A model generated the notes under the pieces. That model was given only the letters and a program-made list of their open reading frames with translations, did no database searches and was not told the origin of the DNA. Of a stretch of 64,000 bases of DNA, positions 1 through 64,000 are shown one piece after another. Origin of the DNA: Streptomyces rubradiris (lineage in GTDB: Bacteria; Actinomycetota; Actinomycetes; Streptomycetales; Streptomycetaceae); contig NZ_BNEA01000001.1 of assembly GCF_016860525.1 (NCBI RefSeq), forward strand, positions 1,133,501-1,197,500, in the 5' to 3' direction. Made by a program: the position numbers and the translations under genes. Numbering within the stretch: the first letter of the stretch is position 1; every line of letters begins with the position of its first letter.

Positions 1-780
1 ACCCCCCGGACCGTGGGCCGGACCATTGACCGAACCGCCGCCCGAGCCATGGGCCGAACCGCCGCCCGGGCCATGGGCCGTTCCGACGGCGTAGCTCGCG
101 TCGGGCTGTACCCAGCCCCGCGGGCCCGTGCCCGGGTCGCGGCCGGCGATCCAGCCGCCGCCCTCCGCGGCGCCGGCCGGTCCGCCGATGACGATGACCA
201 CGTTGGGGTCGCGCCAGGTGTGGTCGGCGGCCTTGTCGGAGGTGACGACGCTGACCTGTTCGCGTTCGGTGCCCAGTTCCTCGCAGATGACGAAGGTGCG
301 GTGCACGCCCTCCAGCAGGAGCCCGAGTTCGGCGGGGCCGGCGCCCGGCGCGGTGAGGACGGCGACCTTGGTGTGGGCGCGGCAGACGTTCACGGCGCGG
401 CGCAGGGTGCGCGGGTGGGCGACGACCACCTGGGCGTCGTCCCAGGGCATGCCGGCCCGGGCGAAGGCGGTGGCGACGGAGGAGACGGCGGGGACGACCT
501 CGACCTCCAGGCCGTACTCGGGCGCGCGCAGGGTGCGTACGACGCCGAAGAAGCCGGGGTCGCCGTCGGCGAGGACGACGGCGGTGCCGCGGTGGGCGGC
601 GATGCGGCGGGCGGCCAGCGGGAGGCTGCCGAGGCGGACGCGTTCGGCGGCGGGCGGCACCTCGGGCAGCGCCAGGTGGTGGGCGGCTCCGGCCACGAGG
701 GTGGCGGCGCTGAGGGCGCCCCGTGCCGCGGCGGTCAGCGGCGAGCCGTCCCAGCCGATCACCGTGACCCGGTCGGCCAT
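1..780 (-). CDS. cobL: Precorrin-6Y C5,15-methyltransferase (CobL/CbiE), 3' part cut off
   Basis: The reverse strand is open from an ATG at 780 to the window edge: 260 residues, C-terminus missing. The start reads MADRVTVIGWDGSPLT and the body has the tetrapyrrole methyltransferase features: VLADGDPGFFG (glycine-rich SAM-site loop), VVPAVSSVATAFARAGMPWDD and the later VVIVIGGP. CobL methylates C5 and C15 of the corrin ring and decarboxylates the C12 acetate in aerobic B12 synthesis; the bifunctional protein has a CbiE half followed by a CbiT half, and only CbiE is in view. After WIAGRDPG the frame runs into a Gly/Ser/His low-complexity stretch (about residues 230-260) built from a 24-bp repeat, so the CbiE-CbiT linker seems expanded. 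Family call is strong; whether CbiT follows cannot be seen. Confidence 0.9.
   Translation of the reverse strand, partial: MADRVTVIGWDGSPLTAAARGALSAATLVAGAAHHLALPEVPPAAERVRLGSLPLAARRIAAHRGTAVVLADGDPGFFGVVRTLRAPEYGLEVEVVPAVSSVATAFARAGMPWDDAQVVVAHPRTLRRAVNVCRAHTKVAVLTAPGAGPAELGLLLEGVHRTFVICEELGTEREQVSVVTSDKAADHTWRDPNVVIVIGGPAGAAEGGGWIAGRDPGTGPRGWVQPDASYAVGTAHGPGGGSAHGSGGGSVNGPAHGPGG
31..78 (+). repeat. 24-bp tandem repeat in the cobL linker
   Basis: Two near-identical 24-bp units (31-54 and 55-78) differ at one base and a degenerate third lies at about 10-30. In the cobL frame they encode AHGSGGGS-type octapeptides. The pattern is a simple in-frame minisatellite that keeps the reading frame open. 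Confidence 0.75.
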
Positions 781-821
781 CGTCGTCAGTCTCCAGTGGT
801 TCTGCTCGGGTCTTCGGGGAG

Positions 822-841
822 GGAGCCCGTGCGCGGGCTCC
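822..841 (-). terminator. Hairpin between acetyltransferase and cobL
   Basis: GGAGCCC (822-828) and GGGCTCC (835-841) form a perfect 7-bp stem with a 6-nt loop, 29 nt after the stop of the acetyltransferase gene on the same strand. There is no T tract, as is usual for Streptomyces terminators, so the role is inferred. Confidence 0.5.
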
Positions 842-870
842 GTGAGCGTACCTGGTGCGGCCCGGAAGTC

Positions 871-1509
871 TCAGTTCCAGTCCGAGTACGAGGTGAAACC
901 ACTCGCGTCGGCCAGCTGCTCGCCGACCCCGGCGAGGTCCTCGGGCAGCAGGCTCCAGACGATGACGTCGGTGCGTACGTGGGCCCAGGTGCCGTCCTCG
1001 GTCCTGGCGCGGGCTATCCAGGCGTTGCGCAGCACGCCCTCGCTGATGCAGCCGATCTTCTGGGCCACCTGCTGGGAGGCGGTGTTGTCGGCGGCGGTGC
1101 GCAGTTCGAGCCGCTCGAAGTCCTGGTCGTGGAAGAGCCACTGGGCGGTGGCGAGGGCGGCTTCGGAGGCGTAGCCCTCGCCGCGGGCCCAGGGCGCGAT
1201 GACGTAGGCCAGTTCGCTGGAGCGGATGCGCCAGTCCGTGTTCCTCAGGTGCACGATACCGACGAGCCGCTGGGTGAGGAACTCGGTGACGGCGAGCACG
1301 ATGCCGCGGCCCGCGGTGCGCTCCTCGGGGGCGAGCCGGGTGATCCACTGGCGGGCGTCGGCCTCGGTGTAGGGGTGGGGGACGCTGGTCCAGGCGACGA
1401 CTTGCTCGTCGTTCATCATCTCGGCCAGGGCGGGCACGTCGTCCTCGTCGAAGGGACGCAGCACCAACCGCTCCGTGCTGATGGAGATGCTGGGGAAGGT
1501 GCTCGTCAT
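871..1509 (-). CDS. GNAT N-acetyltransferase (RimJ/RimL type)
   Basis: 212 residues from ATG 1509; a longer frame reaches 1608 but a GGAG lies 5 nt before 1509 and the protein then starts MTSTFPSISISTERLVLRPF, the usual opening of the RimJ/RimL acetyltransferase family (PF13302). Visible features are ERLVLRPFDEDDV at the N-terminus, a mid-protein VIAPWARGEGYASEA segment matching the acetyl-CoA loop, and LELRTAADNTASQQVAQKIGC, the helix that contacts CoA. Such enzymes transfer acetyl from acetyl-CoA to an amine, often a protein N-terminus; the substrate here is unknown. It is transcribed toward cobL but separated by a hairpin, so it is probably its own unit. Confidence 0.9.
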   Translation of the reverse strand: MTSTFPSISISTERLVLRPFDEDDVPALAEMMNDEQVVAWTSVPHPYTEADARQWITRLAPEERTAGRGIVLAVTEFLTQRLVGIVHLRNTDWRIRSSELAYVIAPWARGEGYASEAALATAQWLFHDQDFERLELRTAADNTASQQVAQKIGCISEGVLRNAWIARARTEDGTWAHVRTDVIVWSLLPEDLAGVGEQLADASGFTSYSDWN

Positions 1510-1609
1510 GCGCCGCTCCGTAACCTTCGGAAGTTCCTCGGAAAGACCGTCAGGGCCGTCAGGTCCGCTGAACTGCCCAGCATGCAGCATGAAACCACCG
1601 GAGCGCACG

Positions 1610-1644
1610 ACGGGGTCCGCTCCTCGTGAGGGAGGGGACCCCGT
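1610..1644 (-). terminator. Terminator hairpin after the met operon
   Basis: ACGGGGTCC (1610-1618) and GGACCCCGT (1636-1644) form a perfect 9-bp stem with a 17-nt loop, 27 nt after the stop of the last metQ. It probably ends the metN-I-Q-Q transcript. Confidence 0.7.
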
Positions 1645-1671
1645 GCGTCGCCGTACCCGGTGTGCGTGCCG

Positions 1672-2499
1672 TCAGCCGCCGGTCGCGGGCAGGACGGACC
1701 CGTGGTACTTGTCCTTGATGAACGCGCGGACCTCGGGTGAGACGAGCAGGCCGGCGAGCTTCTTCACCCGTGGGTCGTCCTCGTGGCCGCGTTTGACGGC
1801 GAGGAGGTTGGCGTACGGGTTGTCCTCCGCCGACTCCAGCAGGATCGCGTCCTCGGCGGGGCTCAGGCCCGCGTCCTGCGCGTAGTTGTTGTTGACGACC
1901 GCGGCGTCCACGTCGTCGAGCGAGCGGGGCAGCTGGGCGGCCTCCAGCTCCCTGAACCTCAGGTGCCGGGGGTTGTCGGTGACGTCCCGGGGTGAGGCGT
2001 CGGCGCCGGCGCCCGCCTTGAGCTTGATGACACCGCCGGCGGCGAGCAGCTTCAGGGCGCGGCCCTCGTTGGTGATGTCGTTGGGTACGGCGACGGTGGC
2101 GCCGTCGGCGAGGCCGGTGATGTCCTTCACCCGGTGCGAGTAGACGCCCATGGGCGGCAGGTAGGGCTTGACGACCGGGACCAGGTCGGTGCCCTTGGAC
2201 TCGTTGAAGTCGTCCAGGAAGGGCTGGTTCTGGTAGAGGTTGGCGTCCAGCTCGCCCTCCTGGAGGGCGGTGTTGGGCAGGACGTAGTCGGTGAACTCCT
2301 TGATCTCCAGCTTCAGGCCGGCCTTGGCGGCGAGGTGGTCCTTGATGTAGGTGAGCACCTCGCCGGCCGGGACGGCGGTGGCGCCGACGACGAGGGTGTC
2401 GTCCTTGCCACCGCCCTTGCCTGAGTCCGTGCCGGAGCCGCAGGCGGTGAGGCCGAGGCCGAGGGCCAGGGCCGCCACCGCGGCGACGGACGTGCGCAT
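1672..2499 (-). CDS. metQ: Methionine ABC transporter substrate-binding lipoprotein, copy 2
   Basis: 275 residues. A short hydrophobic signal ends in the lipobox LTAC (Cys20), so the mature protein should be lipid-anchored outside the membrane. It is an NlpA/MetQ family protein (PF03180): LKLEIKEFTDYVLPNTALQ, NLYQNQPFLDDFN and ATVAVPNDITNEGRALKLL are the typical binding-domain segments. It binds methionine (possibly D-Met or other sulfur amino acids) and delivers it to MetNI. It is the last gene of the operon, 22 nt after the upstream metQ, and the two are clear paralogues over their full length, so they arose by tandem duplication. Which ligand each prefers cannot be told. Confidence 0.92.
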   Translation of the reverse strand: MRTSVAAVAALALGLGLTACGSGTDSGKGGGKDDTLVVGATAVPAGEVLTYIKDHLAAKAGLKLEIKEFTDYVLPNTALQEGELDANLYQNQPFLDDFNESKGTDLVPVVKPYLPPMGVYSHRVKDITGLADGATVAVPNDITNEGRALKLLAAGGVIKLKAGAGADASPRDVTDNPRHLRFRELEAAQLPRSLDDVDAAVVNNNYAQDAGLSPAEDAILLESAEDNPYANLLAVKRGHEDDPRVKKLAGLLVSPEVRAFIKDKYHGSVLPATGG

Positions 2500-2521
2500 G
2501 GCGTCAGTCCCCCTCGGCGGC

Positions 2522-3352
2522 TCAGAACGACGGGATGACCGAGCCCTGGTACTTGTCGTCGATGAACTTCTTGACCTCGGGCGAGGTGAGGAGCTTGGCC
2601 AGCTTGGTCACCCGCGGGTCCTTCTCGTTGCCCTTCTTCACGGCGAGGAAGTTGCCGTAGGGGTTGTCCTTCGGGGACTCCAGGACGAGGGCGTCCTTGG
2701 CGGGCTTCAGGCCGGCGGAGATGGCGTAGTTGCCGTTGACCACGGCCGCGTCGACGTCGTCCAGGGAGCGCGGGGTCTGGGCCGCCTCGACCTCCTTGAA
2801 CTTGAGGTTCTTGGGGTTCTTGGTGATGTCCCGCGGGGTGGCCTCGTTGCCGGCGCCGTCCTTGAGGGTGATCAGCCCGTTGTCGGCGAGCAGCTTCAGG
2901 GCGCGGGCCTCGTTGACGGCGTCGTTCGGGACGGCGACGGTCGCACCGCTCTTGAGGGCGTCGGCCTTCTTGACCTTGTGGGAGTACAGGCCGAGCGGTT
3001 CCAGGTGCACCGTGACGACGGGCACGATGTGGGTGCCGCGCTTGTTGTTGAAGTCGTCGAGGTAGGGCTGGTTCTGGAAGTAGTTGGCGCCCACCGAGCC
3101 GTCCTCGGTCGCCGTGTTCGGCGCGATGTAGTCGGTGAACTCCTTGACCTCCAGGTCGAGGCCCGCCTTCTTCGCCAGCTTGTCCTTGACGAAGTTGAGG
3201 ATCTCGGCGTGCGGGGTCGGGCTCGCGGCGACGATCAGCGGGCCGTCGGCGTCGAGGGAGCCGGAGTCCTTGTCGGAGCCGCAGGCGGTCAGCCCGAGGG
3301 TGAGGGCTGAGGCGGCGAGGACGGCGGTGGTGAGCTTGGCGGTGTTACGCAC
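2522..3352 (-). CDS. metQ: Methionine ABC transporter substrate-binding lipoprotein, copy 1
   Basis: 276 residues, signal peptide with lipobox LTAC (Cys24). Same NlpA/MetQ fold as its neighbour: DLEVKEFTDYIAPNTATED, NYFQNQPYLDDFN, ATVAVPNDAVNEARALKLL. It follows metI by 91 nt on the same strand and precedes the second metQ by 22 nt, so all four genes should be cotranscribed. The charge is shifted compared with copy 2: the C-terminal half is richer in Lys. Function is binding of methionine at the cell surface; the duplication may widen ligand range or dosage. Confidence 0.93.
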   Translation of the reverse strand: MRNTAKLTTAVLAASALTLGLTACGSDKDSGSLDADGPLIVAASPTPHAEILNFVKDKLAKKAGLDLEVKEFTDYIAPNTATEDGSVGANYFQNQPYLDDFNNKRGTHIVPVVTVHLEPLGLYSHKVKKADALKSGATVAVPNDAVNEARALKLLADNGLITLKDGAGNEATPRDITKNPKNLKFKEVEAAQTPRSLDDVDAAVVNGNYAISAGLKPAKDALVLESPKDNPYGNFLAVKKGNEKDPRVTKLAKLLTSPEVKKFIDDKYQGSVIPSF

Positions 3353-3443
3353 GAAAAGTGCCTTTCCTTAAGGGTGGTGCGACCCCGGGTACGAGTGGCC
3401 GGGGAGCCTGGGGTGCCTGGCGCGGCCTGGCCGGTCGGGTGCG

Positions 3444-4181
3444 TTACGCGACCTTGCTGATCTCGGCCGCGGCGGGCTCCTTGGCCTTCAGCAGGCGGAG
3501 CTTGGGGGCCGGGCCGGAGCGGGCGCCGCGGCGGTGCAGGGAGCGGGCGGCGAAGTCGCCGGCGAACTGGATGAGGGAGATGACGACGGCGAGGATCGCC
3601 ACCGTGATCCACATCAGTTCGGTCTCGAAGCGCTGGTAGCCGTAGCGGACGGCGAGGTCGCCGAGGCCGCCGCCGCCGACCGTGCCGGCCATGGCGGAGT
3701 AGCCGATGAGGGCGATGATCGTGGTGGTGGTGGAGGCGATCAGCGAGGGCAGGGCCTCGGGGACGAGGACCTTGCGGACGATCGTCCAGGTGTTGCCGCC
3801 CATGGACTGCACGGCCTCGACGAGTCCCTGGTCGACTTCGCGCACGGCCGTCTCGACCAGGCGGGCGAAGAAGGGGATGCCGCCGATGGCGAGCGGCACG
3901 ATGGCGGCGGTGGTGCCGATGGTGGTGCCGGTGACCCAGCGGGTGAAGGTCATCAGCGCGACCATCAGGATGATGAACGGCATGGACCGGCCGACGTTCA
4001 CGACCTGGCCGATCACCTTGTTGGCGAGGACGTTCTGCAGCAGGCCGCCCCGGTCCGTGAGGACCAGGAGGATGCCGAGCGGCAGGCCCGCGACGACGGC
4101 GATCACGGTGGACCAGAGCACCATGGTGAAGGTCTGGCTACACGCGTCCGACAGCAGCGGCTGCATCTCCGACCAGGTCAC
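3444..4181 (-). CDS. metI: Methionine ABC transporter permease
   Basis: 245 residues from GTG 4181, with about five membrane segments. It matches MetI: a start MTWSEMQPLLSDACSQTF, QVVNVGRSMPFIILMVAL, and the coupling loop EAVQSMGGNTWTIVRKVLVPEALP that docks on the MetN ATPase. The start overlaps the metN stop (GTGA), which suggests coupled translation and equal amounts. The protein forms the membrane channel for methionine uptake with MetN and the MetQ lipoproteins. Confidence 0.96.
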   Translation of the reverse strand: MTWSEMQPLLSDACSQTFTMVLWSTVIAVVAGLPLGILLVLTDRGGLLQNVLANKVIGQVVNVGRSMPFIILMVALMTFTRWVTGTTIGTTAAIVPLAIGGIPFFARLVETAVREVDQGLVEAVQSMGGNTWTIVRKVLVPEALPSLIASTTTTIIALIGYSAMAGTVGGGGLGDLAVRYGYQRFETELMWITVAILAVVISLIQFAGDFAARSLHRRGARSGPAPKLRLLKAKEPAAAEISKVA

Positions 4182-5212
4182 TTGGCACCTTCCTTCACCA
4201 GCGGGGCGTCCTGGCCCACGACGTCGATCTGCAGGCCCTGCTCGCGCAGGAACCCGATCGGGACCACGTTGTCCTCGTAGCGGCCGGGCAGTTCGATGCG
4301 CATCCGGCCGACCTGGAGGCCGCCGACGGTGTCGATGGCGGCGCCGAGGATCGAGATGTCGATGTTGTAGGTGCGGGCGAGCTGGGAGACGACCGGCTGG
4401 GTGGCGCTCTCGCCGTGGAAGGTGACGTCGAGGACGGTCCGGTCGGCGCCGGTGGCCTCGCCGCCCACCGGGAACAGCGCGGCGGCCAGCGTGGAGCCCG
4501 GGGTGGCCAGCAGCTCGCTGACGGTGCCGGACTCCACGATCCGGCCCCGCTCCATGAGGGCGGCGGAGTCGCAGATCGTCTTCACGACGTCCATCTCGTG
4601 GGTGATGAGCAGGACGGTCAGGCCCAGCTGCCGGTTCAGGTCGCGCAGCAGCTGGAGGATGGAGCGGGTGGTCTCCGGGTCCAGGGCGCTGGTGGCCTCG
4701 TCGGAGAGCAGCACCTTGGGGTCGCCGGCCAGGGCGCGGGCGATGCCGACGCGCTGCTTCTGGCCGCCGGAGAGCTGGGCGGGGTAGGCCTTGGCCTTGT
4801 CGGCGAGGCCGACGAGGTCCAGCAGCTCCAGGGCCTTGCGGGAGCGCTCCTTGCCGGACTTGCCGAGGATCTCCAGCGGCAGCTCGACGTTGTCCTGGAC
4901 GGTCCGCGAGGACAGCAGGTTGAAGTGCTGGAAGACCATGCCGATCCGGCTGCGGGCGCGGCGCAGCTCCCGGCCGGCCCGCGGGCCGCGCCCGGCCAGG
5001 GCGGTGAGGTCCTGCCCGGCGACGGTCACGGTGCCGGAGGTGGGGCGCTCCAGCAGATTGACGCAGCGGATGAGGGAGGACTTGCCGGCGCCGGACTGGC
5101 CGATGACGCCGTAGACCTCGCCTTCGCGGACGTGCAGATCGACGCCGTCGAGGGCGGTGACCTCACGGCCGCGGGAGCGGTAGACCTTGGTCAGGCCCGA
5201 GGTGGTGATCAC
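4178..5212 (-). CDS. metN: Methionine ABC transporter ATP-binding protein
   Basis: 344 residues from GTG 5212, which follows GACGGAAA; longer in-frame starts at 5227 (GTG) and 5269 exist but the family begins at the ITTSGLTKVYRSRG stretch. Walker A is GQSGAGKSS, the ABC signature LSGGQKQRVGIA, Walker B VLLSDEATSALD, and the switch His is in LLITHEMDVV. The last ~100 residues (from about RTYNIDISILGAAID) are the NIL domain, which in MetN of E. coli binds methionine and inhibits transport when the cell is full. First structural gene of the operon; the long leader before it carries a Cys/Met-rich ORF. Confidence 0.95.
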   Translation of the reverse strand: MITTSGLTKVYRSRGREVTALDGVDLHVREGEVYGVIGQSGAGKSSLIRCVNLLERPTSGTVTVAGQDLTALAGRGPRAGRELRRARSRIGMVFQHFNLLSSRTVQDNVELPLEILGKSGKERSRKALELLDLVGLADKAKAYPAQLSGGQKQRVGIARALAGDPKVLLSDEATSALDPETTRSILQLLRDLNRQLGLTVLLITHEMDVVKTICDSAALMERGRIVESGTVSELLATPGSTLAAALFPVGGEATGADRTVLDVTFHGESATQPVVSQLARTYNIDISILGAAIDTVGGLQVGRMRIELPGRYEDNVVPIGFLREQGLQIDVVGQDAPLVKEGAK

Positions 5213-5372
5213 GTGGGTTTCCGTCACTGTCGAGTGCGCGGGCGTGGGTGTGCCCGGGCACGGGTGCATGCGGTTGCGGCATGGAGCGGGGGGTGCGTCT
5301 CGTACGGCCTACGGCGCACGGACATGCCACGGTCTCGCTTCGGGGCGCGAGGCTGGCTGATGCGGGGGCCCT
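5213..5372 (-). promoter_or_regulatory. Untranslated part of the metN leader
   Basis: The 160 nt between the small leader ORF and metN hold no other gene. On the coding strand CGCATCAG (+ coordinates 5357-5364), just after the leader stop, is complementary (one G-U) to CUGAUGUG inside the Leu-Met-Cys codons of the leader ORF (5392-5399). Downstream, CTCGC and GCGAG form a 5-bp hairpin with an 8-nt loop, and a GTGCCCGGGCAC palindrome lies about 45 nt before metN. No SAM riboswitch core is seen. The layout fits attenuation, but no clear terminator with T tract is present. Confidence 0.45.
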
Positions 5373-5429
5373 CTAGAAGGCGCACATTCGACACATCAGG
5401 CGACACATACAACGAGCACCGGGCGTCAT
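5373..5429 (-). CDS. Cys/Met-rich leader peptide of the met transporter operon
   Basis: An 18-residue ORF, MTPGARCMCRLMCRMCAF, ends with TAG 160 nt before metN. Ten residues from position 7 hold four Cys and three Met. GAGG lies 5 nt before its ATG. The same frame also opens upstream at ATG 5471 (32 residues), which overlaps the HAD stop as ATGA and has a TTTACT -10-like box 6 nt before it, as in a leaderless transcript. Runs of rare sulfur amino-acid codons directly upstream of a methionine transporter are what a ribosome-stalling attenuator needs, and Cys-rich leader peptides are known in actinobacteria upstream of sulfur genes. The function is inferred. Confidence 0.6.
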   Translation of the reverse strand: MTPGARCMCRLMCRMCAF

Positions 5430-5907
5430 GGTCGCCTCGGTCGCAAGGGTGCGGCAGCTCGTCGTGGTCATGCGCTCAGTAAACCAGACGGGCGGTCCCG
5501 GACGGCCGCCGATGTCCGGATGCTGGACAACGGCGGACAGTGCGGGCCGGGGTCTCGGCCGCGGCGGGATGTCGTCACGCCCCGGTCGGTGACCAGTGCG
5601 GACAAGGCCGACAGGTCGTCGACCACCAGGTCGGCGTCCAGGTCCGCGGCCCGGTGGGTTGTGGCCAACGCCACGGTGGTCATGCCGGCCGCGCGGCCGG
5701 CCGGCAGTCCGGCGGGGGCGTCCTCGAAGACAACGCACTGGGCAGTGTCCACGCCGGGCTGCCGGGCGGCCGGCAGACAGGGCTCGGGGTGAGGATTGCC
5801 GCGGGTGACGTCGTCGGCCGAGACCAGGGCCTTCGGCGTGATGCCGACGGCACCCAGGCGGGCCTCGGCGAGGCGGCGGGTGGCGGAGGTGACCACGGCC
5901 CAGCGGA

Positions 5908-5950
5908 TGGGGGTCCCCCGGCTCCGAGCGAAGCCGAGGAGTTGGGGGAG
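5908..5950 (+). repeat. Palindromic dispersed element A inside the HAD gene
   Basis: A 43-nt imperfect palindrome beginning TGGGGGTCCCCCGG and ending TTGGGGGAG, with CTCCGAGCGAAGCCGAGGAG as the central hairpin. It is the type of small GC-rich palindrome scattered through Streptomyces genomes. It sits at the join of the second and third HAD frames. Confidence 0.7.
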
Positions 5951-6155
5951 GGCAGGGCGTCCAGGAAGTCCCGGGTGCCGGGCAGCAGGCGTACGCCCCC
6001 GTTCGGCACGTCCTCGACCTCCAGCCGCTCGACCCGGGCGACCGCCTCCGGGACCAGGTGCGCGGGCGGCAGGTCGGCGACGATCTCGGCGGCCGGGCGC
6101 CCGCGCAGTTCCACGCGGCCGAACTCCTCGGCGGTGATCCCGTACTCCTGGGTGG

Positions 6156-6204
6156 TGGGGGTCCCCCCGAGGACGGAGCTTGCCGGAGTCCTCGGGGGAA
6201 GGAG
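6156..6204 (+). repeat. Palindromic dispersed element B inside the HAD gene
   Basis: Starts TGGGGGTCCCCCC like element A and folds as CCCCCCGAGGA / TCCTCGGGGG around a 15-nt loop. It sits at the join of the first and second HAD frames, where the family expects a short helix after motif I, so it has replaced or interrupted coding sequence. Confidence 0.7.
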
Positions 6205-6354
6205 CAGCAGCGCTCGACGGAGTCGGGCGAGGAGACGAGGGTGCCGTCGTCGTCGGAGAGGAGGGCGTGCGCGTGGATCGTCATGGGTGCAGGCCCTACG
6301 GCGTTCGGCGGGGGCGGCGGCCGGGGCACGTTTCGGCCGTAATAAGGTCACGGC

Positions 6355-6714
6355 ATGCTCAACGCCCTGATGCTGGTGACCGGGGTCGCCGCGCTCCTGC
6401 TCGCCGCGTGGTGCGGCTGGGCCGCCTATCGCGACCAGCCGACGAAGGACTGGCATTTCATCGGCATGGCCGTGGTGTCGGTGCTGGCCCTCGTCCAGCT
6501 GGTGGCCGGGATCGTGCAGCTGGCGCGGGGCGAGAAGCCGGAGCAGGGCACGACGATCTTCGTGGCGTATCTGCTGGGCTCGTTCGCGTGCGTGCCGGCC
6601 GCGGGGCTCATGTCGCTGGCCGAGCGGACCCGCTGGGGCTCGGTGACGGTCGCCGCGGCCGGGGTGGTGCTGGCCGTCCTGGAAGTACGGCTCTACGACA
6701 TCTGGGGAGGCTGA
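6355..6714 (+). CDS. Small four-helix membrane protein
   Basis: 119 residues from ATG 6355, preceded by TAAGGTCACGGC. Four hydrophobic segments are visible (about residues 3-22, 38-57, 69-88, 94-112) with a short charged cytosolic or external loop RDQPTKDWH. I do not recognise the family. It is followed after one base by another small membrane protein, so the pair is probably cotranscribed and may form a complex. The divergent neighbour is the broken HAD gene. Confidence 0.75.
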   Translation: MLNALMLVTGVAALLLAAWCGWAAYRDQPTKDWHFIGMAVVSVLALVQLVAGIVQLARGEKPEQGTTIFVAYLLGSFACVPAAGLMSLAERTRWGSVTVAAAGVVLAVLEVRLYDIWGG

Positions 6715-6715
6715 G

Positions 6716-7135
6716 GTGACGGCGGTTCAGGAGAAGCCGGCCCGGCTGATCAGCGGGCCGGGCATGCTGCTGGTCTGGTTCTACGGCGTGATGGTGGTCG
6801 GCGCGCTGTCGCGTTCCGTGTACCAGATCGCCACGGAGTTCGACCGGGCGCCGCTGGCGTACACGCTGTCGGCCGTGGCGGGTGTGGTGTACGCGTTCAT
6901 CACGTACACGCTGGTGCGGGGCGGGGAGACGGCGCGCAGGGCGGCGCTGGTGTGCTGCGCCGCCGAGCTGGCGGGGGTGCTGGTCGTCGGCACCTGGACG
7001 CTGGTGGAGCCGTCGGCGTTCCCGGACGCGACCGTGTGGTCCGAGTACGGGATGGGGTACGTGTTCATTCCCGTGCTGTTGCCCTTGTCCGCGATGTACT
7101 GGCTGCGGAGGGCGCGGGAGCGGAGGGGGGCCTGA
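6716..7135 (+). CDS. Small membrane protein, partner of the preceding gene
   Basis: 139 residues from GTG 6716, one base after the previous stop, with the GAGG of its ribosome site inside the preceding stop region. Four hydrophobic segments (about 16-36, 48-66, 75-97, 108-128) and a basic tail RRARERRGA. It resembles the many actinobacterial integral membrane proteins of unknown role. The tight spacing suggests translational coupling with 6355-6714. A hairpin repeat follows at 7184. Confidence 0.75.
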   Translation: MTAVQEKPARLISGPGMLLVWFYGVMVVGALSRSVYQIATEFDRAPLAYTLSAVAGVVYAFITYTLVRGGETARRAALVCCAAELAGVLVVGTWTLVEPSAFPDATVWSEYGMGYVFIPVLLPLSAMYWLRRARERRGA

Positions 7136-7155
7136 CGAACGCCGGCGGGTGCGGG

Positions 7156-7205
7156 TCGTCCGTGGCTCGTCGCGCAGTTCCCCGCGCCCCTTCGGGGGCG
7201 CTTTT
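7156..7205 (+). terminator. Dispersed terminator-like repeat, copy 1
   Basis: GCGCCCC (7184-7190) and GGGGCGC (7195-7201) form a perfect stem with a TTCG tetraloop, followed by TTTT. The flank CTCGTCGCGCAGTTCCCC is shared with copies at 15561 and 49405. It lies between converging genes and should terminate the membrane-protein transcript, and by symmetry the acetyltransferase one. Confidence 0.75.
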
Positions 7206-7207
7206 CG

Positions 7208-7705
7208 TCACGCCGTGGCGACGAAGGCGCCCGTCTCCTTTTCCAGGATGATCATTTCCACGCCGTCGTCGCCCTTGGCCCGGCCCACCGCCTGGTAGCC
7301 CACCTTGCGGTACAGGCGGAGGTTGCCCTCGCTGCGGTGGCCGGTGTGGAGGCGGAAGCGGGTGGCGCCGTGCCGCTCGGCCAGTGCGGCCTCGGCCGCG
7401 TGCAGCAGCCGGGCGCCGATGCCGTGGCCCTGGAGGCGGGGGTGCACGCAGAGCCTGGCGATGGCCGCCGCGCCGTCCTCGGTCACCTTGCCGCGCACCG
7501 AGCCGACGACCTCCTCGCCGAGCCGGGCGACGAAGACGCAGTCGGTGGCGACTTCCTGGCGGACGGAGTCCAGGGTCTGCACGAGCGGGTCGATGCGGTA
7601 GTTGCCGTACAGCGCGGCCTCGCTCTGGAAGCAGAGGTACTGGAGCCTGAAGATCTGCTCCGCGTCCTGCTCGGTCGCCGCCGAGATGGTCACGCTCATG
7701 CCCAT
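7208..7705 (-). CDS. GNAT N-acetyltransferase
   Basis: 165 residues from ATG 7705, which has GGGAGG 9 nt upstream; the longer frame to 7726 has none. The domain is a classic GNAT (PF00583): ISAATEQDAEQIFRLQ at the start, VGSVRGKVTEDGAAAIARLC then VHPRLQGHGIGARLLHAAE, the Q/RxxGxG/A acetyl-CoA loop, and NLRLYRKVGYQAV at the end. It acetylates an unknown amine substrate. It converges on the membrane-protein pair and its 5' side faces the sigma-like gene. Confidence 0.88.
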   Translation of the reverse strand: MGMSVTISAATEQDAEQIFRLQYLCFQSEAALYGNYRIDPLVQTLDSVRQEVATDCVFVARLGEEVVGSVRGKVTEDGAAAIARLCVHPRLQGHGIGARLLHAAEAALAERHGATRFRLHTGHRSEGNLRLYRKVGYQAVGRAKGDDGVEMIILEKETGAFVATA

Positions 7706-7750
7706 GTGCGCACGCCTCCCGCTCACCTGATCACCTGTCGTCCCCCACTC

Positions 7751-8257
7751 CTATCCCCGCGCTCCGCGCGTCGCAACCTCCGGTGTGAGCAATCTCCGCA
7801 GACAACCGAGACATCTGGAACGTTCCGGTCCCAGACTGCCCTGTGAGATACCCAACTCGCCCGCGATTTCCCGGTAGGTGAGGTCCTGCGGCGAGAGCAG
7901 CGCCTCCATCAGGCGCGGGCAGCGTCCGGGCAGCCGGCGGACCGCCTGGCGCAGGGCGCGGTGGCGGGCGGCGGTCAGGGCGTGCTGTTCGGGCCCGGGG
8001 CCGAGGACGTCGGGGGGTTCGCCGTCGTACGGCCGCTCCCGCCAGGTGGCGTGCCGGGAGCGGCGGGCCTCGGCGCGGACGGCCTCGCGCAGCCAGCCGG
8101 GCGGGTCCGGCGGCGGCCCGTCGCTCCGCAGCCGCTCCAGCAGCCGGAGCCAGACGGCCTGCTCCAGATCGCCCGGCTCGCTTCCGGAGGCATATGCCTC
8201 GGCGGAGGCCTCGGCGGCCAGCAGCGGGCGCAGGGCGGCTACCAGGTCGTGGGTCAT
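7751..8257 (-). CDS. Sigma-70-family (ECF-like) regulator
   Basis: 168 residues from ATG 8257, with no obvious Shine-Dalgarno. The N-terminal part (LEQAVWLRLLERLRSDG, WLREAVRAEARRSR) looks like a sigma region 2 remnant; residues ~115-155 (LRQAVRRLPGRCPRLMEALL then LTYREIAGELGISQGSLGPERSRCLGCLRRLL) are region 4 with a helix-turn-helix for the -35 element. It is shorter than typical ECF factors and region 2 is weakly conserved, so it may act as a transcription regulator rather than a full sigma factor. It is downstream of the phosphodiesterase gene, beyond a strong hairpin. Confidence 0.75.
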   Translation of the reverse strand: MTHDLVAALRPLLAAEASAEAYASGSEPGDLEQAVWLRLLERLRSDGPPPDPPGWLREAVRAEARRSRHATWRERPYDGEPPDVLGPGPEQHALTAARHRALRQAVRRLPGRCPRLMEALLSPQDLTYREIAGELGISQGSLGPERSRCLGCLRRLLTPEVATRGARG

Positions 8258-8271
8258 ATGCGGAACGACGA

Positions 8272-8301
8272 GCCGCCCCGGCGGCGGGTTGCCGGGGCGG
8301 C
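8272..8301 (-). terminator. Terminator after the glycerophosphodiesterase gene
   Basis: GCCGCCCCGGC (8272-8282) and GCCGGGGCGGC (8291-8301) form a perfect 11-bp stem with an 8-nt loop, 48 nt past the stop of the phosphodiesterase gene. Confidence 0.7.
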
Positions 8302-8349
8302 GCACACTCACCCCGAACGGGGGGACGGCCGGTGCGGTGGTTGACGGCG

Positions 8350-9525
8350 TCAGCCGGCCAGGAAGTCGGCGCGGGCGAGCAGTCCGGTGTCGGGGTTGTC
8401 GGTGAAGACGCCGTCGATGCCGGTCGCGAAGTACGTCCGGAAGGCACCGAGGGCATCGCCGTAGCCGTCGGCCGCGCCGCCCCTGCGGTACTCGGCGGGC
8501 AGGAAGGGGTTCTCGTTGCGCAGGGTGTAGGGGTGCACGACCAGTCCCACCCGGTGCGCGTCGGAGACCAGCGTGGTGGGCTCGGCCAGGGTGCCGTCCG
8601 CCTTCTTCGGGATGACCAGGTCCACGGTGGGGCCGATGCCCTGCGCGTAGCCGGCGATCTCCCGCAGGCCCTTGGGGGTGACGAGGTCGGCGACCGTGCG
8701 CGGGTCGTTCGCCGCCACGAAGTCGTAGGGCCGGCTGTTCGCCGAGGAGAGCAGGACGACCAGGGGGTTGTCGACCAGCCGGTTCAGCCGCTGGATGCTG
8801 GTCGGTTCGAAGGACTGGATGACGACCGGGGAGTGCCGGCCGTCCTTGCCGTACTTGCGCAGCAGCTTGGCCACCCGCTCCTCCAGGCCGAGGCCGAGCT
8901 CGCGGAAGTAGGTGGGGTGCTTGGTCTCCGGGTAGATCCAGACCTGCCGGCCGCGCCTGCGGGTCTGCTCGTCCTGCCACTTCAGGACCTCTTCGAAGGT
9001 GGGGATCTCCCAGCGGCCGTCGTAGAGGGTGTTGTGCGGCCGGTTGGCCGGGACGCGTTCGACGGCGCGCAGCGTCTTCAGCTCGGCGAGGGTGAAGTCC
9101 TCGGTGAACCAGCCGGTCGTGGGGACGCCGTCGAGCACCTTGGTGGTCCTGCGGCCGGCAAACTCCGGGTGGGCGGCGACGTCCGTGGTGCCGCCGATCT
9201 CCGGCTCGTGCCGGCACACCAGGTGGCCGTCCTTGGTCGGCACCAGGTCGCCGGCCTCGACCACGTCGGCGCCCAGGTCCAGCGCGAGGTCGTAGGAGCC
9301 GAAGGTGTGCTCGGGCCGGTAGCCGCTGGCTCCCCGGTGGGCGATGACCGTGGGCACCGGCAGGCCCTTCAGCCCGCGGCCCGGGCGTCCGGCCGGGCGG
9401 GTCGCGTCGGCCCGGGCGGTTCCGGGCAGTCCGAGGACCGCTCCGCCCGCGCCGAGCACCGCGGCGCCGAGCAGTGCCCGCCGTCCCGTCGCCTGCGTCT
9501 GCCCGTTGTCCTGGTCGCCGCCCAT
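8350..9525 (-). CDS. glpQ: Exported glycerophosphodiester phosphodiesterase
   Basis: 391 residues from ATG 9525 with GGAGGGCG 6 nt upstream (a longer frame to 9699 is not supported). A Tat-type signal (GRRALLGAAVLGAGG) precedes the GDPD domain: VIAHRGASGYRPEHT holds the catalytic HR and His, then PTKDGHLVCRHE, ETKHPTYFRELGLGLE and a C-terminal GIDGVFTDNPD. It releases glycerol-3-phosphate from glycerophosphodiesters outside the cell, feeding phosphate and glycerol uptake. The metal-binding E-x-D motif of the family reads EAGD here, one residue longer than the usual spacing. Likely counterpart of S. coelicolor glpQ1. Confidence 0.9.
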   Translation of the reverse strand: MGGDQDNGQTQATGRRALLGAAVLGAGGAVLGLPGTARADATRPAGRPGRGLKGLPVPTVIAHRGASGYRPEHTFGSYDLALDLGADVVEAGDLVPTKDGHLVCRHEPEIGGTTDVAAHPEFAGRRTTKVLDGVPTTGWFTEDFTLAELKTLRAVERVPANRPHNTLYDGRWEIPTFEEVLKWQDEQTRRRGRQVWIYPETKHPTYFRELGLGLEERVAKLLRKYGKDGRHSPVVIQSFEPTSIQRLNRLVDNPLVVLLSSANSRPYDFVAANDPRTVADLVTPKGLREIAGYAQGIGPTVDLVIPKKADGTLAEPTTLVSDAHRVGLVVHPYTLRNENPFLPAEYRRGGAADGYGDALGAFRTYFATGIDGVFTDNPDTGLLARADFLAG

Positions 9526-9874
9526 GAGCGCCCTCCTGCCGTTCGCTTCTGCCGGTGCGCGCCGATCGTAGGGGCGTACACATGACCGAAGGGAGGCCCT
9601 CGTTCGAACACCGGGGTGCCGTCGGGTGTCCGGCGGGCGGTGGAGGGTGACGGGGCGTCGGCCGGGGGGCGGGACCCGGGCCGGCGCGATGTCCGTCACA
9701 CGCGCACAAGGCCGTTACCCGCCGTCCGGCCCGCGCCACCCCAGGTGAACGCGTGTCAATAGTTGGTAAGACCTCGGCGAAGCGGACGCCTCCGATGTGC
9801 GCGCGGGCGTGCCCCGCGAGTAATGTCCTCACCTGCACAGACTCATATCGCCCCCCTTGACATCGGAGGACCCG

Positions 9875-10546
9875 TTGTCCCGCTTCGCGCTCATCAAGGC
9901 AGTGCTCGGACCGATCATGCGCCTGATGTTCCGCCCCCAGGTGGAGGGCGCGGAGCACATCCCGGGGGACGGCCCGGTGATTCTGGCCGGTAATCACCTC
10001 ACCTTCATCGACTCGATCGTGCTGCCGCTGGTCACCAAGCGGCAGGTGCACTTCATCGGCAAGGACGAGTACGTCACCGGCAAGGGCTTCAAGGGGCGGC
10101 TGATGGCCTGGTTCTTCACCGGCGTCGGCATGATCCCGGTGGACCGGGACGGGGCGAACGGCGGTGTGGCGGCGCTGATGACCGGGCGCCGCGTCCTGGA
10201 GGAGGGCCGGGTCTTCGGGATCTACCCGGAGGGCACCCGCTCGCCCGACGGGCGGCTGTACCGGGGCCGCACCGGCATCGCCCGGCTGACCCTGATGACC
10301 GGAGCGCCGGTGGTGCCGTTCGCCATGATCGGCACCGACAAGCTCCAGCCGAGCGGCAAGGGCCTCCCGCGGCCGGGCCGGGTCACCGTGCGGTTCGGCG
10401 AGGCCATGGAGTTCTCGCGCTACGACGGCATGGACCGGGACCGCTACGTCCTGCGGGCGGTGACGGACTCGGTGATGACCGAGGTGATGCGGCTGTCCGG
10501 GCAGGAGTACGTGGACATGTACGCCACCAAGGCGAAGGCCGCCTGA
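9875..10546 (+). CDS. PlsC-type 1-acyl-sn-glycerol-3-phosphate acyltransferase
   Basis: 223 residues. The start is TTG 9875, with GGAGGA 4 nt upstream; a further in-frame TTG at 9857 lacks a site. The acyltransferase motifs are in order: NHLTFID (HX4D catalytic pair, ~residue 42), GKDEYVTGKGFKGRLM, GMIPVDRDG, FGIYPEGTRSPDG (glycerophosphate-binding EGTR) and VVPFAMIGTDK. It transfers an acyl chain to lysophosphatidate or a similar lipid in phospholipid synthesis at the membrane. Streptomyces carries several such paralogues and this one is not tied to other lipid genes. Confidence 0.9.
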   Translation: MSRFALIKAVLGPIMRLMFRPQVEGAEHIPGDGPVILAGNHLTFIDSIVLPLVTKRQVHFIGKDEYVTGKGFKGRLMAWFFTGVGMIPVDRDGANGGVAALMTGRRVLEEGRVFGIYPEGTRSPDGRLYRGRTGIARLTLMTGAPVVPFAMIGTDKLQPSGKGLPRPGRVTVRFGEAMEFSRYDGMDRDRYVLRAVTDSVMTEVMRLSGQEYVDMYATKAKAA

Positions 10547-10554
10547 GCCCCCCG

Positions 10555-10580
10555 GGGCGAGCGCGTACCGCCCCTCGCCC
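10555..10580 (+). terminator. Hairpin after the acyltransferase gene
   Basis: GGGCGAG (10555-10561) and CTCGCCC (10574-10580) form a 7-bp stem, 8 nt past the stop. No T tract. Confidence 0.5.
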
Positions 10581-10651
10581 TCCGCCTGCCGGTGGAATCT
10601 GCCCCCGACACATAGGGCATTCGGCCGCATTACCGGGCCACCTGACCACCC

Positions 10652-10674
10652 AACATGTCTTATTTAGACATGTT
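10652..10674. promoter_or_regulatory. Perfect inverted repeat over the multicopper oxidase start
   Basis: AACATGTCT (10652-10660) and AGACATGTT (10666-10674) are a perfect 9-bp inverted repeat with spacer TATTT. The right arm contains the ATG at 10670, and the left arm an in-frame ATG at 10655. The stretch is strikingly AT-rich. It could be a repressor operator or an RNA hairpin that hides the start codon. Confidence 0.6.
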
Positions 10675-12277
10675 CACACCTTCTCGGCGTACCCTGCTCC
10701 GCACCCCCCTCGCCGCCGCCGGCGCGGGATTCCTGGCAGCCTGCACCAGTTCCGGCCCGGAGTCCGGCTCCGGACCCGAACATCCCGGCGGCGGGGAGAG
10801 GTTCGTCCCGGCCGGGCCCCGAGGCTACGTCAATCCCTCGGATCCGGAGGTGCTGGCCGCCGAACGCAGACGCGGGGCCGGCCGCGAGCGCGTCCTGCGG
10901 TTCACCGCGGCGGAGACCGAGCTGGACATCGGCGGACGCTCCGTCCGTACCTGGGCGTACAACGAGGAGGTGCCGGGCCCCCTGGTGCGGGTCACCGCCG
11001 GGGACGTGCTCGACCTGACACTGGCCAACCGGCTGCCCGAGACCACCACCCTGCACTCCCACGGGGTGCGGCTGCGCTGCGACATGGACGGCGTCCCCGA
11101 CCTGACCCAGCGCGCCATCCACCCGGACACCGACTTCCGCTACCGCTTCACCGTCGCGCACCCGGGAACGTACCTGCTGCACTCCCACGTCGGGATGCAG
11201 CCCGACCGGGCCCTGTACGCGCCGCTCGTCGTGGAGGACCCCAGGGAACCCCTCTCCTACGACAAGGAGTGGGTCCTGGTCCTGGACGACTGGCTCGACG
11301 GTGTGGAGGGCTCCACCCCCGAGAACGTCCTGGAACAGCTCAAGCCCGGCGGCGCCATGGACATGGGAGGCATGGCCATGGGCCCCGGCCACCCGACGAA
11401 GGGGCACCCGAAGCCGTCCAAGAAGCCCACCGGCCCCAACCGGGTGCTGCACAAGTCCCACAGCCGCATGCTCAACGGGGAGGGCGGCAGCGTCGCCTAC
11501 CCGCACTACCTCATCAACGGCCGGCTGCCCGACGCGCCGTCGGTGTTCCGCTGCCGCCCCGGCGAGCGGGTGCGGCTGCGCATCATCAACGCCGGTTCCG
11601 AGACCGCCTTCCGGGTGGCGCTGGGCGACCACAAGATGACCGTCACGCACACCGACGGCTACCCGGTGCGGCACAAGGAGACCGACGCGCTCCTCGTCGG
11701 CATGGCGGAGCGGTACGACGTGCTGATCACCGCCCGGGACGGCATGTTCCCGCTGGTCGCCCTCCCCGAGGGCAAGAAGGGCAGGGCCCTCGCCGTCCTG
11801 CACACCGGCAAGACGCGCAAGTCCCCGCCCGCCGGCGAGGTCCGCCCGCGGGAGATCGACGGCAACACCGTCCCCGCGCGCCGGCTGCTGCCCCACGAGT
11901 CCGTGGCCCTGGACGACCGGAAGCCGGACCGCGAGGTGCGCATCCGGATCACCGGGACGATGGCGAAGTTCGACTGGGGGTTCGACCACAGGACCTACAC
12001 CCCGCAGCAGCGCCACCCGGTCCGTGCCGGTGAGCGGGTGCGGCTCACCCTCATCAACGCCACCGACATGTGGCACCCGATGCACCTGCACGGGCACACC
12101 TTCGCGGTGACCGGGCTGGACTCCGCGGGCGCGCGCAAGGACACCGCGCTGGTGCTGCCGCACCGCAAGCTGGTGCTCGACTTCGACGCCGACAACCCGG
12201 GGCTGTGGATGCTGCACTGCCACAACCAGTACCACTCGGAGAGCGGGATGATGACGGTCCTCGGCTACAAGAAGTGA
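10670..12277 (+). CDS. Multicopper oxidase, exported, putative lipoprotein
   Basis: 535 residues from ATG 10670 (ATG 10655 is also in frame). The N-terminus SRRTLLRTPLAAAGAGFLAAC combines a twin-arginine motif and a lipobox-like LAAC. Copper-site motifs are in order: THSLHSHGVRLRC-type HSHG near residue 125, LLHSHVGMQ, then at the C-terminus HPMHLHGH and LHCHNQYHSESGMM (types 1-3 copper ligands, Met axial). A Met-rich insert (MDMGGMAMGPGH, ~residue 230) resembles copper-binding loops of CueO-like cuprous oxidases. Probable role: oxidation of Cu(I) or phenolics at the cell surface. Three cupredoxin domains by length, unlike the two-domain laccase SLAC. Confidence 0.88.
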   Translation: MFTPSRRTLLRTPLAAAGAGFLAACTSSGPESGSGPEHPGGGERFVPAGPRGYVNPSDPEVLAAERRRGAGRERVLRFTAAETELDIGGRSVRTWAYNEEVPGPLVRVTAGDVLDLTLANRLPETTTLHSHGVRLRCDMDGVPDLTQRAIHPDTDFRYRFTVAHPGTYLLHSHVGMQPDRALYAPLVVEDPREPLSYDKEWVLVLDDWLDGVEGSTPENVLEQLKPGGAMDMGGMAMGPGHPTKGHPKPSKKPTGPNRVLHKSHSRMLNGEGGSVAYPHYLINGRLPDAPSVFRCRPGERVRLRIINAGSETAFRVALGDHKMTVTHTDGYPVRHKETDALLVGMAERYDVLITARDGMFPLVALPEGKKGRALAVLHTGKTRKSPPAGEVRPREIDGNTVPARRLLPHESVALDDRKPDREVRIRITGTMAKFDWGFDHRTYTPQQRHPVRAGERVRLTLINATDMWHPMHLHGHTFAVTGLDSAGARKDTALVLPHRKLVLDFDADNPGLWMLHCHNQYHSESGMMTVLGYKK

Positions 12278-12302
12278 GGGCGGCGCGGCCGGCGCGCTCG
12301 GC

Positions 12303-13829
12303 TCACCCGGCGTCGCCGTCCAGTTTCTGGCCCCGCAGCAGGAACCACGCCACCGCCGACGCCGTCAGCAGGACCGCCGCGCCCGCCGCCGAGGCCAGGT
12401 GGAGGCCGTGGACGAAGGACTCGCGGGCCGCGCCGAGCAGCCCCTCGGCCTGGTGCGGGGGCAGGAGCGCGGCGGCCTGCACCGCGGCGCCCAGCGACTC
12501 GTGGGCCCCGGCCGGGGTGCCGGCCGGGCCCGCGAAGTCGCGGTAGACGCCGGTCACGATGGAGCCCAGCAGGGCGATGCCGAGGGCGGCGCCCAGTTCG
12601 TACGCCGTCTCGGAGACCGCCGAGGCCGCGCCCGCCTGGTCCTTCGGGACGCTGGAGAGGATGACGTCGGCGGTCACCGTGAAGGAGAGGCCCGCGCCGA
12701 CGCCGACCACCAGCAGGGCGGCGCCGAGGACGGGATAGCCGGTGGTCTGGCCGATCATGGTCAGTGCCGCCAGGGCGACGCCGACCGCGGCGAGGCCGCC
12801 CGCGACGACCGCGCGGACCGAGAAGCGCCGGGCCGCGCGGCCCGCGACCAGACCGGCCGCCACCGCGCCCACCGCTGCGGGCAGTTCGGCCAGGCCCGCC
12901 TCGAACGGGTGCCGGTCCTGGACGAGTTGCAGGAACTGGGAGAGGAAGAACACCAGGCCGGACATGCCGAGGACGGTCAGCAGGTCGGCGAGGACCGCGC
13001 CGCTGAAGCCGCGCCGCCGGAACAGCCGCATGTCCAGCAGCGGCACCGGCATGGTCAGCTGGCGGTGGACGAAGCCGTACAGCGCCGCCGCGCCCAGCAG
13101 GCCGGCACCGAGGGCCGGCCAGGAGAAGCCGTGCGCCGCCGCCTCCTTGACGGCGTAGACGAGGCCGATCATGCCGGCCAGCGACAGCAGCACGCTGGTC
13201 AGGTCCCACGGCCCCGGGCGCGGGTTGCGGGACTCGGGCAGGGTGCGCACGCCGACCAGCACCAGGACGGCCATCACCGGCAGGTTGATCAGGAAGACCG
13301 AGCCCCACCAGAAGTGTTCCAGGAGGAATCCGCCGGCGATCGGGCCGACGGCCATGCCGGCGGAGGCGGTGGCGCCCCAGATGCCGACGGCCAGGCTGCG
13401 TTCGCGCGGGTCGTGGAAGATGTTGCGGATCAGGGCCAGTGTGGCGGGCATCAGGGTCGCGCCCGCGACGCCGAGCAGCGCCCGGGCCAGGATCATCAGC
13501 TCGGGCGTCGTGGCGTAGGCGTTGAGCACGGACAGCGCGCCGAACGCGGTGGCACCGACCAGCAGGATCCGCTTGCGGCCGATGCGGTCGCCGAGGCTGC
13601 CCATGGAGACGAGCAGACCGGCGATGACGAAGGAGTAGACGTCGCCGATCCACAGCAGCTGGGTGCCGGAGGGGTGGAGGTCTTCGCTGATGTAGGGGGT
13701 CGCCAGGCCGAGGACGGTGGCGTCGACGGCCACCAGCAGCACGGCCAGGACGAGGACGGACAGCGCCAGCCAGCGGCCCGGGCGCTTCACCGCCTCGGTC
13801 GTCCGGTCCGGCCGCAGGGTGCTGGTCAT
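12303..13829 (-). CDS. MFS multidrug efflux transporter (DHA2/QacA type)
   Basis: 508 residues from ATG 13829 (GAGAGGAAC just upstream; the frame continues upstream as shadow of the regulator). About 14 membrane helices. Motifs: LLVAVDATVLGLATPYI (helix 1, motif D1 with acidic residue), GDRIGRKRILLVG (motif A loop 2-3), ARALLGVAGATLMPATLALI and GIWGATASAGMAVGPIAGG (motif C of drug/H+ antiporters). It exports a toxic hydrophobic compound in exchange for protons. Its start overlaps the TetR stop as ATGA, so it is cotranscribed with and controlled by that regulator. Confidence 0.9.
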   Translation of the reverse strand: MTSTLRPDRTTEAVKRPGRWLALSVLVLAVLLVAVDATVLGLATPYISEDLHPSGTQLLWIGDVYSFVIAGLLVSMGSLGDRIGRKRILLVGATAFGALSVLNAYATTPELMILARALLGVAGATLMPATLALIRNIFHDPRERSLAVGIWGATASAGMAVGPIAGGFLLEHFWWGSVFLINLPVMAVLVLVGVRTLPESRNPRPGPWDLTSVLLSLAGMIGLVYAVKEAAAHGFSWPALGAGLLGAAALYGFVHRQLTMPVPLLDMRLFRRRGFSGAVLADLLTVLGMSGLVFFLSQFLQLVQDRHPFEAGLAELPAAVGAVAAGLVAGRAARRFSVRAVVAGGLAAVGVALAALTMIGQTTGYPVLGAALLVVGVGAGLSFTVTADVILSSVPKDQAGAASAVSETAYELGAALGIALLGSIVTGVYRDFAGPAGTPAGAHESLGAAVQAAALLPPHQAEGLLGAARESFVHGLHLASAAGAAVLLTASAVAWFLLRGQKLDGDAG

Positions 13830-14377
13830 GGTTCCTCTCTTCGCAGTGCGCCGCCGAGCAACAGCTCGGCGATCATGGTCGGGAAGTCCCGGGAGGCCAC
13901 CCGGCCGTCCAGGGTGGCCCAGGCGCACGAGGCGATGAGCCCGTACAGCGCCTCGGTGAGCCAGACCGGGCTGAGATCGATACGGAATGCGCCGGCGCGC
14001 TGACCGCGCTGGAACAGGGCGCTGATCCGGGCGTCCAGGCGCTGCCAGCCCTCGTTCAGCCCGTCGCCCTCCCACAGCTGGTTCTCGCCGTAGAGGAACG
14101 ACAGCAGTCCGGCGGCCGGCTGGATCTCGCGGACCAGCCGGCGGACGGCCTCGGCCGCGGGACCTTCTTCCAGCCGGGCGCGGTCCAGCGCGGCCTCGCA
14201 TTCGGCGATGCCGAGCTGTTCCAGGGCCCTGACGAGGGCGTCGCGGCCGGCGAAGTGGCGGTGCAGCGTGGCCCGGCTGATCCCGGCGGCCTTGGCGACC
14301 TCGTCCATGGTCGCGGTGGATTTGCGGGTCAGCAGGGCGGCTGCGCTGCGCAGCACGTGGTCACGGTCGATGGCCAT
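13826..14377 (-). CDS. TetR-family repressor of the adjacent efflux pump
   Basis: 183 residues from ATG 14377. The N-terminal helix-turn-helix is ATMDEVAKAAGISRATLHRHFAGRDALV (residues ~23-50), followed by a variable ligand-binding domain with aromatic residues (WEGDGLNEGWQRL) typical of drug sensors. First gene of a two-gene operon; translation of the pump is coupled through ATGA. A near-perfect inverted repeat 14 nt upstream is the obvious operator, so it should repress its own operon and release on drug binding. Confidence 0.88.
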   Translation of the reverse strand: MAIDRDHVLRSAAALLTRKSTATMDEVAKAAGISRATLHRHFAGRDALVRALEQLGIAECEAALDRARLEEGPAAEAVRRLVREIQPAAGLLSFLYGENQLWEGDGLNEGWQRLDARISALFQRGQRAGAFRIDLSPVWLTEALYGLIASCAWATLDGRVASRDFPTMIAELLLGGALRREEP

Positions 14378-14390
14378 GAGACAAGAGTAG

Positions 14391-14421
14391 CCCAGATGAG
14401 ACGTTGATGTCTCATCCTGGG
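14391..14421. promoter_or_regulatory. Probable TetR operator
   Basis: ATGAGAC (14396-14402) and GTCTCAT (14409-14415) flank GTTGAT; the repeat extends outward to CCCAG/CTGGG with one extra base on the right. Symmetry and position 14 nt before the TetR start fit autoregulation. A further ATGAGAC half-site overlaps the start codon. Confidence 0.65.
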
Positions 14422-14460
14422 CACGCGTGGCTCATTTTCCCAGCTCGTAGCGGGTGTGTG

Positions 14461-15432
14461 TCAGTGCCAGGGCAGCTGCCGGCGCCGCTCCCAGTAGGCG
14501 TGCGGCTCCTCCCGCAGCACGGCGAGACGGGCCAGCCGGTCCGGGTCCAGGTCGACGGCGGGGGCGCGCAGATTCGACAGCAGCTGGGGGACGGTCGCCG
14601 CGCCGGAGAGGACCACGCCCGCCCAGGGCCGGCGCAGGATCCAGCCGAGGGCGACCGCGTCACAGCCGAGCCCGGTGGCGGCGGCCACGGCCTTGAGGGC
14701 GTCCGGGGCGTGCGGACCGGCCAGCCGGCCGTTCGCCATGCCCTCCTTGACGATCACGGTGAGCCCGGCGTCGTGCGCCTCGGCGAGGGCGGGACCGGCC
14801 GAGGTCTCCAGGAGGTTGTACGTCGACTGGACGGTACGGAAGAGAGGCTCGCCGCCGACCGTGACGGCGAGGGCCGCGCGGATGGTGTCGGCCTGGGCGG
14901 GGCCGCTGGTGGAGAAGCCGAGGGTGAGGCCCCGGGCGGCCGCCTCCGCGAGCCTCGCGTGCAGGTCCTTGTCGGTCAGGGCCGGGCTGTCCGGGGTCAC
15001 CGAGTGGATCTGGTAGAGGTCGAGCCGGTCGCCGAGCAGGGCGTCGGTCTCGGCGCGCTGCCGGTCGTAGGCGGCGGTGCTGTGGTCCTTGACCTCGTGC
15101 GTCTCGGCGTCCGCCGACCAGCCGGCGGTGTAGGTGTAGCCCCATTTACTGCCGATGACCACGTCGTCGATGCCGGGGTGGGCGGCCAGCCAGTCCGCGA
15201 GGAACTCCTCGGAGCGGCCGTAGGAGCGGGCGGCGTCGACGTAGCGGACGCCCTGGGCGTAGGCGGCGTCGAGGAGTGCGTGGGTCCGGGCGCGCAGTGC
15301 CTCGACGCCGCGGTTCTCTCCGAGGTCTTCGCCACGGCCGAGGTTGATGTAGCCGGGGCGGCCGACGGCGGCGAGGCCGAGGCCGATGCGGCGGGTGGGG
15401 GTGGTCGCTGTCGCGAGGCGGGCGAAGGGCAT
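14461..15432 (-). CDS. Aldo/keto reductase family oxidoreductase
   Basis: 323 residues. The TIM-barrel aldo/keto reductase fold (PF00248) shows the catalytic tetrad: Asp and Tyr in YVDAARSYGRSEE, Lys in VIGSKWGY, His in LYQIHSVTP. The C-terminal VVLSGAATVPQLLSNL binds the NADP phosphate side. It reduces aldehydes or ketones with NADPH; the substrate is unknown. It stands alone between the efflux operon and argH, with a hairpin repeat upstream. Confidence 0.9.
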   Translation of the reverse strand: MPFARLATATTPTRRIGLGLAAVGRPGYINLGRGEDLGENRGVEALRARTHALLDAAYAQGVRYVDAARSYGRSEEFLADWLAAHPGIDDVVIGSKWGYTYTAGWSADAETHEVKDHSTAAYDRQRAETDALLGDRLDLYQIHSVTPDSPALTDKDLHARLAEAAARGLTLGFSTSGPAQADTIRAALAVTVGGEPLFRTVQSTYNLLETSAGPALAEAHDAGLTVIVKEGMANGRLAGPHAPDALKAVAAATGLGCDAVALGWILRRPWAGVVLSGAATVPQLLSNLRAPAVDLDPDRLARLAVLREEPHAYWERRRQLPWH

Positions 15433-15560
15433 CGCGGGGTCCGTTCGGTCGGTAGCGGTGGGCTTCCGGCCAACGTAACCCGCGATGACACCCCACTTGT
15501 GGAGCCGGGCGCCTGGAGAACCCGGGCGGTACCGGCTCGTCGGCGAGTGCGTGTGCGTGG

Positions 15561-15600
15561 TGGCTTGTCGCGCAGTTCCGCGCCCCTGAGGGGGCGCTCC
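15561..15600 (-). terminator. Dispersed terminator-like repeat, copy 2
   Basis: The stem is GCGCCCC (15580-15586) and GGGGCGC (15591-15597), with the upstream flank CTTGTCGCGCAGTTCC shared with copies at 7156 and 49405. It lies directly after the argH stop and probably terminates argH. Confidence 0.7.
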
Positions 15601-15601
15601 C

Positions 15602-18354
<2,753 letters not shown>

Positions 18355-18371
18355 GAGTTTTCTCCTCACAG

Positions 18372-18420
18372 TGCATTCGCTGATATGCATGAGTATGCAG
18401 GAGTCTGCATGATTCGTCAA
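18372..18420 (-). promoter_or_regulatory. argG promoter with ArgR boxes
   Basis: On the reverse strand TTGACG (18415-18420) and CATACT (18392-18397) are spaced 17 nt, a good housekeeping promoter. TGCA cores at 18372, 18386, 18396 and 18406 lie 14, 10 and 10 bp apart, on one helix face, and match the ATGCAT-rich ARG boxes known from Streptomyces. ArgR bound here would cover the -10 element. Confidence 0.75.
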
Positions 18421-18444
18421 TCAGCCCTTCGAGGGAGAAATACT

Positions 18445-18473
18445 TAGACAGGCGAAGGATCTTCCGCGATAAT
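18445..18473 (+). promoter_or_regulatory. Promoter of the PPOX-family gene (leaderless)
   Basis: TAGACA (18445-18450) and GATAAT (18468-18473) are spaced 17 nt. The -10 ends 8 nt before the ATG at 18482 and no Shine-Dalgarno is present, so transcription and translation probably begin together. Confidence 0.65.
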
Positions 18474-18481
18474 CGTTAGTC

Positions 18482-19069
18482 ATGGGAAAGACTTATGAAC
18501 GCATAGACGGCAGACTGCGCGCCTTCATCGAGGCACAGCCGCTCTTCTTCACCGCGACCGCCCCGCTCTCCGGCGACGGCACGGTCAACCTCTCCCCCAA
18601 GGGGCTCAAGGGCTCCTTCGTGGTGCTGGACGAACTCACCGTCGCCTACCTGGACTTCGCCGGGTCCACCGCCGAGACCATCGCCCACCTGCGGGAGAAC
18701 GGGCGGATCACACTGATGTGGTGCGCCTTCCAGGGCCCGCCCAACATCGTGCGCGTGCACGGCCGAGGCGAGCCCGTCTTCCGTGACGACCCGCGCTTCC
18801 CGGACCTCCTCGCCCGCTTCCCGGACATCGACCACACCGCGCACGGACTGCGCGCCGTCATCGTGGTGCACGCCGATGTGGTCCGCGACTCCTGCGGCTA
18901 CGCCGTCCCCTTCATGGCGTACGAGGAGGACCGCGACCTGCACGGCAGGCGCTTCGCCCGCGAGGACGACGCCTCACTGAGCGCGTACTTCACCCAGAAG
19001 GAGCACATCGCGACCAGCCTGGACGGACTGCCCGGGCTGCCGTTGCCGCTGCCCCCGTCTAGCGTCTGA
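18482..19069 (+). CDS. Pyridoxamine 5'-phosphate oxidase-family protein
   Basis: 195 residues from ATG 18482. The FMN-binding split barrel (PF01243) is seen in QPLFFTATAPLSGDGTVNLSPKG, LTVAYLDFAGSTAETIAHLRENGRITLMWCAF and PPNIVRVHGRGEPV. Members of this group bind FMN or F420 and reduce small molecules; it lacks the residues that would make it a PdxH enzyme. The substrate is unknown. Divergent from argG, with a good promoter and leaderless start. The next gene begins three bases after its stop. Confidence 0.88.
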   Translation: MGKTYERIDGRLRAFIEAQPLFFTATAPLSGDGTVNLSPKGLKGSFVVLDELTVAYLDFAGSTAETIAHLRENGRITLMWCAFQGPPNIVRVHGRGEPVFRDDPRFPDLLARFPDIDHTAHGLRAVIVVHADVVRDSCGYAVPFMAYEEDRDLHGRRFAREDDASLSAYFTQKEHIATSLDGLPGLPLPLPPSSV

Positions 19070-19072
19070 GGC

Positions 19073-19777
19073 ATGCGCCCCGGTGTGGTCCTCGCCCTCG
19101 TGTCCGTGTCCTGTCTCGCCCTGCTCGGCGCCGCCCCCGGCCGGGAACCGGCACCGCTGCCGGCCCGGATGGCGGACACCGGCGGCGGCTCCCAGCTGAT
19201 CGTCGCCCAGGCCCCGGACACCGGCGCCACCGAGGGCACGGTCGCCTGGTGGGACCTCCGGGACGGCCGATGGGTCCGGGCCGGAACCGCGCCGGCCCGC
19301 TTCGGAGCGCACGGGCTGGTCGAGGGCACCACCCGCACACAGGGCACCGAAACGACCCCGACCGGCCTGTACGACCTCCCGTTCGGCTTCGGGACCGAGC
19401 CGGCGCCGGCCGGGACGAGCGTGGAGTACCGGGCCGTGAAGGACAGTTCCTGGTGGTGCCAGGACAACGGCTCCCGCTCCTACAACCGCTGGGTCGACCC
19501 GCTGCCCGCCGACTGCCGCGCCGCCGAGTCCGAGCACCTGGCCGACTACCGGGAGCAGTACGCCCACGGCCTGGTCATCGGCTTCAACTACGACCGGCCC
19601 GTGCGCGGACGCGGCGCCGGGATCTTCCTGCACGTCAACGGGCGCGGGCCGACGTCCGGTTGTGTGTCGGTGCCCAAGGAGGCGATGGAGCGGATCCTGC
19701 GCTGGGCGGATCCGGAGCGCGAGCCGCACATCGCGGTGGGCACCGAGGACGGGGCCACCGCCGTCACCCGCTACTGA
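19073..19777 (+). CDS. Exported L,D-transpeptidase-family (YkuD) protein
   Basis: 234 residues from ATG 19073, three bases after the previous stop. A signal peptide (VVLALVSVSCLALLGAAPG) leads to a YkuD/ErfK domain (PF03734) whose catalytic motif is FLHVNGRGPTSGCVSVP, with the His and the SGC cysteine. Before it, TTPTGLYDLPFGFGTE is the usual strand of the fold. Such enzymes make 3-3 cross-links in peptidoglycan or attach proteins to it, outside the membrane. No LysM or other wall-binding domain is seen. Its pairing with a PPOX gene looks positional. Confidence 0.85.
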   Translation: MRPGVVLALVSVSCLALLGAAPGREPAPLPARMADTGGGSQLIVAQAPDTGATEGTVAWWDLRDGRWVRAGTAPARFGAHGLVEGTTRTQGTETTPTGLYDLPFGFGTEPAPAGTSVEYRAVKDSSWWCQDNGSRSYNRWVDPLPADCRAAESEHLADYREQYAHGLVIGFNYDRPVRGRGAGIFLHVNGRGPTSGCVSVPKEAMERILRWADPEREPHIAVGTEDGATAVTRY

Positions 19778-20169
19778 GGCGCCCCCGGACGCGCCGCGCC
19801 CGCCCGCGCCGTTCCCCGGCCGCCTTGCCGCTCGCCGCTCGGGCGGGTGCGGCGGACGTGCTACGGCTGTGGCTGTGGTGGCACACCACGCCGGCTGTCG
19901 CCGACGGCACCGGCCGGATGCCGGGAGCGGGCCGGATCACCGGGCCTGCCGGCCGGCCACCCGATGGCACTCGGTAGCGTCGGCGGCCTGACCTCCGGAT
20001 GGGCGCGGAGGCGGGCCGGCTGGTCCGCCGGCGGTTCCTCGTCCCGGGACCGCGCTCCAGCTCTGTCCGCCCCGGCACCGGGGTCTCGGCCGGAGGGCCC
20101 GTGCGGCGTCCCGGCCGCGCGGTCGGCGCCTGCGGGCCCGCACCGGGCGCTCCCCCGCCGCCGCCCCCT
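19778..20169. other. Gene-free stretch between the transpeptidase and argR
   Basis: 392 nt between two convergent genes. All open frames here are Arg/Pro/Gly-rich shadow frames without a convincing start or domain. Short GC-rich inverted repeats are present but no clear single terminator. I see no gene. Confidence 0.6.
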
Positions 20170-20715
20170 TCAGTGGCCGTTCTGGGCCAGTCGCAGCAAG
20201 TGGTCCGCCAGCGCCTGGCCGCCGGTGGGGTTCCGGCTGATCAGCAGCAGCGTGTCGTCGCCGGCGATGGTGCCCAGGATGTCGTGGAGTTCGGCCTGGT
20301 CGATGGCGGAGGCGAGGAACTGCGCGGCGCCGGGAGGCGTGCGCAGGACCACGAGGTTCGCCGAGGCCTCCGCGGAGATCAGCAGCTCCTGGGAGAGCCG
20401 CCGCATCCGCTCCTCCTTCGCCGACTCCCCCAGCGGGGCACGCGGGGTACGGAACCCGCCCTCGCTCGGCACCGCGTAGATCAGGTCGCCGTCGGTGTTG
20501 CGGATCTTGACCGCGTTCAGCTCGTCGAGATCCCGGCTGAGCGTCGCCTGCGTGACGTTCAGCCCGTCGTCGGCGAGCAGCTTCGCCAGCTGGCTCTGCG
20601 ACCGCACCGGCTGCCGGTTGAGGATGTCCACGATCCGGCGGTGCCGTGCGGTGCGGGTCTGCGGTACGGCGGGCCCGGCCCCCACGCCCTGTTCGTGGTC
20701 CTGCGCCTCGCTCAT
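20170..20715 (-). CDS. argR: Arginine repressor
   Basis: 181 residues. The N-terminal winged helix is [24 protein letters not shown] then [19 protein letters not shown], with the SR dipeptide that reads the ARG box. The C-terminal part ([42 protein letters not shown]) is the hexamerisation and arginine-binding domain, with the GDDT loop. It represses the arg operons when arginine is high. It is the last gene of argCJBDR, 7 nt after argD, so it controls its own amount. Confidence 0.96.
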
Positions 20716-20722
20716 CGTCGTC

Positions 20723-21928
20723 TCATTCTCCGGATCGTCCGTCCCCGTCCACGGGGCCCGCTGCGTCGAGGATGCCGGGCAGCGCCCCGAGCAGCGCGTC
20801 CACCTCGTCGTCGCGCAGATTCAGCGGCGGCATGAGCCGTACGACGTCGGGGGCGGGCGCGTTCACCAGGAACCCGGCCTCCTGGGCCGCCGCCTGCGCC
20901 TGTGGCGCGCGCGGCCCGGTGAGCACGATACCCAGGAGCAGGCCCGCGCCCCGGACACCGTGGACCAGCGGGTGGTTCAGCGCCTCGATTCCCTCCCGCA
21001 GCCGCTCGCTCTGCCGCTTGACGTTGTCCAGCAGGCCCTCGGCCTCGATGGTGTCGAGCACGGCGAGTCCGGCGGCGCAGGCGACCGGGTTGCCGCCGAA
21101 GGTGGTCCCGTGGTGGCCCGGCCGGAGCAGTTCGGCGGCCCGGCCGAAGGCCACGGTCGCGCCGAGCGGCAGCCCGCCGCCGAGCTGCTTGGCGAGGGTG
21201 ACGACGTCGGGCAGCACGCCCTCGTGGGCCTGGTACTCGAACCAGGTCCCGGTCCGGCCGATGCCGGTCTGCACCTCGTCCAGGACCAGCAGCGCGCCGG
21301 TGGCGGCGGTGATCGCGCGGGCGGCCTTGAGATAGCCGGCCGGGGGCACGACCACGCCGTTCTCGCCCTGGATCGGCTCGATGACCACCAGGGCGGTGTC
21401 CTCGGTGACCGCGGCGGCCAGCGCCTGGGCGTCGCCGTAGGGGACGTGGGTGACCTCGCCGGGCAGCGGCCGGAACGGGTCCTGCTTGGCGGGCTGGCCG
21501 GTGAGCGCGAGGGCGCCCATGGTCCGGCCGTGGAAGCCGCCCTCGGTGGCGACCACCTGGGTGCGGCCGGTCAGCCGGCCGATCTTGAAGGCGGCCTCGT
21601 TGGCCTCGGCGCCGGAGTTGCAGAAGAAGACCCGGCCGTCCCGGCCGAAGAGGCGCAGGAGCCGTTCGGCGAGGGCGACGGTGGGCTCGGCCATGAAGAA
21701 GTTGGAGATGTGGCCGAGGGAGGCGATCTGCCCGCTGACGGCGGCGACGACGGCGGGGTGGGCGTGGCCGAGCGCGTTGGTGGCGATACCGCCGACGAAG
21801 TCCAGGTATTCCCGGCCCTCGGCGTCCCACACCCGGGTGCCCGCACCGCGGACGAGGGGCAGGCGCGGGGTGCCGTAGTTGTCCATGAGCGCGCCCTGCC
21901 ACCGCGCGGTCAGTTCCTGGTTGCTCAT
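20723..21928 (-). CDS. argD: Acetylornithine aminotransferase
   Basis: 401 residues from ATG 21928, overlapping the argB stop as ATGA. Class III PLP aminotransferase: [39 protein letters not shown] (Asp contacting PLP) and [14 protein letters not shown], whose Lys forms the Schiff base. It makes N-acetylornithine from the semialdehyde with glutamate, and may also serve in lysine synthesis. Confidence 0.96.
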
Positions 21929-22824
21929 GACTCCCCCTGTTCGTCCGGCACGACCATGGTGCCGATGCCTTCGTCGGTGAAGATCTCCAGCAGGATCGAG
22001 TGCTGGACCCGGCCGTCGATGACCCGGGCGGTGTGCACGCCGTTGCGCACGGCGTGCAGGCAGCCCTCCATCTTGGGCACCATGCCGGCACTCAGGTCGG
22101 GCAGCAGCTTCTCCAGCTGGGAGGCGGTGAGGCGGCTGATCACCTCGTCGGAGTGGGGCCAGTCCACGTAGAGCCCCTCGACGTCGGTGAGGACCATGAG
22201 GGTCTCGGCGCCGAGGGCGGCGGCGAGTGCCGCGGCGGCCGTGTCGGCGTTGACGTTGTAGACGTGTCCGTCGTCCTCGGAGCGGGCGATGGAGGAGACG
22301 ACCGGGATGCGGCCGTCGGCCAGCAGGGCCGCTATGGCACCGGTGTCGATGGCGGTGATCTCGCCGACCCGCCCGATGTCGACCGGTTCCCCGTCGATCT
22401 CGGGGGTGTGCCGGGTGGCGCTGATGGTGTGCGCGTCCTCGCCGGTGAGGCCGACGGCGAGCGGGCCGTGCTGGTTGAGCAGGCCGACCAGCTCGCGCTG
22501 CACCTGCCCGGCGAGCACCATCCGTACCACGTCCATGGCGTCCTCGGTGGTGACGCGCAGGCCCGCCTTGAACTCGCTGGCGATGCCGTGCCTGTCGAGG
22601 GCGGCGCTGATCTGCGGGCCGCCGCCGTGCACCACGACCGGCCTTAGGCCGGCGTGGTGCAGGAAGACGACGTCCTGGGCGAAGGCGGCCTTCAGTTCCT
22701 CGTCCACCATGGCGTTGCCGCCGAACTTGATGACGACGACCTTGCCGTGGTGCCGGGTGAGCCAGGGCAGCGCCTCGATGAGGATGCGGGCCTTGGGCAG
22801 CGCGGTGTGTTTGCGGGTTGTCAT
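21925..22824 (-). CDS. argB: Acetylglutamate kinase
   Basis: 299 residues from ATG 22824, which overlaps the argJ stop as ATGA; the same frame runs on upstream as argJ shadow. Amino-acid kinase fold: [17 protein letters not shown] with the phosphate-binding [22 protein letters not shown] for acetylglutamate, and [20 protein letters not shown] for ATP. It phosphorylates N-acetylglutamate, the usual point of arginine feedback inhibition in actinobacteria with the cyclic pathway. Confidence 0.96.
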
Positions 22825-23972
22825 GAGGAGTAGGCGCTGTTCTCGTGGACGTAGTCGGCGGTCAGGTCGTTGGTCCAGATGGTCGCGGTCTCGGTGCCCG
22901 CGGCCAGGTCGGCGACGATGTGCACCTCGCGGTAGCGCATGTCGACCAGGTCGCGGTCCTCGCCGACGGAGCCGTTCCGGCACACCCAGACGCCGTTGAT
23001 GGCGACGTTCAGTCGGTCGGGTTCGAAGGCGGCCCGGGTGGTGCCGATCGCGGAGAGCACCCGGCCCCAGTTGGGGTCCTCGCCGTGGATCGCGCACTTG
23101 AGGAGGTTGCTGCGGGCGATGGAGCGGCCCACCTCGACGGCGTCCTCCTCGGTCGCCGCGTTGATCACCTCGACCTTGATCTCCTTGCTGGCGCCCTCGG
23201 CGTCGCCGATGAGCTGCCGGCCGAGGTCGTCGCAGACCTCGCGCACGGCCTCGGCGAACTCGTCGTAGTCGGGGGTGATCCCGGAGGCGCCGGAGGCGAG
23301 CAGCAGCACGGTGTCGTTGGTGGACATGCAGCCGTCGGAGTCGACGCGGTCGAAGGTGACCCGGGTGGCCGCGCGCAGCGCCTTGTCCAGCACCTCGCTC
23401 TCCAGGTCGGCGTCGGTGGTGAGGACGACCAGCATGGTGGCGAGGCCGGGGGCGAGCATGCCGGCGCCCTTGGCCATGCCGCCGACGGTCCAGCCGGACC
23501 GCGTCGCCACGGAGGTCTTGTGGACGGTGTCGGTGGTCTTGATGGCGATGGCGGCCTTCTCGCCGCCGTGCTCGCTCAGGGAGGCGGCGGCCGTCTCCAC
23601 GCCCGCCAGGACCTTGTCCATGGGCAGCAACTCGCCGATCAGGCCGGTGGAGCAGACGGCGACCTCGATGGCGCCCCGGCCGAGCACCTCGGCGGTCTTC
23701 TCGGCGGTGGCGTGGGTGTCCTGGAAGCCCTTCGGCCCGGTGCAGGCGTTGGCACCGCCGGAGTTGAGGACGACCGCCGAGACCTGGCCGCTCCTCAGGA
23801 CCTGCTCCGACCACAGCACCGGGGCCGCCTTGACGCGGTTGGAGGTGAAGACGCCCGCGGCGGCACGGCGGGGCCCGCCGTTGACCACCAGGGCCAGGTC
23901 GGGGTCGCCGTTCTCCTTGATCCCGGCGGCGATCCCCGCCGCCGTGAATCCCTTGGCTGCCGTGACACTCAC
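22821..23972 (-). CDS. argJ: Glutamate N-acetyltransferase / ornithine acetyltransferase
   Basis: 383 residues from GTG 23972 with AAGGAGA upstream. The autocleavage site is [18 protein letters not shown]: cleavage before the Thr of ATML gives the alpha and beta chains and frees the nucleophile. It moves the acetyl group from acetylornithine to glutamate and so closes the acetyl cycle; whether it can also use acetyl-CoA cannot be told. It follows argC after 115 nt that contain a dispersed palindrome. Confidence 0.96.
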
Positions 23973-24054
23973 TGCGTCTCCTTGTTCGCTTCTCCGCCCG
24001 TGCAGTGCGGCGGTGCGGTCATCGTCGTCGTCTGCGGCCCGGTGGCCGCACGCG

Positions 24055-24087
24055 CTCCCCCGGCCACCGCTGGGAGGTGCCCCCGGC
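24055..24087 (+). repeat. Palindromic dispersed element C between argJ and argC
   Basis: Begins CTCCCCCGG, has CCACCGCTGGGAGG in the middle and ends GTGCCCCCGG. It belongs to the same kind of GC-rich palindrome as the two in the HAD gene, and sits in the operon between argC and argJ, where it may affect mRNA processing. Confidence 0.55.
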
Positions 24088-25161
<1,074 letters not shown>

Positions 25162-25169
<8 letters not shown>

Positions 25170-25530
25170 TGGACTTGGGGAGCATCACCCAGCGGGACAC
25201 GACGTAGGTGACCGGGATCGCCGCGGCGGACGCGACCAGCGGGGCGAAGCGGCTCCCGGCGTGCAGGACGTCCACGATCAGATACACCCCGGCCGTCGTG
25301 ATCAGGAAGTTGGTGACGTTCGTCAGCGGGAACAGCAGGAATTTCCGCCAGGTCGGCGGGGTCCGGTAAGTGAAGCGCGCATTGAGGAAGAAAGAGCCGA
25401 CCATGGCGAGCGTGAAGGCCAGGATGTGCGCCGCGAGATACGGCAGGCCGGTCAGGAACAACAGGTAAAGACAATAGTAGGTCGCCGTATTGACGACACC
25501 GACCGCCGCGAAGGTCAGTATCTGCCGCAT
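25162..25530 (-). CDS. GtrA-family membrane protein
   Basis: 122 residues from ATG 25530, overlapping the GT2 stop as ATGA. Four membrane helices and the family features ILTFAAVGVVNTATYYCLY, FTLAMVGSFFLNARFTYR and VTYVVSRWVML (PF04138). GtrA proteins are thought to help move a lipid-linked sugar across the membrane. Last gene of a three-gene unit with a GT2 glycosyltransferase and a YfhO-like protein. Confidence 0.9.
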
Positions 25531-26480
25531 CAGGGAATGAGATCCTTCGTCCGTTCCGCATTGGTAGCCTTCACCAGGAAGTGCGGACGCCTCTTCACCT
25601 CGTAGTAGATGCGGCCGGTGTACTCCCCGATGACTCCCAGCATGACCATCTGGACGCCCGCGAGGGCGGTCACGGCGGTGATGATGGTCACATAGCCGGG
25701 CGTCTGGACGCCGTGGACGAGCGCGGCGCCCACGATCCACGTGGTGTACGCCCCCGCGCACAGCAGCAGGGTCACCCCGAGCCAGAGGGCGGCGCGCAGC
25801 GGGCGGTTGTTGAAGGACAGCAGGCCGTCGAGGCCGTAGTTGAGCAGTCCGCGCAGGTTCCAGGAACTGCGGCCGGCCTCGCGGACGGCGTTCTGGTACT
25901 CGAAGGTGGTGCTCGGGAAGCCCACCCAGGCGAACAGGCCCTTGGAGAAGCGGTTGTACTCGGTCAGGTCCAGCACCGCGTCCACCACCCGGCGCGACAG
26001 CAGCCGGAAGTCCCCCACGCCGTCCACGAGTTCGACGTCGACCAGGCGGTTGACGAGCCGGTAGTACAGGCGCGCGGTGAGGGTCCGGGTCAGCCGGTCG
26101 CCGGTGCGGGTGCGCCGGGCGATGACCTGGTCGTGGCCCTGTTCGCGCAGTTCGACCATGCGCTTGATCAGCACGGGCGGGTGCTGGAGGTCGGCGTCCA
26201 TGACGATCACCGAGTCGCCCGAGGCGTGCCGCAGCCCGGCGAGCAGGGCCGCCTCCTTGCCGAAGTTGCGGCTGAAGGAGACGTAGCGCACCCGGGCGTC
26301 GCCCGCGGCCAGCTCCTTCAGGACGGCGAGCGTGCGGTCCCGGCTGCCGTCGTCGACGTAGACGAACTCCATGTCGTGGCCGAGGGGCAGCAGTTCCTCG
26401 GCGACCTTCTGGACCTCCTCGTGGAAGCGGGCGAGGACGTCCTCCTCGTTGTAGCAGGGCGCGACGATGGATATCAGCAT
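25530..26480 (-). CDS. GT2 glycosyltransferase, polyprenyl-phosphate sugar synthase type
   Basis: 316 residues. The catalytic GT-A domain is at the N-terminus: SIVAPCYNEEDVL, FVYVDDGSRDRTL, SRNFGKEAALLAGL and VIMDADLQHPP (the DxD-like metal site), then VDGVGDFRLLSRRVVDA. Two C-terminal membrane helices follow (about residues 228-250 and 262-285), as in the GtrB/DPM1-like group. It should transfer a sugar from a nucleotide donor to undecaprenyl phosphate at the inner face. Starts 22 nt after the YfhO-like gene. Confidence 0.92.
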   Translation of the reverse strand: MLISIVAPCYNEEDVLARFHEEVQKVAEELLPLGHDMEFVYVDDGSRDRTLAVLKELAAGDARVRYVSFSRNFGKEAALLAGLRHASGDSVIVMDADLQHPPVLIKRMVELREQGHDQVIARRTRTGDRLTRTLTARLYYRLVNRLVDVELVDGVGDFRLLSRRVVDAVLDLTEYNRFSKGLFAWVGFPSTTFEYQNAVREAGRSSWNLRGLLNYGLDGLLSFNNRPLRAALWLGVTLLLCAGAYTTWIVGAALVHGVQTPGYVTIITAVTALAGVQMVMLGVIGEYTGRIYYEVKRRPHFLVKATNAERTKDLIP

Positions 26481-26502
26481 GGCGGTTTCCCCCTGGGCGC
26501 GA

Positions 26503-29124
26503 TCAGTGAGCGGTGGTCACCCGCTCGCGCGGTGATGTGGTGGTGGGCGTCGCCGGCGCGCGCCGGCGGCGCAGGGCACTGCCGGCGGTCAGCACGGCGA
26601 GGACGAGCAGCGAGGCGCCGCCGACCGCCGTGCCCAGCCGCAGGCCGGGTGGGTGGAAGGTGCAGGTCAGGCTGGTGGACCTGGGGTCGACGGGGACGGC
26701 GATCAGGCCGTGGTACTCCCCCGCCGGCCGGGCCGGTCCGTCCCCGGTGGCGCACCGCCAGCCGGCGATGCGGGGCGCGGCGAGGACCGCGAGGCCCCGG
26801 CTCCCGGCGGGCAGCCGGGCGTGCACGGTGCCGTCGGAGACGGTGACCTCCCGCGCCCCGCCGGCCGTCAGGCGGGCGGCGGCGGTGCGCAGCCGGCCGG
26901 TGTCGAGGCAGCCGATCGCGCCGGGCGGGATGCTGCCGGGCCGGTTCGGGGTGAGCCGGACGGTCAGCCGCCCGGAGGCGGGGGCGGTGCCGAGCGGGGC
27001 CATGGCGGCGCGGCTGCGGGTGTCCTTGGCGTTGAAGAGCGTGGCGGTGCCGTCGGCGAGCCGGGCGGTGCCGGAGTAGTGCGGGGCCCACAGGTGGACC
27101 TGGGTGCCCGCCGGGCAGCGGGCGGTGATCACCGGCCGGGTCCGGGCGGTGCCGGTGCCGGTCCGGCGGTCGGGCAGGGGCCGGCCGGAGTCGTCCCGCA
27201 CGGCGAGCGGCGGGACGGTGTAGACGCGGCTGCCGAGCAGGATCTCCTGGTTGCGGTAGGGCGAGTCGCCGAAGGGCCGGTGGTCCGGGCGGGGCCGCAC
27301 GGTCACCAGGGGCGGCACGTCCCGCCGGGTCAGGTGCGCCGGGTACGCGGCGGGCGGGGAGTGCCGCTGGTGCGGGTCGGGCGGGGAGTGCACCCGGGCG
27401 CCGACGGAGAAGAGCACGTCCGTGACGGCGTTGTCCAGGCTCTGCACGCTGCGTCCCCGGGAGGTCCAGCCGCCGCCGAGGGCGGTCAGGGTGCGGCTGA
27501 GGACGTCGGAGGTCAGGCTGCTGTAGTACTGGGCGCCCTCGCCGCCCACCAGCAGCGGGTCGTTGCCGACGGTCTGCTCCCGGCCGGGGTCGGTGCGGTG
27601 GCGGGGCCAGCCGTCGGCCTCGGCGATCAGCGCGGACTGCCTCTCCTGCCGCTCGCCCCAGGGGGCGTAGTCGTCCAGGCGCGCGAGGTGCAGCCGGGTG
27701 GTGACGGCCGTGGTGGCGGCGCTCTCCCCGGCCTGCGCGCCGAGCAGCAAGGCGACGGCCAGTGCGGCGAGCGGTCCGCGCCGTCCGGCGCGGGCCAGCA
27801 GCGCGAGGCCGCCCAGCGCGCCGGCGACGGCGAGCAGCAGCACCGGCCAGGTGAGCGGCCGCAGCACGGTGCTGCGGGCGGCGAGGGCGGTGATCAGGGC
27901 GAACAGCGCGGCGGCCGGGATGAGGGCGCGCGGGCCGGGCGGGCCGTGGGACAGGGTGTGCCAGGCGGCGATGACGAGGAGGCCGCAGACGACGAAGGTC
28001 TGCCGGTAGGGGCTGCCCTGCGGGGTGGCGAAGGCGTGCCAGACCAGGTGGGTGGGCGCCCACTGGAGGGACAGGACGGCCAGCAGCACCAGGGCGGTCC
28101 AGCCGGCCCGGACCCGCCCGGGAACGGCCCGGTGGAAGGGCAGGGCGAGGGCGAGCAGGAGCGCGGTGGTGCCGACGTAGAGGGCCGGGGAGCCCCAGCC
28201 GTACGACGTCGGCAGCAGCCGGGCGAGCACGTCCTCGGCCGGCACCGGGGCGAAGGCGCGCACCCGGCCCGGATAGGCGTGCCGGGTGCCGAAGTACACG
28301 GTCAGTACGAGCGGGGCGGCGAGGCCCGTCCCGAGGGCGGTGGTGAGGGCGGCCCGGCCGGCCGTGGCGAGGGCCTGCCGGCCCGGCGGCCGGGCGAGCA
28401 GCAGCCGGAGCAGCAGCACCAGGGCGGCGCCGAGGGTGGCCATGTAGGCGGTGTAGAAGTTGGCGGTCCAGGCGAGCGCGACGACGAGCACGCCGGGCAG
28501 GAACCGGCGTTTCGCGCGCGCCCATTCGCCGACCAGGCACAGCAGGGGCAGGGCGATCAGCCCGTCCAGCCACATCGGGTTGTAGTCGGCGTCGGCCAGG
28601 GTCCAGCCGCACAGCGCGTACGAGGCGCCGAGCAGGCCCGCCGCCCACCAGCGGCCGGGCCGGAAGGCGAGCAGCAGCCCGGTCATGGCCGCGGCGGCGC
28701 AGGCGAGTTTCAGGACGGTGATCACGTACACCGCGAGGTCGATCTGGTCGCGCGGGAAGAGGGCGACCAGCGGGGCGAACGGACTGCCCAGGTAGGTGCC
28801 GAGGTCGGGCAGGAAGGAGGCGCCGTAGCCGGACCGCCAGTTGACGAGGAGGCCGCCCTCGGCCCTGCCGTGCAGCAGGTCCCACAGGTGGGCGTGGAAG
28901 GGCACGAACTGGTTGCCCAGGTCGTTGACGCCGCGGGTGCGCGGACCGAAGGGGTAGCTGCGGGCGAGGGCGTCGCCGGCGCAGAACGCGGTGACCGTGA
29001 GGGCGGCGGCGAGCAGGCAGGCGGCCCGCCCCGGCCGGGAGGTCGCTTTCACACGCGGTTCCCGTCCGGGTGCGGCCGTGACTTCCGCCCGGCATTGCCG
29101 GGCGCGTCCGGTGGAGTGCTGCAC
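26503..29124 (-). CDS. YfhO-like large membrane protein, probable glycosyl transfer
   Basis: 873 residues from ATG 29124; a GTG at 29052 after GACGGGAAC is an alternative start (849 residues) closer to the first helix. About 12-13 membrane helices fill the first ~480 residues, with acidic residues in the first external loop (GVNDLGNQFVPFHAHLWD, YNPMWLDGLIALPL), as in YfhO/GT-C type proteins (PF09586). The C-terminal ~350 residues form an exported beta-rich domain, then a last helix and basic tail. With GT2 and GtrA downstream it probably uses the lipid-linked sugar to decorate a wall polymer or protein. Acceptor unknown. Confidence 0.85.
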   Translation of the reverse strand: MQHSTGRARQCRAEVTAAPGREPRVKATSRPGRAACLLAAALTVTAFCAGDALARSYPFGPRTRGVNDLGNQFVPFHAHLWDLLHGRAEGGLLVNWRSGYGASFLPDLGTYLGSPFAPLVALFPRDQIDLAVYVITVLKLACAAAAMTGLLLAFRPGRWWAAGLLGASYALCGWTLADADYNPMWLDGLIALPLLCLVGEWARAKRRFLPGVLVVALAWTANFYTAYMATLGAALVLLLRLLLARPPGRQALATAGRAALTTALGTGLAAPLVLTVYFGTRHAYPGRVRAFAPVPAEDVLARLLPTSYGWGSPALYVGTTALLLALALPFHRAVPGRVRAGWTALVLLAVLSLQWAPTHLVWHAFATPQGSPYRQTFVVCGLLVIAAWHTLSHGPPGPRALIPAAALFALITALAARSTVLRPLTWPVLLLAVAGALGGLALLARAGRRGPLAALAVALLLGAQAGESAATTAVTTRLHLARLDDYAPWGERQERQSALIAEADGWPRHRTDPGREQTVGNDPLLVGGEGAQYYSSLTSDVLSRTLTALGGGWTSRGRSVQSLDNAVTDVLFSVGARVHSPPDPHQRHSPPAAYPAHLTRRDVPPLVTVRPRPDHRPFGDSPYRNQEILLGSRVYTVPPLAVRDDSGRPLPDRRTGTGTARTRPVITARCPAGTQVHLWAPHYSGTARLADGTATLFNAKDTRSRAAMAPLGTAPASGRLTVRLTPNRPGSIPPGAIGCLDTGRLRTAAARLTAGGAREVTVSDGTVHARLPAGSRGLAVLAAPRIAGWRCATGDGPARPAGEYHGLIAVPVDPRSTSLTCTFHPPGLRLGTAVGGASLLVLAVLTAGSALRRRRAPATPTTTSPRERVTTAH

Positions 29125-29298
29125 TGCATTTTCGGTGTCCTCACAGAATGCGTACTCCGTCTGTTCGCGGTCTTAGACGGAGCCCGTTTCCGATTGGTTG
29201 TGCGCTCACCGAAAAATGGAGCGACTTTCTCCGGACCGGGGAAACACCGAGTGAATTTGATGACCGGCCGGACAACTCTGGATTTCCGGCAGGTGTTT
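29125..29298. promoter_or_regulatory. Lower-GC spacer upstream of the YfhO-like gene
   Basis: 174 nt between two genes on the reverse strand, clearly lower in GC than the surroundings. It must carry the promoter of the glycosylation cassette, but I cannot pick one -10/-35 pair with confidence. Confidence 0.4.
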
Positions 29299-29898
29299 TT
29301 AAGGTGAACCGGCCTTGCGGGCCGCGTAGGCCCGGGCCGCGCGGACCCGGTTGCCGCACTTGGTGGTGCACCAGCGGCGGGCGCCGTGGGAGCGCAGGAA
29401 CCAGCGGGCGCAGCCCTGGGCGGCGCACTCGGTGAGCTGGGCGGCGTCGGCGCCGGTGAGCAGGTCGGTGGCGTCCTCGGCGAGCAGGGAGAGCGCGGCG
29501 GCGGCCGGGTTGCCGGTGTCGGGGAGGTCGGCGCGGCGCGGCCCGTCGGCGCCCCAGGCCAGGCGGGGGGTGGCGGGGGCGGCGGCGAGGGCGGCGTTCA
29601 GGGTGTCGAGGGCGTCGCCGGGCGGCCGGGTCCCGGCGGCCCGGGCCGTGAAGAGGGCCCGCAGCGCCTCGCGCAGGGCCCGCAGCCGGCCGGACTGGCG
29701 GCCGTTCAGCTCCACCGGGTCGGGCAGCAGGGCGTGCCGGACCAGCCACAGGTGCGCCGCCTCGGCGCCGTCGAGCAGGTCGACCCGGCCGTGGCTGACG
29801 GTGAACCGGGTGTTGACCAGCGCCAGCGAGGCGTACCGGTCCTCGCCGGGGACCGGGAGCTGGTGCAGATAGACGGGGGTCTCGTGCTCCACGGCCAC
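29299..29898 (-). CDS. ABATE/CGNR zinc-finger transcription regulator
   Basis: 199 residues. The N-terminal ABATE domain shows YASLALVNTRF and the alpha-helical LRALREALRALFTARA; the C-terminus is the CGNR finger: CAAQGCARWFLRSH then RRWCTTKCGNRVRAARAYAARK with the four cysteines. This family is widespread in actinobacteria and proposed to be stress-linked transcription regulators. It is transcribed away from a cysteine desulfurase gene, and the 99-nt gap holds a perfect 12-bp inverted repeat, its likely operator. Confidence 0.9.
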   Translation of the reverse strand: MAVEHETPVYLHQLPVPGEDRYASLALVNTRFTVSHGRVDLLDGAEAAHLWLVRHALLPDPVELNGRQSGRLRALREALRALFTARAAGTRPPGDALDTLNAALAAAPATPRLAWGADGPRRADLPDTGNPAAAALSLLAEDATDLLTGADAAQLTECAAQGCARWFLRSHGARRWCTTKCGNRVRAARAYAARKAGSP

Positions 29899-29930
29899 AT
29901 CCTAGCCGTCTCTCACGGCAATTCTTGCGG

Positions 29931-29967
29931 TTCTCCGTGAGGAGGGCTTAGCGTGCCTCACGGAGAA
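29931..29967. promoter_or_regulatory. 12-bp perfect inverted repeat between CGNR regulator and desulfurase
   Basis: TTCTCCGTGAGG (29931-29942) and CCTCACGGAGAA (29956-29967), spacer 13 nt, in the divergent intergenic region. A third related TCTCACGG lies at 29911. Candidate operator for the CGNR protein. Confidence 0.65.
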
Positions 29968-29970
29968 TGA

Positions 29971-31230
<1,260 letters not shown>

Positions 31231-31245
31231 GCCGCCCGCCCGCTC

Positions 31246-33726
31246 CTACTTCTCCTTGATCCTGAGGAAGGTGACGGAGTTCGCCGGGAAGGTGTACGTG
31301 AACTTCCCCGCGACCCCGGTGACGGTGGACGTGCGCGGGGCGACCGCCGTGGAGGTCTCGGTGTTCACCGCGTCCGGCGCGGCGGCGAGCGTGGTCGCCC
31401 TGGCCCGGGACGCGACCTCGATGCCGCCCAGGTCGATGGCGGTACGGGCGGCGGCGGACTGGGCGTTGACGACCTTGACGATCAGCTCGCCGGTCTTCGC
31501 GTCGCGCGTGACGACCTGGCGGAACGGCTCGGCCGGCTTGTCGTCGGTGAAGCCGCCCCACTCCTCGCCGTCGAGGTAGAGGGTGACCTGGCGGCCGCGC
31601 ACCTTGACGTCGATGTCGTAGGCGCGGCCGGTCTCGATGGAGCCCGCCTTGGTCATCAGCGTGGACTTGCCGCCGTCCACTGCCTGTTCGACGGCCGACT
31701 GGGTGTTGTTCCAGCCGCCGAGGTTCCACCAGTAGTAGTTCCCGGTGTCCTTGACGCCGAAGGCGACGAGGAAGCCCTCCTTGCCGGACTCCTTGGTGGC
31801 CTTCACGTGCAGGTCGTAGTCGTGCCAGGACGGGTCGCCGGCCTGGACCATGGTGTTCTCGGCGGTGTCGTCGGTCTGGACGTACCGGCCGTCCCGGACG
31901 GTCCAGCTGCCGGCCCCGGTGTGGGTCCACTTCGAGGCGTCACCGGAGAAGTCGTCGGCGAGCAGCGGGGTGCCGTCGGCACCGGTGACCCGTACGTCGT
32001 CGTAGGCGGCGCGGGTGTTCCAGGTGGACAGCCCGACCGCGCCGGCGAGGGGTCCGCTGACGCCCGGGGTGCCGGTCGCGCTGCTCGGCACCACCCGGTC
32101 GCCCACGTTGGTCATGAACAGCTTCTGCACCTCGTAGTTGGCCGTGCCCCAGGAGGCGTGGTTGTTGAACCACACCAGGTCGGGGCGCCACTGGACGTAG
32201 TCCTCGTTGGCGAACAGCGGGGCGTAGGAGGCGAGTTCGACCACGTCCGCGTTGCGTTCCAGGCCGGTCATGAAGGCCGCCTCGGCGAGGCCGTTCTTGA
32301 AGGCGTTGCCCTGGGAGGCGTACTCGCCGAGGAAGACCTTGGGGCCGGAGCGGTCGTAGGAGTCGTAGCGGTCGTTGTTCTGCAGGAACCACCGGGTGCT
32401 GTTGTAGTAGTGCTCGTCGACCATGTCGACCCGGGCGTCCCGGTTGAGCTTCCAGGCGGTGTCGAAGACCGTGCCGGAGTCGTCCGGGCCGGAGTTGGAG
32501 ATGACCTTCATGTACGGGTACTTCGCCTGGACGGCCGCGCGGAACTGCTGGAAGCGGGCGAAGAACTCGGCGGGCAGGTTCTCCTCGTTGCCGACCTCGA
32601 TGTGGGTGAGGCGGAAGGGCTTCGGGTGGCCCATCCGCGCCCGCACCTTGCCCCAGGTGGAGGTCGCCGGGCCGTTGGCGAACTCGATGAGGTCCAGGGT
32701 GTCCTGGATGTGCCGCTTGAGCAGGGCGTCGTCGGTGACGGCCTGGTTCTGGCCGCAGCCGGTCACCAGGGCGGGTACGACGGGCAGCGGCATGGCGCCG
32801 ATGTCCTCGGCGAACCGGAAGTACTCATAGTAGCCGAGGCCGTAACTCTGGTTGTAGCCCCAGAAGTTGGCGTTGGTGGCGCGCTGCTCGACCGGGCCGA
32901 CGGTGTCCTTCCACTGGTAGGCGCGCTTGCGCTGCCAGCCGGACGCCTCGCTGTAGTCCCGCATGGAACCGGTGTTGACCAGGCAGCCGCCGGGGAAGCG
33001 GAGGAAGCCCGGGTGCAGGGCGGCGACCTTCTCGGCGAGGTCCTTGCGCAGGCCGTTGGGCTGGTGCTTGTAGGTGTCGCGCGGGAAGAGGGACACCATG
33101 TCCAGGGCGGCGGCCGTGTCGGCGGCCACGGTGAGCCGGCCCGTGGTGCTGGTCCGGGTGGCGGTGAAGGTGGCCTTGTACCGGGCCCAGCCGTTCTTCT
33201 TCACGGCGATCCGCCGGGCGGTGGCGAGCGGGCCGCCGGAGTCCTGGAGGGAGACGGTCAGCGCGGCACCGGTCTCGGAGCGGGCCCACACCGAGAAGTC
33301 GTACTTCTCGCCGTCTCGCACGGCGATGCCGGTGTTGTAGCCGGCGTTGGTGACGGACGAGCCGGCGGCCAGCGCGAGGTAGGTGCGGTTGCGCTCGTTG
33401 AGCCGGCCGGAGTCGTCGGCCGTCCGGGCGGTGCCGGAGACCGTCCAGGCGGTCAGCGGGGTGTAGGAGGCGTTGTCGGCGGCCGAGTACTCGAAGGACC
33501 GGTTCTGGACGAGTTCGGCGTACAGGCCGCCGTCGGCGGCGCGGTTGATGTCCTCGAAGAAGACCCCGTACATGGTGCGGGGGATCGCGGGACCGGCGGC
33601 GGAGGGGTCGACGGTGATCGCGTAGTCGGTGACCTCCTCGGCGTGGGCCGGGGCGGGGAGGGCGGCCGTGGCGAGCAGGACGGCGCCCGCGCCCAGGCCG
33701 AGTCTGAAGCGGGTGGTGCGTGACAT
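31246..33726 (-). CDS. Secreted alpha-L-arabinofuranosidase (GH51) with an inserted domain
   Basis: 826 residues with signal peptide (cut after APAHA). A CBM4_9-like stretch (~95-210) precedes the GH51 barrel. Acid/base Glu381 is in HIEVGNEE and the nucleophile Glu468 in VFLGEYAS. Between the barrel and the last strands a ~190-residue insert (~555-745; DDFSGDASKWTHTGAGSW, YYWWNLGGWNNTQSAVEQ) looks like a LamG/DUF1080 jelly roll, probably sugar-binding. The C-terminal GH51 beta domain resumes at about RQVVTRDAKTGELIVKVVN. It removes arabinose from plant arabinoxylan or arabinan outside the cell. GGAG lies 6 nt before the ATG at 33726. Confidence 0.92.
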   Translation of the reverse strand: MSRTTRFRLGLGAGAVLLATAALPAPAHAEEVTDYAITVDPSAAGPAIPRTMYGVFFEDINRAADGGLYAELVQNRSFEYSAADNASYTPLTAWTVSGTARTADDSGRLNERNRTYLALAAGSSVTNAGYNTGIAVRDGEKYDFSVWARSETGAALTVSLQDSGGPLATARRIAVKKNGWARYKATFTATRTSTTGRLTVAADTAAALDMVSLFPRDTYKHQPNGLRKDLAEKVAALHPGFLRFPGGCLVNTGSMRDYSEASGWQRKRAYQWKDTVGPVEQRATNANFWGYNQSYGLGYYEYFRFAEDIGAMPLPVVPALVTGCGQNQAVTDDALLKRHIQDTLDLIEFANGPATSTWGKVRARMGHPKPFRLTHIEVGNEENLPAEFFARFQQFRAAVQAKYPYMKVISNSGPDDSGTVFDTAWKLNRDARVDMVDEHYYNSTRWFLQNNDRYDSYDRSGPKVFLGEYASQGNAFKNGLAEAAFMTGLERNADVVELASYAPLFANEDYVQWRPDLVWFNNHASWGTANYEVQKLFMTNVGDRVVPSSATGTPGVSGPLAGAVGLSTWNTRAAYDDVRVTGADGTPLLADDFSGDASKWTHTGAGSWTVRDGRYVQTDDTAENTMVQAGDPSWHDYDLHVKATKESGKEGFLVAFGVKDTGNYYWWNLGGWNNTQSAVEQAVDGGKSTLMTKAGSIETGRAYDIDVKVRGRQVTLYLDGEEWGGFTDDKPAEPFRQVVTRDAKTGELIVKVVNAQSAAARTAIDLGGIEVASRARATTLAAAPDAVNTETSTAVAPRTSTVTGVAGKFTYTFPANSVTFLRIKEK

Positions 33727-33747
33727 GGATACTCCGCGGCTCGATTG

Positions 33748-33780
33748 TTCGAAATATCAGACATTGGTCAGCACTTCGAA
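33748..33780. promoter_or_regulatory. Two TTCGAA sites upstream of the arabinofuranosidase
   Basis: TTCGAA occurs at 33748-33753 and 33775-33780, 27 bp apart, in a lower-GC region between divergent genes. Glycosidase genes in Streptomyces often have such operators, but no regulator gene is adjacent. Confidence 0.4.
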
Positions 33781-33858
33781 CGGCAAGATAGGGAAGGGGT
33801 ATGGGCACGTCAATGGGGCGGACCGAGACCGTACGGAAAGAGGGGCAGGCCGCAGAGG

Positions 33859-34368
33859 ATGCGACGGAAAGAGAGGCCGGCCCTCGCGGATGCGCGTGAG
33901 GACGAGTTCTGGCCGGTGGCCGACCCGCTGGCCTACCTGGCCGGCCGCTGGCGCGTCGAGCGCGCGGTGCGGGATCTGGCGAGCGGGGACGAAGGGCACT
34001 TCGCCGGGAGTACCGTCTTCGGCCCGCTGGACGGCGGCGGGCTGCTGCACGAGGAGTCCGGCGACTTCACCTGGCGCGGGGTGACCCGGCCGGCCACCCG
34101 GACCCTGCGGTTCCTGCCGGGACCCGCGCCGGGCCGGGTGGACGTGCGCTTCGCGGACGGCCGGCCCTTCCACGACCTGGACCTGACCCGGGGCCGGTAC
34201 ATCGCCGACCACCCCTGCGCGGCCGACCTCTACCGGGGCGAGTTCACCGTGCTGGACGCCGGCCGCTGGCGCACGGTGTGGCGGGTCGGCGGCCCGGCGA
34301 AGGACCTGGAACTCACCACGGACTACACCCGCGAGGTGCTCACCGGGGACACCACCCGCGAGGGCTGA
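33859..34368 (+). CDS. DUF6314-family protein
   Basis: 169 residues from ATG 33859; the frame is open further upstream to 33745 but the start chosen follows AGAGG. The protein has a lipocalin-like beta pattern: PLAYLAGRWRVERAVRDLAS, FAGSTVFGPLDGGGLLHEESG, GRVDVRFADGRPFHDLDL, LTTDYTR. The W in GRW and the closing TTDYTR fit DUF6314. Function is unknown; the fold suggests binding of a small hydrophobic molecule. The exact start is uncertain. Confidence 0.75.
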   Translation: MRRKERPALADAREDEFWPVADPLAYLAGRWRVERAVRDLASGDEGHFAGSTVFGPLDGGGLLHEESGDFTWRGVTRPATRTLRFLPGPAPGRVDVRFADGRPFHDLDLTRGRYIADHPCAADLYRGEFTVLDAGRWRTVWRVGGPAKDLELTTDYTREVLTGDTTREG

Positions 34369-34369
34369 A

Positions 34370-34413
34370 CCGGGCGCTCACCCGAAGGAGGCCGGGCGCT
34401 CACTCGAAGGAGT
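34370..34413 (+). repeat. 22-bp tandem duplication between convergent genes
   Basis: CCGGGCGCTCACCCGAAGG and CCGGGCGCTCACTCGAAGG begin two adjacent 22-bp units (34370-34391, 34392-34413), identical but for one or two bases. The second contains the stop and last codons of the acetyltransferase gene, so the 3' end has been duplicated. Confidence 0.75.
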
Positions 34414-34891
34414 GCGCCATGTACTGCTCCGGGCGCTCCAGCGGCCGGAAGCCCAGCCTGGCGTACACCTCGTGGGCGTCCTCGGTGGCGAGCAGCAGCC
34501 GGCTCAGCCCGAGGGGCGCCAGGTGGTCGCGGATCCGGCCGACGAACGCCGTGCCGAGGCCCTTGCCGCGCACCGACGGGTCCACGTACACGTCGGCGAG
34601 CCAGGCGAACAGCGCCCGGTCGGTGACCACCCGCGCGTACGCCACCTGCTCCCCGGACTCCGTGGCGTAGACGCCGAAGTTCAGCGAGGACGCCATCGCC
34701 CGTTCGTGCTTGTCGCGGGGGCGGCCGAGCGCCCAGTACGCGTCGGACGACAGCCAGCCGTGCACGCGGTCGACGTCGACGCGGGCGGTGTCGGCGGAGA
34801 ACTCGTAACCCTCGGGAAGGGCCGGAGCCTCGGGGAGGTCGGGACGCTCGGGCAGGCCGGGACCCTCGGGGAGGTCGGATGCATCGCTCAT
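34400..34891 (-). CDS. GNAT N-acetyltransferase with Pro-rich N-terminus
   Basis: 163 residues. Residues ~55-160 are a GNAT domain: FGVYATESGEQVAYARVVTD, ADVYVDPSVRGKGLGTAFVG (acetyl-CoA loop RGKGLG) and LLATEDAHEVYARLGFRPL. The first ~28 residues are a repeat of LPEGP/LPERP/LPEAP units, a disordered tail not typical of the family. A second start nearer MASSL is too late to keep the fold. Substrate unknown; converges with the DUF6314 gene. Confidence 0.88.
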   Translation of the reverse strand: MSDASDLPEGPGLPERPDLPEAPALPEGYEFSADTARVDVDRVHGWLSSDAYWALGRPRDKHERAMASSLNFGVYATESGEQVAYARVVTDRALFAWLADVYVDPSVRGKGLGTAFVGRIRDHLAPLGLSRLLLATEDAHEVYARLGFRPLERPEQYMAHSFE

Positions 34892-34934
34892 ACGATGATC
34901 CTCACAGTCCGCGCTCCGTACGGACCAGGGGTTT

Positions 34935-36366
34935 TCACCGCACCTCCTCGTACGCCGCCCGCAGCCGCCGCACCCCCTCCGTGATCTCCCCGGTGCCGGC
35001 CACCGCCGCGAAGCTCAGCCGGAGGTGGGCGGCGGGCGCTTCGGCGCTGAAATAGGGGCGGCCCGGGGTGAGGGCGACGCCCGCGCGGAGCGCCGCCGCG
35101 GTCAGCGCTGCCTCGTCCAGCCCGTCGGGCAGCCGCAGCCACAGGTGGTAGCCGCCGGTCGGGATGTGCGGCAGGGCCAGCGCCGGGAGCTCCCGGGCGA
35201 GCGCACCCGTCATGACGTCACGGCGGATCTTCAACTCGGCCGACAACGCCCGCAGATGGCGCGGCCAGGCCGGCGAGCCGACGAGTTCGAGGGCGGCCTC
35301 CTGGAGGGGGCGGGGCACGAAGAAGCTGTCCACGACCTGGATCGCGCGCAGGCGTTCCAGCACCGGCCCGCGCGCGGCCAGCGCGCTCACCCGGAAGCTG
35401 GGCGAGGTCGCCTTGGTGAGCGAGCCGACGTGCACCACCACGCCGTCCGGGTCGTCGGCGGCCAGCGGGCGGGGCAGCGGACCGGCGTCGGCGTGCACGA
35501 GCCGGCGCACGAAGTCGTCCTCCACGACGAACGCCCCGGCCTCGCGGGCGATGCGCAGCACCTCGGCGCGCCGGGCCGGGGCCAGCACCGCACCGGTCGG
35601 GTTCTGGAACAGCGGCTGGCAGACGAAGACCCGGGCGCCGGTGGCGTGGAAGGCGTCCGCGAGCAGGTCGGGGCGGACCCCGTCGGGGTCCACGGGCACC
35701 GGGACCGGCCGCAGCCCGGCCGCGCGGGCGAGCGCCAGCATGCCCGGGTAGGTGGGCGACTCCACCAGCACCGGGGCGCCGGGCGGGGCGAGCGCGCGCA
35801 GGGCGGTGGCCAGGGCCGCCTGGCCGCCCGCGGCGATCAGCACCTCGGCGGCGGTGACGGCACCGCCGATCCCGCGCGCGAACCACTCCCGCAGCTCCGG
35901 CAGCCCCTCCAGCGGCGGCCGCTCCCAGGCGCCGGGGCGCCGGCCGGCCCGGGCCAGGGCCGCCGCCATGGCCCGCTCCGGTTGCAGGGAGGGGTGCGGA
36001 TAGCCGCCGCTGAACTCCAGCACCCCGGGCGGCGGGGCGGCCAGCGAGACGGTGACGCCCGAGGCGTCCACCGTGCGCGGGACGAGCTCGGCCGCGCCGT
36101 CGGCGCTCAGGGCGACCTCCTGCCAGGAGGTGTCCCCGGCGGGGCCTTCCGGCCGGTGCGGCCGGGCCCGGAAGGCACCGGCGCCGGGACGGGTGACCAC
36201 GAGGCCCTCGGCGGCGAGCTGGGCGAGGGCCCGGGAGACGGTCACCGGGCTGACCCGGAACCGCTCCACCAGAGCCCTGCTCGACGGGAGCTTTCCTCCA
36301 GGAGAGTAGCGGTCGAACTCTCTCCGGAGCTGTTCTGTCAGCTCTCCCACACTGCTACGCTGTTGC

Positions 36367-36368
<2 letters not shown>
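34935..36368 (-). CDS. MocR-type GntR/aminotransferase regulator
   Basis: 477 residues from ATG 36368. N-terminal GntR winged helix: LREFDRYSPGGKLPSSRALVERFRVSPVTVSRALAQLAAEGLV region. The rest is a class I aminotransferase fold: CQPLFQNPTGAVLAPARRAEVL (N and Y/PTG for PLP), GSLTKATSPSFRVS, where Lys of SLTK is the Schiff-base Lys, and HLRLSFAAVAG. MocR proteins sense PLP-bound ligands and regulate a divergent gene. The start codon overlaps that of the EamA gene by two bases, so control of that transporter is very likely. No Shine-Dalgarno is visible. Confidence 0.9.

Positions 36369-36390
<22 letters not shown>
36303..36390. promoter_or_regulatory. Shared start and operator region of MocR and EamA genes
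   Basis: The sequence CATG at 36366-36369 holds both start codons. AGAGTAGCG occurs at 36303 and again at 36378, and AGTAGCGCTACT (36379-36390) is a perfect palindrome. TACGCT (36356) and, on the other strand, TACTCT are -10-like boxes 5 and 8 nt before the two starts. MocR sites are often direct repeats. Confidence 0.55.
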
Positions 36391-37278
<888 letters not shown>

Positions 37279-37295
37279 GCGCAAGGAGGGCCCAG

Positions 37296-37496
37296 ATGCG
37301 CGCATCCAAGGGCGACAAGCTGGTCCAGCACGGCAGGGTGGTCGGTCAGCACGACCATGTCGTGGAAGTGGTCGAGGTACTCGGTCCCGAGGGCAACCCG
37401 CCCTATCGTGTCCGCGCCGAGAACGGTCACGAGACGATCATGTCCCCCGGGCCCGACTGCCAGGTCAAGCACGAGGAGAAGCACCCGCAGCGGTAG
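37296..37496 (+). CDS. DUF1918-domain protein
   Basis: 66 residues from ATG 37296 with AAGGAGGG 6 nt upstream. It is a single small beta-barrel: MRASKGDKLVQHGRVVGQ, then HVVEVVEVLGPEGNPPYRVR and HETIMSPGPDCQVKH, the DUF1918 pattern (PF08940) common in actinobacteria. Function unknown; the SH3-like fold suggests binding of a partner. It starts 17 nt after the EamA stop, so is probably cotranscribed. Its stop codon directly abuts the stop of the convergent gene. Confidence 0.88.
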   Translation: MRASKGDKLVQHGRVVGQHDHVVEVVEVLGPEGNPPYRVRAENGHETIMSPGPDCQVKHEEKHPQR

Positions 37497-38810
37497 TCAG
37501 CGCGGTGGTCCCGCCGGCCCCCGGTAGTGGTCGGCGACCACGCGCGCCATCGCCCCGGCGGGGTCGGCCGCCACGTCCCGGGCGGCGAAGAAGACGTGCC
37601 CGCGCACCTGCGGATACCGGGCGGCGAGGGTGAGATGGCGGGACAGCTCGACCGGGTCCTGCCAGGCCGACGGCTGCGCCGCGTCGCCCGCCTTGTACAG
37701 GGCCTCCCCGAGGTACAGCCGCGTCGCCGTGCCCTCGGCGGTCTCGGACCACCAGGCGGCGAGGGCCGCGTAGTCGGCGTCGGCGTTGCCGATGTGCCAG
37801 TACAGCTGGGGGACGACGTAGTCGATCCAGTGCTCGCGGACCCAGGTGCGGGTGTCCGCGTACAGGTCGTCGTACGTCTGGACGCCCGCCCGGGTCTCCG
37901 AGCCGCGCGGGTCGGTGGCGGCGTTGCGCCAGACGCCGAAGGGGCTGATCCCGAACCGGGTGCCGGGCCGGACGCGCCGGATTCCGGCGGCCGTCTCGCG
38001 CACCAGCGTGTCGATGTTGTGCCGACGCCAGGCGGCCCGGCTGGGAAAGGCCCCGCCGTGGCGGTCGTAGGATTCGTCGTCGTCGAAGGTCTGCCCGGCG
38101 ACGGGATAGGGGTAGAAGTAGTCGTCGAAGTGGACGGCGTCGACCGGGTAGCGGGCGACCGCGTCCAGCATCGCCCGCAGCACGAAGGCGCGGACCTCGG
38201 GCTGTCCCGGGTCGTAGTACAGCCGGCCGCCGTACGGCACCACCCAGCCGGGGTGCTCGCGGGCCGGGTGGGAGGCGGCCAGTCGGGTGGGGTCGGCGTG
38301 GTTCGCCACCCGGTACGGGTTGAACCAGGCGTGCAGCTCCAGTCCCCGGGCGTGGGCCTCCCGCACGGCAGTGCCCAGCGGGTCCCAGCCCGGGTCGCGG
38401 CCCTGGGTGCCGGTGAGCCACTCGGACCAGGGCTCGTACGGCGACGGCCACAGCGCGTCGGCGGCCGGCCGCACCTGGAGGATCACCGTGTTGAGCCGGT
38501 GGCGGACCGCGCGGTCGAGGTGGGCGATCAGCTCGGCCCGCTGCCGGTCGGCCGGCAGGCCGGGCCGCGAGGGCCAGTCCCGGTTGGCCACGCTCGCGAT
38601 CCAGACGCCCCGCATCTCCGCGGTCGCCCGCGGCGGACGGTACGGCCCCGGCGGCCCGGAAGCACTCCGGGCGGCGATACCGGTGCCCGCGGTCGCCCCC
38701 GGTGCGGCCTGGACGGGGCCGGTGTTCCCCGGCGCGCCCGGGACGGGGGCCGGCAAGGCCAGTGCGGACAGCGCTGCCCGTGCGAGGGTCCGTCGCGAGA
38801 TACGCGCCAC
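37497..38810 (-). CDS. Exported glycosyl hydrolase-like protein, GHL10 (DigH/YddW type)
   Basis: 437 residues from GTG 38810, with GGGGAG 5 nt upstream; a GTG at 38858 would add 16 residues. A twin-arginine signal (ISRRTLARAALSALALPAP) precedes a TIM barrel: EMRGVWIASVANRDWPS, LNTVILQVRPAADALWPSPYEPWS, AWFNPYRVAN and VDAVHFDDYFYPYP with the conserved acidic residues, then FGISPFGVWRN and VPQLYWHIGN. E. coli DigH of this family cleaves denuded peptidoglycan glycan strands. So a cell-wall role is likely here. Convergent with DUF1918 without any gap. Confidence 0.88.
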   Translation of the reverse strand: MARISRRTLARAALSALALPAPVPGAPGNTGPVQAAPGATAGTGIAARSASGPPGPYRPPRATAEMRGVWIASVANRDWPSRPGLPADRQRAELIAHLDRAVRHRLNTVILQVRPAADALWPSPYEPWSEWLTGTQGRDPGWDPLGTAVREAHARGLELHAWFNPYRVANHADPTRLAASHPAREHPGWVVPYGGRLYYDPGQPEVRAFVLRAMLDAVARYPVDAVHFDDYFYPYPVAGQTFDDDESYDRHGGAFPSRAAWRRHNIDTLVRETAAGIRRVRPGTRFGISPFGVWRNAATDPRGSETRAGVQTYDDLYADTRTWVREHWIDYVVPQLYWHIGNADADYAALAAWWSETAEGTATRLYLGEALYKAGDAAQPSAWQDPVELSRHLTLAARYPQVRGHVFFAARDVAADPAGAMARVVADHYRGPAGPPR

Positions 38811-38981
38811 CGAGTCTCCCCATACGCCTCGGATCCGTCCGGTCACGGATCGTTTCACGCTCCAGGATGTCCCTACCCCGGCGATCGATCATCGATACTT
38901 GGCGGTAACGTGCACGGTCGGAGCAGGCGCCGAAACCCGGAGATCCTGCCAGCCAGCCGGAAGACCAGCGAAGGGGACGAT

Positions 38982-39842
38982 GTGACCGACATCGAGCGCG
39001 TCGGAGTCGTGGGCTGCGGCCAGATGGGCGCGGGCATCGCCGAGGTGTGCGCCCGTGCGGGACTGGACGTGCGGGTCGCCGAGACCACCGGCGAGGCCCT
39101 GGAGATCGGCCGTACCCGGCTGTACAACTCCCTGGCCAAGGCCGCCGAGCGCGGCAAGATCACCGAGGCGGAGCGGGACGCCAGCCAGGCGCGGCTGAGC
39201 TTCACCACCGACCTCGGCGAGTTCTCCGACCGGGACCTGGTGATCGAGGCCGTGGTCGAGAACGAGCAGGTCAAGACCGAGATCTTCCAGGTGCTCGACC
39301 AGGTGGTGACCCGGCCGGACGCGATCCTGGCCTCCAACACCTCCTCGATCCCGCTGGTGAAGCTGGCCGTCGCCACCTCCCGCCCGGACCACGTCGTCGG
39401 CATCCACTTCTTCAACCCGGCCCCCGTGCAGCAGCTGGTCGAGCTGGTCCCGGCGCTCACCACCTCCGAGGGCACGCTCAGCCGCGCCCAGGTCTTCGCC
39501 GAGAAGGCGCTCGGCAAGCACGCCATCCGCGCGCAGGACCGCTCCGGGTTCGTGGTGAACGCGCTGCTGGTGCCCTACCTGCTGTCGGCGATCCGGATGT
39601 TCGAGTCCGGCATCGCGAGCCGCGAGGACATCGACAACGGCATGGAGATGGGCTGCGCCCACCCGATGGGCCCGCTGAAGCTGTCCGACCTGATCGGCCT
39701 GGACACCATCGTCTCCATCGCCAACTCGATGTACGCCGAGTACAAGGAGCCGCTGTACGCCGCTCCCCCGCTGCTCCAGCGCATGGTGGAGGCGGGCCGG
39801 CTCGGCCGGAAGACCGGGTCGGGCTTCTACACCTACGGCTGA
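38982..39842 (+). CDS. 3-hydroxybutyryl-CoA dehydrogenase
   Basis: 286 residues from GTG 38982 with GGGGA 5 nt upstream; the frame runs far upstream as shadow. The N-terminal Rossmann fold is VGVVGCGQMGAGIAEVCARAG; ILASNTSSIPLVKLA, HFFNPAPVQQLVELVP holds the catalytic His, and DRSGFVVNALLVPYL, MEMGCAHPMGPLKLSDLIGLD complete the HAD-CoA domain. It oxidises (S)-3-hydroxyacyl-CoA with NAD, or reduces acetoacetyl-CoA, in C4 metabolism and possibly polyketide precursor supply. Single gene, followed by a strong terminator. Confidence 0.95.
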   Translation: MTDIERVGVVGCGQMGAGIAEVCARAGLDVRVAETTGEALEIGRTRLYNSLAKAAERGKITEAERDASQARLSFTTDLGEFSDRDLVIEAVVENEQVKTEIFQVLDQVVTRPDAILASNTSSIPLVKLAVATSRPDHVVGIHFFNPAPVQQLVELVPALTTSEGTLSRAQVFAEKALGKHAIRAQDRSGFVVNALLVPYLLSAIRMFESGIASREDIDNGMEMGCAHPMGPLKLSDLIGLDTIVSIANSMYAEYKEPLYAAPPLLQRMVEAGRLGRKTGSGFYTYG

Positions 39843-39871
39843 CCCACGGCTGATTACGAAGAGCGACGCCC

Positions 39872-39908
39872 GTCGGGCCCGGCACCGGAGTACGGTGCCG
39901 GGCCCGAC
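39872..39908 (+). terminator. Strong terminator after the dehydrogenase gene
   Basis: GTCGGGCCCGGCACC (39872-39886) and GGTGCCGGGCCCGAC (39894-39908) form a perfect 15-bp stem with a 7-nt loop, followed by TGTTTC. Confidence 0.85.
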
Positions 39909-40048
39909 TGTTTCACACACCGTGTGCGCGCCGGGCACACATATGCCCGCCACACACGCTCCCCACGCGCCCACCAGGCGAGTTGACTCATCATGCGCAT
40001 GCAGGGGATGCGGAACCACTCATTTCGACTACCGAGAGGAACGAACCC

Positions 40049-40309
40049 GTGACCACCGAACCGGAGCATCCCGTGGTCCATGGAGAACTCGCAGAGTTAC
40101 GGCGCCGCCTCGACGTGGCCTACGCCAGGGTCGAGGGGGGACTGGCGCTGCTGCGCCACCGCACCGAGGAGACCGCCAAGGAACTGGACGAGCTGAACTC
40201 CCGGATGGCCTCGCTGGAACACGCACGCTGGCCGCTGCCCTCGCTCGCCGCGCTGACCGCGCTCGGCGCGCTCGTGGTGACGCTCTGGCAGGCGCTGTCG
40301 GCCCACTAG
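40049..40309 (+). CDS. Small coiled-coil, tail-anchored membrane protein
   Basis: 86 residues from GTG 40049 with GAGAGGA 8 nt upstream; an upstream frame from 39983 lacks a ribosome site. Residues ~10-55 are a coiled coil (HGELAELRRRLDVAYARVEG, TEETAKELDELNSRMASLEH) and residues ~63-83 one membrane helix at the C-terminus. I do not recognise the family; conserved small proteins of this layout occur in Streptomyces. Its stop overlaps the stop of the convergent Nudix gene (CTAG). Confidence 0.8.
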   Translation: MTTEPEHPVVHGELAELRRRLDVAYARVEGGLALLRHRTEETAKELDELNSRMASLEHARWPLPSLAALTALGALVVTLWQALSAH

Positions 40310-40842
40310 CCCTCGGCGGGCCTGAGGTGGTGCAACAGGAGTAACGCGGCCGCCATGTTGGCGGCCGGGACCTCCCCACGGGCGATCAGGTCGGGGACGA
40401 GTTTGAGGGGTACCCACTCCCGCCGGTCCGACTCGAAGTCGTCCACGGGATGTCCGGCGTACTCGCCCCGGTCGGACCAGTAGATGTGGTGCCGGGCGTC
40501 GGTGAGGCCGTTGGACGGCTCCACGGTCATCAGGTGGTGCAGGGGCCCCGGCCGCCAGCCGGTCTCCTCCTCCAGTTCCCTGGCCGCCGCGCTCGCGATG
40601 TCCTCGCCGTCCTCGACCACGCCCGCCGCCAGCTCCCAGCCCCAGCTGTCGGTGATGAAGCGGTGCCGCCACAGCAGCAGCACCTCGTTCGCCGCGTTGA
40701 CGATCGTCGCCACGGCCACGGGCCGCAGCCGGATCACGAAGTGGTCGAGGTGCCGGCCGTCCGGCAGCTCGACATCCGCCAGATTGACACGGAACCAGCG
40801 GGTCTCATACACGGATTTCTCACAGTGTTTCGTCCACTGCAC
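40306..40842 (-). CDS. Nudix hydrolase
   Basis: 178 residues from GTG 40842 with GGAAGG 9 nt upstream; the longer frame to 40899 is less supported. The Nudix box is GVVEDGEDIASAAARELEEE followed by TGW, with the metal-binding REXXEE. Upstream HLDHFVIRLRPVAVATIVNAANEVLLLW is the usual first strand set of the ADP-sugar pyrophosphatase subgroup. It hydrolyses a nucleoside diphosphate linked to another group. Substrate unknown. Confidence 0.92.
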   Translation of the reverse strand: MQWTKHCEKSVYETRWFRVNLADVELPDGRHLDHFVIRLRPVAVATIVNAANEVLLLWRHRFITDSWGWELAAGVVEDGEDIASAAARELEEETGWRPGPLHHLMTVEPSNGLTDARHHIYWSDRGEYAGHPVDDFESDRREWVPLKLVPDLIARGEVPAANMAAALLLLHHLRPAEG

Positions 40843-40906
40843 GGTATGCCACCTTCCGTCGGGGAGTGGCAATATCGCAGCAGGGACCGTGTACCCCACA
40901 GTGGGC

Positions 40907-42247
40907 CTACAGAGGCACGCGCAGCGCTCCGTCGATCAGTTCGGCGGCCTCGGCGGTACCCGCCGAGCCGCAGCGCACCAGGTGCTCGCGCACCGCGCGC
41001 AGCCGGTCGCGCAGCCGCTGGGACTCCATGCCGCGGGACTGCTCCGCCATCTGCACGGCGGTGGCCACGGCCTGGTCGGCGTTGCCCCGGCGCAGTTCGA
41101 TGGTGCTGAGCATGGCCAGCCGGTGCACCCGGCCCCGGTCGTGGGCGGGGGTGCCGACGGCCGCCGCCGCGTGCTCCCGGGCGCCGGTGAGGTCACCGAG
41201 ACTGAGCAGCGCCTCGGCCACCTGCACATTGACCAGCCCCGGCTGCACGTACCCGGTCTCGGCGGGCTCGTGGCCGCGCCGGATCCGCTCGGCCGCCGTC
41301 TCCGCGCGCCGGATGCGGGACAGCGCGCCGCCGCTGTCGCCGAGGTGGGCGTACGCCTTGGCCTGCATGGCGTACAGGTCGGAGGCGAGCGCCGGGGTGA
41401 TGTGCCGGCCGGCGGTGCGCAGCGCGGCCTCGGCGAAGGCGACGGCCTGCCGGTACTCCCGCATGAACAGCGACTGGTTGACCAGCAGCGCGATCACATA
41501 GGCGCCGAGTCCCCGGTCGCCGCTGGCCTTGGCGAGCCTGAGCGCCTGGTGGAAGTAGCGCTGGGCGAGGCCATGGGCGTCGGAGTCGTACGCGCAGATG
41601 CCCGCGATCGCCACCAGGGCGCCCGTGGCACGGTGCAGCCGGCGTCCGGTGGCGTCGGTGTAGCTGCCCCGCAGCAGCGGCGCGGCCTCGGAGTTGAGGA
41701 AGCCGACGACCCGGGTGCGGGTCGCCATCCCGCCGGCCTTGCGGTACATCTGCTCGTAGTGCGCCCGGGCGGCGCGCAGCACCTCGATGTCGGCCTCGGT
41801 GACCTGCTGCCGGCCGCCCCGGGAGACGTCCACGTCCTCGGGCGGGTTCTCCCACTCCCACACCGGCATCACGGCCGGGGTGCCGGTGACCGCGGGGGCG
41901 TCCAGCACATGGGGCCGCTGCTGTTCGTCCGACCGCCACAGGGCGGTGGCCCGCTCCACGAACCCGCCCAGCGAACCGGCGTGCGGGCTGCCCGGCCCGC
42001 CGGGCACGCCGAGCCCGATGTCGTCCAGCGTGACCGGTCTGTGCAGCCGGGCCGCCAGTACCTCGCAGATCAGGTCGGGCACCTGGCCGCGGGGCCGCTG
42101 GCCCTTCAACCAGCGCGCCACGGCGGTGTGTTCGTAGCGCAGCGCGAGACCGCGGGCGCGGCCCGCCTGGTTGACGTGGGCGGCGAGTCCGGCGTGCGAG
42201 ATCCCCGCCTCGTCCAGGATCGCGTCGAGCAGAGTGTTGGGCTGCAT
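40907..42247 (-). CDS. NsdA-like TPR transcription regulator
   Basis: 446 residues. The first ~70 residues hold a helix-turn-helix-like region (LLDAILDEAGISHAGLAAHV, YEHTAVARWLKGQRPRGQVP); the rest is helical repeats of TPR type (GLAQRYFHQALRLAKASGDRG, YRQAVAFAEAALRTAG, LGDSGGALSRIRRAETAAER). The layout matches NsdA of Streptomyces, a negative regulator of sporulation and antibiotic synthesis, of which several paralogues exist. It is probably a developmental or metabolic regulator. Starts 28 nt after the stop of the phosphatase gene. Confidence 0.8.
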   Translation of the reverse strand: MQPNTLLDAILDEAGISHAGLAAHVNQAGRARGLALRYEHTAVARWLKGQRPRGQVPDLICEVLAARLHRPVTLDDIGLGVPGGPGSPHAGSLGGFVERATALWRSDEQQRPHVLDAPAVTGTPAVMPVWEWENPPEDVDVSRGGRQQVTEADIEVLRAARAHYEQMYRKAGGMATRTRVVGFLNSEAAPLLRGSYTDATGRRLHRATGALVAIAGICAYDSDAHGLAQRYFHQALRLAKASGDRGLGAYVIALLVNQSLFMREYRQAVAFAEAALRTAGRHITPALASDLYAMQAKAYAHLGDSGGALSRIRRAETAAERIRRGHEPAETGYVQPGLVNVQVAEALLSLGDLTGAREHAAAAVGTPAHDRGRVHRLAMLSTIELRRGNADQAVATAVQMAEQSRGMESQRLRDRLRAVREHLVRCGSAGTAEAAELIDGALRVPL

Positions 42248-42275
42248 GGGATGCCCCCCGGGTGGCCTGGTGCCG

Positions 42276-43343
42276 TCAGCGTAGTGGCTCCGCCTTCACA
42301 CGGGGTGTGAACCGGGCGCCGGGCTCCGTGGCCGCCGCCCGGGGCCCGGGTCCGCGCGCGTTGCGCAGCACCAGGAGCGCCACGTCGTCGTCGGGGGTGC
42401 CGCGCGTGTGGTCGAGGAGGGCGCTCACGACCGTGCGCAGGACCGTCTGCGGGGTCACCGGCTGCCCCCGCACCGCGTTCGCCAGCACCTTCGGCAGCGG
42501 GAAGAACCGCCCCCGCGCGTCCCGTGCCTCCTCCGCCCCGTCGGTGAACAGCACCAGCAACTCCCCCGGCAGCAGCCGGCCGCAGGACCGGGCCGTCAGC
42601 TCGGCCGGCAGCGGGAACGGCCCGAGCGGCGGGAGCGGATCGAGGTGCGAGAGCGGGCCGACCGTCGTACCGCTGAGCAGATAGGGCCAGGGGTGGCCGC
42701 AGTTGAGGGCGCGCACCTCGCCGTCCGGGCCGATCTCCAGCAGCAGCACGGTGACGAACTCCTCCGCGACCGGGGCGTCGGGCTCGGGGCCGCCGTGCGC
42801 CGGATGTTCGGCGCGGGCGCGTTCGCGCAGGTGGCGGGCGAGGGCGCGGTCCAGCCGGCGCAGCACCCGGTCCAGTGCGGGCTCGTCGTGGGCGGCCTCG
42901 CGGAAGCTGCCGAGCAGGGCGGCGACGGTGCCGAGGGCGGCCAGGCCGTGCCCCCGTACGTCGCCCATCACCACGCGGACGCCGTGCTCGGTGGCGATGG
43001 CCTCGTACAGATCGCCGCCCACGCTCGCGCCCCGGTCGGCGGAGAGCTGGGCGGCGGCCACGTCGATCCCGTCCACACGGGGCGGCGGCGGACGCAGTAC
43101 GACGTTCTGCGCGGTACGGGCCACCTTCCGGGCGATCCGCAGCTCCCTGAGCAGGGTGTGGCGCACGTGCAGGATGAGGCCGGTGCCGACGGCGAAGAAC
43201 ACGGCGCTGGTGACGATGCGCGCCCCGAGGCCGTTCTGCTGGGCGAGCGGGCAGCCGAACTTGTAGCCGACCGCGACGGCTCCCCAGACCGCGGGCAGTA
43301 CCGTCGCCCGCCCGGTGGGCGCCCGTGCCTTGATGCGGATCAT
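42276..43343 (-). CDS. PP2C/SpoIIE-type membrane phosphatase
   Basis: 355 residues from ATG 43343. Two hydrophobic segments at ~residues 13-27 and 38-58 anchor it; a linker helix leads to a SpoIIE domain (PF07228): GIDVAAAQLSADRGASVGGDLYEAI with the metal-binding GGD, VVMGDVRGHGLAALGTVAALLGSFREAA with D and G, and LLVLFTDGAEEARDARG, PDDDVALLVLR. Such phosphatases dephosphorylate anti-anti-sigma factors. No partner anti-sigma gene is adjacent. It is followed by the NsdA-like gene in the same direction. Confidence 0.9.
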   Translation of the reverse strand: MIRIKARAPTGRATVLPAVWGAVAVGYKFGCPLAQQNGLGARIVTSAVFFAVGTGLILHVRHTLLRELRIARKVARTAQNVVLRPPPPRVDGIDVAAAQLSADRGASVGGDLYEAIATEHGVRVVMGDVRGHGLAALGTVAALLGSFREAAHDEPALDRVLRRLDRALARHLRERARAEHPAHGGPEPDAPVAEEFVTVLLLEIGPDGEVRALNCGHPWPYLLSGTTVGPLSHLDPLPPLGPFPLPAELTARSCGRLLPGELLVLFTDGAEEARDARGRFFPLPKVLANAVRGQPVTPQTVLRTVVSALLDHTRGTPDDDVALLVLRNARGPGPRAAATEPGARFTPRVKAEPLR

Positions 43344-43451
43344 GCCTGTGGTCCCCCATGTGGGCCTGACAGAGCAGTCGGACCGACCCCGAAAGGCCGG
43401 TCCGATTCTGTCGAGGGAAGGACCCGGGCGGACCGGATCACCCCGAGTTCC

Positions 43452-43465
43452 CACTCAAATGAGTG
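43452..43465. promoter_or_regulatory. CACTCA/TGAGTG palindrome upstream of the phosphatase
   Basis: CACTCAAATGAGTG is a 14-bp palindrome in the 202-nt gap between pheT and the phosphatase gene. It may be an operator; nothing else in the gap looks like a gene. Confidence 0.35.
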
Positions 43466-43545
43466 ATCCGACCGTCAGTCAACCCGCATTTATGCAGTTG
43501 GTGGAGGGATCAGTGCCCGAAAAGGGGCACCGAACCCACCCGCGC

Positions 43546-46058
43546 TCAGCCGCGCAGGACCGCTCCCGTCCGCTCGCCCGCGAGGGCGACCGCCGCGTCC
43601 CGCGCGGCCGACGCCTCGTCCACGGTCAGCGTCCGGTCGGTGGCCCGGAACCGCAGCGCGTACGCGAGCGACTTGCGGCCCTCGCCCAGCTGCTCCGCGT
43701 TCTCGTAGACGTCGAACAACCGGATGGACTCCAGCAGTTCGCCCGCGCCCTCGCGCAGCGCCGCCTCGACCTCCGCGGCCGGTACCGGCTTGTCGACGAC
43801 GAGGGCGACGTCCTGCGTGGCGACCGGGAACGCGGAGATGCCCGGGGCCTGCGGAACGCCGTCGCCCGCCGCCTCCAGGGCGTCCAGGTCCAGCTCCATC
43901 GCGCAGGTGCGCTCGGGCAGGCCCAGGGCCTTCAGGACCCGCGGGTGCAGTTCGCCCGCGTGGCCGACGGTCTTCTCGGTGCCGTCGGCGACGACCGCCA
44001 GCTCGGCGCAGCGGCCCGGGTGCCAGGGACCGTACTGGCCCTTGCGCACGACCAGCTCCGCACCGGCCTCGCGGGCGAGGGCGCGCGCCGCCTCGACGGC
44101 GTCGGCCCAGTCCGCCGGGCGGCCCTTGCCCCACCAGCCGGCCTGCTCGCGCGCGCCCGCCAGGACGACGGCCGCGTGCCGCGGCTGCTCGGGCAGCGCG
44201 GCGTTCAGCGCGGCGATCTCCTCGTCGGTGGGACGCCGGTCGACGGGCAGGTGCGCGGCGGCACGGCTCTCCTCGCGCGGGTGGAAGACCAGTCCGGTCT
44301 CGAACAGCGCCAGGTCGTGCGAGCCCCGGCCCGCGTTGCGCCGCAGCGCGCCGAGCAGGCCCGGCAGCAGCGTGGTGCGCAGCGCGGGCTCCTCGTCGCT
44401 GAGCGGGTTGACCAGCTTGACGACGCGGCGGGCCGGGTCGTCGGCCGCCAGCTGGAGCTGGTCGAAGACCTGCTCGCTGACGAAGGGGTAGTTCGGCGCC
44501 TCGACGTACCCGGCGCCGGCCAGCGCGCGGCCGGCCCGGCGGTGCAGCCGCTGGCGGTGGGTCAGACCGCGGCCGGAGGGCGGCTTGGGCAGCGTGGAGG
44601 GCAGGTTCTCGTAGCCCTCCAGGCGGATGACCTCCTCGGCGAGGTCGTTCGGGTCGGTCAGGTCGGGCCGCCAGGACGGGACGGTGACGATCAGCTCGTC
44701 CTGCCCGTAGACATCGCAGCCGACCTCCTGGAGGCGGCGGACGACCGTCTCACGGCCGTAGGTGACGCCCGCGACCTTGTCCGGGTGGTCGGCCGGGAGG
44801 GTGATGGTGTGCGGTGCCGAGGGCGCGATGACCTCGGTGACGCCGGCCTCCGCCGTGCCGCCCGCGAGCAGGACCAGCAGGTCCACGGTGCGCTGCGCGG
44901 CAGCGGCGGCGGCCTGCGGGTCGACGCCGCGCTCGAAGCGGCGGGACGCCTCGGACAGCAGCTTGTGGCGGCGGGCCGTACGGGCGATGGAGACGGCGTC
45001 GAAGTGGGCGGCCTCGATGACCACCTCGGTCGTCGCGTTCTCCGCGTCGTCGTGATCGGCGATCTCGGTGTTGGCGCCGCCCATCACGCCGGCGAGCCCG
45101 ATCGGGCCGCGCTCGTCGGTGATGACCAGGTCCTCGGCGTGCAGGGTGCGCTCGACGCCGTCGAGGGTGACGAGCTTCTCGCCCTCCTCGGCCCGGCGCA
45201 CGCCGATGGTGCCCTGGATCAGCTTGCGGTCGTAGGTGTGCAGCGGCTGGCCCAGCTCCATCATCACGTAGTTCGCGATGTCCACGGCGAGCGAGACCGG
45301 GCGCATGCCGACCTTCTGCAGCCGGCGCTGGAGCCAGATCGGGGACCGCGCCTCGGGGCGCAGCCCGGTGACCGTGCGGGCGGTGAAGCGGTCGCAGCCG
45401 TACGGCTCGGAGACCTGCACCGGATAGCCGAAGGCGTTCGGGGCCGGTACGTCGATCAGGGCCGGGTCGCGCAGCGGCAGGCCGTAGGCGATGGCGGCCT
45501 CGCGGGCCACGCCGCGGATGGACAGGCAGTCGCCGCGGTTGGCGGTGACGGCGATGTCCAGGACCTCGTCGACCAGCTCCAGCAGCTCGATGGCGTCCTT
45601 GCCGACCTCGGTCTCCGGCGGCAGCACGATGATGCCGTGGGCACCGTCGTCGCCCATGCCCAGCTCGTCGCTGGAGCAGATCATGCCGTGCGAGACCTTG
45701 CCGTAGGTCTTGCGGGCGGAGATGGAGAAGCCGCCGGGCAGGGTGGCGCCGGGCAGGACCACGACGACCTTGTCGCCGACCGCGAAGTTGCGGGCGCCGC
45801 AGACGATCTCCTGGGGCTCACCGGTGCCGTTGGCCTGGCCGACGTCGACCGTGCAGAAGCGGATCGGCTTCTTGAAGCCCTCCAGCTCCTCGATGGTCAG
45901 CACCTGGCCGACGACCAGCGGGCCCTTGAGGTCGGCGCCGAGCTGTTCGACGGTCTCGACCTCCAGGCCTGCCGAAATGAGCTTGGCCTGGACGTCACGG
46001 CCGGTCTCCGTCGCCGGCAGGTCGACGTACTCCCGCAGCCAAGAAAGCGGGACCCGCA

Positions 46059-46059
<1 letters not shown>
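43546..46059 (-). CDS. pheT: Phenylalanyl-tRNA synthetase beta subunit
   Basis: 837 residues from ATG 46059, overlapping the pheS stop as ATGA. Domains in order: [12 protein letters not shown], tRNA-binding OB fold (~40-155; [23 protein letters not shown]), B3/B4 editing domain (~210-380), B5, catalytic-like domain ([36 protein letters not shown]) and the C-terminal FDX-ACB ([23 protein letters not shown]). With PheS it forms the alpha2beta2 enzyme that charges and proofreads tRNA-Phe. Confidence 0.98.
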
Positions 46060-47307
<1,248 letters not shown>

Positions 47308-48441
47308 TCAGCCGAGACAGGCCGGGGTCGCCACGGGCAGGGTAAATCGGAACTCGGCGCCGCCGCGGGGGGCGCGGCCGACCGTGATGGTGCCGCCGTG
47401 GGCCTCCACGATGCCCTTGACGATGTACAGCCCGAGTCCGGTGCCGCCGCGCTTGCTGCCCCGCCAGAAGCGGGTGAAGACGCGGTTCATGGACTCCTCC
47501 GGGATGCCGGGCCCTTCGTCGCTCACCGTGACCGATGTGCCGGTTTCCTCGCTCTCGCGCGGGGACGCCGAGGGCGTGATGCCAATGGTGACGGTTCCCT
47601 CGCCGTGCCGCACGGCATTTTCGATGAGGTTGCTGAGCACCTGGTCGATCTTGTCGGGGTCGGCCCACAGGGCGGGCAGCGGCTGTTCGATGCGGAGCAG
47701 GAACCGCTCGGCGGGCTGGCCGGCCGCGACGTAGGCCTGGATGTGCCGGGAGACGGCGGCCTTGATGTCGACGGGCTGGCGGCGGACCTCCAGGCGCCCG
47801 GAGTCGATGCGGGAGATGTCCAGCAGTTCGGCGATGAGCCGGGTGACCCGGTCGGCGTCGGCGTCGACGGTCTCCAGCATGAGCCGCTTCTGGTCGTCGG
47901 TGAAGCGCTCCCATTTGGCGAGCAGGGTGGCGGTGAAGCCCTTCACGGAGGTCAGCGGGGAGCGCAGTTCGTGGGCGACGGTGGCGATCAGTTCGGCGTG
48001 GCTGCGCTCGGTGCGGCGGCGGGCCTCGGTGTCCCGGAGGCAGACGACCACCGACCGCACCGGGCCCAGCGGTTCGTCGCGCACGTAGCGGGCGGTGACC
48101 AGGACCTCCCGGCCGCCCGGCAGCAGCAGGTTGCGCTCCGGCTGCCGGGTGCGGATGGCGAGTCCGCCGTAGGGGTCGGTGAGCTGCCACCAGCGGCGCC
48201 CCTCCAGGTCCTCTAATGGCAGCGCCTTCTCCAGCGGCTGTCCGAGGGCTTCGGCGGGCGGTACCCCGGTGACGCGCCCGGCGGCGGCGTTGAAGCAGGT
48301 CACGCGGCCTTTTTCGTCGGCGATGACCAGGCCGTCGGGCAGCTCGCCCGGGTCGACGCCCCGGTGTCCGCCCGGCTCGGGCACAGGTGTGTCCCGTTCG
48401 TCCCGTCCCTCCGGCGCGGTACTCGTGCCGGCCACACTCAT
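47308..48441 (-). CDS. Cytosolic PAS-domain sensor histidine kinase
   Basis: 377 residues without membrane helices. A PAS domain (~30-130: LPDGLVIADEKGRVTCFNAAAGRVTG) is followed by HisKA with the H-box VAHELRSPLTSVKGF, and HATPase: N-box LSNLIENAVRHGEG, VSDEGPGIPEE (G1), RGGTGLGLYIVKGIVEAHGG (G2). It should sense a soluble signal and phosphorylate a response regulator, but no regulator gene is adjacent, so it is an orphan. Same strand as the methyltransferase and pheST. Confidence 0.92.
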   Translation of the reverse strand: MSVAGTSTAPEGRDERDTPVPEPGGHRGVDPGELPDGLVIADEKGRVTCFNAAAGRVTGVPPAEALGQPLEKALPLEDLEGRRWWQLTDPYGGLAIRTRQPERNLLLPGGREVLVTARYVRDEPLGPVRSVVVCLRDTEARRRTERSHAELIATVAHELRSPLTSVKGFTATLLAKWERFTDDQKRLMLETVDADADRVTRLIAELLDISRIDSGRLEVRRQPVDIKAAVSRHIQAYVAAGQPAERFLLRIEQPLPALWADPDKIDQVLSNLIENAVRHGEGTVTIGITPSASPRESEETGTSVTVSDEGPGIPEESMNRVFTRFWRGSKRGGTGLGLYIVKGIVEAHGGTITVGRAPRGGAEFRFTLPVATPACLG

Positions 48442-48491
48442 CCCCGTACCCCACCTCTCAGACGGCGCAGGGCCCCGCGCTGGTCACCCTA

Positions 48492-49355
<864 letters not shown>

Positions 49356-49404
49356 GTTGTTCTTCACCTTCGGATGAGTTCTCTTGCTCTTTCCACGCGG
49401 GGTG

Positions 49405-49454
49405 GCTGCGGCGCCCCGTAAGGGGCGCGGGGAACTGCGCGACAAGCCCTCACC
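49405..49454 (-). terminator. Dispersed terminator-like repeat, copy 3
   Basis: GCGCCCC (49411-49417) and GGGGCGC (49422-49428), inverted orientation, with flank GGGGAACTGCGCGACAAG shared with copies at 7156 and 15561. It lies downstream of rplT, past the main terminator. Confidence 0.7.
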
Positions 49455-49493
49455 GGCGGGCAGCCGAACGACTGCCTGGAGGTCCCAACAACA

Positions 49494-49523
49494 GGACCCG
49501 CAAGCTATGCAGCCTGCGGGTCC
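49494..49523 (-). terminator. Terminator of the infC-rpmI-rplT operon
   Basis: GGACCCGCA (49494-49502) and TGCGGGTCC (49515-49523) form a perfect 9-bp stem with a 12-nt loop, 32 nt past the rplT stop. Confidence 0.8.
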
Positions 49524-49555
49524 CGAAGTGAGCGTCGGCTAGAGCCAGCGCAGCG

Positions 49556-49939
49556 TCACGCGGCCTTGGGCGCGTTGACGTCCGACGGCAGCGCCTTCTG
49601 CGCGACCTCGACGAGCGCCGCGAAGGCGTTCGCGTCGTTCACGGCGAGCTCGGCCAGGATCTTGCGGTCGACCTCGACGTTCGCGGCCTTCAGACCCTGG
49701 ATGAAGCGGTTGTAGGTGATGCCGTTGGCGCGGGCAGCGGCGTTGATGCGCTGGATCCACAGCTGACGGAAGTCGCCCTTGCGCTTCTTGCGGTCGTTGT
49801 AGTTGTAGACCAGCGAGTGGGTGACCTGCTCCTTGGCCTTGCGGTACAGGCGCGAACGCTGACCGCGGTAGCCGGAGGCCTGCTCCAGGATCGCCCGGCG
49901 CTTCTTGTGGGCGTTGACTGCCCGCTTGACGCGTGCCAC
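49556..49939 (-). CDS. rplT: Ribosomal protein L20
   Basis: 127 residues: [39 protein letters not shown] and RDFRQLW-type [18 protein letters not shown] are the L20 signature. It binds 23S rRNA early in large-subunit assembly, and in other bacteria represses its own operon by binding the infC leader. Last gene of infC-rpmI-rplT. Confidence 0.98.
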
Positions 49940-50037
49940 TTGTTAACTCCTTGTAGCGGGGTCGTGGGGGTCCTCACACGACCCGGAAACGATTCGGTCC
50001 CGGTCCAGACGCACGGCGCTCACAGGGCGCCGCCGCG

Positions 50038-50232
50038 TCACTTGCCGAGAAGCTTCTTGATCTTCGCGGCGTCGCCCGGGGCCATCTCGGCGTTGCCGGT
50101 GAGGCGACGCGTGACGCGGGACGACTTGTGCTCAAGCAGGTGGCGCTTGCCGGCGCGCTCACGGAGCACCTTGCCGGAGCCGGTGACCTTGAAGCGCTTG
50201 CTGGCACCGCTGTGCGACTTGTTCTTCGGCAT
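50038..50232 (-). CDS. rpmI: Ribosomal protein L35
   Basis: 64 residues: [20 protein letters not shown] and [14 protein letters not shown] are typical of L35. It sits between infC and rplT, 98 nt before rplT, the usual order. Large-subunit protein. Confidence 0.97.
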
Positions 50233-50354
50233 AGCGCCGTTATCTCCTCGTCGGTGGCGCTCCGGTGCCCGGTCGTGAAACCGGGCACGGCGGAGCGTCG
50301 CTCTCTTCTTTCGGTTACATCCTCGGGGACGTACACGGAGCACATCCCCCGGGA

Positions 50355-50993
50355 TCACGCCTCGGCGGGCTCCTCGGCGGACGCCTGAGCCTCGGCGGGG
50401 TTCTGCGAGCGGCCGGGGTTGGCCTTCGCCTCCGCCTTGCGGGCCTCCTGCGCCTGACGGGCCTCGGCCATCGCCTCGGTCTTCTTCTTGTGCGGACCGA
50501 GGACCATGATCATGTTGCGGCCGTCCTGCTTCGGGTTCGACTCCACGAAACCGAGGTCCTGGACGTCCTCCGCGAGCCGCTGGAGCAGGCGGTAGCCCAG
50601 CTCGGGGCGGGACTGCTCACGGCCACGGAACATGATCGTGATCTTGACCTTGTCGCCCTGCTTGAGGAACCGGACGACGTGACCCTTCTTGGTGTCGTAG
50701 TCGTGCGGGTCGATCTTCGGCCGGAGCTTCATCTCCTTGATGACCGTGTGCGCCTGGTTCTTGCGCGCCTCACGGGCCTTCATGGCCGACTCGTACTTGA
50801 ACTTCCCGTAGTCCATGAGCTTGCACACGGGCGGACGGGCGTTCGCCGCGACCTCGACCAGGTCCAGGTCGTACTCCTGCGCAAGCTCCAGTGCCTTCGC
50901 GAGCGGCACGATGCCGACCTGCTCGCCACTGGGACCGACAAGTCGCACCTCGGGAACGCGAATCCGGTCGTTGATGCGGGGCTCGGCGCTGAT
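50355..50993 (-). CDS. infC: Translation initiation factor IF-3, AUC start
   Basis: 212 residues. The only start that fits the protein ([20 protein letters not shown]) is ATC at 50993, 4 nt after AGGAGG; no ATG, GTG or TTG lies in the right place. Non-standard infC starts are a known autoregulatory device, since IF-3 itself rejects such codons. IF-3 [39 protein letters not shown]-3 [35 protein letters not shown]. The last ~35 residues are an Ala/Glu-rich tail usual in actinobacteria. The frame upstream is open to 51263, but this is leader RNA. Confidence 0.95.
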
Positions 50994-51078
50994 GGATCCT
51001 CCTCGGTAGCACCACGCGACGGTCTGGCGGACAGCCGCGTAACGTCTGTGTTCGTTAGACCTAACCGCGCCGAAGCAA

Positions 51079-51109
51079 CAAAAATGCCCCGGACGATCAC
51101 CTGCGGGGC
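51079..51109 (-). promoter_or_regulatory. Intrinsic terminator (attenuator) in the infC leader
   Basis: On the transcribed strand GCCCCG and CGGGGC (51104-51109 and 51086-51091) enclose a 12-nt loop and are followed by ATTTTTG. It lies 86 nt before infC and well after the promoter at 51291-51320, so it can only end transcription within the leader. Confidence 0.65.
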
Positions 51110-51290
51110 TCCAATACATCCGGAGCACCGCCGCGATGTCGCGGGGCGCGCTTTCGGGCGACTCCATCGCCCGTACGGAACGATGGCGGTCACCTGACCG
51201 GACCCGCCGTCCCGGGGGACGGAGCAGGTGGGAGATCGGAGCCTCCACTTGTGGGCCGAACACGCAGGTGTCCGGCCGGTCGTTTCCCCC

Positions 51291-51320
51291 AGACTACAGG
51301 GTTGCCACAGAGGGTGCCAA
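51291..51320 (-). promoter_or_regulatory. Promoter of the infC operon
   Basis: Reverse strand TTGGCA (51315-51320) and TAGTCT (51291-51296), spacing 18 nt, a good HrdB-type promoter. It implies a leader of about 290 nt before infC. That leader, with the DUF1844 promoter, fills the gene-free region 50994-51393. Confidence 0.6.
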
Positions 51321-51393
51321 ACCGTGCGCCGGGGCCGTGCGGGGCGGGCTCCCGCGGGCCGGGGCGCGTCCGGCGGGGCCTATCGTGTGGGGC

Positions 51394-51750
51394 ATGAGTG
51401 ACACCCCTCCTGAGTCCCCCGACTTCGACGCGATGACCCGGGACATCGCCGAGGTCCCCGCCGTCGAGGTGATCGTGACGGTCGCCGTCAACCTGATGAG
51501 CGCCGCCGCCGTGAAGCTCGGGCTGAGCGAGGAGGGCGAGAAGTACAAGGACCTGGACGAGGCCCGCAAGCTGATCACCGGGCTCGCCGGTCTGCTGGAC
51601 GCGAGCGCGACCGAGATCAGCTCCTTCCACGCGGCCCCGCTGCGCGACGGCCTGAAGTCGCTCCAGCTGGCGTTCCGCGAGGCGTCGGTCGTCCCGGACG
51701 AGCCGGGCCAGGGTCCGGGCGAGAAGTACACCGGCCCGGTCTACGGCTGA
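51394..51750 (+). CDS. DUF1844-family protein
   Basis: 118 residues from ATG 51394. A TATCGT -10-like box ends 7 nt before the ATG and no ribosome site is seen, so a leaderless mRNA is likely. The body VIVTVAVNLMSAAAVKLGLS, LDEARKLITGLAGLLDA is the DUF1844 helical domain (PF08899), found in actinobacteria beside infC. Function unknown; the position next to infC is conserved as I recall, which hints at a translation-linked role. Confidence 0.88.
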   Translation: MSDTPPESPDFDAMTRDIAEVPAVEVIVTVAVNLMSAAAVKLGLSEEGEKYKDLDEARKLITGLAGLLDASATEISSFHAAPLRDGLKSLQLAFREASVVPDEPGQGPGEKYTGPVYG

Positions 51751-51775
51751 CCCCGCCCGTACCTCGCGTACGGTC

Positions 51776-52513
51776 TCATTCCTTCACGTACAGGGGCTCG
51801 CCCGGAGGCGTGGTCCCGGCCGGCAGCAGTGCCAGGTCGAGGCCGCGCACCAGGCGGGCCCGCAGTGTTTCGTCGGCGGCGAGCCGTCCGGCGACCGCGC
51901 GGGCGGCCTCGGCGGGCGGCGCTGCCGGGTCGAGGACGAGGGCGAGGGTGCCGTCGGCCCGTCCGGGGCCGAGGTGGGCGCGCAGCACGGCGGGCTCCGC
52001 CGCCACCGCCGTGCGGACGGCCGCCACCACGGCCGGGTCGGCGAGCGGGTCGGTGCTGGTGCGTCCCTCGGCGAGGGCGAGCAGCGCCGGTCCGGTCAGC
52101 TCGAACGGCACCGGTCCGGCGAGGTCCAGCACGACCGTGTCGGCCTTCTCGTGCGCGGCGGCCTGGAGCGCCTGGTGCAGGGGGACGGCGACCGGGCGGG
52201 CCGCGGGGTCCCAGCGGGCCAGGGAGTCGGTGGAGGTGAAGGCGGGCAGCGCGGTGCGGTCGCCGGCCTTCAGCGTGGGCACGGCCATGTCGCTGGTCTT
52301 CTCGCGGCGCAGCCCGTTCTCGTCCTCCTCCACCTCGCCGAGCACGGCGACGACGGGGACCAGCAGCCGGGCGCCCTTGAGCGCCTCCAGGACGGGCCCG
52401 ACGGCGCCGCGGTCCTTGGCCCAGGCGGCGAGCGCGGCGCTCAGCCGGGGGTCGGCGGAGCCGTCGTCGTCGGAGAAGCCGGGGTCGGGAATGTTCTTGT
52501 TCGCCACGGTCAC
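51776..52513 (-). CDS. SseB-family protein
   Basis: 245 residues from GTG 52513 (GTG 52507 is also possible); TAGGGT just upstream suggests a leaderless transcript. Two SseB-like modules: RLSAALAAWAKDRGAVGPVLEALKGARLLVPVVA and FTSTDSLARWDPAARPVAVPLHQALQAA; a C-terminal part RAHLGPGRADGTLALVLDPA has the SseB C domain look. SseB is named for enhanced serine sensitivity; its biochemical role is unknown. Divergent from the hydrolase gene, convergent with DUF1844. Confidence 0.85.
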   Translation of the reverse strand: MTVANKNIPDPGFSDDDGSADPRLSAALAAWAKDRGAVGPVLEALKGARLLVPVVAVLGEVEEDENGLRREKTSDMAVPTLKAGDRTALPAFTSTDSLARWDPAARPVAVPLHQALQAAAHEKADTVVLDLAGPVPFELTGPALLALAEGRTSTDPLADPAVVAAVRTAVAAEPAVLRAHLGPGRADGTLALVLDPAAPPAEAARAVAGRLAADETLRARLVRGLDLALLPAGTTPPGEPLYVKE

Positions 52514-52757
52514 CGACCCTATCGGGGGCCCGGCGGGCACGGGCCGCCGGGCCGGTACGGGGCCGGGAACCCCGGGAGCGGGACGGGAGCCGGGCAGCCG
52601 CGGGGCGCCGGGCCGGTGGCGGCGGGGGCGGCGGGCACCGGGGGCGCGGCGGGGCTCTCGCGTCAACTCCTCTAGACTCCGGGGCAGTTGATCTTCAGCA
52701 GGCCGGATGCCGGCGTTCTCCTCAGCGTGCCGGGAGTCCGGTCGTGGAAGGAGCACG

Positions 52758-53930
52758 GTGCCTCCCGTACGTCCGACTCGCCGTTCCCTCATGGCCGGTG
52801 GTCTCGCGGCCGCCGCGGCCGTCTCGCTGCCGGCGCCCGCGTACGCCTCGGCGTCCGGCCCCGTCCGCCTCCGGCTGGCCGGCCCGACCGGGCCGTTCGC
52901 GGTGGGCGCGGTGGAGCTGCACCTGGTCGACCGGTCGCGGACCGACCCCTGGTCGGGCCGGCCGCGCGAGCTGATGGCGACCGTCGTCTATCCGGCCGTG
53001 GACGTCCGGGACCGCCCGCGGCTGCCGTGGCTGCCGCCGGGCGCCGAGCGGGCGCTGAAGGCACGGTACGGCGGTGCGCTGGACGGCTACGCGATGCCCC
53101 TGACGCACGGCGCGGACGGGGCGCCGGTCCGGCCGGGCCGGTACCCGGTGCTCCTGTACTCACCGGGCGCGGCCTCGGACCGCACGTTCAACACCCTGGT
53201 GGTCGAGGAGCTGGTGTCCTGGGGCTATGCCGTGGTCACCGTGGACCACCCCTACGACTCGGGTGAGGTGGAGTTCCCCGACGGCCGTGTGGTGCTCTCC
53301 GTCGGCGAGGACAGCGAGGAGGAGGTCGTCGCCGCGGTCGCGGTGCGCGCCGCCGACCTGCGGTTCGTGCTCGACCACCTCACCGGCCCGGCCTGGGGTG
53401 GTGCCCCCGGCCCCGGACGGCGGCGGCGCCCGCGCGGGCTGCGCGGCGCCCTCGATCCGACGCGCGTGGGGGCCTTCGGCCACTCCCGGGGCGGTGCCGC
53501 GGCGGCGGCCCTGATGGACCTGGACGACCGGGTGCGGGCCGGCGCCGACCTGGACGGCACGGTGTTCGGCCCCGTGGTCGGGCGCGGCCTGGACCGGCCG
53601 TTCCTGCTGATGGACACGGCGGAGCACGACGGCCTGGCCAAGGACCCGCACTGGCCCGAGTTCTGGCGGAACCTGCGCGGCTGGCGCCGCTGCCTGCGGC
53701 TCGCGGACGCCGGGCACCTGTCCTTCAGCGACATCGTCGCCCTCGCGCCGCAGCTTCCGCCCGGGCTGCCGTTGCAGGTCGGCACGGTCCCCGCGGACCG
53801 GGCGGTGGCGGCCGTACGGGCCGTGGTGCGGGCCTTCTTCGACCTCCAGCTGCGCGGCCGGCCCGACACCGGGCTGCTGCTGCGGGGCGCGTCGGCACGT
53901 CACCCGGAGATCGGGTACGTCGCCGGATAG
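52758..53930 (+). CDS. Tat-exported alpha/beta hydrolase (PAF-acetylhydrolase-like)
   Basis: 390 residues from GTG 52758 after AAGGAG. A twin-arginine signal TRRSLMAGGLAAAAAVSLPA ends near APAYA. The hydrolase fold has an oxyanion region PVLLYSPGAASDRTFNT, the nucleophile in FGHSRGGAAAAALM and an acid/His pair near DTAEHDGLAKD and ADAGHLSFSD. It resembles secreted lipases related to platelet-activating factor acetylhydrolase. Probable ester cleavage outside the cell; substrate unknown. Confidence 0.87.
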   Translation: MPPVRPTRRSLMAGGLAAAAAVSLPAPAYASASGPVRLRLAGPTGPFAVGAVELHLVDRSRTDPWSGRPRELMATVVYPAVDVRDRPRLPWLPPGAERALKARYGGALDGYAMPLTHGADGAPVRPGRYPVLLYSPGAASDRTFNTLVVEELVSWGYAVVTVDHPYDSGEVEFPDGRVVLSVGEDSEEEVVAAVAVRAADLRFVLDHLTGPAWGGAPGPGRRRRPRGLRGALDPTRVGAFGHSRGGAAAAALMDLDDRVRAGADLDGTVFGPVVGRGLDRPFLLMDTAEHDGLAKDPHWPEFWRNLRGWRRCLRLADAGHLSFSDIVALAPQLPPGLPLQVGTVPADRAVAAVRAVVRAFFDLQLRGRPDTGLLLRGASARHPEIGYVAG

Positions 53931-53936
53931 CGGCTC

Positions 53937-55115
53937 TCAGGGCCGCCGGCCGCGGCTTCGCCACAGGACCGTCCCGGCCGCCAGCAGGACGGCGCCCGCG
54001 CCGCCGGCGAGCGGGGCCGCCCAGTCGGCGGTGCGGCCGCCGGCCCTGGGGGTGTCCGGGCCGGGGCCGAAGTACTTCTCGCCGTACGGCGCGGCGTGCA
54101 GGCGGCGCGGCTCCAGGCGGGCGGCGGCCTTCAGTGCCGCCGCCGGGTCGATCATGCCGAAGCCCCGGGAGTCGTCCCGGCCGCCGGCCGGGGCGTCCCG
54201 CGCGGTGTCCTCCAGCAGCTTCTTGATCTGGGCCGGGGCCAGGTCCGGGTACGCCGACCGGATCAGGGCCGCCGCTCCGGAGACGAAGGCGGAGGCCGCG
54301 CTGGTGCCCCAGCCCGCGTAGTACTTGTGGTCGGGGTCGGCGATGACGACGTCGACGCCGGGCGCGCTGACGGCCGCGTACCAGCGGCGGGTGGAGAAGG
54401 CGGCGCGGGTGCCGTACTTGTCCACGGCGGTGGCGGCGATGACGCCCGGGTAGGCGGCCGGGTAGGAGACGTGGTCGCCCTTGTCGCCGCCGTTGCCCGC
54501 GGAGGCGACGACGACCACGCCCTTGCCCAGGGCGTACTGCACGGCCTCGTCCTCACCGGGTTCGGGGTGGGCCGAGTTCGAGTCGTCGCCGAGGGAGAGG
54601 TTGATGACGTCGGCGCCGTGGTCGGCGGCCCAGCGGATGCCGTCGGCCAGGGCGGTTCCGCGGGTGGTGCGGGCCTTGGCGCGGGCCGGGTCGCCGTCCT
54701 CCAGGATCACGCGGACCGGGAGGATCTTCGCCTCCGGGGCCACGCCGAGGACGCCGTCGGCGTTCCCGGGGCCGTGGCCGTGCCCGGCGATGATGCCGGC
54801 CATGGCGGTGCCGTGCCGGGCCCACAGGCGCTCGCCGGGCCCGGCGCCGAAGCCGATCATGTCCTTGCCGGGCAGCACGTTCCCGGCGAGGTCCGGATGG
54901 CCGGACTCCACGCCGGTGTCCAGGACGGCGACGGTGACGCCCCGGCCCTCGGTGGTCCGCCAGGCCTCCTCCAGGTGGAGCGCGGTCAGGGCCCACTGCC
55001 GGGCGCGCAGGCCGTCGGCGTGGGCCGTGGCGGCGGGCAGCAGGGCGAGGGAGCCGGTGAGCAGCAGGCTCGCCACGGCGGCGAGGGCCCCGCGGCGGCC
55101 GGTCGGTCGGGTCAT
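53937..55115 (-). CDS. Mycosin-like subtilisin (S8) membrane protease
   Basis: 392 residues from ATG 55115, overlapping the upstream stop as ATGA. Signal peptide, then the S8 triad: AVLDTGVESGHPDLAG (Asp), RHGTAMAGIIAGHGHG (His) and GTSAASAFVSGAAAL (Ser). A C-terminal membrane helix (~365-385) and short basic tail fix it with the protease outside, as in MycP of type VII secretion. No EccB-E genes are near, so it may act on other substrates. Its upstream partner is a proline-rich membrane protein, cotranscribed. Confidence 0.9.
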   Translation of the reverse strand: MTRPTGRRGALAAVASLLLTGSLALLPAATAHADGLRARQWALTALHLEEAWRTTEGRGVTVAVLDTGVESGHPDLAGNVLPGKDMIGFGAGPGERLWARHGTAMAGIIAGHGHGPGNADGVLGVAPEAKILPVRVILEDGDPARAKARTTRGTALADGIRWAADHGADVINLSLGDDSNSAHPEPGEDEAVQYALGKGVVVVASAGNGGDKGDHVSYPAAYPGVIAATAVDKYGTRAAFSTRRWYAAVSAPGVDVVIADPDHKYYAGWGTSAASAFVSGAAALIRSAYPDLAPAQIKKLLEDTARDAPAGGRDDSRGFGMIDPAAALKAAARLEPRRLHAAPYGEKYFGPGPDTPRAGGRTADWAAPLAGGAGAVLLAAGTVLWRSRGRRP

Positions 55116-56584
55116 GCGGACTTCTCCGTGGCCGTGCCGATGGTCTTGCGCAGCCGCCGTTCGATGCGGTCGGCCAGGCCCTTGGCCTCGTTGCCGAGGC
55201 CGGCCTGGGCCGGTGCGGTGGCGGCGCCGGTACGGACGGCGTCGGCGGCGGGCTGGGGCTCGTCGACGGTACGGCCGTCGGCCCAGCCGGAGACGGCGTA
55301 CGCCACCACGGGGGCTTCGGTGAGGACGGAGAGGGTCCAGGAGGCCCGCTGCCGGTCGCCGAAGCCGGCGGCGGCCGTGCCGGGGGCGGCGTAGGGCCGG
55401 GGCATCAGATCGGGGCGCCGGTCCAGGCGCTCGTCGCGGAAGCGGGCGGCGAGCGCGGACATGGCGGCGGGGTCGGCCTTGGTGAACATCAGGCCGACGG
55501 TGGTGACATGGCTCTGGGTGGCGTCGGTGTAGGTGGCGCGCAGCAGCCGCCGGCAGCCGACCGGGGCGAGGGCCCGGGCCAGCAGCGGGTCGAAGGCGTG
55601 GGCGCAGCCGCCGTCCGGGGCCACGGCGACGCGGGTCCACGTGCGGTCGGCTCCGCCGGGGCCGGCGCCGGTGCCCTGGACGGTGGGCGGGAAGAGCTGG
55701 TCCACGGGCACGCTGTGCCACAGGGCGCCGGCGGCGGTGTACGCGGTGCGGGCGGCGTCGTCGTCGCCGTCCCCGGTGAGCCAGCCCCCGGCGGCGGCCC
55801 CGCCGATGAGGCCGAGGCCGAGGACAAGACAAGTGGCGGCAGCGGCGGTGCGCGGCCCGACCCGGGGGCGGGTGCGCGCGCCGGTCAGCTCGGGTTCCGC
55901 GAACGACACGAGGGGCCGGTCGGCCGGAGCCGCGCTCCAGGGGCGGCCCGGGCCGGGCCCGCCGGGTGGTCCCGGCTCCCCGGGCGCCGGCGGACCCCAG
56001 GCCCGTACCCCGGTCGGGGGCACGGCGGGTGACGGGGCGTCAGCGGAGGCGGGCGGGACGGGACGCAGCCGCCTGGTCGACTCCGACGCCGACTCGGCCG
56101 GAGCGTCCTGCCGGGGCGTCCCCCGCCGGGGCGGTTCGTCAGCGGACCGTGGCCCGGCCCCGGTCGCCCGCGCGGCAGGCCCGGTGACGGTCCCGGGAGC
56201 GGTCCGCGAGACGCTCCCCCCGGCCGTTGCCGCGGGAGTCCGGGCGGGAGTCGGCGCCTGCCCGGAACGGCCGCCGGACCGCACCGCACCTCCCCTGGCC
56301 CCCGTGCTCGGCGGTACGTCGGGAAAGCGGGCCGACGCGGGCGGCGGAGGCGGGCTCACCGGATCGGGGACCTCGGGAACCACCGCAGGACGCGGGGGGC
56401 GTACGACGCGCGGGGTGAAGACCGACGGCTCGTCGTCGGGGTCGCCGGCCGGGTGGGGGGCCGTGGGCGTCGACGGGCGCGGGACCGTACCGGCCGGCCC
56501 CGCGTCGGGGCGGGCCGTTTCCGCGGCGGGGGGCGGGGCCGAGGGGCGGGGCGGTACGGGGGTGTGCCGCGCTTCCGTGCTCAT
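55112..56584 (-). CDS. Proline-rich single-span membrane protein, partner of the mycosin
   Basis: 490 residues from ATG 56584 with GGGGGG upstream. Residues 1-~235 are disordered, Pro/Ala/Arg-rich; one membrane helix follows (~245-268; TAAAATCLVLGLGLIGGAAAGGW); the last ~220 residues are an exported domain (TAYTAAGALWHSVPVDQLFP, two Cys in GGCAHAFD and VGCRRLL that may pair, VTTVGLMFTKADPAAMSALA). I do not recognise a named family. The ATGA overlap with the mycosin gene suggests they act together, for example as an anchor or substrate. Confidence 0.8.
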   Translation of the reverse strand: MSTEARHTPVPPRPSAPPPAAETARPDAGPAGTVPRPSTPTAPHPAGDPDDEPSVFTPRVVRPPRPAVVPEVPDPVSPPPPPASARFPDVPPSTGARGGAVRSGGRSGQAPTPARTPAATAGGSVSRTAPGTVTGPAARATGAGPRSADEPPRRGTPRQDAPAESASESTRRLRPVPPASADAPSPAVPPTGVRAWGPPAPGEPGPPGGPGPGRPWSAAPADRPLVSFAEPELTGARTRPRVGPRTAAAATCLVLGLGLIGGAAAGGWLTGDGDDDAARTAYTAAGALWHSVPVDQLFPPTVQGTGAGPGGADRTWTRVAVAPDGGCAHAFDPLLARALAPVGCRRLLRATYTDATQSHVTTVGLMFTKADPAAMSALAARFRDERLDRRPDLMPRPYAAPGTAAAGFGDRQRASWTLSVLTEAPVVAYAVSGWADGRTVDEPQPAADAVRTGAATAPAQAGLGNEAKGLADRIERRLRKTIGTATEKSA

Positions 56585-56857
56585 GCACCCCCCGTTTCCT
56601 CGTGCCCAGGGCCGTTTCCTCCGTACGCGGGCCGTCCGCCGTCCGGCCGCGCCCGGTGCGCTGGTTTCTCCCGGGCACGCATACCCGTACGGCCGGACGG
56701 GCATCCCGGTTCGCCTGGTGCGCCGGGCGCGGTCCGCCGTACGTGCGCGTCACTCTACGGCTTGTCGCGGGCCGGAACGGAACCGGTCCGCGCGCCCGGG
56801 GCATCTGCCCGGAACGTCCCCCTACCCTGCGGTAATCCTCTCTGGCAGGCTTCCGCC

Positions 56858-58060
56858 ATGACTGCGCCTGCCGCCGCCCGGGCCCGTTACGACCGGGCCA
56901 CCGCCCATCTCGACGCCCCCCTCGCGATCGTGGACCTGGACGCGTTCGACGCCAACGCGGACGACCTGCTGCGCCGGGCCGGGGGCAAGCCCGTGCGGGT
57001 CGCCAGCAAGTCGGTGCGCTGCCGGGCCCTGCTGGAGCGGGTCCTGGCCAAGGACGGTTTCCGGGGCGTCATGTCGTTCACCCTGGCCGAGTCGCTGTGG
57101 CTGGCGCGGTCGGGGTTCGAGGACGTGCTGCTGGCCTATCCGTCCGCCGACCGGGCGCACTTCGCCGAGCTGGCCGCCGATCCGAAGCTCGCCGGTGCCG
57201 TCACCGTGATGATCGACGATCCGGCGCACCTGGACCTCATCGACGCGGCCCGCGACGGCGGGCGCGAAGTCGTCCGGGTGTGCCTGGAGTTGGACACCTC
57301 GCTGCGGCTGCTGGGCGGCCGGGTGCGGATCGGCGCCCGGCGCTCGCCGCTGCACTCCCCCGCCCAACTCGCCGAGCTGGCACGCTCGGTGGCCCGGCGG
57401 CCGGGCTTCCGGCTGGTGGGGATCATGGCGTACGAGGGGCATGTCGCCGGGGTCGGGGACGCGGTCGCGGGGCGGCCGCTGCGGTCCCGGGCGGTCCGGC
57501 TGATGCAGGCCGCCGCCCGGCGGGAACTGGCCGAGCGGCGGGCCGCGGTCGTCCGGGCGGTGCGGGCCGTCGCCCCGGACCTGGAGTTCGTGAACGGCGG
57601 CGGCACCGGCAGCGTGCAGCACACCGCCGCCGAGGACGCGGTCACCGAGATCGCCGCCGGTTCGGGGCTGTACGTGCCGCGCCTGTTCGACAACTACTCC
57701 TCCTTCACCGGCCGTCCGGGCGCCCTGTTCGCGCAGCCCGTGGTCCGGCGGCCCGGGGTGGGGGTGGTGACCGTGCTCGGCGGCGGCTATCCGGCCTCCG
57801 GCGCCGCCGGGCCCGACCGGCTGCCGGTGCCGTATCTGCCCGAGGGGCTGCGGTACGACCCGCAGGAAGGCCCCGGGGAGGTGCAGACCCCGCTGCTCGG
57901 CTCGCCCGCCGACGACCTGCTCATAGGCGACAAGGTGTGGTTCCGGCACGCCAAGGCGGGCGAGCTGTGCGAGCGGTTCGAGGCGCTGCACCTGATCGAG
58001 GGGGACACGGTGACCGCGACCGTGCCGACCTACCGGGGTGAGGGGCACACCTTCCTGTGA
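56858..58060 (+). CDS. PLP-dependent amino acid deaminase/aldolase (alanine-racemase-like fold)
   Basis: 400 residues from ATG 56858. The fold-III PLP barrel opens with LAIVDLDAFDANADDLLRRA and GKPVRVASKSVRC, whose Lys binds PLP; LVGIMAYEGHVAG, FVNGGGTGSVQHTAAEDAVTEIAAGSGLYV bind the phosphate, and the C-terminal KVWFRHAKAGELCERF resembles the zinc-site region of D-threonine aldolase/D-serine dehydratase. It probably acts on a hydroxy amino acid. The exact substrate is not clear. Divergent from the mycosin pair, convergent with the SDR gene. Confidence 0.88.
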   Translation: MTAPAAARARYDRATAHLDAPLAIVDLDAFDANADDLLRRAGGKPVRVASKSVRCRALLERVLAKDGFRGVMSFTLAESLWLARSGFEDVLLAYPSADRAHFAELAADPKLAGAVTVMIDDPAHLDLIDAARDGGREVVRVCLELDTSLRLLGGRVRIGARRSPLHSPAQLAELARSVARRPGFRLVGIMAYEGHVAGVGDAVAGRPLRSRAVRLMQAAARRELAERRAAVVRAVRAVAPDLEFVNGGGTGSVQHTAAEDAVTEIAAGSGLYVPRLFDNYSSFTGRPGALFAQPVVRRPGVGVVTVLGGGYPASGAAGPDRLPVPYLPEGLRYDPQEGPGEVQTPLLGSPADDLLIGDKVWFRHAKAGELCERFEALHLIEGDTVTATVPTYRGEGHTFL

Positions 58061-58066
58061 GGCGTC

Positions 58067-58858
58067 CTACAGGGGTGTGACGTAGGCGCCGGTGAGGCCG
58101 CCGTCCACCAGGAAGTCGGTGGCGTTGACGAAGGAGGAGTCGTCGCTGGCCAGGAAGGCGACGGCGGCGGCGATCTCCTCGGCCTCGGCGAACCGGCCGG
58201 CGGGGATGTGCACCAGGCGGCGCGCGGCGCGCTCGGGGTCCTTGGCGAACAGCTCCCGCAGCAGCGGGGTGTTGACCGGGCCGGGGCACAGGGCGTTGAC
58301 CCGGATGCCCTCCCGGGCGAACTGCACTCCGAGTTCGCGGGACATGGCGAGCACCCCGCCCTTGGAGGCGGTGTAGGAGATCTGGCTGGTGGCGGCGCCC
58401 ATCCGGGCCACGAAGGACGCGGTGTTGATGATGGAGCCCTTGCCCTGGCGCCGCATGTAGGGGATGGCGGCCTTGCAGCACAGGTACACGGAGGTGAGGT
58501 TGACCTCCTGGACGCGCTTCCATGCCTCCAGGCCGGTGTCGAGGATGGAGTCGTCGTCGGGCGGGGAGATGCCGGCGTTGTTGAAGGCGACGTCGACGCT
58601 GCCGTAGGTGTCGTAGGCCGCCTTGAACAGCGCCTCGACCTGCTCGGGGTCGGTGACGTCGGTCTTGACGAAGAGTCCGCCCACCTCCCCGGCCGCGGCC
58701 TTGCCGGTGGTCTCGTCGACGTCCGCGCAGACCACGTGGGCCCCTTCGGAGGCGAGGCGGCGGGCGGTGGCGAGGCCGATGCCGCTGCCGGCTCCGGTCA
58801 CGACGGCGGTACGGCCGGTCAGGCGGCGGCAGACACGGTTGTCGGTGGTGTCGGTCAC
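58067..58858 (-). CDS. Short-chain dehydrogenase/reductase in the gamma-glutamylation locus
   Basis: 263 residues from GTG 58858, overlapping the aldehyde dehydrogenase stop as GTGA. Classical SDR: TAVVTGAGSGIGLATARRLA (cofactor), ADVDETTGKAA (Asp at the end of beta2 prefers NAD), FNNAGIS, the catalytic Ser in INTASFVARMG, and YTASKGGVLAMS with Tyr and Lys. In this operon it follows GlnA4 and an aldehyde dehydrogenase. An alcohol oxidation of a gamma-glutamyl intermediate is a sensible role. Confidence 0.9.
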   Translation of the reverse strand: MTDTTDNRVCRRLTGRTAVVTGAGSGIGLATARRLASEGAHVVCADVDETTGKAAAGEVGGLFVKTDVTDPEQVEALFKAAYDTYGSVDVAFNNAGISPPDDDSILDTGLEAWKRVQEVNLTSVYLCCKAAIPYMRRQGKGSIINTASFVARMGAATSQISYTASKGGVLAMSRELGVQFAREGIRVNALCPGPVNTPLLRELFAKDPERAARRLVHIPAGRFAEAEEIAAAVAFLASDDSSFVNATDFLVDGGLTGAYVTPL

Positions 58859-60228
58859 TGTGCGGGGCCCTCCGTGCTGATGAAGACGTTCTTGGTCTCG
58901 GTGAAGGCGGTCAGGGCGTCGGGGCCGAGTTCGCGGCCGAGGCCGGACTGCTTGAAGCCGCCGAACGGGGTCCAGTAGCGGACGCTGGAGTGGGAGTTCA
59001 CGGACAGGTTGCCCGCGCGGACGGCCTGGGAGACGCGCAGGGCGCGGCCCAGGTCCCGGGTCCAGACCGAGCCGGACAGGCCGTAGGGGGTGTCGTTGGC
59101 GAGGCGGACGGCGTCCTGCTCGTCGGTGAAGGGGAGCAGGACGGCCACGGGGCCGAAGATCTCCTCGCGGGCCGCCCGGCTGTCGGGCCGCTCGGCGGTG
59201 AGCACGGTCGGCGGGAACCAGAAGCCGGGGCCGTCGGGGGCGCTGCCGCGCAGGGCCGGGGCGTCGTCGGGGACGTAGGACCGTACGCGCTCCCGCTGCC
59301 GTGCCGAGATCAGCGGGCCCATCCGGGTCTTCTCGTCGGCCGGGTCGCCGACGACCACGGCGGCCAGCGCGTCGGCGAGCAGGGCCCGGGCCTCGTCCAG
59401 CACGCTCTCCTGGACCAGGACGCGGGTGCGGGCGCAGCAGTCCTGGCCGCAGTTGTCGAGGAAGGAGAAGGGGTCGAGGGCGGCGGTGAGGTCGGCGTCG
59501 GCGAAGACCACGTTGGGGCTCTTGCCGCCGAGTTCGAGGGTGACCGGTTTGACCAGCCGGGCGCAGCGTTCCATGACCTCGCGGCCGGTGCGGGTGGAAC
59601 CGGTGAAGACGATCTTGGCGACGTCCGGGTGGTCCACCAGGGCGCGGCCGGCGGTGGTGCCGTAGCCGGGCAGCACCTGGAAGAGGTGTTCGGGCAGGCC
59701 CGCCTCCAGGGCCAGGGCGGCGAGGCGGAGCGCGGTGAGCGGGGTGGCCTCGGCGGGCTTGAGGACGACGGCGTTGCCCGCGGCGAGCGCCGGGAAGGAG
59801 CCCCAGGCGGCGATCGGCATGGGGAAGTTCCAGGGGGCGATCACGCCGACCACGCCGAGGGGTTCGTGGAAGGTGACGTCCCAGCCGCCGGGTGCCGGGA
59901 TCTGCCGGCCGAGCAGGCGTTCGGCGCCGCCCGCCGCGTACAGGAGCAGGTCGCGGGCGTTGCCGGCCTCCCAGCGGGCGTTGCCGAGGGTGTGGCCGGC
60001 CTCGCAAACCTCCAGCCGGGCGAGTTCCTCGGTGTGGGCGTCGACCACGTCCGCGAAGCGGCGCAGCAGCCGGGCCCGGTCGGCGGGGGCGAGGGCGGCC
60101 CAGGTCCGCTGGGCGCGTACGGCCCGTGCGACGGCGGCGGCGACGTCCTCCTCGCTCGCGGCGGGGACGGTGGCGACGGTCTCCTCGGTGGCGGGGTTGA
60201 GGACGGTCAGCTCGTTCGGGTCGGACAC
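58855..60228 (-). CDS. NAD(P)-dependent aldehyde dehydrogenase
   Basis: 457 residues from GTG 60228 with AAAGG 7 nt upstream. IAPWNFPMPIAAWGSFPALA and VLKPAEATPLTAL bind the cofactor; LELGGKSPNVVFADADL contains the general-base Glu and DNCGQDCCARTRVLV the catalytic Cys; EEIFGPVAVLLPF and FGGFKQSGLGRELG close the domain. Lies 11 nt after glnA4. In a gamma-glutamyl pathway it would oxidise the gamma-glutamyl aldehyde to the acid, as PuuC does in E. coli. Confidence 0.93.
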   Translation of the reverse strand: MSDPNELTVLNPATEETVATVPAASEEDVAAAVARAVRAQRTWAALAPADRARLLRRFADVVDAHTEELARLEVCEAGHTLGNARWEAGNARDLLLYAAGGAERLLGRQIPAPGGWDVTFHEPLGVVGVIAPWNFPMPIAAWGSFPALAAGNAVVLKPAEATPLTALRLAALALEAGLPEHLFQVLPGYGTTAGRALVDHPDVAKIVFTGSTRTGREVMERCARLVKPVTLELGGKSPNVVFADADLTAALDPFSFLDNCGQDCCARTRVLVQESVLDEARALLADALAAVVVGDPADEKTRMGPLISARQRERVRSYVPDDAPALRGSAPDGPGFWFPPTVLTAERPDSRAAREEIFGPVAVLLPFTDEQDAVRLANDTPYGLSGSVWTRDLGRALRVSQAVRAGNLSVNSHSSVRYWTPFGGFKQSGLGRELGPDALTAFTETKNVFISTEGPAQ

Positions 60229-60239
60229 GTGGTGACCTT

Positions 60240-61601
60240 TCACAGGCGTTCGAAGGAGCGACGCAGCTCCCAGTCGGTGACCGCGGCGTCGAAGGCGTCC
60301 AGCTCGACGCGCGCCATGTTGCGGTAGTGCGCGACCACTTCGTCGCCGAAGGCGGCCTTGGCGATCGGGCTGTTCTCCCAGAGCTCGGCGGCCTCCCTCA
60401 GGGTGGTCGGGACGTGCTCGAACCCGGCGGTGTAGGCGTTTCCGGGGCAGGGTTCGGGCAGTTCGAGCCCGTGCTCGACGCCGTACAGGCCGGCCGCGAC
60501 CAGTCCGGCGACGGCGAGGTGGGGGTTGACGTCGCCGCCGGGGAGGCGGTTCTCGAAGCGCAGGGAGCGGCCGTGGCCGACCACGCGCAGGGCGCAGGTG
60601 CGGTTGTCGTGGCCCCAGGCGACGGCGGTGGGCGCGAAGGAGCCGGGCTGGAACCGCTTGTAGGAGTTGATGTTGGGGGCGTACAGGAGGCAGAAGTCGC
60701 GCAGGGCGGCGAGCTGTCCGGCGAGGAAGTGCCGCATCACGTCGGACATGCCGCCGTCGGGGCCGGCCATCGCGTTGCGGCCGTCGGCGTCGGCGAGGGA
60801 GAGGTGGATGTGGCAGGAGTTGCCCTCGCGTTCGTTGTACTTGGCCATGAAGGTGATCGAGACGCCCTCCTGGGCGGCGATCTCCTTGGCGCCGGTCTTG
60901 TACAGGGCGTGCTGGTCGCAAGTGCGCAGGGCCTCGGCGTAGCGGAAGGCGATCTCGTGCTGGCCGGGGTTGCACTCGCCCTTGGCGGACTCCACGGTGA
61001 GGCCGGCGCCGGCCATGTCGTTGCGCAGCCGGCGCAGCAGGGGTTCGACGCGGCCGGTGCCGAGGATGGAGTAGTCGACGTTGTACTGGTTGGCGGGGGT
61101 CAGGCCGCGGTAGCCCGCGTCCCAGGCCGCCTCGTAGCTGTCCTTGAAGACGATGAACTCCAGCTCGGTGCCGGCCTGGGCGGTGTAGCCGAGGGCGGCG
61201 AGCCGCTCCAGCTGGCGGCGCAGGATCTGGCGGGGCGCGACGGCGACCGGGGTGCCGTCGTTCCAGGCGAGGTCGGCCAGGAGCAGGGCGGTGCCGGGGT
61301 GCCAGGGGACGCGGCGCAGGGTGGCGGGATCGGGGCGCATGGCGAAGTCGCCGTAGCCGCGCTCCCAGGAGGACATCGCGTAGCCGTCGACGGTGTTCAT
61401 CTCGGGGTCGACCGCGAGGAGGTAGTCGCAGCCCTCGGTGCCGTGGTGGAGTACCTCGTCGAGGAAGAAGCGGGCGGCGAACCGCTTGCCCTGGAGCCGC
61501 CCTTGCATGTCGGGGAAGGCCAGGACGACGGTGTCGATCTCACCGCCCGCGACGAGGGCGTGCAGTTCCTCGACGCTGAGCGGGGGTGTGCGGTCTGCCA
61601 C
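60240..61601 (-). CDS. glnA4: Glutamine-synthetase-like gamma-glutamylation enzyme GlnA4
   Basis: 453 residues from GTG 61601 with AAGGAGG 8 nt upstream. The GS fold is complete: GTELEFIVF and ESAKGECNPGQHEIAF (metal Glu), SCHIHLSL (His), RSLRFENRLPGGDVNPHLA (Glu and Arg). The adenylylation Tyr loop of GlnA (NLYDLP) is replaced by GLELPEP, and the N-terminal ammonium site differs, so it is not an assimilatory GS. S. coelicolor GlnA4 is described as gamma-glutamylethanolamide synthetase; this looks like its orthologue by sequence and place. First gene of glnA4-ALDH-SDR, divergent from a FadR-type regulator. Confidence 0.88.
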   Translation of the reverse strand: MADRTPPLSVEELHALVAGGEIDTVVLAFPDMQGRLQGKRFAARFFLDEVLHHGTEGCDYLLAVDPEMNTVDGYAMSSWERGYGDFAMRPDPATLRRVPWHPGTALLLADLAWNDGTPVAVAPRQILRRQLERLAALGYTAQAGTELEFIVFKDSYEAAWDAGYRGLTPANQYNVDYSILGTGRVEPLLRRLRNDMAGAGLTVESAKGECNPGQHEIAFRYAEALRTCDQHALYKTGAKEIAAQEGVSITFMAKYNEREGNSCHIHLSLADADGRNAMAGPDGGMSDVMRHFLAGQLAALRDFCLLYAPNINSYKRFQPGSFAPTAVAWGHDNRTCALRVVGHGRSLRFENRLPGGDVNPHLAVAGLVAAGLYGVEHGLELPEPCPGNAYTAGFEHVPTTLREAAELWENSPIAKAAFGDEVVAHYRNMARVELDAFDAAVTDWELRRSFERL

Positions 61602-61653
61602 GGGAGAGCCTCCTTCGGCGCCGGCGCGCTGTTCCCGGCCGAACCGGGAGCCA

Positions 61654-61679
61654 TAAGGTATTGCCGGGAACCATTGGTT
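61654..61679. promoter_or_regulatory. Candidate operator between glnA4 and its regulator
   Basis: AAGGTATT (61655-61662) recurs in reverse complement at 62460-62467 before the hydrolase gene. AACCATTGGTT (61669-61679) is an adjacent palindrome. Both lie in the 96-nt divergent gap. Confidence 0.5.
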
Positions 61680-61697
61680 GGGAAGGGGGCACGGCGG

Positions 61698-62435
61698 ATG
61701 GCACGGGAGGCGGGCCCGGACACGCCTGAGGACCGGCTCGCCGCGGTGCTGCGGCCGGTGCGGGCGGGCAACGGCTTCGAGGAGGCACTGGAGCAGATCC
61801 TCCAGGTCGTCCGGCTGGGCCTGGTGCCGGACGGCGGGCGATTGCCGGCCGAGCGGGAGCTGGCGGAGCGGCTCGGGATCAGCCGGGTGACGCTGCGCGA
61901 GGTGCTGAAGGTGCTCCAGGACCAGGGGCTGGTCCGGGCGCGGCGCGGGCGGTACGGCGGAACGTTCGTGCTGCCGCGTCCGGACGCGGGCGGCGAGGAC
62001 GAGCTGCGGCGCCGGGTGGCCGGGGTCGACATCGAGGACGTGCTGCGCTTCCGCGAGGTGCTGGAGGTGGGCGCGGCCGGTCTGTGCGCGGCGCACGGGC
62101 TGGCCGGGGAGCGCGCGCGGCGGCTGCGTGAGGCGCTGGAGCGCACGCGGGAGGCCCCGCTCGCGGACTACCGGCGGGCGGACACGCTGCTGCACCTGAC
62201 GCTGGCCGAGCTGTGCGGCTCGCCGTCGCTGGCCGAGCGGTACGCGGCGGTCCGGGCCACGGTGAACGACCTGCTGGACTGCATCCCGCTGCTGGTGCGC
62301 AACCTGGAGCACTCCCAGCGGCAGCACACCGCGCTGGTGGAGGCGGTGCTGGAGGGAGACGCCGACGGAGCCCGGGAGGTGATGCGCGAGCACTGCGCGG
62401 GCACGGCGGCGCTGCTGCGGGGCTTCCTGACCTGA
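61698..62435 (+). CDS. FadR/GntR-family regulator with FCD domain
   Basis: 245 residues from ATG 61698. Winged helix: GLVPDGGRLPAERELAERLG, ISRVTLREVLKVLQDQGLV and the wing RRGRYGGTFV. The FCD ligand domain (~110-240) shows [39 protein letters not shown] (Asp, His), HSQRQHTALVEAVLEGD and MREHCAG, the metal-binding His set. It should control glnA4-ALDH-SDR and the hydrolase, responding to a small acid or amine derivative. Confidence 0.9.
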   Translation: MAREAGPDTPEDRLAAVLRPVRAGNGFEEALEQILQVVRLGLVPDGGRLPAERELAERLGISRVTLREVLKVLQDQGLVRARRGRYGGTFVLPRPDAGGEDELRRRVAGVDIEDVLRFREVLEVGAAGLCAAHGLAGERARRLREALERTREAPLADYRRADTLLHLTLAELCGSPSLAERYAAVRATVNDLLDCIPLLVRNLEHSQRQHTALVEAVLEGDADGAREVMREHCAGTAALLRGFLT

Positions 62436-62446
62436 CCCGGCTACAC

Positions 62447-62468
62447 AAAGGTTCGACCGAATACCTTT
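62447..62468. promoter_or_regulatory. Inverted repeat before the gamma-glutamyl hydrolase
   Basis: AAAGGT (62447-62452) and ACCTTT (62463-62468) flank TTCGACCGAA, itself a palindrome. The right arm shares the 8-mer AAGGTATT (reverse strand) with the glnA4 upstream region, so both are probably read by the FadR-type regulator. Confidence 0.55.
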
Positions 62469-62544
62469 ACCGAGGCGCTCTTGAAGCGGGCGCCCCGATC
62501 GAGCACGGTGGAATCAGGACCGCCGGGTTCCCGTGGAGGACTGC

Positions 62545-63231
62545 ATGACGGCACGGCCGCTGATCGGCGTGAGCACGTACCTGGAGTCCGGCGCGCGCTG
62601 GGGGGTGTGGGAACTGGAGGCGGTGCTGCTGCCGGCCGCGTACCCACGGCTCGTCCAGCGGGCCGGCGGGCTGGCGCTGCTGCTGCCGCCGGACGCGCCC
62701 GAGCGGGCCGCCGCGGCCCTGGCCCCGCTGGACGCCCTGGTCGTCGCGGGCGGCCCGGACGTCGACCCGGCCCGTTACGGCGCCGAGCGCTCCCCGCACA
62801 CCGGGCGGCCCGCGCCCGAGCGGGACGCCTGGGAACTCGCGCTGATCGAGGCCGCGCTGGCGGCGGGGACACCGCTGCTCGGCGTCTGCCGGGGCATGCA
62901 GCTGCTGAACGTGGCACTGGGCGGCACGCTGGTCCAGCACCTGGAGGGGCACGCGGAGAGGGTCGGCGTGTTCGGCGGGCACCCGGTGAAGCCGGTACCG
63001 GGGACGCTGTACGGCGGGATCGTCCCGGAGGAGCTGACCGTGCCGACGTACCACCACCAGGCCGTGGAGCGGCTCGGCGCCGGACTGGTGCCCTCCGCCT
63101 ACGCGGCGGACGGCACCGTGGAGGCCGTGGAACTGCCCGCGGACCGGGGCTGGGTCCTCGGCGTGCAGTGGCACCCCGAACAGAGCGACGACCTGCGGGT
63201 CATGCAGGCCCTGATCGCAGCCGCTTCCTGA
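62545..63231 (+). CDS. Gamma-glutamyl hydrolase, class I amidotransferase type (PuuD-like)
   Basis: 228 residues from ATG 62545 after GTGGAGG; the GTG at 62533 is part of that site. Peptidase C26 features: PLIGVSTYLESGARW, ALVVAGGPDVDPARYG, the nucleophile in LLGVCRGMQLLNVALGG, and GVQWHPEQSDD with His and Glu. It splits gamma-glutamyl-amino-acid amides to glutamate and the free acid, the last step of a Puu-type pathway. Downstream of the regulator, own operator. Confidence 0.92.
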   Translation: MTARPLIGVSTYLESGARWGVWELEAVLLPAAYPRLVQRAGGLALLLPPDAPERAAAALAPLDALVVAGGPDVDPARYGAERSPHTGRPAPERDAWELALIEAALAAGTPLLGVCRGMQLLNVALGGTLVQHLEGHAERVGVFGGHPVKPVPGTLYGGIVPEELTVPTYHHQAVERLGAGLVPSAYAADGTVEAVELPADRGWVLGVQWHPEQSDDLRVMQALIAAAS

Positions 63232-63301
63232 GGGGCGGCGTGGTCCGCGGGGTGCGGGTGCGTCGGGGCTGAGCGCCCGGTTTTCCGCTGTCCTTTCACG
63301 C

Positions 63302-64000
63302 TCACGCTCGTGTGAGTGACAGGAGTTCTCTCGCCGGACCGGCGGGGCGGTGGCCGGTGGGCCAGACCGCTCGGAGGGCCCGGCGCAGGGGGACGCCCTC
63401 CACGGGGATGCTGACCAGGCGGCGCAGGGACAGTTCCTCACCCACCGCCAGTTCGCTGAGGACGGAGGGGCCCGCGCCGCTGACCGCGGAGGCCTTGACC
63501 GCCGTGGTCGAGGACAGCTCGATCAGCGGGCGGGCCAGACCGCCGAGCGCCGCGTCCAGGACCTGGCGGGTGCCCGAACCCCGCTCTCGGAGGATGAGCG
63601 GGGTGGACGCCAGCTCCGCCGCCGTCAGGGGCCGCCGGCGCCGGGCCCACGGGTGGCCGGGCGCGGTGACGACGATCAGCCGGTCGTGGGCGATGACCGT
63701 GGAGTCCAGGCCGGTCGGCACGTTCAGGCCCTCCACGAACCCGAGGTCCGCCTCCCCCGCCAGCAGCAGCTCCGCGACCTTCGCCGAGTTGCCCGCGAGC
63801 AGCGACACGGCCGTGTCGGGCCGCTCGGCGTGCAGCGCGAGCAGCCAGCCGGGCAGCAGGTATTCGGCGATGGTCATGCTGGCCGCGACCCGGAGCCGGG
63901 AGTCACGCCGGTCCCGCAGCGCCCGCGCGCCCGCGTCGAAGGCGGCCGCCGCCTCCACCACCCGGCGGGCCCAGTCCGTGACCAGGGCGCCCGCGTCGGT
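63302..64000 (-). CDS. LysR-family regulator, 5' part cut off
   Basis: The last 232 residues of a LysR protein; the DNA-binding domain lies past the window edge. The effector domain shows LRVAASMTIAEYLLPGWLLAL, AGEADLGFVEG, VTAPGHPWARRRRPLTAAEL, LRERGSGTRQVLD and a C-terminal WPTGHRPAGPARELLSL. TIAEYLLPGWL and RERGSGTR resemble the CysB/CbbR-like subgroup that regulates sulfur or carbon genes. Converges with the hydrolase gene. Target unknown. Confidence 0.85.
   Translation of the reverse strand, partial: TDAGALVTDWARRVVEAAAAFDAGARALRDRRDSRLRVAASMTIAEYLLPGWLLALHAERPDTAVSLLAGNSAKVAELLLAGEADLGFVEGLNVPTGLDSTVIAHDRLIVVTAPGHPWARRRRPLTAAELASTPLILRERGSGTRQVLDAALGGLARPLIELSSTTAVKASAVSGAGPSVLSELAVGEELSLRRLVSIPVEGVPLRRALRAVWPTGHRPAGPARELLSLTRA

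Follow-up and report, generated by a model that had tools for sequence, protein, structure and literature searches.

A conserved leaderless leader with a cysteine and methionine codon tract precedes the metN operon of Streptomyces rubradiris and probably acts as an attenuator

A short open reading frame crowded with cysteine and methionine codons lies directly ahead of a methionine transporter operon in the 64,000-nt stretch of the Streptomyces rubradiris genome analyzed here (the window), and raises the question of whether its translation could set the expression of the transporter. The leader ORF runs from an ATG at 5471-5469 to a TAG stop at 5375-5373, and 160 nt separate this stop from the metN GTG at 5212 (Table 1). 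A Cys/Met codon tract sits 3-12 codons ahead of the stop in this window; its ten residues, CMCRLMCRMC, include four Cys that alternate with Met, Arg and Leu and form no contiguous run. The coordinates, the composition of four Cys and three Met in 10 residues and the gap to metN given in a preliminary description of this DNA were all confirmed. In a search of all six frames of the 64 kb, a density of seven Cys/Met per 10 residues was unique to the leader tract, and such a stretch arose in 0/20 simulated 64-kb sequences of a Markov-1 model; the observation of a Cys/Met leader is correct and beyond chance. The leader ORF matched no family in Pfam or NCBIfam up to E = 1. The two metQ-type lipoprotein genes at 1672-3352 are paired in tandem within one metNI operon.

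Table 1. Features of the metN leader region and operon, in window coordinates
Feature	Positions	Strand	Basis
metQ/NlpA lipoprotein 2	1672..2499	-	profile matches
metQ/NlpA lipoprotein 1	2522..3352	-	profile matches
metI permease	3444..4181	-	profile matches
metN, methionine ABC transporter ATPase with NIL domain	4178..5212	-	profile matches
metN-proximal conserved element GCGCACUCGACAGUGACGGAA with putative ribosome site; complements leader UGUCGA-AU-GUGCGC	5219..5239	-	
Hairpin CUCGC-GCCCCGAA-GCGAG after leader stop, without U-tract	5334..5351	-	exact 18-mer counts
metL-type leaderless leader ORF, 32 codons, MTTTSCRTLATEATMTPGARCMCRLMCRMCAF	5373..5471	-	ORF list; 191/194 homologues; published metL
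Tract of Cys/Met codons (CMCRLMCRMC) that includes the rare codons UGU and CGA	5382..5411	-	codon and residue counts
Near-invariant UGUCGAAUGUG, including the CGA-AUG codon pair	5383..5393	-	CGA counts, alignment
Predicted three-way junction inside ORF: outer stem P1, arms P2 and P3 (P3 = 5418-5441)	5409..5465	-	inferred
-10 box TTTACT, 6 nt 5' of leader ATG	5478..5483	-	promoter pattern scan
Operator-like dyad TGTCC-N7-GGACA, similar to the published NdgR motif; start 58 nt 5' of leader ATG	5513..5529	-	

Conservation of the leader was assessed upstream of metN in related genomes. At a strict cut-off, metN relatives were present in 143 of 150 genomes of a genus sample, 98 of 121 of a family sample and 135 of 147 of an order sample; these samples overlap, and the loci examined upstream of metN come from part of their metN-bearing genomes. 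Loci with metN at more than 60% identity and its start in reach numbered 194, the window included; L018 and L085 (metN start unplaceable), L001 (a copy of the window) and seven loci of other ABC genes (identity 43.9-49.3%) were omitted. Leaders were accepted at 22-42 codons with a tail of R-M/M-C type. By this filter a homologous leader stands upstream of metN in 191 of the 194 loci, which belong to families f1 and f3. The remaining three are L179, with a Cys-rich tail (CRCCTCAR) that has no CGA-ATG, L099, where an intact start was not found, and L142, a longer variant. Loss of the ORF or of its Cys/Met codons beside a retained metN, which the preliminary description named as evidence against its proposal, is seen in at most these 3/194 loci. 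Both residues occur in the tract of all 191 accepted leaders, as the proposed Cys/Met mix would have it, although the presence of Met or Cys in every leader is partly by construction, since the filter demands an R-M/M-C type tail. The genus-level consensus is approximately MTTTSxRTxATEATxTPGARCMCRMCAF. The first half diverges in family f3 and in genera including g18 and g7, where the CRMCxx-type end is mostly kept. A narrower leader pattern was found in 7/31 genomes, a figure that is not a count of leaders. With close to two hundred related species sharing the leader, in large part with identical letters, it is very probably a real switch that responds to Cys/Met shortage.

The promoter region is as regular as the tract. 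In 190/191 leaders the first ATG is preceded, at a distance of 6-7 nt, by a TTTACT-like -10 box, and a Shine-Dalgarno-like motif (GGAG, GAGG or AGGA) occurs at the usual place before this ATG in 0/191. Because of this spacing and the missing motif we regard the leader as leaderless, and transcription should start at the leader AUG. The preliminary description had put first an 18-codon frame starting at 5429 with a ribosome site, and had offered the 32-codon leaderless start at 5471 as an alternative; it is the alternative that is conserved. We rejected the shorter frame, as its ATG at 5429 with GAGG varies among relatives: of the 146 ATEA-type leaders, 74 have a Met within the four codons that follow ATEA. 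The GAGG ahead of this ATG belongs to one arm of predicted hairpin P3.

Within the leaders, Cys and Met are concentrated before the stop, where they make up 977 of the 2483 residues encoded by the last 13 codons versus 160 of 2822 earlier residues (191 leaders, start Met excluded); each set of 13 residues holds 1-5 Cys and 1-5 Met. The codons are themselves unusual. In the last 11 codons, TGT makes up 363/563 Cys codons, versus 1.0% in 97 metN genes, and CGA 192/479 Arg codons, versus 1.2% in the same genes. The CGA is found at codon -5 from the stop in 172/191 leaders and at codon -4 in 14/191, with ATG as the next codon. CGA is decoded by inosine. Conservation at third codon positions is 96% among 87 leaders of 28 codons, compared with 77% in metN codons 2-20, and 10/47 types of one-step codon variants are synonymous, against 26% expected without coding constraint. 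Such third-position conservation with no synonymous bias suggests that selection acts on the nucleotides as such, through the rare codons, the RNA shape or both; since the variation is free of synonymous bias, the sequence may even be kept as RNA or DNA and not for its codons.

The preliminary description had also proposed a pairing between CUGAUGUG (5399-5392) and CGCAUCAG (5364-5357). These segments can form a helix of 8 bp, including one G-U, and both are found in 9/191 leaders. CTGATGTG lies by the leader end in 10/191 leaders, each of which has an RLMCRMC tail. Nine of these ten have CATCAG after the stop (L202 has CATCAT), as do 0 of the other 181. As a general switch the pairing was rejected, being confined to one small group of leaders.

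The closest known system is metL of S. lividans TK24, which occupies the same place before metNIQ, encodes a homologous peptide and has a leaderless start mapped with RNA-seq (PMC8079986). Its 29-residue peptide, MSTTSDRTPATEATTTPGARCMCRRMCAF, is the exact product of loci L047 and L050. The published label is that of a methionine attenuator with "several methionines and threonines" (PMC8079986); cysteine, the CGA-AUG pair and conservation, all described here, are not discussed in the accessible part of that paper. Hairpins downstream and the lack of a typical Rho-independent terminator are common to metL, as described there, and to the leaders in our set. Our search on metNIQ leader peptides, the Streptomyces metN leader and SCO1559 returned PMC8079986 alone for this leader; subscription papers lay mostly beyond its scope, and we do not claim absence from print. 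Together with this independent annotation, the conservation, the leaderless promoter and the pre-stop enrichment of Cys and Met strongly support the amino-acid-sensing leader peptide that the preliminary description envisaged. New in this work are the order-wide conservation, the mixed Cys and Met tract, the near-invariant CGA-AUG pair in rare codons, the constraint on nucleotides over protein, the hairpins on either side of the tract and, outside the order, candidate leaders biased to Cys or Met.

Two further groups of leaders are comparable. The leaderless polycysteine ORFs of mycobacteria (Canestrari et al. 2020, via PMC9031893 and PMC13236596) likewise start without a leader, carry Cys codons and precede a sulfur operon, and translation attenuation is their described readout; they differ in having contiguous Cys codons and cysteine genes, with no Met mentioned in the accessible text. 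The leaderless start is thus common to these attenuators, to S. lividans metL and to the leaders studied here. The cys-operon leaders of Mycobacterium and others (PMC1262725) share Cys codons near the stop and the lack of a conserved terminator hairpin, and differ in the operon served and in their Cys runs. A Rho-dependent terminator has been suggested for the cys-operon leaders, with tnaC named as the comparison (PMC1262725). The metN leader would resemble E. coli tnaC in the readout that we propose, in which a ribosome held by the leader stop shields a Rho site. Arrest in tnaC depends on the nascent peptide and free tryptophan, not on codon starvation.

Taken together, we consider it probable that this ORF is the leaderless metL peptide of a metN-metI-metQ-metQ operon and acts by ribosome-mediated attenuation on Cys and Met. 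The transcript would begin at the leader AUG, and the ribosome would pass a hairpin-forming stretch into the Cys/Met tract amid UGU and CGA-AUG. When charged Cys- or Met-tRNA is short, we infer that the ribosome would pause on the tract, beside the stop; when both are plentiful, it would finish the leader and depart. Two readouts could follow. In the one ranked most likely, to which we give somewhat less than even weight within the attenuator hypothesis, departure of the ribosome would expose the C-rich 160-nt spacer and transcription would end before metN through Rho, and a paused ribosome would shield the start of the spacer, as proposed for tnaC. In the one ranked next, to which we give slightly less weight within the same hypothesis, the freed tract would pair beside the metN ribosome site and block translation, as in the mycobacterial polycysteine leaders.

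We also put forward, tentatively and at well below even confidence, a dual-input attenuator in which one leaderless leader senses the charging of both Cys- and Met-tRNA via a fixed UGU-CGA-AUG-UGY word, the rare CGA slowing the next Met codon. Methionine import would in this case be tied to the supply of sulfur amino acids throughout the order, and relatives elsewhere in the class would have shifted to Cys-only or Met-rich sensing. If true, a single short RNA would integrate the supply of both sulfur amino acids across an order of antibiotic producers, the near-invariant CGA-AUG, set against genes that hardly use CGA, would offer a test of codon-context pausing that is natural and easy to mutate, and the published label of "methionines and threonines" would be corrected toward cysteine and methionine.

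The spacer between leader and metN bears on the readout. A scan of 5150-5600 found no terminator-like site and TTTTT is present in 1/191 spacers, on which grounds an intrinsic terminator was rejected. Spacers are 45% C and 29% G; the corresponding values upstream of the leader are 34% and 33%. The largest C-minus-G excess per 78 nt averages 20 in the spacers, a value attained at 1.2% of positions in the window. The spacer ahead of metN in the window itself peaks at 22, and the best of 21 other, crudely defined upstream gaps at 21 (metN is given as 11 in our table of upstream gaps because that row starts from a longer ORF). We take the C-rich spacer as compatible with Rho, and no more.

The second readout has the tract paired alongside the metN ribosome site until a ribosome that pauses for Cys or Met frees this site, and it draws on a possible long-range helix. 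The metN-proximal element was found in 138 of the 146 ATEA-type leaders tried, and UGUCGA-AU-GUGCGC of the leader forms 12/12 pairs with its GCGCACUCGACA in 65 of these 138 and at least 10 in 128. Ensemble folding of 73 leaders ranked this as the strongest averaged contact between the leader and the metN-anchored spacer (0.21 per register), and in 116/122 the duplex energy to the metN-proximal 45 nt fell below the average for the remaining spacer windows. The mycobacterial polycysteine ORFs give it a precedent. Against it, most changes in the helix break pairs and compensatory ones are almost absent, and PTG-type leaders (25 distinct, mostly of genus g18) do without the complement (z +0.3) yet keep the tract motif. 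Predicted accessibility of metN -14..+6 was 0.47 in the free RNA versus 0.46 with the region of a stalled ribosome masked (64 leaders), with a mean change of -0.016 and a rise above +0.1 in 2/64, and opening of this region by a stalled ribosome was rejected. At metN -24..-8 (41 leaders) accessibility rose from 0.30 to 0.36 with the tract masked and to 0.38 with the stop masked, compared with 0.31 for a control mask. The suggestion in the preliminary description that stalling frees metN thus fails at -14..+6 and has a weak counterpart at -24..-8, where a ribosome at the stop opens the region at least as much, so that the effect is no stronger for stalling than for termination. As an account of the locus we find this sub-case of the attenuator doubtful, and freeing of the metN ribosome site fits slightly less well than a Rho-type readout.

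A different reading takes the sequence to be kept mainly as a folded or protein-binding RNA, possibly ligand-sensing, with the ORF incidental or secondary. The about equal conservation of synonymous and non-synonymous sites favors it, as do two predicted structures. The first is a three-way junction just 5' of the tract, predicted from 86 distinct 28-codon leaders and the window. Across 117 distinct leaders of ATEA/ATGA type its cells are paired at 96%, a level reached by 0/300 shuffles, and slid versions of the junction pair at 25-45%; the stems stay while loop and junction codons vary. Arm P3 (ACCG-A-GGCG/CGCC-CGGU) is the firmest, with any pair broken in at most 3/117 leaders and a loop of variable length. 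Support for P1 and P2 is mixed, as P1 is broken at 7:63 in 13, at 9:61 in 8 and at 10:60 in 14 of the 117, and P2 at 22:27 in 26. The four junction pairs with two-sided change were matched by 9/300 shuffles, and the only clear two-sided change in P1, G-C to A-U, appears in 16 leaders, all of a single related type. The predicted fold is a different one in genus g18 and family f3, and the variable junction loops are unlike a ligand pocket. Our folding tests, here and for the readouts, took every second, third or fourth leader. The folding energy lay on average 1.2 SD below codon-order shuffles, with z < -2 in 7/48 leaders and -0.5 for that of the window.

The second structure is the hairpin past the stop. 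Its 18-mer, CTCGCGCCCCGAAGCGAG, is present exactly within 110 nt of the stop in 136/191 leaders and with up to two mismatches in 154/191. Among the genomes of 31 relatives the exact string occurs in 13, compared with 0/31 for a reversed control, and adjoins metN in 12 of the 13; the copy in the other (G001) is near a contig end, and a strict metN match is absent there. At L183, by eye, a GGGGGACCCC-type palindromic repeat breaks into this otherwise conserved CUCGC hairpin. Rfam covariance models, the SAM riboswitch included, gave no match to 5100-5650 at gathering score or up to E = 5, and a known riboswitch or other Rfam RNA was rejected. This absence, the modest folding energies, the broken P1 and P2 pairs and a leaderless AUG that argues for translation make a structured RNA with an incidental ORF unlikely.

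Upstream of the leader, the operator-like dyad TGTCC-N7-GGACA starts 57-69 nt ahead of the ATG in 101/191 leaders, and a relaxed form of it in 144/191. This genome has three copies of the strict pattern, TGTCCNNNATNNGGACA, one of them 39 bp ahead of a gene scoring above cut-off as a 3-isopropylmalate dehydrogenase (leuB-type); leuB and cysI are published targets of NdgR, and the published motif is similar to the dyad. A SenR site is predicted 31 nt before SCO1559 (PMC4991794). Under oxidative stress SCO1557-1559 rise together with cysteine genes (PMC4991794), which we count in favor of the attenuator. A leader that is a side effect of its leaderless promoter, with metN controlled by such upstream factors through an NdgR-like operator or a SenR site, is nevertheless very improbable, as this leaves both the Cys/Met enrichment and the conserved nucleotides of the last 11 codons unexplained, the exact published NdgR motif fits 12/191 leaders, and metN is not among the accessible rows of the NdgR regulon.

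The attenuator that we favor may have counterparts beyond the order. In a class sample, metN was found at cut-off in 46/246 genomes. At L214 (family f19) a leader ends in CRRMCGC and is followed by a hairpin like CUCGC-GCCCCCGAA-GCGAG. Tails with GGRC, DGRC or GGCC were seen at L218, L219, L220 and L221 and, by eye, at L228, L230 and L231, and Met-rich tails at L216 and L224 and, by eye, at L215 and L217; a scan for at least two Cys near the stop found none in others, such as L223, L226 and L227. We regard these as candidates for Cys- or Met-biased leaders at class level. Three PAPS-reductase loci of the same genome were scanned: L242 has two short Cys frames, the same two appear in L243, and both are presumed intragenic; further upstream of these loci no short Cys frames appeared at the scan thresholds.

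A second sulfur leader is possible at L245, where a short frame with one Cys, MSGTGIALVSRRHVDLGRMSSAICPVG (3024-3107), stands before a sulfite reductase region. A relaxed copy of the dyad, TGTCCGGATGATGGACG, starts 57 nt upstream of the ATG of this frame, the same spacing as at metN (2967-3107). Two further features of the window were noted. The minus strand at 5468-6299 carries what appears to be the remnant of a HAD-family hydrolase, seemingly split over frames, of which the frame at 5468-5896 matches the C-terminal part of HAD models; by eye, two palindromic repeats ending in GGGGGACCCCC lie within this stretch, at about 6205-6155 and 5945-5905. The window's only Rfam match at gathering score is Scr1601 (Streptomyces RNA 1601), on the minus strand at 51079-51284.
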